From a virus: 37,716 nt of DNA. The notes under the pieces were generated by a model that worked only from the letters and a program-made list of their open reading frames with translations, did not search any database and was not told the DNA's origin. The stretch covers positions 1-37,716 of IMG/VR virus record IMGVR_UViG_3300037427_002690; one strand, 5' to 3'. A program made the translations under genes and the position numbers. This document shows positions 1-37,716 of this stretch, one piece after another (positions within the stretch are counted from its first letter, which is position 1; every line of letters begins with the position of its first letter).

Positions 1-215
1 CTATCTCCATACTCTTCTTCTTTCTCATCAACGTCTGCATACGGATTTTCCACAAAGGGTCCTCGTTTTCGTAGAGGTTCTTTTCTGACATAAATCCGTT
101 CAGTATTAGCAGCTGACACCCAAACTGACAATTTTAGAATAACAATTATTAAACCTAATGGTAACAAACACCCTATCAATACAAGATTGATCTTAGGAAT
201 CATCAAAGTGTTCAT
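1..215 (-). CDS. small membrane protein, C-terminus cut by window edge
   Basis: An open frame runs from ATG at 215 to the left edge without a stop (71 codons visible). Residues about 8-29 are strongly hydrophobic and form one membrane segment; the rest is a charged cytoplasmic-type tail rich in Arg/Lys and then Glu/Asp, ending in an acidic KEEEYGD stretch. I do not recognise the family. A CATAAATA late-type box sits 40 bases upstream (255-262), and no other gene lies between it and plastocyanin. The true end and length are outside the window. Confidence 0.6.
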   Translation of the reverse strand, partial: MNTLMIPKINLVLIGCLLPLGLIIVILKLSVWVSAANTERIYVRKEPLRKRGPFVENPYADVDEKEEEYGD

Positions 216-424
216 TTATTCTTACTTGTAAAAGGTACCCAGTTTTTCTATCAATATTTATGACCAAATACTTTCCAAATAAAATTATCTGTATCAGTGA
301 CCCTGATATCTATGAGGATTTTTCATAGAGTCTATACAGAAAAAAGAAAAAGGAGCCAACATAAGACTACTTCCTACTATCAAGAAGTTTGTATGTTCGC
401 CAATGAGGTGTGCAAATTGTAATA
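216..424. other. intergenic region downstream of plastocyanin
   Basis: About 210 bases with no convincing gene. It holds a perfect 6-bp inverted repeat at 292-308 (TATCAG, 5-base loop), a pyrimidine-rich minus-strand tract near 335-352, and the late-type box at 255-262. A 22-codon minus-strand frame starting with ATG near 366 exists but has no protein-like features. Confidence 0.5.
255..262 (-). promoter_or_regulatory. T4-late-like promoter box CATAAATA
   Basis: The minus strand reads CATAAATA, one base from the T4 late -10 box TATAAATA, with 39 bases to the ATG at 215. The same CATAAATA octamer recurs at 1536-1543, 30129-30136 and 35474-35481, always just before a gene. Confidence 0.45.
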
Positions 425-766
425 TCATGATACGTGAACCACTCCTTTCATACCAGCACCAGCATGAGGTTCACACTGAATTTCATAATCACCAGGAGTG
501 TCAAAGGTAACATCAAAACTATCTCCAGTAGCAAATGCTAAGTCTGGATGCGATAGTTCTGGATGGTCAATGACTACCATGTTATGTGGTGGAAGAGCAC
601 CATTAGTGAATGTAACTTGCTCACCAGCACTAATGCTAATATCACTTGGATCGAATACCAGATTTCCATTTGCTCCCATAAAAACTTCAGCACCGTATGC
701 ATATCCTGGCAATGCAAAACAAACCGAGGCGATTAATCCCCAGATAAGAATTTTAAGAATAATCAT
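425..766 (-). CDS. petE: plastocyanin
   Basis: Type 1 blue-copper protein of 113 residues that carries electrons from cytochrome b6f to photosystem I in the thylakoid lumen. The copper ligands are all present: His61 in PPHNMVV, then Cys98, His101 and Met106 in the CEPHAGAGM loop. Residues 1-25 form a Sec-type signal peptide ending near AYGA, so the mature protein is about 88 residues, slightly short for plastocyanin (about 97-99). The gene follows the 62-residue gene by 3 bases and is likely co-transcribed with it. Phage petE is known from cyanomyoviruses and is thought to sustain or redirect photosynthetic electron flow during infection. A family-level assignment is secure. Confidence 0.95.
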   Translation of the reverse strand: MIILKILIWGLIASVCFALPGYAYGAEVFMGANGNLVFDPSDISISAGEQVTFTNGALPPHNMVVIDHPELSHPDLAFATGDSFDVTFDTPGDYEIQCEPHAGAGMKGVVHVS

Positions 767-769
767 AAT

Positions 770-958
770 TTATACTACTACACAAAATTGAGACTCTTCA
801 GTCAATATACAATCAATTGAACTAGGATGAGAATGTAAATATGGTACATCGTTTACTGCTTGCTTCTTTGCTTGAAAAGCATCTTCGGCATATACACCAA
901 TACTTTGATGACGTTTTGTTTGATCCAAATACTGAACCATATAATGTGCCTGGGGCAT
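770..958 (-). CDS. small conserved-type phage protein of unknown function
   Basis: A 62-residue protein starting MPQAHYMVQYLDQTKR. It has an AEDAFQAKKQAV stretch and a C-terminal FCVVV; no membrane segment and no known motif. It reads like the short alpha/beta proteins often found beside auxiliary genes in cyanophages. The gene ends 3 bases before plastocyanin and is preceded by a host-like promoter (1004-1032) and a late-type box (984-991), so petE is probably expressed through it. Function unknown. Confidence 0.75.
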   Translation of the reverse strand: MPQAHYMVQYLDQTKRHQSIGVYAEDAFQAKKQAVNDVPYLHSHPSSIDCILTEESQFCVVV

Positions 959-983
959 GATCTTTCAATCCCAACAACACTAA

Positions 984-991
984 TATTTATT
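984..991 (-). promoter_or_regulatory. T4-late-like promoter box AATAAATA
   Basis: The minus strand reads AATAAATA (7 of 8 to TATAAATA), 25 bases before the ATG at 958. It lies just downstream of a host-like promoter, giving plastocyanin and its partner possible early and late transcription. Confidence 0.4.
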
Positions 992-1003
992 TTTCTAATA
1001 GGT

Positions 1004-1032
1004 ATTATTAACTATTATTATGGGTATTTCAA
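1004..1032 (-). promoter_or_regulatory. sigma70-type promoter TTGAAA-17-AATAAT
   Basis: Minus-strand -35 TTGAAA (1027-1032) and -10 AATAAT (1004-1009), each 5 of 6 to consensus, with exactly 17 bases between. It would start about 40 bases ahead of the 958 gene and plastocyanin. Weaker than the three perfect -35 matches elsewhere in the window. Confidence 0.45.
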
Positions 1033-1068
1033 GACAGTGTTAGAGAACCTAAACAAGACCTTATTATC

Positions 1069-1512
1069 TTACATTGTATAGTTTTCGTCAGTTTGAGGTG
1101 GTGCTTGAGTTAGTTGAACCGGTCCTTGTTCAATTCTAATTGTCTGTGTAGGAGCAGTCTGAGATGCTTTCTCAATCAGTCTCTCCATGTCTGCCTTAGT
1201 TATATTACCATTACCACCATTACCATTACCATTTCCACCATCTTTACCTTTAGCAGCTTGGACGCCGAACGTTGCTAAAACACCAGTAAAAACACTGGCT
1301 ATGAAAGTCGGATCTAGTTTTTGTTCTGGTATTCCAAGTGCTGGAGGAAGTTTAATGTAGGCGAGAGTGAGTATCCCGCCACTCCAAACAAGAATACCAA
1401 GACGAACAAAGGTACTAAGAATAGCGAGTTGTTCTTCTTTGTCATCTGTCACCTCTTTAAGTTTACCAATAATACCTTTCTTCTTATCATCTTCCTTCTT
1501 AATCTCTTCTGG
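1069..1512 (-). CDS. two-TM membrane protein, possibly holin-like
   Basis: I choose ATG 1512 (MPEEIKKEDDKKKG, 147 residues) over ATG 1533 because the late-type box at 1536-1543 would place the RNA start after 1533. A charged N-terminus is followed by two hydrophobic helices (about residues 23-48 and 62-82 of this start), then a low-complexity Gly/Asn linker (GNGNGNGGNGN) and a hydrophilic Gln/Pro-rich tail. Two helices plus charged ends would suit a class II holin or a membrane anchor, but there is no specific motif, so function is open. A terminator (1543-1571) separates it from the upstream operon. Confidence 0.7.
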   Translation of the reverse strand, partial: PEEIKKEDDKKKGIIGKLKEVTDDKEEQLAILSTFVRLGILVWSGGILTLAYIKLPPALGIPEQKLDPTFIASVFTGVLATFGVQAAKGKDGGNGNGNGGNGNITKADMERLIEKASQTAPTQTIRIEQGPVQLTQAPPQTDENYTM

Positions 1513-1535
1513 CATTTTGGTAAAGCAGTTCAAAT

Positions 1536-1543
1536 TATTTATG
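1536..1543 (-). promoter_or_regulatory. T4-late-like promoter box CATAAATA
   Basis: CATAAATA on the minus strand immediately after the terminator of the upstream operon and 24 bases before ATG 1512. The terminator-then-late-box order is repeated at 28863-28895. Confidence 0.5.
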
Positions 1544-1571
1544 AAAAAGGGCCCTTTTGAGGAGGGCCCTT
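1543..1571 (-). terminator. rho-independent terminator of the petF operon
   Basis: Minus strand: 8-bp stem AAGGGCCC/GGGCCCTT (1564-1571 with 1547-1554), 9-base loop, followed by TTT. It lies 33 bases after the stop of the 96-residue membrane protein. Confidence 0.85.
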
Positions 1572-1604
1572 ACACGTTAATATATTGGTGATATCATTTT
1601 TATA

Positions 1605-1895
1605 TTATCCTTGCCAAATCATATCTGGCATCTGTTGTGGTCCTTGTCTATTCATAAACATGAGCACCAAGTACCCTAAGAACCATAGGATATTAACAAT
1701 CCAGGCCTGTCTATACAAATACTTTCTAACACCCATAGAGATACGAATATCACGGGTATCATCAACAGATTGAGGATCTGAATCTGCAAACCTTCTTATC
1801 AATTGCTCTATGATAACAGCAATTATAGTTGCTATTACCAATGGATAGAACATAAAGTTCAGGAGAGCCATGAATATTATTAATGTGTGTATCAT
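1605..1895 (-). CDS. small two-TM membrane protein
   Basis: A 96-residue protein with hydrophobic helices at about residues 3-31 and 64-81, separated by a charged stretch RRFADSDPQSVDDTRD; the tail QGPQQMPDMIWQG is polar. The start ATG overlaps the stop of the 51-residue gene as ATGA, so translation is probably coupled. Last gene of the ferredoxin-led operon before the terminator. Function unknown. Confidence 0.75.
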   Translation of the reverse strand: MIHTLIIFMALLNFMFYPLVIATIIAVIIEQLIRRFADSDPQSVDDTRDIRISMGVRKYLYRQAWIVNILWFLGYLVLMFMNRQGPQQMPDMIWQG

Positions 1896-2047
1896 ATTGG
1901 ATTTGCTGAGGGAACATACATTGGTTGCATTATACCACCATCATCACCTTCATCATCATCATCATCTTTATTTGATAAAACTAAAATGATTAAGTAAGGA
2001 GTTATAACAAATAAAAAATATTGAAATATTATCCAATTATAATTCAT
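1892..2047 (-). CDS. 51-residue single-TM micro-protein
   Basis: ATG at 2047 to TGA at 1892 encodes 51 residues beginning MNYNWIIFQYFLFVITPYLI. One hydrophobic helix (residues 5-24) is followed by a run of five Asp, DDDDDEGDDGG, and a tail ending PSANPI. It fills the gap between two accepted genes: 12 bases after the 2060 gene's stop, and its TGA shares ATGA with the next start. This packing is the main evidence; I see no strong ribosome site and no known family. Confidence 0.65.
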   Translation of the reverse strand: MNYNWIIFQYFLFVITPYLIILVLSNKDDDDDEGDDGGIMQPMYVPSANPI

Positions 2048-2059
2048 GAGTCTTGGTAA

Positions 2060-2242
2060 TTAACGTACTCTGTGTTTTCGTTCATTGTTTTTCTCTAAAG
2101 TTTTGTTTTTAATAACAATTCTACCTTTATCTGTTAAGTATTCTATTTGAAATTCTAATTCGTCATCATGTCCCCAACAAAGTTCATCATAAAGGTCATT
2201 AAGTTTCTCCATGTCTTCATAGAGACCATTTGGATTTGTCAT
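2060..2242 (-). CDS. small acidic phage protein of unknown function
   Basis: 60 residues from ATG 2242 (MTNPNGLYEDME); an in-frame TTG at 2248 would add two residues but the ATG is preferred. The sequence is acidic in the first half, with a DELEFQIEYLTDKGRIVIKNKTL strand-rich core shortened here to its key run EYLTDKGRIVIKN, and ends in basic ERKHRVR. The start lies 2 bases beyond the TGA of the 2245 gene. Resembles small conserved cyanophage proteins; no function can be assigned. Confidence 0.7.
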   Translation of the reverse strand: MTNPNGLYEDMEKLNDLYDELCWGHDDELEFQIEYLTDKGRIVIKNKTLEKNNERKHRVR

Positions 2243-2244
2243 AA

Positions 2245-2469
2245 TCAATGCGTATGTGTATCAAAATAAATCGTAAGAACTTTGATCCTTTCTTCTTCAT
2301 GTGCAATAATGTCCAGTTGTTCTTGAATTGCTCCAAGTACATCAGGATGTTCACCGATACCTACAGGATTGTGTAGGTATACTTCTACATTCATTTTTGC
2401 TTTCTCAATGTTACCTTCGGCATTAGCACGAAGGGCATTCAGAATATTAGTACGAACATCACAAGACAT
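2245..2469 (-). CDS. 74-residue conserved-type cyanophage protein
   Basis: Starts MSCDVRTNILNALRA; predicted mostly helical, with a NPVGIGEHPD turn and a second helix LGAIQEQLDIIAHEEERIK. From memory close relatives are common in T4-like cyanomyoviruses, always unannotated. Its ATG overlaps the TAA of the 23-residue gene (TAATG), indicating reinitiation within the ferredoxin operon. No catalytic motif is visible. Confidence 0.75.
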   Translation of the reverse strand: MSCDVRTNILNALRANAEGNIEKAKMNVEVYLHNPVGIGEHPDVLGAIQEQLDIIAHEEERIKVLTIYFDTHTH

Positions 2470-2540
2470 TATTTTCTAGGAGTAAGTTTGTATGCACCGA
2501 TAATAGCCCCACTAATAAGAGCAATCATTAATACTTCCAT
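2469..2540 (-). CDS. 23-residue hydrophobic micro-protein
   Basis: ATG 2540 to TAA 2469 encodes [20 protein letters not shown] plus PRK: a single short membrane helix with a basic C-terminus. Both ends are tied into the operon: TGATG with the ferredoxin stop and TAATG with the next start, leaving no spare bases. Size and topology resemble the single-helix subunits of photosystem II or cytochrome b6f, but it does not match PetG, PetL, PetM or PetN as I recall them. Function unknown. Confidence 0.65.
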   Translation of the reverse strand: MEVLMIALISGAIIGAYKLTPRK

Positions 2541-2833
2541 CAGTAAAGGTCCTCCTCTTTTTCACTTTCAATTACACAATCAGAAGTTGGATACGATACA
2601 CAGAGAAGTGCATATCCTTCTTTGATCTGATCATCATCAAGGAATGACTGATCACCCTGATCAACTGTTCCACTTACAATCTTACCACAACAAGATGAAC
2701 AAGCACCTGCTCGACAAGAAAATGGAAGATCAATTCCTTGCTCTTCTGCAGAATCTAAAATGTATTGATCTTCCTCACAATCGATAGTTTGTTCAGAACC
2801 GTCTGGAGAACGAAGAGTGATATTGAATGTCAT
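2540..2833 (-). CDS. petF: plant-type [2Fe-2S] ferredoxin
   Basis: 97-residue photosynthetic-type ferredoxin, normal length. The cluster ligands are Cys40, Cys45 and Cys48 in [12 protein letters not shown] and Cys78 in ALLCVSYP. It accepts electrons from photosystem I and can supply reductases; in cyanophages related ferredoxins support bilin biosynthesis enzymes and possibly ribonucleotide reduction pathways. Cytosolic. It heads an overlapping operon of five small genes (2469-2540 down to 1605-1895) that ends at the 1543-1571 terminator. A good host-like promoter lies at 2900-2928, giving an approximately 60-base leader, so early expression is likely. Confidence 0.95.
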
Positions 2834-2899
2834 ATTATTAGATCTATGATAATTTTAAAAGGGAATACGCCAACAAAATATAGAAGGCTTACACTAGTT

Positions 2900-2928
2900 A
2901 TAGTAGATAAAATTTAAGTCATTGTCAA
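2900..2928 (-). promoter_or_regulatory. sigma70-type promoter of petF, TTGACA-17-TACTAT
   Basis: Perfect -35 TTGACA (2923-2928), -10 TACTAT (2900-2905, 4 of 6), spacer exactly 17 bases. No other gene lies between it and petF. Confidence 0.75.
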
Positions 2929-2948
2929 GTATTAATTGTAACAATTTT

Positions 2949-2965
2949 TTATGGTGAAACCATAA
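2949..2965. repeat. inverted repeat downstream of hli
   Basis: Perfect 7-bp stem TTATGGT/ACCATAA with a 3-base loop, 5 bases after the hli stop codon. No U-tract follows on the minus strand, so it may act as an RNA-stabilising or attenuating hairpin more than as a classical terminator. Confidence 0.55.
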
Positions 2966-2969
2966 CCTA

Positions 2970-3191
2970 TCAGAAATTCAGAGCACCAAAAAAGAAGAAA
3001 CTACCTGTAGTGATATAAGAAATAAAACCAGCAACAAAACCAAGCATTGCCACACGACCATTAAGAAGTTCTGATCTTTCTGCTTGAGTTACGGATACAT
3101 CCTTAGGATCAACGTACATACGTGGTTCCTTAGCAAACATGTTCTGACGGTTGCCGTCTTCAGTTGTAACTACAGCTGTTGATGAAGTCAT
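2970..3191 (-). CDS. hli: high-light-inducible protein (Hli/Scp)
   Basis: 73-residue single-helix chlorophyll-binding protein. The signature ExxNxRxAM is present as Glu41, Asn44, Arg46, Ala48, Met49, opening a membrane helix that runs to about residue 60; the tail ends FFFFGALNF. Hli proteins sit in thylakoids, bind chlorophyll/carotenoid and protect photosystem II assembly intermediates; they are among the commonest cyanophage auxiliary genes. The gene stands alone behind a perfect consensus promoter (3220-3248) with a leader of about 22 bases and no clear ribosome site. Confidence 0.95.
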   Translation of the reverse strand: MTSSTAVVTTEDGNRQNMFAKEPRMYVDPKDVSVTQAERSELLNGRVAMLGFVAGFISYITTGSFFFFGALNF

Positions 3192-3219
3192 TTTATCTTA
3201 TGTAAAGAAACATTACAAC

Positions 3220-3248
3220 ATTATATATGATATGTAAACTTTTGTCAA
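3220..3248 (-). promoter_or_regulatory. consensus sigma70-type promoter of hli, TTGACA-17-TATAAT
   Basis: Perfect -35 (3243-3248) and perfect -10 (3220-3225) with a 17-base spacer on the minus strand, the strongest promoter type in the window. Confidence 0.9.
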
Positions 3249-3273
3249 GGTATTGATACTCATTTACTCATAG

Positions 3274-3297
3274 AAAAAAGGAGGATTAATACCCTCC
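3274..3297 (-). terminator. rho-independent terminator of pstS
   Basis: Minus strand stem GGAGG/CCTCC with an 8-base loop followed by six T, 16 bases after the pstS stop. A run of nine G (3296-3304) sits between stop codon and stem. Confidence 0.8.
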
Positions 3298-3312
3298 CCC
3301 CCCCTATAAGAT

Positions 3313-4266
3313 TTACTTAAGTGTTTCAATAATATCTAATGATATCTGTCGTAACTCTGATGGTAAAGGAACATACCCTAGTGAATCTGCTTTGTCTTGT
3401 GCTTCATCACTCAACATATATCTAAACAAATCCTTCATAACATCATTTTTAGGATGCTCTGGACGTGCAAGAATCCAAGTCAACGAAACAATAGGATAAG
3501 AGTTCGCACCAACCGGATTAGGGTTAGAACCCCTGAGTTTATCATCGAGTATAATCTTTGATAAACCCTCAGCGGAAGTTTCAGCACTTGCTTTAACATA
3601 ATTACCTTCCTTATTTTCTAATAAAGGTTGTTGAAAATTATTCTGTTTTATAAAACTATAATTAAGATACCCAATAGAACCAGGGGTATTTTTGATAGTC
3701 GCAGAAACACCAGCATTACCTTTAGAACCAACACCAGTCGGCCATGCAACAGATTTACCTGATCCAATAGTCCACTCAGGAGAGAATGACTTGAGGGAAC
3801 TAGTAAACCCTGCAGTAGTACCTGATCCATCTGATCTATACACTACAGTAATCTTACCCTCTTCACATCCCAGATCCTTCCAATCAGAAATAGAACCATT
3901 GAACACACGAACCAGTTGTACCTGAGTTAATTTCAAATCACATCCTGGTTTATTATATGTGGGAACAATAGCTCCACCAGTCATTGGTATTTGTACGACT
4001 GGTTCTTTAATTTTAGAATCAGATATTACTTTATCAGAAGCACCAAAGTCAATTGTACCTCCATTGTACTGACGAACTCCTGCACCACTACCAGTTGCCT
4101 GATAGTTTACAAAAACTCCTTCTGTCTTGTTAGTGTAATCATTAAAAGCACGTTGATAAAATGTTGCTGGAAATGTAGCACCTGAACCTGTTAGTCTAAC
4201 ACTATTAGATCCTCCACATGCTACTAGAGTAGATGCGAGTGTTGTGAACGCGATAAGCCTTTTCAT
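3313..4266 (-). CDS. pstS: phosphate-binding lipoprotein PstS
   Basis: Periplasmic phosphate-binding component of the PstSCAB ABC transporter. I start at ATG 4266 (317 residues) because MKRLIAFTTLASTLVAC is a classical lipoprotein signal with lipobox LVAC and lipidation at Cys17; an 11-residue upstream extension would spoil it. Phosphate-binding segments are present: TGSGATFPATFY near the mature N-terminus, GSGAGVRQYNGGTIDFGASD, and YRSDGSGTT. Length is normal. Phage pstS is known to be induced under phosphate starvation by the host PhoBR system. Its upstream region has TATAAT at about 4281-4287 but no -35, consistent with an activator-dependent promoter. Single-gene unit between two terminators. 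Confidence 0.95.
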   Translation of the reverse strand: MKRLIAFTTLASTLVACGGSNSVRLTGSGATFPATFYQRAFNDYTNKTEGVFVNYQATGSGAGVRQYNGGTIDFGASDKVISDSKIKEPVVQIPMTGGAIVPTYNKPGCDLKLTQVQLVRVFNGSISDWKDLGCEEGKITVVYRSDGSGTTAGFTSSLKSFSPEWTIGSGKSVAWPTGVGSKGNAGVSATIKNTPGSIGYLNYSFIKQNNFQQPLLENKEGNYVKASAETSAEGLSKIILDDKLRGSNPNPVGANSYPIVSLTWILARPEHPKNDVMKDLFRYMLSDEAQDKADSLGYVPLPSELRQISLDIIETLK

Positions 4267-4315
4267 TTGGATCCGCTTAGGGCAAATTATATATAGCAAT
4301 TTAATCTAATTTTGA

Positions 4316-4345
4316 CATAAAAAAAGAGGGACATAAGTCCCTCTT
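4316..4345 (-). terminator. rho-independent terminator of the beta-barrel gene
   Basis: Minus strand 8-9 bp stem AGAGGGAC/GTCCCTCT with a TTAT loop (arms 4337-4344 and 4325-4332) followed by a run of T. It lies about 20 bases after the stop at 4366. Confidence 0.9.
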
Positions 4346-4365
4346 GTATGTTATCTGACTTGATA

Positions 4366-4731
4366 TCAGAAGTTGTACTTAACGCCCAACTTACCACCAA
4401 CTCCAAGATCATCGGAGTCATCAGCAGTCAAGAAGCTAAGTTCACCATATGCACCAAAGCTGTCAGTTACAGGGAAACCAAGACCTGCTTTGCCAGAGAA
4501 TTGAGTTTCAGTGTCAACACCGTCAACAGCAACTACAGCAGGACCACCCTGGATATAGTATGATGCGGTTCCAAAAGAACCCTCATAACCTACGTGAAGA
4601 TCAGTTGTAGCTCCTGTATAGTCATCACCCGTCCAACCAGCATTGGTTTCGACGTTAACATATGGACCTGCAAGGGCAGCTCCTGCGGACATTGACAGAG
4701 CAGCAGTTGCTGCGAATACAGATTTAATCAT
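4366..4731 (-). CDS. secreted small outer-membrane beta-barrel-like protein
   Basis: 121 residues. Signal peptide MIKSVFAATAALSMSAGAAL with ALA-G cleavage after Ala21; the mature 100 residues alternate polar/hydrophobic strands (YVNVETNAGW, DLHVGYEGSF, SYYIQGG, GKAGLGFPV, GAYGELSFL, GGKLGVKYNF) with Gly/aromatic girdles and end in Phe, the usual BamA recognition signature. This suggests a small porin or OmpA-like barrel placed in the host outer membrane. Roles could be receptor masking or permeability; none is proven. It stands alone with a remarkable overlapping early/late promoter (4843-4876), a structured leader and its own terminator. Confidence 0.8.
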   Translation of the reverse strand: MIKSVFAATAALSMSAGAALAGPYVNVETNAGWTGDDYTGATTDLHVGYEGSFGTASYYIQGGPAVVAVDGVDTETQFSGKAGLGFPVTDSFGAYGELSFLTADDSDDLGVGGKLGVKYNF

Positions 4732-4771
4732 TTGATTTTACCTCTTAGTTTACTTGCGGAATGGTTACCCG

Positions 4772-4816
4772 CAGATGAAAGGAGAATCGTTAGCTCTCCG
4801 TTACCTTTCGTTACAA
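4772..4816 (-). promoter_or_regulatory. structured 5' leader of the beta-barrel gene
   Basis: The leader contains an imperfect hairpin: TCTCCTTTC pairs with GAAAG...GGAGA interrupted by a GTAAC bulge, and GTAACGAAAG, GTAACGGAGA and CTAACG form short direct repeats. Together with the roughly 105-base leader this suggests translational control or mRNA stabilisation. Confidence 0.4.
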
Positions 4817-4842
4817 AAATTAGATATAAGCAAAAGGTTAAG

Positions 4843-4850
4843 TATTTATA
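4843..4850 (-). promoter_or_regulatory. perfect T4 late promoter box TATAAATA
   Basis: Exact match to the T4 late -10 box on the minus strand. It overlaps the -10 hexamer of the sigma70-type promoter at 4848-4876 by three bases (minus strand reads TATTATAAATA). Confidence 0.75.
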
Positions 4851-4876
4851 ATAGTAGGGACATTGAATTTTGTCAA
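4848..4876 (-). promoter_or_regulatory. sigma70-type promoter TTGACA-17-TATTAT
   Basis: Perfect -35 TTGACA at 4871-4876, overlapping the TGA stop of the upstream glycosyltransferase, -10 TATTAT at 4848-4853 (5 of 6), spacer 17 bases. Fused to the late box at 4843-4850. Confidence 0.8.
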
Positions 4877-5670
4877 CCCTTATTTTGTGTCGGATCGGAT
4901 ACCCGACCCAAATAAGGATCAAACTCCATCAATTCATCGATAGACATCTGTGCTCCCTTCTGACTCCAGAAATTCATCTGGGCCTGATAATTACCTTTAT
5001 GGAAGACCTCTACATGATCGGGATGAATACTTGATCCCAACTCTGTCTTGTATAAGAGAAGTGGAAGGGCATAAGTATTGCCCGAATTGTAAATCAAATC
5101 GTCAGCAACTGGACGTGGCCTAACACCATTATCCAATTTGTACTTATCACCTCTACAGTGAAGTCTAATTAACTTCTCTGCATGGTGCCTAGTAATAATA
5201 TAACATGCTGTAGAGAATTCATTCACAAACCTTTTATGAATCTTAATGTGAATGTCTCCTGTACAGATGATTGCAATCTGACATACATCCCAATCATAAG
5301 GAATCTTAGCGTGGAAGTCTTGCCAAGTAAAGTTCCAGAACCTTACCAAATCAAGTTCGCAATCATCTTCCATCATGATTGCATAGGGTTCACCCGAATC
5401 ATAAAATTCTTTGATTGCTTTTAAATGAGACGTAGTACAACCAATCTCACCAGAAGTCATCATATCTGGATAACGACCCTTGAGAATTTCACTTAGATCA
5501 TCATCTCTACCATCATAGGCAGAGATACGATGGTAGTTTGTGATGTCCCAGTATCTAAACTGGTCCTCCATATACTCCCATCTCTCAGGTTGATCATCGA
5601 GATTTATACAATATACAGGACCAAAATTCCTTAGTTTGAATGCTGATTTGTTCTTATCCCTTATTATCAT
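4873..5670 (-). CDS. glycosyltransferase family 25 (LPS-type)
   Basis: 265 residues. GT25 signatures: VYCINLDDQPERW near residue 19, the GEIGCTTSHLKAI segment near 74-86, and the acidic metal/nucleotide motif MMEDDCEL near 99-106. GT25 enzymes transfer galactose or glucose to lipooligosaccharide or protein glycans in the cytoplasm. Last gene of the 12.4 kb glycan operon; it overlaps the upstream gene by 17 bases. Donor and acceptor cannot be read from sequence. Confidence 0.88.
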   Translation of the reverse strand: MIIRDKNKSAFKLRNFGPVYCINLDDQPERWEYMEDQFRYWDITNYHRISAYDGRDDDLSEILKGRYPDMMTSGEIGCTTSHLKAIKEFYDSGEPYAIMMEDDCELDLVRFWNFTWQDFHAKIPYDWDVCQIAIICTGDIHIKIHKRFVNEFSTACYIITRHHAEKLIRLHCRGDKYKLDNGVRPRPVADDLIYNSGNTYALPLLLYKTELGSSIHPDHVEVFHKGNYQAQMNFWSQKGAQMSIDELMEFDPYLGRVSDPTQNKG

Positions 5671-6484
5671 CGAGTCTCACCTTTAAATAATCTTGATTTG
5701 TAATATACTCTCTCAAAGTTTCTTTATCCATCCTTTGAATCTTTTCCCATTCAATGTTGTTTGAAGACATGTATGGGTTATTGAACCATGAATTTGGAGT
5801 TCTAGAATGTTCTAAGTGATAGATAACATCATTGATTCTAGAAACACCGTATCCTAATGTAGTGTATCTATAATATCTTTCAACATCCTCCGGAGCATAA
5901 GCAATGAAGTTCTCATTCTCCAGTCCACCTTCAATATAGACATCTCTATTGAAGAATTGAACGAAACCATACTTGGCGTCATAGGTTTTTGATACACCCT
6001 TAAAGGCATTGAAGTCAAAGTCACTCACAAGAAAATTTGTGACGACTTGATCATCAGCAAAGACTTGTATTTGGAAGTCTCCATTACCATAGGGATACAC
6101 CACATCAGATCGATGAGTGACGATCCTATCATATGCTTGCATGTAAGAAGCAATAGGAAGGATAACGTCACAATCATAGTTAACAACCACTTCTGTGTTT
6201 GCCATCATAATCATGTCATTCAGAACTCTCTGTCTATGGAAAGTAGGAGAGTCTGACTGTTCAAATACATGAGTTAAATCACCAATGTCTCCACAGAACT
6301 CTTTGATCTGTGGTAGTGCTTTCTCATGAAACACAGAGGTCTTATCAACCTCCTTGATGATAACATGGGTTTTAAAATTAGACAACAAAAAACAGACTGA
6401 AGTAATTACATTCCTCAGTCTGTCATCAGATTCAATTCTGATTGGGATAATAAAGGTTGCCCTTGATAGATCAAATTTGTTCAT
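5654..6484 (-). CDS. GT-A-type glycosyltransferase
   Basis: Start ATG 6484 (276 residues) is preferred because AAGGAGGTGA, nearly the full anti-16S complement, ends 11 bases upstream inside the previous gene; a TTG at 6508 would precede that site. Features: RATFIIPIRIESDDRLRN at the N-terminus, VNYDCDVILP (DxD-type metal motif) in the middle, and FNRDVYIEGGLENENFIAYAPEDVERYYR, whose GG..NE...GPED-like pattern recalls the galactosyltransferase GT7/GT2 acceptor region. Cytoplasmic sugar transferase of the glycan operon; substrate unknown. Confidence 0.8.
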   Translation of the reverse strand: MNKFDLSRATFIIPIRIESDDRLRNVITSVCFLLSNFKTHVIIKEVDKTSVFHEKALPQIKEFCGDIGDLTHVFEQSDSPTFHRQRVLNDMIMMANTEVVVNYDCDVILPIASYMQAYDRIVTHRSDVVYPYGNGDFQIQVFADDQVVTNFLVSDFDFNAFKGVSKTYDAKYGFVQFFNRDVYIEGGLENENFIAYAPEDVERYYRYTTLGYGVSRINDVIYHLEHSRTPNSWFNNPYMSSNNIEWEKIQRMDKETLREYITNQDYLKVRLDDNKG

Positions 6485-7235
6485 CTGGATACTTCTCACC
6501 TCCTTCAAAGAACTCTTTATATGTAGAGTGTAATATATCTAATTCTGCTTTATTAACAATCCAACCACCCTCAGGATGATTTATTTGATAATCATAGACT
6601 ATTCTACTAGAACTGGTTCGATTCTCATGTTCTCTTGTTGCTGTAAGAACATCTTCAATAATATATGGAAGACCGTGTGTAATTCTCATTCTATGATACA
6701 AATCAGTGTCTACCAAAAGATTTAGGTCTTCACTCATATACATCTTACAAGAGTTAAGTAATGAAATACCAGAAGGATTGCCTAATAGATTCCTTCCCTC
6801 CAACATTTTATCACACCATCTAGGAACTACCTCTCTAAAAAAGGTAACACCATCCTTTGTATGACAGAAAGAATTGAATGCCCACTTACATCCATTATCA
6901 TAAGTATCTTTCAACTTCTGTAAGGCTTCATTATCCACGAACAAGTCATCTTGATAAACTACTTTCAATATCCTACCGGTACCATGCTCCAGTGCTACAT
7001 TAGTATTAGGACCTAAATTTCCTCTACTATATTCATTTCTAACATAGATGATCTCAAAAATTTCACTCTTCTCCTTACAGAAGTCATGAATCTCATAATC
7101 AACACTATGATCTGATACAACAATATTAAAATCTTGAAAGGTCTGAGATTGTAAGGTGTCAAACAACTCTGAGAGGTACTTTACTCCTTCACCTTTGAAC
7201 TCATAAGTGGGTATACATATGGATATTTCAGTCAT
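6471..7235 (-). CDS. glycosyltransferase family 2
   Basis: 254 residues opening with the GT2 start ISICIPTYEFKGEGVKYLSE, followed by TFQDFNIVVSDHSVD, an N-L-G-P-N-TNVALEHGTG segment and the metal motif VYQDDLF. A later EDLNLLVDTDLYHRMR matches the acceptor-side ED motif. Cytoplasmic transferase using an NDP-sugar. ATGA overlap with the dehydratase gene upstream and 14-base overlap downstream. Confidence 0.88.
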   Translation of the reverse strand: MTEISICIPTYEFKGEGVKYLSELFDTLQSQTFQDFNIVVSDHSVDYEIHDFCKEKSEIFEIIYVRNEYSRGNLGPNTNVALEHGTGRILKVVYQDDLFVDNEALQKLKDTYDNGCKWAFNSFCHTKDGVTFFREVVPRWCDKMLEGRNLLGNPSGISLLNSCKMYMSEDLNLLVDTDLYHRMRITHGLPYIIEDVLTATREHENRTSSSRIVYDYQINHPEGGWIVNKAELDILHSTYKEFFEGGEKYPDEQI

Positions 7236-8173
7236 TTAGTTACTCCCATAACATTTTTATACCAATCGATAGTTTTTCTTAACCCTTCTTCAAGAGTATG
7301 TTGAGGATAAAAGTTTAATGTCTTTTTAATTTTAGTATTATCAATCGCATATCGCAAGTCATGTCCTGGTCTATCATCAACATATTCAATTAAATCCTCA
7401 CTTGCTCCCATTATATTAATAATAGTTTTAATCAAATCAATATTTTTAACCTCACATTCACCACCAATATTATATTTCTGACCCACTCCACCACCATAAA
7501 AAACATCTAAGATTCCTTGACAATGATCTTCAACATAAATCCAATCTCTAATATTCTGACCTCTACCGTAGACAGGAATCTTTTTACCTTCAAGAATATT
7601 AGTAATAGTTTTAGGAATTAACTTCTCTCTATGTTGACGTGGACCATAGTTATTAGAACAGTTAGTAATAATAACTGGTAACCCATAGGTATTCCCAAAT
7701 GCTGTTACGAAGTGATCACTAGCAGCCTTAGATGCAGAGTAAGGATTCTGAGGATTATAAGGTGTTTCTTCTGTGAAAGGAGGATCATCATACCCCAATG
7801 CACCATAGACCTCATCAGTAGAGATGTGATGGAACTTCTGTACCTTATACTTTACAGATAACTCAAGAAGATTGAGTGTACCTATAATATTAGAATCAAC
7901 AAAAGGTTTTGCGTCATCAATAGAATTATCTACATGAGACTCTGCCGCAAAATGAAATATAATATCTGGTTCATATTTTTGAAACAACTCTTCAAGGTAA
8001 TTCTTATTAACCAGATCAACTACTTCTACAGGAAATTTAAATGGAAATAAGTTATCCATGTTTGCGGCATAGGATAACTTATCAAGAATTATAATATCAT
8101 CATGCCCTTTACTGACAAGATGATGAACAAAATTACTACCGATAAAACCAGCAGCTCCAGTAACAAAAATCAT
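7232..8173 (-). CDS. rfbB: dTDP-glucose 4,6-dehydratase-type SDR (RmlB-like)
   Basis: Extended short-chain dehydrogenase of 313 residues. I start at ATG 8173, one base after the TAA of the previous gene, since upstream in-frame sequence is out-of-frame coding of that gene. NAD-binding GAAGFIG (6-12), catalytic Thr119-Asp120-Glu121 (STDEVYG) and Tyr145/Lys149 (YSASK) are all as in RmlB, and RDWIYVEDHCQGI is typical. It makes a 4-keto-6-deoxyhexose nucleotide, the branch point for deoxysugars. It is slightly shorter than RmlB (about 340-360). A GDP- or CDP-linked substrate cannot be excluded. Confidence 0.88.
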   Translation of the reverse strand: MIFVTGAAGFIGSNFVHHLVSKGHDDIIILDKLSYAANMDNLFPFKFPVEVVDLVNKNYLEELFQKYEPDIIFHFAAESHVDNSIDDAKPFVDSNIIGTLNLLELSVKYKVQKFHHISTDEVYGALGYDDPPFTEETPYNPQNPYSASKAASDHFVTAFGNTYGLPVIITNCSNNYGPRQHREKLIPKTITNILEGKKIPVYGRGQNIRDWIYVEDHCQGILDVFYGGGVGQKYNIGGECEVKNIDLIKTIINIMGASEDLIEYVDDRPGHDLRYAIDNTKIKKTLNFYPQHTLEEGLRKTIDWYKNVMGVTK

Positions 8174-8174
8174 T

Positions 8175-8966
8175 TTAGATCTTAGACCAACGATTAGGAA
8201 CAATATCAACAGTGTTGTTCTTGGCAGTATAACCAGTAGAACCAAACCAAGTCTTAGGTGCAACAACTTCTGGATCAGGATTCTGACTCAACCATGCACC
8301 CCACCAAGAGAATGAAGAATTTGCAATGATATAATCAGTACATAGAGTCATAAGACATAGATCATAAACATTGTTGTTTGTCTCTGATATCATAAACCTG
8401 TCTGGTTTAAAGATATCCTGTTCCTTACACCACTTTACATCATCAGTAAAGATAACAACAGGTCTCTTCTCATTGAAACGTTTTAGTGCAGTATGATAAT
8501 ACTTCAAACTACAAGGGGGATGGTCTTGTGCTTTCTCAACATAGTCAGTCCTACGAACATGAAGTGCAATAGGTTCTGACAGTTCCTCCATAACCTCTTT
8601 ACAGTTTGTCACTACATCCTTCTTGAATGTAAAGTCTTCTTTAATAGAGTCTGCAATGTGTGAGAAGTATTTTTCAGTCTGAAAATATCCGTAGAGACTA
8701 ATATCGTCAGGACACTGTTCAACCAATTCAGAATCATAATTGAATTGTCTTTCCTGTACAAACTTATCAGAAACTCTTCCTCTGTTCTTTAAGTGTGGAA
8801 GATTGAATGCATCAAAGAGTTGATGTTCATTCCACTCATCCTTAAAATCACTTTCGGGGATAGTGAATTCATACCCTCTGTGATGTGCAATACCACGAAG
8901 TGTAGCATATTGGAACATCTGGTTACCCAGTCTTCCAACGATACCAAGATGATTAAAACCAATCAT
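8175..8966 (-). CDS. alpha-1,2-fucosyltransferase-type enzyme (GT11)
   Basis: 263 residues with GT11 features: GRLGNQMFQYA (11-21), the donor-binding HVRRTDYV motif (His136, Arg138, Arg139, Asp141), and IIANSSFSWWGAWLS near the C-terminus. GT11 enzymes transfer L-fucose from GDP-fucose; no GDP-fucose synthase is visible in this window, so GDP-fucose or a related GDP-sugar must come from the host or from elsewhere in the genome. Overlaps the previous gene by ATGA. Confidence 0.92.
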   Translation of the reverse strand: MIGFNHLGIVGRLGNQMFQYATLRGIAHHRGYEFTIPESDFKDEWNEHQLFDAFNLPHLKNRGRVSDKFVQERQFNYDSELVEQCPDDISLYGYFQTEKYFSHIADSIKEDFTFKKDVVTNCKEVMEELSEPIALHVRRTDYVEKAQDHPPCSLKYYHTALKRFNEKRPVVIFTDDVKWCKEQDIFKPDRFMISETNNNVYDLCLMTLCTDYIIANSSFSWWGAWLSQNPDPEVVAPKTWFGSTGYTAKNNTVDIVPNRWSKI

Positions 8967-9826
8967 AAGAATTTCAGAATATTATTAATGCGGTTGACGT
9001 AAGTATGTTTGTCCTTAATGAACTGCATGGCTTCTCTCATATTAATACTACTACTCCTCTCTGCTTGAACAAGGTTATTATAGAGAGTTTCTGGAGTACC
9101 ACCAAAAACCACATAGTCGCCAAAGGCTTCCTTGATGAATGGTGAATTCGTCCCTGGAATTCTACCATAACTGATGTTCTTTTGTATACGACAGGGAATA
9201 TAACCACACTGAAGATGCCAGTCACTCCTGAAATCTGGACAGATATAGGAGTCACGAATCAATCTACGATTCTCTGAGTGTTCGATTGATTGGGTATATA
9301 ATTGAATTTTCTTACCATTATTCTCTGCATAGTGTGCAAAGCTCTCAAGCCAGTAAGGACCCTGTTCATACATCATACCAACATAGTTGATGTTCTTCCT
9401 TGATGGGTCAAACTTTTCATAATTATCAACATCAATCTCATCAGGAAGAAGGTCAGTACCCCAGGTTTGATACAGAGTCCTGGTTGATTCATCCCAATGA
9501 CAGAGGTCTTCAATCTTTTCAAAATGAACAGTATCACGGATACAATTACCCAGTTTTAATACATTCTCATAAGGAACTCCACGATCAGTCAAATACTCTG
9601 TAGGTACATGGTGAGTAATGTACCTACAATCTTTTATGACTGGCATATGGGACTTCTGTGAGTCCTCTACAAAAAATACAGCGTCAGTGTAATCTAGATT
9701 GTGTGGTTCATTAGAGACCCACATTACATCATGACCTAGACTAGTGAAAGCTTTGTAATATGTGTCGTGAATATATCCGTGCGTTGAACTATGAAGGGGA
9801 TAGTGTCCCCAAATAATAATTTTCAT
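8963..9826 (-). CDS. putative GT-B-fold glycosyltransferase
   Basis: 287 residues: MKIIIWGHYPLHSSTHGYIHDTYYKAF matches the N-terminal Rossmann start of GT-B enzymes (key part IIIWGHYPLHSST), with a flexible loop for acceptor binding; the C-terminal half contains INYVGMMYEQGPYW, then ISYGRIPGTNSPFIKEAFGD, resembling the donor-binding region of GT4-like enzymes where a G-G-P-E segment should follow. The match is partial, so the fold call is moderate. Overlaps both neighbours by 4 bases. Confidence 0.6.
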   Translation of the reverse strand: MKIIIWGHYPLHSSTHGYIHDTYYKAFTSLGHDVMWVSNEPHNLDYTDAVFFVEDSQKSHMPVIKDCRYITHHVPTEYLTDRGVPYENVLKLGNCIRDTVHFEKIEDLCHWDESTRTLYQTWGTDLLPDEIDVDNYEKFDPSRKNINYVGMMYEQGPYWLESFAHYAENNGKKIQLYTQSIEHSENRRLIRDSYICPDFRSDWHLQCGYIPCRIQKNISYGRIPGTNSPFIKEAFGDYVVFGGTPETLYNNLVQAERSSSINMREAMQFIKDKHTYVNRINNILKFL

Positions 9827-10500
9827 AAAACAGTCCCCGGTGGGAGATGATAATGGAATCCAAAGGGTATGATACCTCTGGTTTCTGGAACAGGTTTCTC
9901 GTGTGCAAACCTTGCCGCAACAGTTACAGGAGCAAACTTACAACCTAATACTTCATATATATGTCTGTTGTGAACACAGATACATCCGTCTTCTGCCGTG
10001 TTGTTTGCATCCATGTGTTTATAGAAGTTACCCCAGTTCACATCAAAGTGAACGTAAGCATTGTTAGGAACCTCTAGGAGTTTCTTAGAGCGGAGAGTGA
10101 ATCCACCATTACCAACTCTCTGATGTCCTCCCCAAGGGTCAATGTATGCCCCGTCAGAGTGTTCCCATGGTGCTCCAATGTAATCATACTCTAACCACAG
10201 TGGATCCCACTTCTCAGGGTTGATAATAAACCCATCAGCCTGGATAGTAATACAGTGAGTTGTGTCTACATGTTTCTGTAGGTCATAGACCATGTAATGA
10301 CTATACTCATCAATAGAAGTGATCTTTGGACACTTCTCTACACTAATACCTGCTTCTTCAAAGTCAGGACGGTCTTGATCTGATATTAGTTTTACTGCAC
10401 CAAAACGAATACCCTGCATACTTTTTTGAAAAGCATACAAGGTCTGTTCAAAATTTATACTAGAGACACAAATAAGTGTCACTTCAGGCAAATCAATCAT
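9823..10500 (-). CDS. DUF5672-type putative glycosyltransferase
   Basis: 225 residues with the DUF5672 hallmarks YDYIGAPWEH (near 125) and RVGNGGFTLRSKKLLEV (near 147), preceded by ITIQADGFIINPEKW, a DxD-like region. Family members sit in polysaccharide clusters and are assumed to be GT-A transferases; no member's reaction is recalled with confidence. ATGA and 8-base overlaps tie it into the operon. Confidence 0.75.
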   Translation of the reverse strand: MIDLPEVTLICVSSINFEQTLYAFQKSMQGIRFGAVKLISDQDRPDFEEAGISVEKCPKITSIDEYSHYMVYDLQKHVDTTHCITIQADGFIINPEKWDPLWLEYDYIGAPWEHSDGAYIDPWGGHQRVGNGGFTLRSKKLLEVPNNAYVHFDVNWGNFYKHMDANNTAEDGCICVHNRHIYEVLGCKFAPVTVAARFAHEKPVPETRGIIPFGFHYHLPPGTVL

Positions 10501-11788
10501 TCTTGAATCTTTTCACAGTGTCAGTAATATATCCAATCATATCATCAGTGATGACGGGAGAACAACCCAAGAAGAATACTTTGTTAAGAACCTTGTTGGC
10601 TTCTGGATACTTCTTGGCATCATCAAGGTGTGAATAACCAGGATGTAGGAGAATATTACCAGCAAAATAGTTCCTAGTCTGGATCTTGTTCTGTTCTAGG
10701 AAAGCAACCAAAGAGCGTTTAAGTTTACCGTCATCACAAATGATAGGAACACCAAACCAACTTGTCTCACTATCGTCACGTTCATTCACAACACGACAAC
10801 CAGGAATAGTCTCAATGATCTTCTGAATACTCTTCTTGTTTTTCCTCCTCAATCTATGAATCTCATCAAACTTCATGAGTTGAACTGAACCAACTCCACC
10901 CTGCATGTCCAATGGTTTTAGATTGTATCCCATCTGACCGAACATATACTTGTGGTCAACGATGTCATCATATCCTTCTAACCACTTATCAAAACGACGG
11001 CCACAGACACCATTACTCAACAGATTCTGTTGTCCAACACAATAACAACCACGACCCCACCAAGCAAAACTACGAGCCAGGTCTACAATTGCTTTGATGT
11101 TAGACGATACCATACCACCTTCGATGGTACAGATGTGGTGTGCAGGATAGAAGGAACAAGATGCAGCGATAGAATGTTTAGTCAGGTAATCATCTTTGTA
11201 CTTACTACCCAGACTGTCACAGTTGTCTGCAATGATATGGATACCCTTACCATTACAGAACTTCACCAGTCTGTTCATGTCATATGCGTTACCCAAGACA
11301 GGAGAAGAGAATACGGCACGAGTTCTAGGTGTTACCTTTGAGAAGACCTCATCCATATTCCAGTTCAGGTCTTGCCAGTTGATATCAACAAACACTGGTT
11401 TCAGACCAGCCTGAACAATAGGTGCAATGGTTGTAGCAAAACCACAGGAACAGACGATGATCTCGTCACCATCTTCCCATCCAAAATATTTCTTGAGTGC
11501 GGCAATCATCACCAGGTTTGCTGATGACCCAGAGTTCACCATGACTGAGTAATCAAACCCAAATCTCTGAGAGAACTCCTTCTCAAACTTATTCACCTTC
11601 TCACCAGAGGATAACCACTTACCCTTCATGACACCATAGATGAGTTCCTGTGCTTCTAAATCATCCCAATAGGGACCAGAGTAGTATACATTCTTTCCAG
11701 GTTTCCAATCCTTGTTAGCCATGAATGGAAACACATTGTCGTCCATCTCCTTGGCGTCTTGGATGAACTTTTCAATCAATTGGTACAT
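10493..11788 (-). CDS. rfbH: E1-type NDP-4-keto-6-deoxyhexose 3-dehydratase (PMP, [2Fe-2S])
   Basis: 431 residues of the DegT/DnrJ/EryC1/StrS fold. The usual PLP-lysine is replaced by His in SFYPAHHICTIEGG (His217/His218), the mark of the 3-deoxygenating subgroup. Four cysteines follow the E1 cluster pattern: Cys190 (DNCDSLG), then 57 residues, Cys248, one residue, Cys250, and Cys262; the last gap is 11 residues where, as I recall, E1 has 7. E1 (DdhC/AscC) removes the C3 hydroxyl of CDP-4-keto-6-deoxyglucose using PMP and electrons from the E3 flavin/Fe-S reductase. No E3 is encoded in this window. Colitose-type ColD lacks the cluster, so E1-like is favoured. Confidence 0.88.
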   Translation of the reverse strand: MYQLIEKFIQDAKEMDDNVFPFMANKDWKPGKNVYYSGPYWDDLEAQELIYGVMKGKWLSSGEKVNKFEKEFSQRFGFDYSVMVNSGSSANLVMIAALKKYFGWEDGDEIIVCSCGFATTIAPIVQAGLKPVFVDINWQDLNWNMDEVFSKVTPRTRAVFSSPVLGNAYDMNRLVKFCNGKGIHIIADNCDSLGSKYKDDYLTKHSIAASCSFYPAHHICTIEGGMVSSNIKAIVDLARSFAWWGRGCYCVGQQNLLSNGVCGRRFDKWLEGYDDIVDHKYMFGQMGYNLKPLDMQGGVGSVQLMKFDEIHRLRRKNKKSIQKIIETIPGCRVVNERDDSETSWFGVPIICDDGKLKRSLVAFLEQNKIQTRNYFAGNILLHPGYSHLDDAKKYPEANKVLNKVFFLGCSPVITDDMIGYITDTVKRFKND

Positions 11789-12594
11789 AATTTCTCAATT
11801 CCAGCCTGTAATAAAATATTTGGTTTAAAGCCTAATTGAATTAATTTTTCACAATTCAAATGAAAATTCTTAGACTGATTCTTTGCGTAAAACTCTGGAG
11901 TCTCCATAGAAGTAATTTCACTGGTACATCCTGGTATAGTGTCCCTAACCATTCCTATAATATCATAGAAGTACATAGGATGTCCAGTGCCAACGTTGTA
12001 TATTTCGTTTTCTTCTCCGTGTTCCATCAGGAACTTGATGGCTCGACACACGTCATCGACGTGCATATAGTCTCTGTAGACCATTCCTCCCTCATACAGA
12101 CACACGTCTTCGTTATTCTTCAACTTATTCACCATGAAACCGAGAACATTTTTCTTCATAGAGATAGTCTTATCAGTTCCATATACATTAGAGAGCCTAA
12201 TAATACGATACTTACACCCAAAGTTCTCACAGAAACAAACTAAAATTTCTTCCGCAGATCTCTTTGTGATCGAGTACAGTCCTCTAGGATCTGGGAGATC
12301 TGTCTCTTTAGCATCAATAACATCTAGACCATAAACAAATCCAGTACTGATGAAGTTAATGGTAGTATCAGTATCCTTACAATATTGAAGGGTTTCCATC
12401 AACACATTCAAATTAGTATTGATATCTACATGCAGGTCTTCAAGTATATTATAGTTTGAAGTTGTACTTATAAGGTACAGTATGTCTTTCGACTCAGGTT
12501 TCCTAGACTCTCTGGGTATCTTTATAACTTCATCGGGATATAGGTCACAAAATACTCCACCAATAAATCCAGTACCACCATATACAGAAATCAT
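11776..12594 (-). CDS. NAD(P)-dependent NDP-sugar epimerase/reductase (SDR)
   Basis: 272 residues with YGGTGFIGG at the N-terminus (a compact GxxGxxG), ISTGFVYG, and the catalytic YSITK (Tyr/Lys). VYRDYMHVDDVCRAI and IYNVGTG are standard for extended SDRs. Being directly upstream of the E1-type dehydratase, it is a good candidate for the 4-ketoreductase finishing a 3,6-dideoxysugar (compare paratose or abequose synthase), but an epimerase is equally possible. 13-base overlap with the dehydratase gene. Confidence 0.82.
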   Translation of the reverse strand: MISVYGGTGFIGGVFCDLYPDEVIKIPRESRKPESKDILYLISTTSNYNILEDLHVDINTNLNVLMETLQYCKDTDTTINFISTGFVYGLDVIDAKETDLPDPRGLYSITKRSAEEILVCFCENFGCKYRIIRLSNVYGTDKTISMKKNVLGFMVNKLKNNEDVCLYEGGMVYRDYMHVDDVCRAIKFLMEHGEENEIYNVGTGHPMYFYDIIGMVRDTIPGCTSEITSMETPEFYAKNQSKNFHLNCEKLIQLGFKPNILLQAGIEKLCTN

Positions 12595-13280
12595 AATTCA
12601 ACCAAATCCTCTGTCCACATCAAATAAAGAAGTCTTTCGATCAAGTATGATTCACCAGAAGTACTTTGAAATCCTTCAGGAGGTTCATATGATACATAAG
12701 ATTTTAATTTTTCGTAGAAATGTTTACTAAATTTTAAAATGTTTCCCTTAGGAACAACATAATTTCCTCCAGGAGCGAATCTATTATAAGAAAAGTTTGG
12801 TGGATTTACAAATAACTTTTGAATCATCTCTGGAATTGTAGAAAAATATCTTGAATAAATTGTTGGACAAGATTTTGGTTCCCAATTTGGTTCAATGAAT
12901 CCACCACCATTAACAACCACATATGTGCTTTGGTGAAAACGTTCGATAGGCAAGAAATATTCAACATTTAGAGCACGACAGAACCTATCATAAGTTGTAT
13001 AATACTCTGCACCACCCATTTGACGTTGGAACATATTACCCTTGATAAAGATACAAATATCAGGGAGACTATCATAATGTTCTACGATATATCTCATAAT
13101 ATCGTAGATATTCTCACCAACATTGGGGGATCGAATACTTTCACCAAGGTGACTCCAGTCCTTTACCTCATCACTTCTGTCATAGATGATTGTGTTCTCA
13201 GGAGAGAAACCATAATCATATGTGGTACTCAACCATTCAAGATCAGAGTTGTGATTCGATACTATCAAAACCTTATCCAT
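12591..13280 (-). CDS. DUF3431-like putative glycan enzyme
   Basis: 229 residues. The segment VGENIYDIMRYIVEHYDSLP followed by DICIFIKGNMFQR fits the DUF3431 pattern (GxExxTYLxYIVxxYDxLPDxxxFxQG), and FAPGGNYVVPKGNILKFSKHF followed by a Glu/Leu-rich end (YLIERLLYLMW) fits its C-terminal half. The family occurs with polysaccharide and glycosyltransferase genes; its reaction is unknown to me. Overlaps neighbours by 4 and 8 bases. Confidence 0.65.
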   Translation of the reverse strand: MDKVLIVSNHNSDLEWLSTTYDYGFSPENTIIYDRSDEVKDWSHLGESIRSPNVGENIYDIMRYIVEHYDSLPDICIFIKGNMFQRQMGGAEYYTTYDRFCRALNVEYFLPIERFHQSTYVVVNGGGFIEPNWEPKSCPTIYSRYFSTIPEMIQKLFVNPPNFSYNRFAPGGNYVVPKGNILKFSKHFYEKLKSYVSYEPPEGFQSTSGESYLIERLLYLMWTEDLVEL

Positions 13281-14148
13281 TGTACTTCTTCAATTCTTTT
13301 ACACACTCCTCAGATGTTGATAGATTACCATCTCTGTCTTGATATGTCCAACCACTGTAGATGTTCTGTGACATTGCCCAATATCCATCAGATACATTAT
13401 GTCTAGCCCAGTACTTGGGAGCAATAATGTTTTCGATGGTATCACTAGTATATACAGCGAAGAATGGGAAACTAGAATTGGACAGAATCACATGTTTTGA
13501 ATTTTTAATGATAGCATAATCCTTATCAACAGTGAAATGATAAGCTGGAATCTCTGGTAACATGTCCTGTGATGCCTTCACATCATCAGTAATGGCGACA
13601 AATTTCATGTTTGGATTAATCTTTGTCATGTTTTCCATAGCGTTCAACCAGTATTCTCTGGTCAAATACAACTCACCAAATCCAACATACTCACCACCTC
13701 TATAATTTAATACACAGACATCATCGTCCATGTATTCATATGTATCATACTCTTCCTTGACCTTTAACCACTCTTTGATTAACTCTTTGTTATGGTGAAA
13801 GTACTTTTCATCTTGCATGTTACCAAAGATTATAGTATTGTCAGGAACATCTATGAGTCCCTGGTCATAACCTCTAACATCACACCCAATAGTCATATCA
13901 TGATGACATGTGTTGAGTTTCTTTCTTACCTCTTTTTCATAATAAACATCTAAACCATCTGGAACTTCTTGTCCCCAGTCAAGATCAAACCAATAAAAAC
14001 CACTCTGATTATACCTCTTATCTCCACTCCAACCAGTGTCCTTGACACCAAAGTCTAGTCCCCTAGTGTGAGCGATAGACCTCGCAGTTACATAGCAGGA
14101 TAGTTGATTACCAATACCCTGACCTCTAAGAATTTCAGTTGCTAACAT
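13273..14148 (-). CDS. GT11-like transferase with altered donor motif
   Basis: 291 residues. ILRGQGIGNQLSCYVTARSI at the start parallels the GRLGNQMFQYA region of GT11, and HVILSNSSFPFFAVY parallels the ANSSFSWWGAW region. In place of HxRRxDY there is NYRGGEYVG, so two of the three basic donor contacts appear lost. It may use another donor or be weakly active; a general fucosyltransferase-like fold is still the best call. Overlaps the GT17 gene by 14 bases. Confidence 0.68.
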   Translation of the reverse strand: MLATEILRGQGIGNQLSCYVTARSIAHTRGLDFGVKDTGWSGDKRYNQSGFYWFDLDWGQEVPDGLDVYYEKEVRKKLNTCHHDMTIGCDVRGYDQGLIDVPDNTIIFGNMQDEKYFHHNKELIKEWLKVKEEYDTYEYMDDDVCVLNYRGGEYVGFGELYLTREYWLNAMENMTKINPNMKFVAITDDVKASQDMLPEIPAYHFTVDKDYAIIKNSKHVILSNSSFPFFAVYTSDTIENIIAPKYWARHNVSDGYWAMSQNIYSGWTYQDRDGNLSTSEECVKELKKYNG

Positions 14149-14926
14149 CTTTAATCAAGTGTGAGTATTTTTCAATATTGTTTAGGAGATACTCTGGATA
14201 TTCATCTTTCTCCATACTAACCACTTTATATGGTTGATAATTTCTACCAAAAAGATCTACATTCCTCTCAAGATTACTAGTAATATTTGATTTTGTATAA
14301 TCATTATTGTGTTCTACATGAGAGAAAGACTCAATCTTCTCTCGGATCATTTCTTCACCACCCAGGTAACTGAAATGCCATCCTCCACCATCAATGATAG
14401 GTCCACTAATTTTATTTTCATCTTCAGTGGCTTCCCGAAGATCGTCAACAGTCTTATCTTTCAAATATCCATAAGTAGCAACTCTTGATCCAAACCATTC
14501 TGATGTTTTGAAATTATTCAAGTAATACATGTAAAAATTCATACGGAAAGTAAAGTGAGTATCACTTTCCATCCAGTCTTCTACCTGTTCAATTGCATCA
14601 GGATTAGGAATTTCATCCAGATCACTCGATATCAACACGTCTTCATCTTCAAAGATAGGGAGTTTCAAGAAATAATTTCTAGAGAAGATCTCCCTGTCCC
14701 ATGAAACATTGTAGTCAGGGATTTCAACAAATTCATAAATGATTTTATCTTCCCATTGTTTAAATTTTTCCTTGTTCTTCAGAAAGTTACTCTCCTTCCT
14801 AACACCAGAGAAGGTTGTATCACCTTCAATGATGACAAACTTATCAACAACATCATTCAAGATGTTCAGACGCAATTCCAACAATTCGATTTCATTGTGG
14901 AAAATAAAACAATCGTAGATCTTCAT
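14135..14926 (-). CDS. glycosyltransferase family 17
   Basis: 263 residues with GT17 signatures: IYDCFIFHNEIELLELRLNI at the N-terminus, VDKFVIIEGDTTFSG, DREIFSRNY, the metal motif LISSDLDEIPNP, and the C-terminal GGWHFSYLGG with EMIREKIESFSH. GT17 includes beta-1,4-N-acetylglucosaminyltransferases of eukaryotic N-glycans and many bacterial or phage homologues of unknown donor. Begins 4 bases after the methyltransferase stop. Confidence 0.9.
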   Translation of the reverse strand: MKIYDCFIFHNEIELLELRLNILNDVVDKFVIIEGDTTFSGVRKESNFLKNKEKFKQWEDKIIYEFVEIPDYNVSWDREIFSRNYFLKLPIFEDEDVLISSDLDEIPNPDAIEQVEDWMESDTHFTFRMNFYMYYLNNFKTSEWFGSRVATYGYLKDKTVDDLREATEDENKISGPIIDGGGWHFSYLGGEEMIREKIESFSHVEHNNDYTKSNITSNLERNVDLFGRNYQPYKVVSMEKDEYPEYLLNNIEKYSHLIKDVSN

Positions 14927-14930
14927 AGAA

Positions 14931-15506
14931 TTAAGTGGGAATAATTATCAATCTGTCGTCGTATCCACCAAAGTCACAGACATATGCATCGTCTTGAAGT
15001 TCCTCTGGGACAGATGAGAAGATAGCATCTGGATTATATGAGATATCTTCGATGACAATATATCCACCCTTATTCATTTTGGGAAGATATAATTCTAGAA
15101 GTTTCTGATGACTCTCAGGAGTATGAGGACCGTCATCGATGAGGATATCAATACCACCATCGATCTTATCTACAGTCTCTTGAGTGTATCCATCAGCATC
15201 GATGAACTGAACACCATCAGATAACCATTCCTCATGATATGGTATCTTGTGTTGATTAAAATCAGTAAAGTTATCGATACCAATGATCGTTGCTCTATTA
15301 GAGAAGAACTCCTTCCACAATTTCAAAGAAGCTCCAGAACGAACACCAATCTCAACCAGTGTGATTTTCTTGTTTCTCAGTGGTTCAAACTTCTCCCGAT
15401 AGAACCCATCGACGAATGACTTTGGTTCTCCCTTGTCTGTCCCATAATCTGGATTATCCGTAATGTTCAGGTTATGTTCTTTTAGAATTTCTTGTAATGT
15501 CTTCAT
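14931..15506 (-). CDS. class I SAM-dependent sugar O-methyltransferase-like protein
   Basis: 191 residues. Begins with a YGTDKGEPKSFVDGFY segment typical of macrolide/aminosugar O-methyltransferases (MycE/ElmMI group), then SAM motif I LVEIGVRSGASLKLW, the acidic motif IGIDNFTDFN, and IDDGPHTPESHQKLLELYLP (metal/acceptor region), followed by GGYIVIEDI. Likely methylates a hydroxyl of a sugar in the glycan. Length is short for the subgroup (MycE about 400), equal to the catalytic core. ATGA overlap with the upstream GT2. Confidence 0.85.
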   Translation of the reverse strand: MKTLQEILKEHNLNITDNPDYGTDKGEPKSFVDGFYREKFEPLRNKKITLVEIGVRSGASLKLWKEFFSNRATIIGIDNFTDFNQHKIPYHEEWLSDGVQFIDADGYTQETVDKIDGGIDILIDDGPHTPESHQKLLELYLPKMNKGGYIVIEDISYNPDAIFSSVPEELQDDAYVCDFGGYDDRLIIIPT

Positions 15507-16216
15507 TTGTAATCACCAAATCTCAAAACTTTGTTTTCTCTATAATCAAAATTATAATTCCAGTTTAATGGGTCTCCAAATTCACCATTCCACTTTTTCT
15601 TGTGATATTCTTCTGTGGTGATTATGTACTTTTGAAGATATTTTTCATGGTCTTCTTTCGACATATTTCTACTAGTTCCACATGGATGATGATATGTTAT
15701 TTCTTCATTAAACATCCCTACATTCACTCCTCTCAAACGTTTTTCATAATCAGCGTCTTCATAGTTACAAGGGTAATGATTAGTATCAAACAATCCAACT
15801 TCTTTAAGAACTTTCTTTTTCAAAGCAAAACAAGCATATTTTGTATTTGATTCGTTATGAAAAAGAATATCACATTCATCTAATCCTTTGATCATCTTTT
15901 CTAATCCTCCTGGATGGAAGATTACATCATCATCAGCTTTGACGAAATAATCACACTGAGGATACGATGTAAAGTGATAATTCCATCCACCTGGACATCC
16001 TAAATTGGTAGGATGAAAACTAATATCAACCTTCTCAATAAGATCTTTATCAATTTCATTTTTAGAATACTCTAACATATCCAAAAAGAAATTAACATTT
16101 TCATTATTGATAACAATAGATAAAATTTCTACAGGATAATCAATTGATTCGATTAATCTTTTTAGATTTGTTATTGAGTTTAAAGATTGTGTTCCAAATA
16201 AAGGTACCTTATTCAT
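15503..16216 (-). CDS. glycosyltransferase family 2-type
   Basis: 237 residues. NLGCPGGWNYHFTSYPQCDY followed by the metal motif KADDDVIF is a clear GT2 core, and NYEDADYEKRLRG is the acceptor-side ED motif. The first beta-strand is unusual (MNKVPLFGTQSLNSITNLKR), without the common P-V-Y-N. Cytoplasmic NDP-sugar transferase. Overlaps the epimerase by 8 bases and the methyltransferase by 4. Confidence 0.85.
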   Translation of the reverse strand: MNKVPLFGTQSLNSITNLKRLIESIDYPVEILSIVINNENVNFFLDMLEYSKNEIDKDLIEKVDISFHPTNLGCPGGWNYHFTSYPQCDYFVKADDDVIFHPGGLEKMIKGLDECDILFHNESNTKYACFALKKKVLKEVGLFDTNHYPCNYEDADYEKRLRGVNVGMFNEEITYHHPCGTSRNMSKEDHEKYLQKYIITTEEYHKKKWNGEFGDPLNWNYNFDYRENKVLRFGDYK

Positions 16217-17255
16217 TTAAATTAATTTGTTGAGAAATCCAGTTGTATGTCTTACGAATACCCTCTTCTAGAGTCTGTGAATAGTCCCATCCAAGTTTCT
16301 CACGGATGAGATCATTGTTTGAGTTACGACCACGAACTCCAAGAGGTCCGTCAATATGAATCTTTTGAACGTCTTTACCAGCAACCTTAGCAGCAGTATC
16401 TACCAATTCATTGATAGTGACCATCTCTTCAGAACCGATATTAACTGGTCCCATAAAGTCACTATCCATCAGCCTTCTAGTCGCTTCGATGCATTCATCA
16501 ATGAACAAGAAGGAACGAGTCTGTAAACCATCTCCCCACACTTCGATTGCTCCACCTTGTGACGGGAGGTTAATAACCTTCCGGCAGATAGCAGCTGGAG
16601 CCTTCTCTCTTCCTCCATCCCAGGTTCCTTCAGGTCCAAAGATATTATGATACCTAGCAACACGAACAGGGATCCCATGGTTACGATTGTAAGCAAAGTA
16701 TAGACGTTCGCTAAACAATTTCTCCCATCCATATTCGGAATCTGGTGCAGCTGGGTATGCAGAATCTTCACGACAATCTGGATTATCAGGATCTAATTGA
16801 TTATGTTCTGGATACATACATGCAGATCCAGAATAAAAAATCTTAGTATTATTTCCTACCGACTCATTAAACTTACGTTGTTCGTCAAGAACATTCAAGT
16901 TGATAGTCACGGAGTTATGCATAATATCTGCATCATTCTCACCAGTAAATACAAATCCTGCTCCACCCATATCAGCAGCGAACTGATAGATTTCATCAAA
17001 AGGAAGAATGTATCTTTCAGGAACACTGGCATAAAAATTACCAGAATACCCTTTGAATCGAATCACACGACTGACAAGATCTACGTCACGAAGGTCACCA
17101 ACGATGAATTCATCTGCTTCTGTTTCACCGTATTCTGGTTCTTTGAGATCAACTCCACGAACCCAGTAACCTTCTGAACGTAGTCTCTTCACCATGTGAC
17201 TACCAATAAATCCACCAGCACCAAGAACTAGTGCTGTCTTTTTATTATCACTCAT
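16209..17255 (-). CDS. GDP-mannose 3,5-epimerase-like SDR
   Basis: 348 residues from ATG 17255 (MSDNKKTALVLGAGGFIGSH); an in-frame TTG 24 bases upstream is less likely. GME-type features: GAGGFIGS dinucleotide site, YQFAADMGGAGFVFTG, SACMYPEHNQ, DSEYGWEKLFSERL (catalytic Tyr/Lys), RYHNIFGPEGTWDGGREKAP and RSFLFIDECIEATRRLM. In plants GME makes GDP-L-galactose and GDP-L-gulose; bacterial homologues serve surface polysaccharides. First gene of the glycan operon, behind a putative promoter at 17281-17309. With the cupin at 17974 it points to GDP-mannose-derived sugars. Confidence 0.88.
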   Translation of the reverse strand: MSDNKKTALVLGAGGFIGSHMVKRLRSEGYWVRGVDLKEPEYGETEADEFIVGDLRDVDLVSRVIRFKGYSGNFYASVPERYILPFDEIYQFAADMGGAGFVFTGENDADIMHNSVTINLNVLDEQRKFNESVGNNTKIFYSGSACMYPEHNQLDPDNPDCREDSAYPAAPDSEYGWEKLFSERLYFAYNRNHGIPVRVARYHNIFGPEGTWDGGREKAPAAICRKVINLPSQGGAIEVWGDGLQTRSFLFIDECIEATRRLMDSDFMGPVNIGSEEMVTINELVDTAAKVAGKDVQKIHIDGPLGVRGRNSNNDLIREKLGWDYSQTLEEGIRKTYNWISQQINLNE

Positions 17256-17280
17256 AATTTTTTTTGGTTTTACTTTCAAT

Positions 17281-17309
17281 ATTATATCAGAGTTTTATTC
17301 TTCTGACAC
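17281..17309 (-). promoter_or_regulatory. putative sigma70-type promoter of the glycan operon, GTGTCA-17-TATAAT
   Basis: Perfect -10 TATAAT (17281-17286), -35 GTGTCA (17304-17309, 4 of 6), spacer 17. It lies at the very end of the 75-residue gene and would start RNA about 19 bases before ATG 17255. Confidence 0.55.
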
Positions 17310-17514
17310 CATCTGAATCTTTGGTACAGTACTGTGTGATAGCGGGAAACTCATTCAGTCTATCAATAAGTTTTGAAACATCTCCACCACCACCGGATGG
17401 TTGTGCTTGGAGTGCTGCTACTGCCGCTTCCAATACCTTAAGTCTTTCTTCAACTTCTACATCATACTTTGACATAGATGCTCCACTTGAAGACTTGCCT
17501 GATGTACCTTTCAT
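17287..17514 (-). CDS. 75-residue coiled-coil phage protein
   Basis: N-terminal Ser/Gly/Lys-rich segment (MKGTSGKSSSGASMSKYD), a heptad-like helix VEVEERLKVLEAAVAALQAQ (residues about 19-38), a Gly4 hinge and a second helix VSKLIDRLNEFPAI. Such small coiled-coil proteins recur in T4-like cyanophages, likely as structural or scaffold parts; function unknown. It has its own late-type box CTAAATAC (17538-17545) and follows a hairpin terminator. Confidence 0.75.
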   Translation of the reverse strand: MKGTSGKSSSGASMSKYDVEVEERLKVLEAAVAALQAQPSGGGGDVSKLIDRLNEFPAITQYCTKDSDGVRRIKL

Positions 17515-17524
17515 TTTCTTAAAA

Positions 17525-17535
17525 TTAGTAACTAA
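17525..17535. promoter_or_regulatory. inverted repeat TTAGTTACTAA, copy 1
   Basis: Perfect 5-bp dyad with one central base, 11 bases before ATG 17514 and directly after the late-type box, i.e. at the expected RNA start. A 12-base identical block (TTAGTTACTAAT) recurs at 17917-17928. Confidence 0.4.
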
Positions 17536-17537
17536 CC

Positions 17538-17545
17538 GTATTTAG
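17538..17545 (-). promoter_or_regulatory. late-type box CTAAATAC
   Basis: The minus strand reads CTAAATAC, the CTAAATA variant of a T4-like late box, 23 bases before ATG 17514. Confidence 0.45.
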
Positions 17546-17547
17546 TA

Positions 17548-17578
17548 AAGGAGAGGGACTTCTGGTAGAAGTCCTCCC
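17548..17578 (-). terminator. hairpin terminator after the 92-residue gene
   Basis: Perfect 8-bp stem GGACTTCT/AGAAGTCC with a 3-base loop, extended by imperfect pairs, immediately after the stop at 17580 and followed by CTCTCCTTTA. The U-tract is weak. Confidence 0.55.
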
Positions 17579-17579
17579 A

Positions 17580-17858
17580 TTATACCGCTGTATCATCTGT
17601 CTTGACTTCAGTAGTACCACTGTCCATACTATGGTACGCTTCTTTCACTCTATCAACAGCAATCTTAGACCAAGATACTGTTGTCTTAGCAAATGGTACA
17701 AGTATATCCATGGTAAATTCATTCCACTCATACAAATGTATCTGCCATCGTACCTTAGCATCCTCAATATACTCAGCAAGAGAAATCTGTGTATCTTCTG
17801 GTCGCTCTACTGGTGGTTTATATAAACTACCTTTAACTTTGGTTGGTGCATCAGTCAT
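17580..17858 (-). CDS. 92-residue phage protein of unknown function
   Basis: Starts MTDAPTKVKGSLYKPPVERP; a central helical stretch SLAEYIEDAKVRWQIHLYEW is rich in Trp/Tyr and is followed by VPFAKTTVSWSKIAVDRVKE, moderately hydrophobic but too charged for a clear membrane helix; acidic Thr-rich tail. I do not recognise the family. Preceded by a 115-base leader holding dyad copy 2. Confidence 0.72.
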   Translation of the reverse strand: MTDAPTKVKGSLYKPPVERPEDTQISLAEYIEDAKVRWQIHLYEWNEFTMDILVPFAKTTVSWSKIAVDRVKEAYHSMDSGTTEVKTDDTAV

Positions 17859-17973
17859 AATAAACTAGTTTAAAACTCTACATGGTATCTATATACCCAT
17901 ACCACATTTCCCAAAGATTAGTAACTAAACTTTTTCTTTAAATGGAAACATGAAACCATGGGATTTGACTCTA
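17859..17973. other. intergenic leader upstream of the 92-residue gene
   Basis: Contains the dyad TTAGTTACTAA at 17918-17928 and a small GGTAT/ATACC inverted repeat near 17884-17897. A TATAAT overlaps the cupin stop (17973-17978), but its -35 (TTATAA, 3 of 6) is poor. No ORF of note. Confidence 0.45.
17918..17928. promoter_or_regulatory. inverted repeat TTAGTTACTAA, copy 2
   Basis: Same dyad as at 17525-17535, about 60 bases before ATG 17858. Confidence 0.4.
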
Positions 17974-18330
17974 TTATAGTCCTTCCGTGACTCTGTTATA
18001 ATCATCTTCAATTCTGATAATATCAGTCTCTTCACATTCTCCTTGTTGGATTTCCAGAAACTTAATCCCTTCAATACCACCTTGAAGTCTATGAATCATT
18101 CCTACGGAAATGTGAAAATGATCTTTAGGTCTAACCTCTTTGGTTTCAGAGTCCAAAGTTATAATCCCTGTTCCAGACAAGATGTGCCAGAACTCTTCTC
18201 TCTTCTGATGTTTTTGAAGAGAGAATCTTTGATTAGGAAAGATCGTTATGAGTTTAATGACTTGAAAGGGATTCCTATCCAAGTCCTTATATGATCCCCA
18301 CGGTTTTTTTACTATATTATCCAACTTCAA
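17974..18330 (-). CDS. mannose-6-phosphate isomerase-type cupin
   Basis: 118-residue single cupin matching the C-terminal isomerase domain of ManC/AlgA-type enzymes: KPWGSYKDL, then FSLQKHQKREEFWHILSG with metal-binding His/Glu, MIHRLQGG and KFLEIQQGECEETDIIRIED, ending DDYNRV. It would interconvert fructose-6-P and mannose-6-P, the first step to GDP-mannose, and so feed the GME-led glycan operon downstream. No guanylyltransferase domain is attached (full ManC is about 470 residues). It overlaps the upstream gene by 14 bases, so it is probably expressed from the 18555-18583 promoter. Confidence 0.88.
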   Translation of the reverse strand: MKLDNIVKKPWGSYKDLDRNPFQVIKLITIFPNQRFSLQKHQKREEFWHILSGTGIITLDSETKEVRPKDHFHISVGMIHRLQGGIEGIKFLEIQQGECEETDIIRIEDDYNRVTEGL

Positions 18331-18532
18331 CAGTCTCTAGATCTTCTGCGATACAGTCGATGAGAATGTCATAGTCATCCAGAGGATCACCAGAGAATAC
18401 TACTCCACTATTTTCATAATACTTACGAACCTTTTTAAAAAGTTTCGGATTCTTTACGTCCAGGAAAAATTCGCCATTTACAGCACCACGAAGGGTTTGA
18501 AGATCTTTTTTGAACTTAGAAGTAATAGTCAT
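18317..18532 (-). CDS. 71-residue phage protein behind a palindromic promoter
   Basis: ATG 18532 (MTITSKFKKDLQTLRGAVNG) is chosen because the promoter places the RNA start near 18548. Alpha/beta protein with LFKKVRKYYENSGVVFSG and an acidic end DDYDILIDCIAEDLETVEVG. It resembles a small protein common in T4-like cyanophages; function unknown. Overlaps the cupin by 14 bases. Confidence 0.75.
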   Translation of the reverse strand: MTITSKFKKDLQTLRGAVNGEFFLDVKNPKLFKKVRKYYENSGVVFSGDPLDDYDILIDCIAEDLETVEVG

Positions 18533-18554
18533 TGTCTCGTTTGTTGACCTTAGT

Positions 18555-18583
18555 ATTATAAGGGAATGACACTGAAGTGTCAA
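18555..18583 (-). promoter_or_regulatory. consensus sigma70-type promoter TTGACA-17-TATAAT
   Basis: Perfect -35 (18578-18583) and -10 (18555-18560), spacer 17. The -35 abuts the 3' end of the tRNA gene (discriminator at 18584), so the tRNA and the promoter share a border. Confidence 0.9.
18568..18581. promoter_or_regulatory. palindromic operator-like site inside the promoter
   Basis: GACACTTCAGTGTC: perfect 6-bp half-sites around a 2-base centre, covering four bases of the -35 and the adjoining spacer. A dimeric repressor here would block RNA polymerase. Confidence 0.55.
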
Positions 18584-18657
18584 TGGGGGTTGTGGGGATT
18601 GAACCCACCTTCGGCAAGTTATGAGCTTGCTGCATTCAACCAGATTGCTAAACCCCC
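18584..18657 (-). tRNA. tRNA with CAT anticodon (elongator Met or Ile2)
   Basis: 74 bases forming a full cloverleaf: 7-bp acceptor GGGGGTT/AACCCCC, short D-stem GCA/TGC with GG in the loop, anticodon stem GCAAG/CTTGC with loop CTCATAA, T-arm GTGGG-TTCAATC-CCCAC, discriminator A. The G1-C72 pair argues against initiator tRNA. No encoded CCA. CAT could be Met or, if modified to lysidine, Ile (AUA). Confidence 0.92.
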
Positions 18658-18663
18658 CTTACC

Positions 18664-19017
18664 TCAATGAGGTTGTGGAGTTAGTTTATTGTGGTTCCAC
18701 TCTCCTAATGTAACAGAGTTAGAGCCACATATCATTTCTACTAGGCCACTTTTGTATTCGCCCACTGTGACCACATAAAACAGTGACTCATAGACACCTT
18801 GTTGTTGAAGTTTTGTTATTCTATGAACTCCATCTTCTATCAGATAATATCCATTATCATATTGTATAACAATACCTGGATATGAAGGATCTGCTTCATC
18901 TACAAGTTTTTGTTTCTTTGGTCCTGATGGATAACATATTTTAGAATGTTCAATAACAATTGGTTCTCTGTTGTCCGTAACTCTCTTGTATGACTTATTC
19001 TTCTTACGACGCATCAT
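18664..19017 (-). CDS. ParB/sulfiredoxin-fold-like small protein
   Basis: 117 residues with a very basic start (MMRRKKNKSYKRVTD). The core YYLIEDGVHRITKLQQQGVY fits the ParB/Srx N-terminal domain signature (D-G-x-H-R-I followed by a helix and a G), which in relatives binds phosphate or nucleotides (ParB CTPase, Srx, Noc and phage nucleases). Only the core is present. Overlaps the Phd-like gene by 14 bases, so the two are translated from one mRNA. Function unclear. Confidence 0.7.
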   Translation of the reverse strand: MMRRKKNKSYKRVTDNREPIVIEHSKICYPSGPKKQKLVDEADPSYPGIVIQYDNGYYLIEDGVHRITKLQQQGVYESLFYVVTVGEYKSGLVEMICGSNSVTLGEWNHNKLTPQPH

Positions 19018-19183
19018 TGTGCTCAGTATAAATCCTCACAAGTTCTTCTTCAAATTCTTCTTCCATTGTCGTTAATATTGCCGTCTCCTCTCCATTTGTT
19101 ATACCTATAATCTCTCCACTTTCAACGTTTGTAATCAGCTGATCCCAATGTTTTTGAAATTCTTCCACGGTGTAAAATTTCAT
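19004..19183 (-). CDS. Phd/YefM-antitoxin-like protein
   Basis: ATG 19183 to TAA 19004 encodes 59 residues starting MKFYTVEEFQKHWDQLITNV, then ESGEIIGITNGEETAILTTM and a Glu-rich end EEEFEEELVRIYTEHNDAS. This follows the Phd/YefM pattern (xxxFxxxxxxxxxxVxxGExxxITxxGxxxAxL), a DNA-binding antitoxin fold. No Doc, YoeB or other known toxin lies next to it; the partner by overlap is the ParB-like gene. It fills an otherwise empty 217-base gap. Confidence 0.7.
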   Translation of the reverse strand: MKFYTVEEFQKHWDQLITNVESGEIIGITNGEETAILTTMEEEFEEELVRIYTEHNDAS

Positions 19184-19222
19184 TGTTGATATATGTATGT
19201 AAGTTGAGTGTGTAATTTTTCA

Positions 19223-19257
19223 CTAATAATCTACCTATATTCCTGGTAGATTATTAG
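19223..19257. repeat. 13-bp perfect hairpin across a stop codon
   Basis: CTAATAATCTACC (19223-19235) pairs with GGTAGATTATTAG (19245-19257) around a 9-base loop. The TAG of the 105-residue gene (19235-19237) lies at the loop/stem border and its last codons form one arm. No T-run follows on either strand. Confidence 0.75.
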
Positions 19258-19552
19258 AGATATATGGAATAAGATCATTCTCTACCCTCTCCACAATAAC
19301 ATCAATAATATCCACATCCAAATCCATGAAAGGTGGAATGATGCCAAGTATCCTTAACAACCCATCAACAAATAAAGACAGTGCAATGAATCCAAGAATC
19401 ATACTAATAATAGTAGCATCCCAGTTGTGCTTAGCCATAGAAGCCCTATCAATCTCTCTTGCTTCTTCAATAACCTCATGTTTGACAACAGCAATAAGAC
19501 GATCAACTTCAGTCTTAGTATAGACTATCTCTTTATCCATTTCAATAGTCAT
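19235..19552 (-). CDS. single-TM membrane protein
   Basis: 105 residues: a charged amphipathic N-terminus with KTEVDRLIAVVKHEVIEEAR, one membrane helix at about residues 47-72 (ISMILGFIALSLFVDGLLRI), and an acidic amphipathic tail DVDIIDVIVERVENDLI. Starts as TAATG over the zinc-ribbon gene's stop. No known family. Confidence 0.75.
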   Translation of the reverse strand: MTIEMDKEIVYTKTEVDRLIAVVKHEVIEEAREIDRASMAKHNWDATIISMILGFIALSLFVDGLLRILGIIPPFMDLDVDIIDVIVERVENDLIPYISNNLPGI

Positions 19553-19800
19553 TAACGAACTTCAAAATCCAATTTACGAACCTTACGATGTCTTCTCTGT
19601 TCCTGATACATCAAATCTTGAGAAGACAAAACATTTTTCTGTTTGGTATTTTCATTCAAATTTATCATAACAACATCATTTAAGTCAACAGCAGTAATGT
19701 TTTCTCCAGTGACTGTCATCATATTAGGACATCCGCAGGACTTTGGTTTATTAGTACTACGAATCTCAGTGTTGCATTGTTTGCATCTTACTGCCAACAT
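19552..19800 (-). CDS. zinc-ribbon phage protein
   Basis: 82 residues. MLAVRCKQCNTEIRSTNKP and SCGCPNM supply Cys6, Cys9, Cys22 and Cys24, a short zinc ribbon; the C-terminal third is basic (QRRHRKVRKLDFEVR). From memory similar proteins are common in T4-like cyanophages; possible nucleic-acid binding. A GAGGG site lies 9 bases before the ATG. Confidence 0.75.
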   Translation of the reverse strand: MLAVRCKQCNTEIRSTNKPKSCGCPNMMTVTGENITAVDLNDVVMINLNENTKQKNVLSSQDLMYQEQRRHRKVRKLDFEVR

Positions 19801-19836
19801 GATAGTATACCCTCTTAACTAAAGTAAAATCTTTAA

Positions 19837-20499
19837 TCATTTAATAAATCCATTTTCAACTAACCATTTTCTTGTTAAAGGCGTTGGTGAGTATGTTTCC
19901 CACATGTTACCTTCTGCACATGCTTCAAGTGCCTTTGCAGTTACATCATCTGTTCTACCTGCCCAACCTGCTTCTGCTTCCCATGGTACTGCTGATTCTG
20001 GATATGTTCTCTCTGCCATCACTCTCCAAATGACAGGAATCTCTTCCTCTGGAAGAATTATAGCAATCATACTATTATCAATTGTTCCTGCCATACAGTC
20101 CTGTGCAGCATGCCATCCTTCATGTCTCATTACACTCATCAATATACCTTGTTCGTGCATGAAATTGGTATTTAAAAAGAAGGTATTACTGACTGTATGA
20201 TACGCCCCTCTGTGACCTGACGGAAAATATTTCTCATCTGCTAAAAATACTTTAACTCCGACTCTATCAAGGGACCTGAGAATTGAATTAAACTCAGAAG
20301 AAACAACAGAATAGTTAGAACTATGATAATATTTTTGAATGTCTCTAATTGATCTGACTTGTTGAACATTGTCTGTACATTCTCCAAGTAACATACAACC
20401 CATAGAATCATATGTCTTCCAACCCTTAACTTCAGGATCAGCCATCACTGGACTGGTAAGCATCAGTGATGAAATCAATGTGGTAATAATTTTTTTCAT
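19837..20499 (-). CDS. secreted HExxH metallopeptidase-like protein
   Basis: ATG 20499 gives 220 residues beginning with a clean signal peptide (MKKIITTLISSLMLTSPVMA, cleavage after Ala20). The zinc motif is HEGWH (His126-Glu127...His130) in SVMRHEGWHAAQDCM; two nearby Cys may form disulfides in the periplasm. A third ligand is not obvious but EEEIPVIWR and WEAEAGWAGR are candidates. Role could be host envelope or protein processing at lysis. It lies directly downstream of the 2OG oxygenase. Confidence 0.8.
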   Translation of the reverse strand: MKKIITTLISSLMLTSPVMADPEVKGWKTYDSMGCMLLGECTDNVQQVRSIRDIQKYYHSSNYSVVSSEFNSILRSLDRVGVKVFLADEKYFPSGHRGAYHTVSNTFFLNTNFMHEQGILMSVMRHEGWHAAQDCMAGTIDNSMIAIILPEEEIPVIWRVMAERTYPESAVPWEAEAGWAGRTDDVTAKALEACAEGNMWETYSPTPLTRKWLVENGFIK

Positions 20500-20522
20500 A
20501 ATATCTATATGATAAATGGACT

Positions 20523-21098
20523 CTACATGTACCAACCAACTAAAGTTGTTCTGCTTCCAGACTTTAAAGGATTCACTCTATGTAGTTTATCTGAAGGGAA
20601 GACAATAAAGTCTCCATAATTAAACTTTCTTCTGTATATATTACCATTACTTGCCTTTATTTCAAACTCTGCACCAGTATAATCTTTCTCATAACTTAAA
20701 CAATATACAATAGAGATTTTTCTATGACCTATACTACTTGTAGGTTCAGAGTTATCTTTGTGCCAACCATAAAAATCTCCCTTACCAATATACCTAGTGT
20801 ATTGTATAGATGACTCCCATTTATGTTTAAGATCCATTTTCCACTTCATGTCATTAATATACCTGATAGTGTTTCTCAGTCCTTGTTCAATAAAGTTGAC
20901 TTGACTTATACTAATACCTTTGGTCTTGCATTTTCTAATACTATGGTCTTCAACCCCAGCACTACCAAGTCCACCAGGATTTAGGATATCATCATCAGGA
21001 AAATTTATCTTACAATTTTTTAAAACATCATCAGTTGCTTCAACAGATCCAAAGTTCCCTACAAAATAATCATCCGTAAGAATTTTAAATGGTTTCAT
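20523..21098 (-). CDS. 2OG-Fe(II) oxygenase (prolyl-4-hydroxylase-type)
   Basis: 191 residues. Iron facial triad His113 and Asp115 (GWHKDNSE) and His173 (LHRVNPL), with Arg183 (SRTTLVGWY) for 2-oxoglutarate; the FDYGDFIVFPSD-like strand NYGDFIVFPSD precedes the last His. This class is abundant in cyanomyoviruses; substrate unknown (protein, nucleic acid or a small molecule). Single tRNA immediately upstream. Confidence 0.92.
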   Translation of the reverse strand: MKPFKILTDDYFVGNFGSVEATDDVLKNCKINFPDDDILNPGGLGSAGVEDHSIRKCKTKGISISQVNFIEQGLRNTIRYINDMKWKMDLKHKWESSIQYTRYIGKGDFYGWHKDNSEPTSSIGHRKISIVYCLSYEKDYTGAEFEIKASNGNIYRRKFNYGDFIVFPSDKLHRVNPLKSGSRTTLVGWYM

Positions 21099-21135
21099 TG
21101 TCGATTAGAAAAAATAAGATCCACTATGTCACAAC

Positions 21136-21205
21136 AGGCTCACTAGGAATCGAACCTAGAATAACGCTTTAGAAGAGCGTAGTTATATCCGTTTAACTAT
21201 GAGCC
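21136..21205 (-). tRNA. tRNA-Arg (TCT)
   Basis: 70 bases: 7-bp acceptor GGCTCAT/GTGAGCC, anticodon stem ACGCT/AGCGT with loop CTTCTAA (anticodon TCT), T-arm CTAGG-TTCGATT-CCTAG. The D-arm is short and AT-only (AGTTAAACGGATATAACT) and the discriminator is T, unusual for Arg. No CCA encoded. It would read AGA codons, common in AT-rich phage genes. Confidence 0.88.
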
Positions 21206-21209
21206 CCTG

Positions 21210-21244
21210 TGGTAGTTCCTATCGCCGCTAATCCTAAACTACCA
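21210..21244. repeat. hairpin abutting tRNA-Arg
   Basis: Perfect 8-bp inverted repeat TGGTAGTT/AACTACCA with a 19-base GC-rich loop, ending 4 bases from the tRNA 5' end. Could guide 5' processing of the tRNA precursor. Confidence 0.55.
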
Positions 21245-21271
21245 AGGGGATTACCGCAGTCAAGAGAGAAA

Positions 21272-21664
21272 CTACTTATAACCAGTTCCAGAATTCCAAC
21301 CTCCTGGGCATTCTTGGAAGGTCTCAGAACCTCCTTGAGCCTGTAGAGAAGTACAATTCTTTGTTGCCTCCTCATACATATCTTGATGTATGGTTGGAGA
21401 CTCACCAGAATGAGGATGTACCATCTTAACTTGTGTATTATAATCCATTTCGGGTGAAATGTCAAACCTCTTTTCAGTATTTGTTGTACAACTAAACCAA
21501 GGATCATCAGGAATCTTGATTGGTGCTGGTATTGACCTATAAAATACCTGTTCCTTAATAGTATTCTTCTTCTTGGTTTTAATCCTAATAGAATTCTTCA
21601 TCTTTATTTTAATCTTATTACCAGTAAGAATTTTACCCAATCGAGACTTAATTTGTTTAGTCAT
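21272..21664 (-). CDS. 130-residue basic phage protein
   Basis: N-terminal 40 residues are very Lys/Ile-rich (GNKIKIKMKNSIRIKTKKK), followed by a more ordinary region IPAPIKIPDDPWFSCTTNTE and a Gly/Ser-rich end ECPGGWNSGTGYK with three Cys in total. Overlaps the lysozyme-like gene by ATGA, which supports it. Possibly nucleic acid- or envelope-binding; function unknown. Confidence 0.65.
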   Translation of the reverse strand: MTKQIKSRLGKILTGNKIKIKMKNSIRIKTKKKNTIKEQVFYRSIPAPIKIPDDPWFSCTTNTEKRFDISPEMDYNTQVKMVHPHSGESPTIHQDMYEEATKNCTSLQAQGGSETFQECPGGWNSGTGYK

Positions 21665-22242
21665 TCGTATACAAGTTTGTGAACATAATCATAAGAATAA
21701 TTAGTACGATTTCCGTGAATACCCCAACCTAACCAACTGTAAGCAGCATTCATATAGTAACTAACAGTCTGCCCACTACCCTCAAAGTAAGGGAGTTGTG
21801 TCTGGAAAATATTCTCATTAATCATATAACGAGTCTGACCTTCTAGTGAACTAGGATCACACCCATAATTTTTACAAAACTTTCCAAGGTTATTGTAACG
21901 ACCAATAGTGGTCCATTGAATCAATCCGTAACCACCCCGATGACATTGGTCATAATTAACCCTTGCACCACCTTCACAAATATTAGACTTAAAATCACTC
22001 TCTTGTTTAATATTACCCATAATGGTAGAAAGGGAATTACGATCACTAATCTTAGTACGTTCTTGAAGTTTCTGAAGAACTATTTGTTCAGATTCAGTAC
22101 AGGTAGGACAAGTCCATCGTTTTACTTTTATTGAATTTTCTGTGGTTTGGTTAGATTTTTTCTCAAGGGATGATTGTGCAACGCATACTGCTGCACCAAG
22201 AAGAGAATAACTTACCAACCCAATTAAAATTTTCTTAATCAT
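21661..22242 (-). CDS. secreted lysozyme-like peptidoglycan hydrolase (phage tail lysozyme-type)
   Basis: 193 residues with a Sec signal peptide (about residues 1-23, IKKILIGLVSYSLLGAAVC). Core motif STIMGNIKQESDFKSNICEGG with catalytic-type Glu81, then HRGGYGLIQWTTIGRYNNLG as in the PF18013 tail-lysozyme group, and PYFEGSGQTVSYYMNAAYSW. A CPTC pair near residue 45 may bind metal or form disulfides. Having its own signal peptide, it could act as an endolysin after Sec export. Confidence 0.82.
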   Translation of the reverse strand: MIKKILIGLVSYSLLGAAVCVAQSSLEKKSNQTTENSIKVKRWTCPTCTESEQIVLQKLQERTKISDRNSLSTIMGNIKQESDFKSNICEGGARVNYDQCHRGGYGLIQWTTIGRYNNLGKFCKNYGCDPSSLEGQTRYMINENIFQTQLPYFEGSGQTVSYYMNAAYSWLGWGIHGNRTNYSYDYVHKLVYE

Positions 22243-22257
22243 TAATCAAAAATTAAT

Positions 22258-22686
22258 TTACTTGTTAAAATAATCCTTACGATAATAACGACCAAGGATG
22301 TTGGAATTATAATATAGTGGCATATCATCTGTCAACTTTTGTGACAAGACCTCATGTAGAAATAACTGACGGGTCTCTTCAAAATTTACTTTACCTAAAG
22401 ATCCGTGGAGTGAAAGGATCTCTCTACTAAAAGACTCTTGTCCGTATTTTGTAACGTCGTCTTTAAGTTCAGGACAAGACCCATAATACTTTTTCCAATC
22501 TGATTCTGATTTTACTTTTCGTTTTTTTCCCTTTGGAGTTCTGAACTGCCAAAAATACTTTCGCCCAATGTATTGTCGTTGGTTCTTGAGATTGGTAATG
22601 TTATAAACAAAACCAAAGTTGTCGAGAATATTATCAGAGTTAAAAACTTTGCCATTATAAATCCAGGGATTTTCGTAATCACACAC
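22258..22686 (-). CDS. GIY-YIG-type endonuclease (Seg-like), GTG start
   Basis: 142 residues. GFVYNITNLKNQRQYIGRKY is a GIY-YIG-type core (G-F-V-Y ... Y-I-G-R-K), followed by SDWKKYYGSCPELKDDVTKYG, in which the S-D-W-K-x-Y-Y-G-S block is typical of phage versions, and an EILSLHGSLGKVNFEE segment with the catalytic-type Glu. The start is GTG directly after an in-frame TAA; no ATG is available. Free-standing endonucleases often sit next to nrd genes in T4-like phages; a T4-style intron is not seen in the adjacent nrdB. Confidence 0.78.
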   Translation of the reverse strand: MCDYENPWIYNGKVFNSDNILDNFGFVYNITNLKNQRQYIGRKYFWQFRTPKGKKRKVKSESDWKKYYGSCPELKDDVTKYGQESFSREILSLHGSLGKVNFEETRQLFLHEVLSQKLTDDMPLYYNSNILGRYYRKDYFNK

Positions 22687-22761
22687 TTAGCCATTGTATC
22701 TGGAGTATTTAGTGGTTCCTCATGAAACCACCAATCATCCTGTCTCTTGGCATCAACTTTT

Positions 22762-23892
22762 TTAGAGTTTAAATCCAGAGAAAGTATCCTCTTTAACATC
22801 TTGTTTAATCCCCCCGATCAAATATGATTCGACTTCCGTCTCTTGTGGAGCTACCTGAAGACCTTTACTACTAATCCAATGTTGTGTCCAAGGAAGAGGA
22901 TTATTATTTGCAGCAACATCATAAGTGGGTTTCAAACCAATAGCCTTCATACGACGATTTGCAATCCACTCAACATATTTCTGAAGAAGAACATCATTCA
23001 AACCAATCATTGAACCATCTTTGAATAGGTAGTCGGCCCACTTCTTCTCTTCATTCACCGCACGATCAAACATTGCATATACCCACTCTTCTTCTTCTTT
23101 AGCAATTTCTACCATTTCAGGATCATCACCATCTCTCCACTTATTCATTATGTTTTGAGTGATTGCAAGGTGTTGGTTCTCATCTCTTGCAATTAAAGAG
23201 ATAATTTTGGATGAACCTTCCATGAGTTTAAGTTCACCAAAAGCAAAAGAACAAGCAAAACTAACATAGAACCTAATACCCTCAAGAATATTAACGTTTG
23301 CAACTGCTCTGTAGAGTTTTCTCTTGAGATCTTTTATTTCCCATTTGGATGAAGGTGAATCCCTAAATTCATTTTTCCACATGTTACCTGTACCCCATAG
23401 TTGAGCACTGTTGATGAAATCATCATAAGACTCTGTCACACTAGAGGCTCTTTCAAGAATACGAGGATCATTTATAATGTGATCAAAAATATCACTGGGG
23501 TCAGGATACACATTCTTAATAATATAAGTATAAGAACGACTGTGAATCATTTCCATGAATCCCCAAACTTCCATACATGCTTCTAGTTCAGGAAGTGAGC
23601 AATAAGGAAGAAATGCCATACTAGGACCACGACCCTGAACAGAATCTAACATAATCTGATACTTTAAGTTAGAAGTATAGATATGTTTCTGTTCTGGTCT
23701 AAGTGTTTGGTAGTCTGCTCTATCTTTCTGAAGAGAAACTTCTTCAGGTCTCCAGAAATATCCTAGTTGTTGCTTTGTTAGATTCTCAAATGCAGGATAC
23801 TTATAACTATCATATCTCTGCACACCAAGTGGTTTACCAAAAAACATTGGTTGCTTCTTGGTATCCACATCTTCAGTATTGAAGACAGTCAT
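22762..23892 (-). CDS. nrdB: ribonucleotide reductase class Ia, beta subunit
   Basis: 376 residues from ATG 23892, 10 bases after the nrdA stop; longer in-frame starts would overlap nrdA by 53 bases. Di-iron/tyrosyl radical site intact: EMIHSRSYTYI holds Glu114, His117 and radical Tyr121 (equivalent to Glu115/His118/Tyr122 in E. coli), with further iron ligands in NILEGIRFYVSF and SLIARDENQHLAI. Makes the radical that NrdA uses to convert NDPs to dNDPs, feeding phage DNA synthesis. T4-like gene order nrdA-nrdB. Confidence 0.95.
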   Translation of the reverse strand: MTVFNTEDVDTKKQPMFFGKPLGVQRYDSYKYPAFENLTKQQLGYFWRPEEVSLQKDRADYQTLRPEQKHIYTSNLKYQIMLDSVQGRGPSMAFLPYCSLPELEACMEVWGFMEMIHSRSYTYIIKNVYPDPSDIFDHIINDPRILERASSVTESYDDFINSAQLWGTGNMWKNEFRDSPSSKWEIKDLKRKLYRAVANVNILEGIRFYVSFACSFAFGELKLMEGSSKIISLIARDENQHLAITQNIMNKWRDGDDPEMVEIAKEEEEWVYAMFDRAVNEEKKWADYLFKDGSMIGLNDVLLQKYVEWIANRRMKAIGLKPTYDVAANNNPLPWTQHWISSKGLQVAPQETEVESYLIGGIKQDVKEDTFSGFKL

Positions 23893-23902
23893 TCCTTTAA
23901 TA

Positions 23903-26242
23903 TTAGATTGCACAGGACTCACACTCCCCCTCTTCAGCATTTTCCAATTCATCAAGTAAACTATTTAACTTAGACTGCCCTTCTGGCACATCATCATGCC
24001 ACCCCATTGGATGAGATGGTTCCTGAACATCATCAGTCTTAATATCATAGGTGTTTTGATAATATGAAGTCTTCCAACCCAGTTTATATGTGGTTAATAA
24101 ATCATTCGCCATCACTGAGACAGGTACTTCATTATTATCATAATTCTCTGGATTATAAGACCAATTACCAGAGATGGCTTGGTCAAAGAACTTCTGCATC
24201 ACGGCCACAACATTGATATAACCATGATTATTAGCCATGTTCCACAGAAGAGTGTAATTATTTTTAAGAGTTCCGTAAGACGGGACAATCTGCTTAAGCG
24301 GACCCTTTTTGCTCTTCTTAATGGACAGATAGTCTCTAGGTGGCTCAATTCCATTTGTTGCGTTTGACACAACGGAACTGCTTTCAGATGGCATCTGAGC
24401 AGACAGTGTTGAGTGCCTAAGACCGTAGGTGGAGATAGCTGATCGTAGACTCTCCCAATCATGTTGTAACTCCTGTGATGAAACTTCATCCACATCCTTC
24501 TTGTATGTATCAATAGGAAGGATGCCGTCCGCATACTTAGTACGACCAAAGTATTCACAATGTCCTTTCTCTTTTGCAAGTTCATTTGACGCCTTAAGAA
24601 GAAAGTATTGGAATGATTCTGTGAGACCGTGGACTGCGTCCCAGGCCTCTTGACTGTCATAATCATAACCCAACTTAGCCAGATAGTGGGCAAGACCGAT
24701 AAACCCTACTCCAAGGGATCTACGGGCCTTTGTGGCAATCTCTGCAGAAGTGACCGGATACTCCTGATAGTCTATCAATTCTTCCAGTCCACGGACAGAA
24801 AGGTCACAAAGATCCTCCAACTCCTTATCAGAATTAATCTTACCTACATTAACTGCTGATAAAATACAAAGAGCAATCTCACCATACTCATCATCAATAT
24901 GATTGATAGGGTATGTAGGGAGTGTAATCTCTTGACAAAGATTACTCATATACACCTTATCCTTAAAGGAGGAATGAGAATTACAATGATCAATATTCAT
25001 AATATAAAGACGACCAGTCTCTGCTCTCTCTTTTAGAAGATCAAGTATTAATTCTTGTGCTCCAATGGTTTTTCTAGGGATTGATTCGTCGGACTCGTAT
25101 TGAGTATAGAGTTCGTCAAAGGTATCGCCACCAAAAGCGTCATACAACCCAGGTACGTCGTGAGGACTGAATAAACTAATGTCCTCGTTAGAGATAAATC
25201 GTTCATAAAATAATTTTGAAATCTGTATACTATAGTCAAGTTTTCTGACTCTATTATCCTCTGTACCTTTGTTGTTCTTAAGTACGAGAATGTCTTCTAT
25301 TTCTTTGTGCCAGATAGGAAAATGGACAGTAGCTGATCCACCTCTGATACCGTTTTGTGTGCAGCATCTGACAGTTGATTCAAACTTTTTGAGGAAGGGA
25401 ATAACACCTGTGTGTTGAACTTCTCCATCTCTAATCTTACTGTTGATGCCACGGATTCTACCTGCGTTGATACCGATACCCGCCCTCTGTGCAACATACC
25501 TGCCGATAGCCATATCAGAGCTAAAGATACTGTCGAGGGAGTCATCAACATCAACAAGAACACAACTAGCAAATTGTCTAAGTGGTGTTCTGACTCCTGC
25601 CATGATCGGTGTTGGGATGTTGAGTCTGTGTTTGGAGATTGCGTTGTAGTATCTTTTAACATAATCGAGGCGGGTCTCCTTAGGATAGTCTTGGAAAATT
25701 GTAAGAGCGATCATAATATACATGAACTGAGGAGTCTCAAATAGTTCTCCACCACTACGATCCTGTATCAAATATTTATCGACTACTTGACGAAGTCCGG
25801 CATATGTAAACAAAAAGTCACGACCGTGATCAATATATCCATCTACTTTCTCAATCTCTTCTGAAGAGTACTTCTCAAATATTTGCTTATCATAAGTCCC
25901 TTGATATGCACACTTCTCAATATGATCTTTCAAGGTAGGGGCATCACCCTTCTTATTCTTGAAGACTTGTTTACGAAGTGCGAAAAGAAGAAGACGTGCG
26001 GCAACAAACTGATAGTTGGGATGTTCCAAATCAATTAGATCACTGGCACTACGTATAAGAATATCTTGAATCTCATCAGTAGTAATACCATCATAAAATT
26101 GGATCCCAGAAGTCATTTCCACCTGTGATGCAGACACTCCGGCTAGATTCCTACATGCCTCATCAACCATAAGATGCATCTTATCTAGGTCTAATTTCTC
26201 AACTTGACCATTTCTTTTGTTGACTTTAATACCGTTGCTCAT
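23903..26242 (-). CDS. nrdA: ribonucleotide reductase class Ia, alpha subunit
   Basis: 779 residues, full length. N-terminal ATP-cone (KVNKRNGQVEKLDLDKMHLM), substrate and active site: Cys in FASCVLVD, NLCQEITLP with the catalytic Asn-x-Cys-x-Glu, and the partner Cys in ALCILSAVNVG; C-terminal redox pair CESC (ECESCAI) for thioredoxin or glutaredoxin. Catalyses NDP to dNDP. Overlaps the primase gene by ATGA, so replication and nucleotide supply are co-translated. No intron interrupts it. Confidence 0.95.
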   Translation of the reverse strand: MSNGIKVNKRNGQVEKLDLDKMHLMVDEACRNLAGVSASQVEMTSGIQFYDGITTDEIQDILIRSASDLIDLEHPNYQFVAARLLLFALRKQVFKNKKGDAPTLKDHIEKCAYQGTYDKQIFEKYSSEEIEKVDGYIDHGRDFLFTYAGLRQVVDKYLIQDRSGGELFETPQFMYIMIALTIFQDYPKETRLDYVKRYYNAISKHRLNIPTPIMAGVRTPLRQFASCVLVDVDDSLDSIFSSDMAIGRYVAQRAGIGINAGRIRGINSKIRDGEVQHTGVIPFLKKFESTVRCCTQNGIRGGSATVHFPIWHKEIEDILVLKNNKGTEDNRVRKLDYSIQISKLFYERFISNEDISLFSPHDVPGLYDAFGGDTFDELYTQYESDESIPRKTIGAQELILDLLKERAETGRLYIMNIDHCNSHSSFKDKVYMSNLCQEITLPTYPINHIDDEYGEIALCILSAVNVGKINSDKELEDLCDLSVRGLEELIDYQEYPVTSAEIATKARRSLGVGFIGLAHYLAKLGYDYDSQEAWDAVHGLTESFQYFLLKASNELAKEKGHCEYFGRTKYADGILPIDTYKKDVDEVSSQELQHDWESLRSAISTYGLRHSTLSAQMPSESSSVVSNATNGIEPPRDYLSIKKSKKGPLKQIVPSYGTLKNNYTLLWNMANNHGYINVVAVMQKFFDQAISGNWSYNPENYDNNEVPVSVMANDLLTTYKLGWKTSYYQNTYDIKTDDVQEPSHPMGWHDDVPEGQSKLNSLLDELENAEEGECESCAI

Positions 26243-27228
26243 ACTCTCTTCCAGGTTGTAAACTTAAGTTTGGCTTCTAATCCTTGGTAGGTATTTGACT
26301 CTACCAGATCCTTCACCTTATGACCAGATAAGACCATATCATTAATGTCCTTATCTCTAATGTTGGATGGCCAAATCACCACCCTTTCTCCATCTTCAAT
26401 TTGTTTTGAAATTCGATCAACGATTTGTTTGTTTCTTGGTTCGTTATCATAGACGTATATGAATTGATAATCCAAACTGCTGAGGTCAACATCGCTACCA
26501 CACATAGCAATAGCATTGGATAAGAAAGTGGAGTCAAATGGTCCTTCGGTAACATAAACTGGGTTCTCCTTGTCAATTCTATCAAGACCATAGACCTTGA
26601 GTTCATCATCTTTCAACATGATGGTTAAGTATTTAACAGGGTTTGAAGAGAGGGCTCTTCCCTGAATACCAATAAGTTTACCATCCCTAACAAGAGGAAT
26701 CACAATCCTCTCCTCACCATATTTGGTATTTGTAAATGATCCGGGTTTAAGAGTATTTACAAACTCTTGAAAATTTTCTGCATAATAAAACTTCCCCTCA
26801 AAGATGGCTCTACTGTGAAGATAGTGTTTAGATGTACCAACATCAAAAGCAGTAGGAAGATCTATCTCTACCTTTCTCTTGAATTCGGGTTTGGAACTTT
26901 CGACCCTTTTAAATATATCTTCAGGTTGTTCTGTTGAAAAATTCTTTCCTGTATAATTACCTTTAAACTTCTCAAAGATATACTCTTTGTGAGTGGGTTC
27001 ATCAAACTGTTTCAGAAAGTTATTTAATGAAATATTCAATCCACAGTTATGACACTTATAATTGGTATTATTCTTCACACGGTAAAAGTATCCTCTGGCC
27101 TTACTCTTGTTCTTCTGAGAGTCACCGCAAATTGGACAGCGACAGTTATATAGATACGATTTTATCTTTTTGAACTTCTGGAGTCTGGATGATATAAGTT
27201 GAATATATTTAACATCAATAAAATCCAT
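26239..27228 (-). CDS. 61: DNA primase (T4 gp61-like)
   Basis: 329 residues. Zinc ribbon Cys31, Cys34 (CPICG), Cys59, Cys62 (CHNCG) at the N-terminus, then a TOPRIM domain (VYVTEGPFDSTFLSNAIAMC with the catalytic Glu, and IYVYDNEPRNKQ with the Asp). Synthesises RNA primers on lagging strand and partners the gp41 helicase in T4. 7 bases after the upstream gene's stop and overlapping nrdA. Confidence 0.92.
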   Translation of the reverse strand: MDFIDVKYIQLISSRLQKFKKIKSYLYNCRCPICGDSQKNKSKARGYFYRVKNNTNYKCHNCGLNISLNNFLKQFDEPTHKEYIFEKFKGNYTGKNFSTEQPEDIFKRVESSKPEFKRKVEIDLPTAFDVGTSKHYLHSRAIFEGKFYYAENFQEFVNTLKPGSFTNTKYGEERIVIPLVRDGKLIGIQGRALSSNPVKYLTIMLKDDELKVYGLDRIDKENPVYVTEGPFDSTFLSNAIAMCGSDVDLSSLDYQFIYVYDNEPRNKQIVDRISKQIEDGERVVIWPSNIRDKDINDMVLSGHKVKDLVESNTYQGLEAKLKFTTWKRV

Positions 27229-27234
27229 TAACCA

Positions 27235-27606
27235 TTAGGAGGAACCTCTTTCCATTGTAAGAGGTTCTTGTGGAAATGTCAACATGTTTTCCATCATTGG
27301 CGACAGAATGAACGAAATGACTGACAACGCTCCAACTACCATCCAAACTCTCCTCTCTAGTCCACGAAGTCTTTGTAGCACACCGTCATTATCTGTGTCC
27401 ATTTTATCACGGAGTTTGTCAATTTTTGCAAAGAGTATAATGTCAACCTCTTCATGTTTCGATATTCGTTCTTCATGAACAGCAAGCATCCTGCCAACTG
27501 ATATATTTACCTCACTCAATTTCTCTATTGCATTATCAAGCTTGACGATAATTGGCTTAAGATCGTCAAGCTTTTGTTCGATTATTGCTACCTTTACCTC
27601 ATCCAT
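27235..27606 (-). CDS. coiled-coil protein with C-terminal TM anchor
   Basis: 123 residues. Residues 1-80 are a long heptad-like helix (KLDDLKPIIVKLDNAIEKL, VHEERISKHEEVD), followed by LERRVWMVVGALSVISFIL, one membrane helix near 86-104, and a short tail. The layout recalls XhlA-type haemolysin/holin accessory proteins, whose LERRVWMVVG-like junction is similar; that is a weak structural analogy. Overlaps the upstream gene by 8 bases. Confidence 0.72.
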   Translation of the reverse strand: MDEVKVAIIEQKLDDLKPIIVKLDNAIEKLSEVNISVGRMLAVHEERISKHEEVDIILFAKIDKLRDKMDTDNDGVLQRLRGLERRVWMVVGALSVISFILSPMMENMLTFPQEPLTMERGSS

Positions 27607-27925
27607 TGAATGGTTTAAAGTATGGATTAAATTCCAATGCTTTTTTCTTTTCCTTCTTACCTTTTCTCTTCTGCTGTCTATCCATCAAATCTTTGATGGC
27701 CTTTTTAACATATTTGTTTCTGCCATCCAACTTCATATCCCTTTTATACATGGGCTCAATAACTGGATCATAACCAGCTACTGGACCTTTGGGATTAGCA
27801 GAACTACTAAATCCACCAGATTGCCCAGGAGGATTTGCCACCATGCCTTCCTCATTGACACTAAATTCACTGTGTAGTGCTGTACGAAATGCATCTACAA
27901 ACTTATCAATCTTGTTTTTGTCCAT
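27599..27925 (-). CDS. 108-residue basic phage protein
   Basis: Starts MDKNKIDKFVDAFRTALHSE (amphipathic helix); middle is Gly/Ser/Pro-rich (NPPGQSGGFSSSANPKGPVA), and the C-terminal third is very basic (KKAIKDLMDRQQKRKGKKEK). Unknown function; a virion or nucleic-acid-associated protein would fit the charge and location before the late block. Confidence 0.7.
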   Translation of the reverse strand: MDKNKIDKFVDAFRTALHSEFSVNEEGMVANPPGQSGGFSSSANPKGPVAGYDPVIEPMYKRDMKLDGRNKYVKKAIKDLMDRQQKRKGKKEKKKALEFNPYFKPFNG

Positions 27926-28298
27926 TGGTAACTCTCTCCAATTCTTCTAAACACCTTTGATCCAATTCAATGTCGTGAACATATGTATGGGGATATTCGG
28001 GTAATTTGTCCATAAAGATAACAAATGTCTTTACAGTTGACCACAAGTCCCTTTCAATCTTAAAAAATAACATGGGAGTAGTAGCATCACCAAAGATATT
28101 ATACAAAATGATAAAATGATTTATCAATAAATGTATCTTCAATTCACCATTATTCTTATATCTTTTCAGGAGTCTTTTAATATACTTGAAATGGTTCAAG
28201 TCTTTATTAAAATCCTCCTTTGTCAGAGCTTGGGGATTCTCATAATATTTAATAGCAAAGAGAAGGAAATTTCCCTCATTCAATTCATTAAAAATCAT
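27906..28298 (-). CDS. 130-residue DUF7207-like phage protein
   Basis: Helical protein: YYENPQALTKEDFNKDLNHF, then KYIKRLLKRYKNN, LLINHFIILYNIFGDAT and a Cys/Glu end RCLEELERVTN. Very similar helical proteins are conserved in T4-like cyanophages in the same neighbourhood; the family name is from memory and the role unknown. 20-base overlap with the next gene and 6 bases from the virion gene upstream. Confidence 0.72.
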   Translation of the reverse strand: MIFNELNEGNFLLFAIKYYENPQALTKEDFNKDLNHFKYIKRLLKRYKNNGELKIHLLINHFIILYNIFGDATTPMLFFKIERDLWSTVKTFVIFMDKLPEYPHTYVHDIELDQRCLEELERVTNGQKQD

Positions 28299-28304
28299 TA
28301 GTTA

Positions 28305-28829
28305 TCAAGGAGTGGGATAAGCAGTTCCGCCTGTAGTGATACCAGACATAGCAACCAGAGTTTCGTTCTTAACTCTCAAGGTGCCTTCATTATCATTGTA
28401 AGTAGTAATACCAACCCAACCACCAGCAGTTAGTTTATAAGATGTATTCAATTCTGCCTCAGTCGAAGCATCACTTGTACCATATACAAATGCATCGAAG
28501 TCATTTGCCAAAGTAGCAGACTTACTATAGTGTGAATCAACAATGGTATATTTTGGAAGTTGTGATACTCCAAAATCAACACCAGCAATAGCAGCACCAC
28601 TCAGACCAGCAGTAGAACCGACACTACAAGAAAGTGTTGAAGCGATAGAAACGATTACCGCATCACCAAAGAAGGTAGTTGCCTTAGTACCAAAACGAAG
28701 GACATCTCCTACCTGGGCAGATCCTGTTTGACCAAAAGAAGTACCAGATCCAGTGACAGCGCCAGTAGCATAATCGAGGATAACGGTTCCTACGCTATCC
28801 ACATTGTCATTATTTCCCCAAAGTGCCAT
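28305..28829 (-). CDS. putative virion structural protein
   Basis: 174 residues starting MALWGNNDNVDSVGTVILDY, an opening seen in cyanophage structural proteins. Composition is Gly/Thr/Ser/Ala-rich with repeated beta-strand/turn segments (TGSGTSFGQTGSAQVGDVLR, GTKATTFFGDAVIVSIA), as in decoration or fibre proteins. A perfect TATAAATA late box lies 34 bases upstream (28863-28870), directly after a terminator, supporting strong late expression. Confidence 0.82.
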   Translation of the reverse strand: MALWGNNDNVDSVGTVILDYATGAVTGSGTSFGQTGSAQVGDVLRFGTKATTFFGDAVIVSIASTLSCSVGSTAGLSGAAIAGVDFGVSQLPKYTIVDSHYSKSATLANDFDAFVYGTSDASTEAELNTSYKLTAGGWVGITTYNDNEGTLRVKNETLVAMSGITTGGTAYPTP

Positions 28830-28862
28830 GCCTTTTTCCTAATAAACTTTGTTAGATAGAAA

Positions 28863-28870
28863 TATTTATA
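28863..28870 (-). promoter_or_regulatory. perfect T4 late promoter box TATAAATA
   Basis: Exact late box on the minus strand, fused to the T-run of the preceding terminator (28871-28895), 34 bases before ATG 28829. Confidence 0.8.
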
Positions 28871-28895
28871 AAAAAAAGAGAGACCGTATATCTCT
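28871..28895 (-). terminator. rho-independent terminator
   Basis: Minus strand AGAGA-TATACGG-TCTCT hairpin followed by a C and an 8-T run, just after the stop at 28902. Confidence 0.65.
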
Positions 28896-28901
28896 AAATT
28901 C

Positions 28902-29102
28902 TTATTCTTCTCTATTCTTAATTGCCTTAGATACAACCTCAAGAAGTTGATCATCCATATCAGTCTTAGTTAACTTAACTGCTTTAGCAAGAATAACAAG
29001 ACAGATCTCAACCATCTTCTCACCAAGTTCTTCATTCTCAGGAATTTTTGAGACAGCATCTTTGATAATTTTCGATGCAAATGGAAGTAATATTGAGAGC
29101 AT
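28902..29102 (-). CDS. 66-residue helical phage protein
   Basis: ATG 29102 is chosen (MLSILLPFASKIIKDAVSKI) because GAGG lies 8 bases upstream; ATG 29114 has none. Two helices: a hydrophobic first (residues 1-18) and MVEICLVILAKAVKLTK; Lys/Glu-rich end. The opening is reminiscent of small 3TM-holin proteins but the second helix is too charged to be sure. Function unknown. Confidence 0.68.
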   Translation of the reverse strand: MLSILLPFASKIIKDAVSKIPENEELGEKMVEICLVILAKAVKLTKTDMDDQLLEVVSKAIKNREE

Positions 29103-29138
29103 AATAAACCTCATAGGTTATCTATACTCTATATATCA

Positions 29139-29366
29139 CTAATCCTTATTGGAAACCCACTTATTTAATTTTTTATCATATCTTTTAACTTCACCAGGTC
29201 TTAGTCTATCCTTTGCATCTTTTGCTCTGGATACAAACTTACCATACTTCATCCTATTATTCTGTTCTCTATTCTTTCTATCATTATCAGCAATCTGACT
29301 CATTGCCTTAGGGTCAGAAAGAATACTAGACCTCAATGCCTCTTTTAATTTCTTATTATTCATCAT
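29139..29366 (-). CDS. 75-residue basic phage protein
   Basis: Very Lys/Arg/Asn-rich: SQIADNDRKNREQNNRMKYG and RLRPGEVKRYDKKLNKWVSN, starting MMNNKKLKEALRSSILSD. Probably DNA- or RNA-binding or structural; the KRYDKKLNKWVSN end is a common motif of small phage head-proximal proteins. ATGA overlap with the upstream gene. Confidence 0.7.
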   Translation of the reverse strand: MMNNKKLKEALRSSILSDPKAMSQIADNDRKNREQNNRMKYGKFVSRAKDAKDRLRPGEVKRYDKKLNKWVSNKD

Positions 29367-30100
29367 TTCTTTTTCGTATCGATAATGGCTCCATCACCAT
29401 GCTTGGCACGTATTTGAGCTTTTACAACATCAAAAGCTGACGGTCCAGGTGCTCTTTTCTTTTTACCATATTCAGAATTTTTATTACCTACTGGTGATTT
29501 ATCGTAACGGTAATTACCATCAACACCACCTCTTTCCATTCTCTTATCTCTCAGAGAATCTTCAGTTTCTTCACCCATGTGACCAGCAGCCTTGTAACGT
29601 TTGTCACCTGCCTTGAACTTCTGGTAAGCAGGAGTGTTTGCCTTCTTATCAGCATTGGTGATAGTCATGCGGGCGTCTTTTTTCTTTTCAGGTTCACCAC
29701 CATAGACTGCTTCATTCTTCATGGATGTCTTTGACATACAATGACCTTCTTCCATCTCATCTTCTGCACTTAACTTGGCAGCGATGGCCATCTCACGTCT
29801 TTTCTTCTTTGACTTACCTTTGAACTGAGGAGCATCCGACTTATAAAAGTCATCAACAACATCACCCATATCAGCTTTTTCGATATCTATTTTCTCATCA
29901 AGTTCTACAATCTCAAGAACTTCACCACCAATTGCCGCGAAGGCTTCCTTCATTTCAGGATTAATAACAATCTTATTCTTTACTTTCTTCTCAGTAATTT
30001 CTTTTTCAGATTCAACATCACTCATCGCTTCCTTTTCAGGAATACCATTAATTTCAATCAAATCCTCTCTCCAATCCGAAAATTTATTTTTTCTTTTCAT
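29363..30100 (-). CDS. 245-residue charged virion-type protein
   Basis: ATG 30100 (MKRKNKFSDWREDLIEINGI) follows the late box at 30129-30136. Charged throughout; a segment DDFYKSDAPQFKGKSKKKRR followed by EMAIAAKLSAEDEMEEGHCM is one I associate with T4-like cyanophage proteins, and the second half is Lys/Gly-rich (KKDARMTITNADKKANTPAY). Prohead-core or internal-protein-like by composition; no enzyme motif. Confidence 0.72.
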   Translation of the reverse strand: MKRKNKFSDWREDLIEINGIPEKEAMSDVESEKEITEKKVKNKIVINPEMKEAFAAIGGEVLEIVELDEKIDIEKADMGDVVDDFYKSDAPQFKGKSKKKRREMAIAAKLSAEDEMEEGHCMSKTSMKNEAVYGGEPEKKKDARMTITNADKKANTPAYQKFKAGDKRYKAAGHMGEETEDSLRDKRMERGGVDGNYRYDKSPVGNKNSEYGKKKRAPGPSAFDVVKAQIRAKHGDGAIIDTKKK

Positions 30101-30105
30101 GAATC

Positions 30106-31377
30106 TCAAAGAGTTTTACTGTTGTATTTATTTATGAATTCACGAATATTTGTCTTAGGACCTTTGTATGCCTTACCACCAGGTTGAAGATTTCTCTTCT
30201 CTCCCTTATCAAAACCAGGAGTCATCTTGGCAGCATACTTGAAGTAACCGGTAGTTCCGACACGGGTATCTGGTTTCTTCTCCTCATATTCACGGAGATC
30301 ACTGATCCAGGACTTAAACATAATATCATCTTCTGTTACACAAATCAGATAATTGGTCCCTCTACGAACAATCTTACCGACAAATCCTGTGTTCAGATTC
30401 TCCACCAACTGATTAATCTTAAAGATTTTACCAGTCACATAATTCTCTCTCAAATTCTTCCAATCAAACTTAGGAGCAATTTCCCACAAACTCCAAGATT
30501 CAGTCTGAACTTTCATTGCCTTACGAACAGTAGTCATCATAGTTTTCACAGCACTATCATCCAAGATATCAGGAACACCCTTTCTGAAAGCTTCAAAATC
30601 ATTCTCAGTTGCAGCCTTTCTCATCTTAGAAGCAGACATTCCAGCAACTCCTTCATTATCTTCATCTCTTTCACCAGCAGAGATAGTTTCAATCTCTTCA
30701 AAATCATAGAGATCACCATTGTATTTCTGAGCCAGATTATCAAACTCAGAAACACGGTCAGATCCTACAACGATCTTGACATTTGAAAATCCATCACTAT
30801 TTGCCAACTTCAGAGCATCAAAAATAGTCTTGACACTTTCATCATTAATGATACTGTCAGCATGATCTGGGAACATCTTCTTCATCAGTTCCGTCTTTTG
30901 ATCAGTCTCCAGAGGATTCTTCTTAGGATCAACTGACCTTGAGGGATAGATTCTCATATCATCACCACCTGCAACTTGTGCAGCACCATCAAGAAGTTTT
31001 TCATGACCAATAGTTGGTGGATTAAATCTACCAAACACTAAGGTTACAGTCTCTCCTTCATTATTTCCTTTACTTTCACCACCTTCCTTATCATCACCAC
31101 CACTACTTCTCTTTGTAGTAGGTTCTTCCTCAGCAGAAACCCTCTTCTGTTGAGGAACTTCTATTCTTTGTTGAGTGGGTTGCTGACCACCACCAGTAGT
31201 AGGTGCAGAAGTTCCTCTATCAGAGAACTTAAGGTTACCACCAACTGTTCTCGCAACAATCTTACCTGCTCTATCTTTCCATCCACCACTACCATCACTG
31301 ACTAAACCAAGTTTCTTGGCCTTCTCAGATACAGGTGTACTTCTTGCTTCTGTAATAAATTTAAAGAAACTTTTCAT
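30106..31377 (-). CDS. HIGH-superfamily nucleotidyltransferase with T4 internal-protein-type N-terminus
   Basis: 423 residues. N-terminus MKSFFKFITEARSTPV resembles the T4 IPI/IPII/IPIII capsid-targeting peptide (MKTYQEFIAEA), with a gp21-type cleavage site I-T-E before Ala11. A Gly/Trp module follows (EKAKKLGLVSDGSGGWKDRA), then a disordered Gln/Thr/Gly linker (about 55-108). The catalytic domain spans about 110-290: FGRFNPPTIGH (115-125), VVGSDR (203-208) and SASKMR (248-253), the NMN/FMN-type adenylyltransferase core. C-terminal 130 residues are unrecognised. A GATAAATA late box lies 23 bases upstream. Late-expressed, possibly packaged, enzyme. Confidence 0.8.
   Translation of the reverse strand: MKSFFKFITEARSTPVSEKAKKLGLVSDGSGGWKDRAGKIVARTVGGNLKFSDRGTSAPTTGGGQQPTQQRIEVPQQKRVSAEEEPTTKRSSGGDDKEGGESKGNNEGETVTLVFGRFNPPTIGHEKLLDGAAQVAGGDDMRIYPSRSVDPKKNPLETDQKTELMKKMFPDHADSIINDESVKTIFDALKLANSDGFSNVKIVVGSDRVSEFDNLAQKYNGDLYDFEEIETISAGERDEDNEGVAGMSASKMRKAATENDFEAFRKGVPDILDDSAVKTMMTTVRKAMKVQTESWSLWEIAPKFDWKNLRENYVTGKIFKINQLVENLNTGFVGKIVRRGTNYLICVTEDDIMFKSWISDLREYEEKKPDTRVGTTGYFKYAAKMTPGFDKGEKRNLQPGGKAYKGPKTNIREFINKYNSKTL
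30129..30136 (-). promoter_or_regulatory. T4-late-like box CATAAATA
   Basis: CATAAATAAATA on the minus strand inside the 3' end of the nucleotidyltransferase gene, 29 bases before ATG 30100. Confidence 0.5.
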
Positions 31378-31399
31378 CTTTTATCAGATTCCATAGAAG

Positions 31400-31407
31400 T
31401 ATTTATC
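31400..31407 (-). promoter_or_regulatory. T4-late-like box GATAAATA
   Basis: GATAAATA, 23 bases before ATG 31377, at the 3' end of the 82-residue gene's downstream gap. Confidence 0.4.
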
Positions 31408-31408
31408 A

Positions 31409-31657
31409 TCAGATCATTACATCCTTCAGGGATCTCTTCAATGATTCTATCATATCTTTACCCTTTTCACCTTTATCTGATTCCTTTTTCTCTTCAACCT
31501 TTTCTTTGATGAAAGTGAATAACATATCTTCATCCATCTCAAACTGTTCAACATACATCATAATATCATCCAGTGCCAGACCAACATCATCGGCATCAAT
31601 CACTAATGTGTCGTAGATGTTTTGCAAAATTGAAGGGAGTTCGTCGATGTCAATCAT
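31409..31657 (-). CDS. 82-residue acidic phage protein
   Basis: Acidic helical protein (MIDIDELPSILQNIYDTLVI, DDVGLALDDIMMYVEQFEMD) with a Lys/Glu tail EKKESDKGEKGKD. Overlaps the HNH gene by ATGA, so both are co-translated. An acidic chaperone or scaffold-like partner is conceivable; no family recognised. Confidence 0.7.
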   Translation of the reverse strand: MIDIDELPSILQNIYDTLVIDADDVGLALDDIMMYVEQFEMDEDMLFTFIKEKVEEKKESDKGEKGKDMIESLKRSLKDVMI

Positions 31658-34278
31658 TGTGTAAGTCCTCTATCGATGTTTTCTAAAGCGCTAGTTAATG
31701 CAACAAGTTTTTTTCTTTGGCCAGCTTTAAGACTATCAGGATTTTCAATCTGTTCTGGAGTCAAACCACTTGTTCTTGAATATGCATCAACCATCATCTT
31801 ACGAAGAGTCTTTACATGTTCTTTGGCCTTGGGTGTGAGAGGAGTTTTTTGCCAGGCAGGTGAGAAGGCATCTTTGCTCTTTGAGATGGATGATGAGTCC
31901 AGTGTCATCATACCCATTATACCCTTTAATGCGTCATCGTCAAGGGTGTTTTTGACAGAGGGGGTCATTCTTGTATCATATTTTCTGTCTGGACTGAGAG
32001 GAGAATTACCATCTCCTATCAAATAACCAATAGAATCAACTGTAGAAGCCAAATAGTTCTCATAGGCCTCGGGACTATCTTTATTATCAATGAAATTATT
32101 TCTAGCATTCTTAAGTTTTTGATGATTTTTATTAACTTCTTTAAGAATACTTTTTCTCTCTTCTAGGTCAAAACTATCGTCAGACATGATAGTGTTTTGC
32201 ATATTGGTAAGGTTACCAGAAGAAGATTGAGTTCCACCTCTTCCTCTTTCCAGTTCTCCTGCTTTATTGATAACAGTTCTACCACCAACATCATAGTTAT
32301 TAATACTGTTTCTACCCATATATTCAAACATCTTGGACTTATCTACACTAAGATTTTTTTGCATAACATCAAAGATACCATTCATTTGATCACCGGTCAT
32401 GTCTGTAACCAAAGAGTTTTCATCTAACCCATTCTTATCAAGGTACTCCTTCAGTTCTTCTTGATACTTTTTGAAGTCTTCTGGTTTGACCTTAAGTGGT
32501 GCCGCAGCTTTCTTACCTAGATTACTATCAAGAGTTTTATTAACATGAGACATCAAGTCATCACCTAACAATACAGAAGCTGCACCACCAATATTAGTTG
32601 CAAGATAATCATTGAATTTTGATGACCTATATGCCCTCTCCATTTTATCCCTAGTCTTTGGATTACTCAAATCGGCCATTACATCATTAGCCTTTTTTGC
32701 AGCTTGTTCAAGGAACTTTTTAAAACTAAGGTCTGCTCTGGGTTCATTCACTCTTCTCAAGAGCATAGAGAAGTTTTCAATCTCATCTTTACCACCAGAT
32801 TTCAATGGGACAATATGTTCTACTTGGAATTCACCAGGTGATCTTCTCCTACCTGCTGCAGCATATGCATCTTTACCATCTTGCATCACCCACATATGTA
32901 ATGCTGCTGATCCTCTAATAGGGTTAGCTGTTCCTTGTCGGTTCTTCACTCTAGGATCATAAAATTTCTTAGGTGATCCACTCTTTGCCAACTCATCTCT
33001 GGCTGGTTTAGGCAGTAAGTTATAAACAGCATCAGTAATTGTAGGTGTGACACATTGCATATTAGATTCAGCATCATTTCTCAAGTTAAATCCTTTGGTT
33101 TGAACACCCGCAGCGTCCATAGTTGAGAGATCATTTCTCTTCTCAATGTGTTTTGCCTCATAGTGTCCCAAGTTACTACCTGTTAATTCACTAGATTCAC
33201 TAGTCTTAAATTTACCTTTACCATCAACAAAATTATTGATTTCTTTGTGAGCATTCTTGAAACAATCCATCTGGGCTTTATCCTTCACATCGATACCGGC
33301 ATCCAAAAGTATTTGACTTACAGATCTCTTGTCTTTCTGTGTGATATTGATCTCCTCTTCGTAGTCTCCATTATTAACGGCTTCCATCAATTGATCAACT
33401 TTCTCTCTATTGTTCGCCGTTGCAAGACTGTTAAGTGCATCAAGACCCTTTCTATTCTCAGAGTCTTTAGAATAGTGGTCAAGGAATTCTTTTTGTGACT
33501 CTCTTCCATCATCAAATCTTTGATCTTCTACATCAGTATTTGAAATATCAGTAACTCTTTGTATAGATTCTTCTGTGGCAATATCTACGTCACCCTGAGT
33601 TATCGATCCATCAAAGTTTTGACCATTTTCTTCAAGATTATCAACTACAACTTTATCAATAGTCCTGAAATCTGATTCTGTCTTCTCTGGTTCACCTGCA
33701 TCTTTTACCAACTTATTATGTTCATCTGCCTTAGCCTGAGCTTCAGCTTCCTGTTCAGATCCTAATTCTGCTGCTGCTTCTGCTTCGGCTTGGGCAGCTA
33801 TTTGTTGTTTTTCTTGATTGTAAATGTCAAGTTCTTGTTGAGCTCTTACCAAGTATTCTTTATGTTGTTCAGGAGTGACAATATCATAAATATCACGCTC
33901 AAGCATCTGGGCAATTACTTCAATATCACCTGATTCAAATGCACTCTCATCAGGACCACCAGGAAGATTCCTGGCATATTGGTCAGCTACAGAAGGCTTC
34001 TGTTGTGGTTGTTCTGGTTTAGGTGCGTCTTTTCTTAAGTCTCTTAGTGTCCTCTTTTCTTTCTGTGCATCTGTTTGAGCACCAGGTGATTTGGCCTTCT
34101 TATCTGGAAGGTCATAATCTACAAAACGATTATTATCAAACTTATATTTCTTTCCCGTCTTTGGATCTAGCCAAACATTATATGACTGGTGTTTATACCC
34201 CAGTTCGTCAGCCTTTTCGGAGGCAGCGGACTCTAGAAGGTTTCTAGAGTCCTTTAGATATTTAAATACATCTTTCAT
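31654..34278 (-). CDS. 874-residue HNH-domain protein with internal-protein-like N-terminus
   Basis: Large late-region protein. N-terminus MKDVFKYLKDSRNLLESAAS parallels the neighbouring nucleotidyltransferase (M-K-x-x-F-K-x-x-x-x-x-R), with a gp21-type L-L-E site near residue 16, then a module ELGYKHQSYNVWLDPKTGKK. An Ala/Glu/Gln coiled coil lies near 156-190. An HNH nuclease core is at about 480-515: EFQVEHIVPLKSGG (His488), IENFSMLL (Asn502) and RRVNEPRADL (Asn511). The rest is unrecognised. AGGAG lies 6 bases before the ATG. A packaged nuclease or an internal head protein would fit; neither is shown. Confidence 0.8.
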   Translation of the reverse strand: MKDVFKYLKDSRNLLESAASEKADELGYKHQSYNVWLDPKTGKKYKFDNNRFVDYDLPDKKAKSPGAQTDAQKEKRTLRDLRKDAPKPEQPQQKPSVADQYARNLPGGPDESAFESGDIEVIAQMLERDIYDIVTPEQHKEYLVRAQQELDIYNQEKQQIAAQAEAEAAAELGSEQEAEAQAKADEHNKLVKDAGEPEKTESDFRTIDKVVVDNLEENGQNFDGSITQGDVDIATEESIQRVTDISNTDVEDQRFDDGRESQKEFLDHYSKDSENRKGLDALNSLATANNREKVDQLMEAVNNGDYEEEINITQKDKRSVSQILLDAGIDVKDKAQMDCFKNAHKEINNFVDGKGKFKTSESSELTGSNLGHYEAKHIEKRNDLSTMDAAGVQTKGFNLRNDAESNMQCVTPTITDAVYNLLPKPARDELAKSGSPKKFYDPRVKNRQGTANPIRGSAALHMWVMQDGKDAYAAAGRRRSPGEFQVEHIVPLKSGGKDEIENFSMLLRRVNEPRADLSFKKFLEQAAKKANDVMADLSNPKTRDKMERAYRSSKFNDYLATNIGGAASVLLGDDLMSHVNKTLDSNLGKKAAAPLKVKPEDFKKYQEELKEYLDKNGLDENSLVTDMTGDQMNGIFDVMQKNLSVDKSKMFEYMGRNSINNYDVGGRTVINKAGELERGRGGTQSSSGNLTNMQNTIMSDDSFDLEERKSILKEVNKNHQKLKNARNNFIDNKDSPEAYENYLASTVDSIGYLIGDGNSPLSPDRKYDTRMTPSVKNTLDDDALKGIMGMMTLDSSSISKSKDAFSPAWQKTPLTPKAKEHVKTLRKMMVDAYSRTSGLTPEQIENPDSLKAGQRKKLVALTSALENIDRGLTQ

Positions 34279-34293
34279 CGGATCTCCTAGATA

Positions 34294-35442
34294 TTAGTCT
34301 ACCCAGGAATTTGCAATATCTTCAAACTTTTTCAATTCAGTTTCAGAGAATGTTGTTCCTTTATGTTGAACTTCATCTGAAATTGCTCCACCAGCGAGAC
34401 CCCCAGCAACAGCACCAAGTGCACTTGCAACTGGACCACCAAATAGTGCTCCACCAACAGCAGCACCAGTACCTGCACCTAATGCCTTCTTGACTTTTCT
34501 ATCTTTCTTACCAGTTACAGCCCCAAGAGTTCCTGCAACTACAGGTGCCACAATTTCGTCAACCTGTTGGACTTCCTCGTTTGCTTTGTTGAGAGTCTTG
34601 ACGATCTTCTTAGAACGATCATATGACTTCTGACGCTTTTCATCAGTAGTAGAAGGACTTACAACCTCACGTCCTAGGTTACCTGCCTTACGGAACATCT
34701 TGTTCTTAGGAAGTTCCTTGTAACCTTCTTCTACTTCTTTCTTGAGCTCAACATGTTCTTTACAATTCTCTTTACCACACTCCTCACACTTACCACCCTT
34801 CTCCTCATACATGGAAGAATAAGCACTACTCCAATCTTGTCTGATTTGAGAGAACTCTTCTAGTTGAGGGCTCTTCATAGTAGTACCCATATTCTCCATA
34901 CCCTTACGGGCCTTCTCGTTATTCTCTTCTATATTCTTTATATTGGTCTCAAGGTAAGAAGAATCTTTTGTTTTCTTCTCAATCAAAGAAAGAATACCCT
35001 CTTTGATTGTCTTTTTCTCTTGAGCAATCAGTGCCTCATGGAGTCTCTTATTTCCAAGATCTTCATTAGAGATGTTGTGAAAATTCTCTTGAACTTTCTT
35101 TGAATGTCTATACGTAGTAAATCTCTCTTCAGTGTGACAATTATAAAAGGCTCTATCAAATGACTCTTTAATATACTCAACTTTACTAGATCTAAGTTCC
35201 GACTGTTCACCATTAAGTGCTTCATTAATAATCTGTTCGACAATTTCTTTCGATTGTTTAACAGTAAGAGTATTAACGAACATCTCTTCAATGATTTCTT
35301 CTGCAACCTCTTGAAGGTCCGCAGAATTCATCTGAGTAAATTCCATATCAGAGATGATATCTCTAGACTCGTTCAATTGATCACTAATTTCAGAACTGTG
35401 TACAGCTGAATAAGCTCTGTACAGATTACTCATATCCGACAT
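34294..35442 (-). CDS. virion-type protein with Cys cluster and glycine-zipper domain
   Basis: 382 residues from ATG 35442, after the CATAAATA box at 35474-35481. N-terminal half is acidic and helical (LQEVAEEIIEEMFVNTLTVK). A Cys motif KCEECGKENCKEH near residue 221 could bind zinc. Near the C-terminus GAGTGAAVGGALFGGPVASA followed by LGAVAGGLAGGAI is a glycine-zipper helix pair as in membrane-inserting or oligomeric proteins. Together: an internal or prohead protein that may interact with membrane on ejection; function unproven. Confidence 0.75.
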   Translation of the reverse strand: MSDMSNLYRAYSAVHSSEISDQLNESRDIISDMEFTQMNSADLQEVAEEIIEEMFVNTLTVKQSKEIVEQIINEALNGEQSELRSSKVEYIKESFDRAFYNCHTEERFTTYRHSKKVQENFHNISNEDLGNKRLHEALIAQEKKTIKEGILSLIEKKTKDSSYLETNIKNIEENNEKARKGMENMGTTMKSPQLEEFSQIRQDWSSAYSSMYEEKGGKCEECGKENCKEHVELKKEVEEGYKELPKNKMFRKAGNLGREVVSPSTTDEKRQKSYDRSKKIVKTLNKANEEVQQVDEIVAPVVAGTLGAVTGKKDRKVKKALGAGTGAAVGGALFGGPVASALGAVAGGLAGGAISDEVQHKGTTFSETELKKFEDIANSWVD

Positions 35443-35473
35443 GGTTTTTAATTCTAACAACTCTTATTAACAT

Positions 35474-35481
35474 TATTTATG
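35474..35481 (-). promoter_or_regulatory. T4-late-like box CATAAATA
   Basis: CATAAATA, 31 bases before ATG 35442, in the short gap after the methyltransferase stop. Confidence 0.55.
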
Positions 35482-35484
35482 ATA

Positions 35485-36603
35485 TTAGACTTTAGAAAGA
35501 ACTTCTTTATAGATGTTTTCTGCGATTGCTTTCATCATCAAAGGCGGAACCATTCTACCCACTCTTTCTGTCTGTTGAGAATGAGAACCAGTCAAAACAA
35601 AGTCATCAGGAAGAGATTGAATACGTTTCAGTTCTGGAACAGACAATACTCTATCCTCGTTCCAATGAATTAAACCACCACTTGCAGTTAGTGTGGGAGA
35701 TGGTTTATAGAATGATGCCCTCTTAGTATTAAAACAATGACCCTTCTCATGATAATTCATACCAGAAAGAATCTTTTTAGGATCCTTAGGCATCTTAGAG
35801 ACAACTTTCTTATAGATACCACTCTTCAACATGTGTTCTGTGAGACCTTTAATGTTCTCAGGATCATTCTCAACACCATCAATAATATCACGAATCGTAG
35901 TATCTTTGGATAATGTAGGTGGAAAAAGAGAGGATACAGTCAATACATTCAGACCAACTAAATCAGAAATATCATCACGAACTGCAATAAAGATAAGTCG
36001 TTCTCTTGCTTGACCAACACCATAGTGAGATGATTTCATCACCTTTGAAGTAACAAGATATCCAATCTCTTCAAAGGCATTGGTAATCATAGCATAATAA
36101 GTCTTAGCCTCACCAATAGTCAGACCCTTGACATTCTCAGCAACGATAACCTTGGGTCTGATTTCATTGGCAACACGAATATATTCAAAGAACAAGTCTT
36201 CAATATTCTCTACCTTCTTACCATCTGAATAAGTCTTAGTCTTACCCCACCCATCAGAATGTTTAGAACCTTCACCACGACACATAGAACCTGCAACAGA
36301 AAATGCAGAACATGGTGGAGAACCATCAAGAATATCTAGTTCTCCTTCTTTAAGGCCGGTGGCTTCCAGGAAGTCTTTACCTGTCAGTTGTTTAATATCA
36401 TCAGGAATAATATGTGTGGATGGATAGTTCTCTGAATATGTCTTTCTTGCTTCTTCCACAAACTCATTGATACAAAGAATCTTACCACCCGCAAGACGAT
36501 AACCAGTGGAAGATCCTCCTCCACCAGCGAACGTAGAAATGACAGTGAACTTTTGTTGAGCTTCACCATCATAGACATTTTGTAATTTGTATGGAAGTTT
36601 CAT
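35485..36603 (-). CDS. DNA cytosine-5 methyltransferase
   Basis: 372 residues with all core motifs in order: I TFAGGGGSSTGY (24-35), IV GSPPCSAFSVAG with catalytic Cys98, VI VIVAENVKGL, VIII QARERLIFIAV, and the C-terminal half with a target-recognition region and motif X (SHSQQTERVGRMVPPLMMKA). Transfers methyl from SAM to cytosine; an accompanying restriction gene is absent in the window, so self-protection or marking of phage DNA is likely. ATGA overlap with the asparagine-synthase-like gene. Confidence 0.94.
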   Translation of the reverse strand: MKLPYKLQNVYDGEAQQKFTVISTFAGGGGSSTGYRLAGGKILCINEFVEEARKTYSENYPSTHIIPDDIKQLTGKDFLEATGLKEGELDILDGSPPCSAFSVAGSMCRGEGSKHSDGWGKTKTYSDGKKVENIEDLFFEYIRVANEIRPKVIVAENVKGLTIGEAKTYYAMITNAFEEIGYLVTSKVMKSSHYGVGQARERLIFIAVRDDISDLVGLNVLTVSSLFPPTLSKDTTIRDIIDGVENDPENIKGLTEHMLKSGIYKKVVSKMPKDPKKILSGMNYHEKGHCFNTKRASFYKPSPTLTASGGLIHWNEDRVLSVPELKRIQSLPDDFVLTGSHSQQTERVGRMVPPLMMKAIAENIYKEVLSKV

Positions 36604-37716
36604 GAGAACTGTTTCTTATAGTGTGTAGTATAATATGTTTTTGGAGAATCTACAATGTCTTCGTAAAGAGATTTGATACCCATACCATCCTGAAATGCTA
36701 CTTTCTTTCTATCAACAATATCATCTGGGAGTTGACCTCTAAAGGCCTCTTGGAGAATTGCTTTAGGTCTAGCCTTACCGTCCCAAACAATATCTTGACT
36801 CAAACCAAGTGCAGTTTCAACTAGTTGAGTGTTTAAGAAAGGTAACCGACACTCAATACCATACCTCATAAAGATTTTATTACATCTTGAGAAGTTCTTA
36901 CGATGTTGTGAACCAAAGAGACCAATTCTATAATTAGTCCAACCCTTATCTTTGATACCGTGGTAACTCATACCATATGATGCCCAGAGTTCATCACTAC
37001 CTTCACCAGACATAATTACTTTAAAACCATCTTCATGGATTCTTTTCGCAAGTTGGATACAAGGATAACCAATTTCCACCTGAGCCTTATGTGACATTTC
37101 AATAGTATTGATGACATCATCGACATCATCGACAGTAGGTGGTTCAACTCTAACTTCTCTAAGTTCAACTCCCAAATATTTAGCAACTTCTCTGGCAGAC
37201 CTTAAATCTTTTGATGTTTCATCATAAACTGCAGTATATGTCACCAAGTTTGGAATATGTTTAGATGCAATAAGTGTAGTAATAGCAGAATCAATACCAC
37301 CAGACAGTAGACATGCTACAGGAACATCCGAAATTGTTCTTTCATAAGATCCTTTACTTATACCAAATTCTATGTGTGTTTTGGATGTACAAAAGTCCCA
37401 GTCAGACGTATCTTCAATATGTTCTTTAATATTATACCAATAACCTTCTTCTACAGAATAATTAGATGTAACTTTGATAAATGATCCAGGTTCCAACATT
37501 TTAATGGTCTGACCATTCTCATCCATGACAAGAAGTCCTTTGATTTCTGAACAAAAAGAGAATGATGGAAATATACCTGTAAGTAGAGAATAATGAAGAG
37601 GAACTTCTCCATGGCGATCTCTCACAATGGTGATAGAACCATCACCCTGAGTAAATGCTATTGCAAACATTCCCTCAACTTTATTCAACCCCTCAATACC
37701 ATATCGATGCAATATA
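36600..37716 (-). CDS. asparagine synthase-type amidotransferase, N-terminus cut by window edge
   Basis: The frame is open to the right edge; the apparent TTG start at 37712 is an artefact because the visible N-terminus is already inside the glutaminase domain (YGIEGLNKVEGMFAIAFTQG). The ATP-pyrophosphatase P-loop is ACLLSGGIDSAIT, followed by MSGEGSDELWASYG. Glutamine-dependent asparagine synthases amidate Asp; relatives amidate other carboxylates, including sugars and modified nucleobases. The synthetase domain (about 240 residues) is short compared with AsnB (about 350). Confidence 0.88.
   Translation of the reverse strand, partial: ILHRYGIEGLNKVEGMFAIAFTQGDGSITIVRDRHGEVPLHYSLLTGIFPSFSFCSEIKGLLVMDENGQTIKMLEPGSFIKVTSNYSVEEGYWYNIKEHIEDTSDWDFCTSKTHIEFGISKGSYERTISDVPVACLLSGGIDSAITTLIASKHIPNLVTYTAVYDETSKDLRSAREVAKYLGVELREVRVEPPTVDDVDDVINTIEMSHKAQVEIGYPCIQLAKRIHEDGFKVIMSGEGSDELWASYGMSYHGIKDKGWTNYRIGLFGSQHRKNFSRCNKIFMRYGIECRLPFLNTQLVETALGLSQDIVWDGKARPKAILQEAFRGQLPDDIVDRKKVAFQDGMGIKSLYEDIVDSPKTYYTTHYKKQFS

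Follow-up and report, generated by a model that had tools for sequence, protein, structure and literature searches.

The question raised by this locus is what an 874-aa HNH protein does for a T4-like cyanophage (Kyanoviridae) and whether it is carried in the phage head. The window, meaning the whole stretch of DNA analyzed (37,716 nucleotides, positions 1 to 37,716 of IMG/VR record IMGVR_UViG_3300037427_002690), is a fragment of the genome of such a phage. By DNA match and gene order, its nearest isolate is Synechococcus phage RN05-S. The features on which the argument rests are the following.

30106-31377, minus strand: cytidylyltransferase (NMNAT-like), putative head cargo, with the leader MKSFFKFITE followed by A and the same module as the nuclease
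31409-31657, minus strand: 82-aa acidic protein; the gene overlaps the stop codon of the nuclease gene
31654-34278, minus strand: HNH nuclease, putative head cargo, type A of its family, 874 aa, ATG start
32731-32916, minus strand: nuclease residues 455-516, HNH core with E487, H488, N502, and N511
34114-34230, minus strand: nuclease residues 17-55, second N-terminal module, A-x-x-LG ... W-x-D-x-x-x-GK ... F
34231-34278, minus strand: nuclease residues 1-16, MKDVFKYLKDSRNLLE, T4-type capsid-targeting leader with a presumed prohead-protease site after LLE16
34294-35460, minus strand: gene upstream of the nuclease gene, whose RN05-S ortholog is annotated as a virion protein
35485-36603, minus strand: C5-cytosine DNA methyltransferase (PF00145, E 4.9e-53), candidate self-protection gene

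The first-pass annotation, made from the letters alone, had reported the 874-aa reading frame at 31654-34278, and it is open there on the minus strand. Full-length relatives of the protein were found in RN05-S (47% identity) and in IMG/VR (66-81%). At 36600-37712, an asparagine-synthase-like gene, truncated by the window edge, overlaps the start of the C5-methyltransferase gene; S-B05 and several IMG/VR loci also have such a gene upstream of the C5-methyltransferase, whereas RN05-S does not. In a late promoter search of the window, TATAAATA occurred twice, which is not above chance and in neither case upstream of the nuclease gene, and CTTAAATA was not found.

The HNH core had been placed at His488, Asn502, and Asn511, and the residues are found exactly there. 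The assignment was to be given up if profile comparison did not support the signature, and profiles do support it. Pfam PF01844 matched nuclease residues 483-506 at E 0.0047, its 17.5 bits falling short of the curated 21.4, while a six-frame Pfam search gave 21.5 bits, above the 21.4 cut-off, and PHROG HNH families matched the nuclease at E 3e-4. The Pfam score of the nuclease is borderline by itself, and the family profile is clearer. The family was assembled from IMG/VR and isolates as 41 distinct proteins starting with a DVFKYLK-type leader, and its members are 560 to 980 aa long. In an alignment of 21 members, just 23 columns were invariant, and E487, H488, N502, and N511 were among them; those outside the N terminus, mostly in the HNH region, were R455, Q466, G468, D470, Y472, G476, E487, H488, N502, N511, and D516. 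In a core alignment of 25 members, which takes in a fourth, very different payload, H488, N502, and N511 were among 6 invariant columns. The HNH residues are thus nearly invariant although relatives are often only about 20% identical. The PDB matches of the family profiles were almost exclusively Cas9 HNH domains, with best E values of 6e-4 (21 members) and 5.4e-5 (25-member core). Family-wide conservation together with these profile matches to Cas9 HNH settles the HNH identity by homology; nuclease activity has not been assayed.

The nuclease is under purifying selection, which is strongest at the HNH core (dN/dS of 0.12-0.20 over residues 405-560). The AF2 model of the HNH core places strands around H488 and N502, but its confidence (mean pLDDT 49) was too low for a fold to be assigned. 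The full-protein prediction reached a pTM of 0.33, and searching for similar folds with it was uninformative. The beta-beta-alpha metal fold of HNH enzymes is therefore not demonstrated, and the HNH identity comes from profiles and conserved residues.

The same annotation had aligned the N terminus of the nuclease with that of the neighboring cytidylyltransferase, followed by an LLE site and by a second module held in common. The alignment held and is more than chance by a held-out hidden Markov model (HMM), and the LLE site is located at residues 14-16. The claim of the same second module held in part, as the motif is W-x-D-x-x-x-G-K in the nuclease and W-x-D-x-x-G-K in the neighbor. To avoid circularity, only the N termini of 45 cytidylyltransferases went into the HMM, which was run against 485 proteins. 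The window nuclease was matched at E 5.5e-5, and all 41 members of the nuclease family were recovered, 38 of them at E < 1e-3. In S-CREM2, gp14 (the kinase) and gp12 (the HNH protein) were recognized and, more weakly, gp154. Of the 106 T4 open reading frames, IPII and IPIII scored best, with alignments covering residues 1-13 to 1-16. T4 gp22, T4 gp24, and the capsid protein of S-CREM2 gave weak matches that were discarded, as they did not align on the N-terminal leader. In the ACG-2014f phages, a nuclease and a cytidylyltransferase share 33.6% identity over 125 aa (E 1e-13). A hydrophobic-x-E site follows the leader in all 24 distinct leaders of the family, compared with 6.1 ± 2.1 (maximum, 13) in shuffled sequences; this count is support rather than independent proof, because the leaders are related to each other.

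In the T4 record, IPII and IPIII start with MKTYQEFIAE followed by A. Ten residues of IPIII are enough for packaging; positions 4 and 7 of the T4 leader act mainly in targeting and positions 8 and 10 in processing, and Asp at position 10 prevents processing but not targeting (PMC9026906). The nuclease leader, MKDVFKYLKDSRNLLE followed by S, has Asp rather than Glu at position 10, and its LLE site comes later. T4 IPI has a longer leader, which the nuclease leader with its later LLE site resembles. By homology and statistics, the nuclease leader belongs with the T4 capsid-targeting sequences.

The second module of the nuclease is common to the cytidylyltransferase and virion kinases. The N-terminal module occurs twice in the virion-type kinases of S-CREM2 (L017:8580-10847) and S-N03 (L152:871-2931). 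The second module exists in no fewer than three sequence versions, independent of nuclease type (L004:10004-10450 compared with L002, L005, and L025). That the versions do not track the nuclease type points to recombination within the first ~60 codons.

With the leader-plus-module profile, exactly two places, the nuclease and the cytidylyltransferase, were detected in 32 of 36 IMG/VR records; two fragments had one place, and two S-TIM5-like records had none. The complete genomes of RN05-S and S-B05 likewise have leader plus module only in these two proteins. A single copy, that of the cytidylyltransferase, is kept in five of the seven isolates without the nuclease, and also in Syn9 and S-B64. 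In S-CRM01, the held-out profile found the protein kinase g130 and a small protein; a putative kinase was detected in virions of this phage (PMC10665884). The paired arrangement of two cargo proteins proposed at first pass thus held, and the nuclease-cytidylyltransferase pair is its best-supported reading.

Evidence from virions comes from related phages. In S-CREM2, the homolog gp12 (869 aa) was detected with 28 peptides by virion mass spectrometry, and the virion proteome also contained the gp14 kinase, the gp6 SAM hydrolase, gp13, and the gp154 cytidylyltransferase (PMC10665884). Leaders of the capsid-targeting type are present on all of these (gp12, gp13, gp14, gp6, and gp154). A strict leader pattern selected 5 of the 219 S-CREM2 proteins, 4 of which belong to the virion set of 52 (P = 0.012). 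The authors of that study cautioned that nonstructural proteins might be contaminants (PMC10665884). The cytidylyltransferase is also present in S-SM1 virions (PMC3037559), so the window cytidylyltransferase has orthologs in the virions of S-SM1 and S-CREM2. The nuclease homologs of S-TIM5 and S-CBWM1 are virion proteins by record annotation. The occurrence of homologs in virions is shown by homology and statistics. For the window protein and its closest relatives there are no virion data, and virion presence of the window nuclease is inferred by homology. With this qualification, the earlier suggestion of a head-packaged nuclease is supported and remains the best-supported reading; its proposed target, host DNA or a competitor phage, is undecided. 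The methyltransferase neighbor, the swapping of alleles, and the small partner gene described below go beyond what had been noted before. Beside the HNH gene, small proteins are encoded at L017:5055-5624 and L150:6240-6749, one annotated as restriction endonuclease EcoRI and the other as hypothetical; neither has a Pfam match, and they may perhaps represent a second nuclease.

S-CREM2 gp12 (L017:5705-8314) was named CRISPR-Cas9 and published as a Cas9 acquired from hosts (PMC10665884), and it is deposited as CRISPR-associated Cas9. It has the same leader, module, HNH core, and size as the window nuclease and is found in virions, but its payload sequence is of a different type. The name is misleading for gp12, because the protein carries the cargo leader and module and only its HNH motif is Cas9-like. 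The targeting leader, the payload family, and the methyltransferase link were not described in that paper. By profile, the Cas9 HNH domain is the closest HNH domain to that of the window nuclease, and the two can be aligned at the D/E-H, N, and N positions. Pfam, at an E limit of 1, detected HNH alone in the window nuclease, with neither RuvC nor any further Cas9 domain, and the guide RNA context of Cas9 is lacking. Membership of the window nuclease in Cas9 was therefore rejected, as only the HNH motif is common to both.

Exchange of the payload was seen in the ACG-2014f phages (45 records, of which 4 are RefSeq duplicates). The genes just upstream of the cargo gene are 99-100% identical and the sigma gene downstream is 96-98% identical. 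Within the cargo, the first ~210 residues are 84-98% identical, and then the DNA similarity ends abruptly; five different HNH C termini (alleles) stand behind one constant N terminus. These comparisons show, by homology and statistics, that the N terminus is constant while the nuclease payload is exchanged. In S-B43, only a 187-aa C-terminal remnant of a type B nuclease was observed (L014:5929-6492), at an inverted junction with a tail-gene block; elsewhere in its genome, this phage still has the C5-methyltransferase.

The C5-methyltransferase gene of the window is separated from the nuclease gene by one gene. A C5-methyltransferase also neighbors the nuclease in the RN05-S group and S-TIM5, a D12 Dam does so in S-N03, S-CREM2, L057, and L085, an N4/N6 methylase in L074 and L075, and an NPPF-motif protein without a Pfam match in L042 and L050. 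A C5-methyltransferase at the similarity of that of the window is limited among cyanophages to RB11-B, S-B43, S-B05, RN05-S, and S-CRM01. A search for three methyltransferase families placed a member no more than 5 kb from the nuclease in 9 of the 11 isolates that carry the nuclease, compared with none within 5 kb of the cargo cytidylyltransferase in the seven control isolates, which have the cytidylyltransferase but no nuclease (Fisher's P of about 0.001 by our own arithmetic; related phages are not independent). In S-CRM01, the C5-methyltransferase is 60 kb from the nuclease, and in S-CBWM1 none of the three families was found. Among metagenomic loci with full flanks, 21 of 24 nonredundant clusters had a methyltransferase within 5 kb of the nuclease and three had none. 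Homology and statistics thus show that the nuclease gene has DNA methyltransferases from unrelated families in its neighborhood.

Whether nuclease and methyltransferase are matched is less clear. In ACG-2014f, three versions of the adjacent Dam gene occur, and which of them is present follows from the nuclease allele in all 45 records: the alleles of 19, 2, and 5 records share one version, and those of 8 and 11 records have the others. The first Dam of these phages was not counted as a partner, as it is present in nearly all cyanophages. Eco57I-type methylases come in addition with three of the alleles, one of which brings a further DNA methylase as well. This covariation might be simple linkage. 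Strict pairing was not found in the window lineage, where nucleases of types A, B, and D all occur with the same C5-methyltransferase, which weakens the case for cognate pairs.

The 82-aa gene follows all 12 type A nucleases for which downstream sequence is available and follows no other type. It is under purifying selection, and its product is strongly acidic (pI 4.1), compared with a pI of 9.7 for the HNH core. The protein may be an inhibitor or accessory protein of the nuclease, but binding has not been shown. Because its C-terminal tail, ESLKRSLRDP, also terminates several nucleases of other types, the gene may alternatively be a relic or border of gene exchange or a second targeting tail.

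The nearest known kind is the head cargo of T4, where IPI, IPII, IPIII, and Alt have the same leader pattern, an LxE-type processing site, and diverse payloads behind the leader. T4 cargo consists of small anti-restriction proteins or an ADP-ribosyltransferase, whereas the window payload is a large HNH nuclease, with a second conserved module behind the leader and methyltransferase genes nearby, unlike T4 cargo. What is new, as far as the open-access literature searched shows, is a swappable HNH payload with methyltransferase neighbors. The polyvalent proteins DarA and DarB of P1 are likewise large, packaged in the head, injected, and used against the host (PMC5512222), but they carry other domains (peptidase, ART, and methylase-helicase). 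Polyvalent proteins combine several unrelated conflict domains in one chain, and Pfam found only HNH in the nuclease. Homing endonucleases are small, free-standing or intron borne, and not in virions; proteins of 560-980 aa with a leader and a virion homolog do not fit this group. The locus resembles restriction-modification systems in having a nuclease gene with methyltransferase neighbors, and bacteriocin-immunity pairs in combining a constant delivery part with an exchangeable toxic part. In contrast to both, the window nuclease would be delivered by the virion, the methyltransferase is not strictly matched in the lineage, and protection by methylation has not been shown. A search of the open-access literature yielded no description of a swappable HNH head cargo, of capsid-targeted cargo in cyanophages, or of packaged phage nucleases like these.

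On balance, we lean toward a head-packaged, injected nuclease that is probably restriction-like and spares the phage's own methylated DNA. Its parts are not equally secure: the packaged nuclease is by itself likely, by homology, whereas for protection by methylation the case could go either way. The nuclease would be made during infection, and its first ~16 residues would draw it into the prohead core, where the prohead protease would probably cut after LLE16. It would then enter the cell together with the ejected DNA, and there the HNH domain would cut host or competitor-phage DNA without the phage's own methylation, while the nearby methyltransferase would protect the phage genome. Of these steps, the cut at E16, the injection, the dependence of cutting on methylation, and the target are inferred, and neither nuclease activity nor a block by methylation has been assayed. 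A bolder version, toward which we are mildly skeptical, is a polymorphic virion-borne restriction system made of a constant capsid-targeting N terminus, an exchangeable HNH payload, and protective methyltransferases. It would be delivered with the DNA and destroy unmodified host or rival-phage DNA, working like bacteriocins with their delivery domain, toxin, and immunity gene.

A closely related possibility, which we hold to be rather unlikely, is that the head cargo nuclease degrades the host chromosome or host defense plasmids at the start of infection. The 82-aa acidic partner, timing, or general DNA modification would then provide self-protection, and the methyltransferases would only counter host restriction. 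This rests on the same packaging evidence as the preferred reading. The match of the acidic partner with the basic HNH core, its restriction to type A, and the failure of the methyltransferase to track nuclease type in the window lineage all speak for it, but by itself it leaves unexplained the exchange of payloads among near-identical phages and the accompanying change of methyltransferases. HNH domains are frequent among homing enzymes, and the nuclease might instead spread its own allele in mixed infections by cutting the locus of a co-infecting phage, with repair then copying the cassette. The abrupt cassette borders inside one gene and the repeated replacement of alleles would fit. We consider this unlikely, as the length of the proteins, the head-targeting leader, and the homologs in virions are unlike free-standing homing HNH enzymes, and methyltransferase neighbors would not be expected. 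Least probable of all, and very unlikely, is a role in head structure or packaging, with an HNH fold that has lost its catalytic function or works in DNA packaging. In its favor are the large size with long helical stretches, the labeling of homologs as virion structural proteins, and the S-CBWM1 homolog adjoining the capsid gene. Against it, most Kyanoviridae lack the nuclease, and a payload that changes fast while its catalytic residues stay fixed is ill-suited to a structural part.

If the packaged-nuclease reading is true, nucleases travel in the heads of abundant marine T4-like phages, and the "Cas9" label in the literature would be corrected. The leader would be a general address tag, allowing head cargo to be predicted from sequence across the Kyanoviridae. 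Phage-phage warfare, or attack on the host genome at time zero of infection, would become directly testable, and the ACG-2014f phages are natural isolates that are near-identical around the locus and differ in the nuclease and its methyltransferases.
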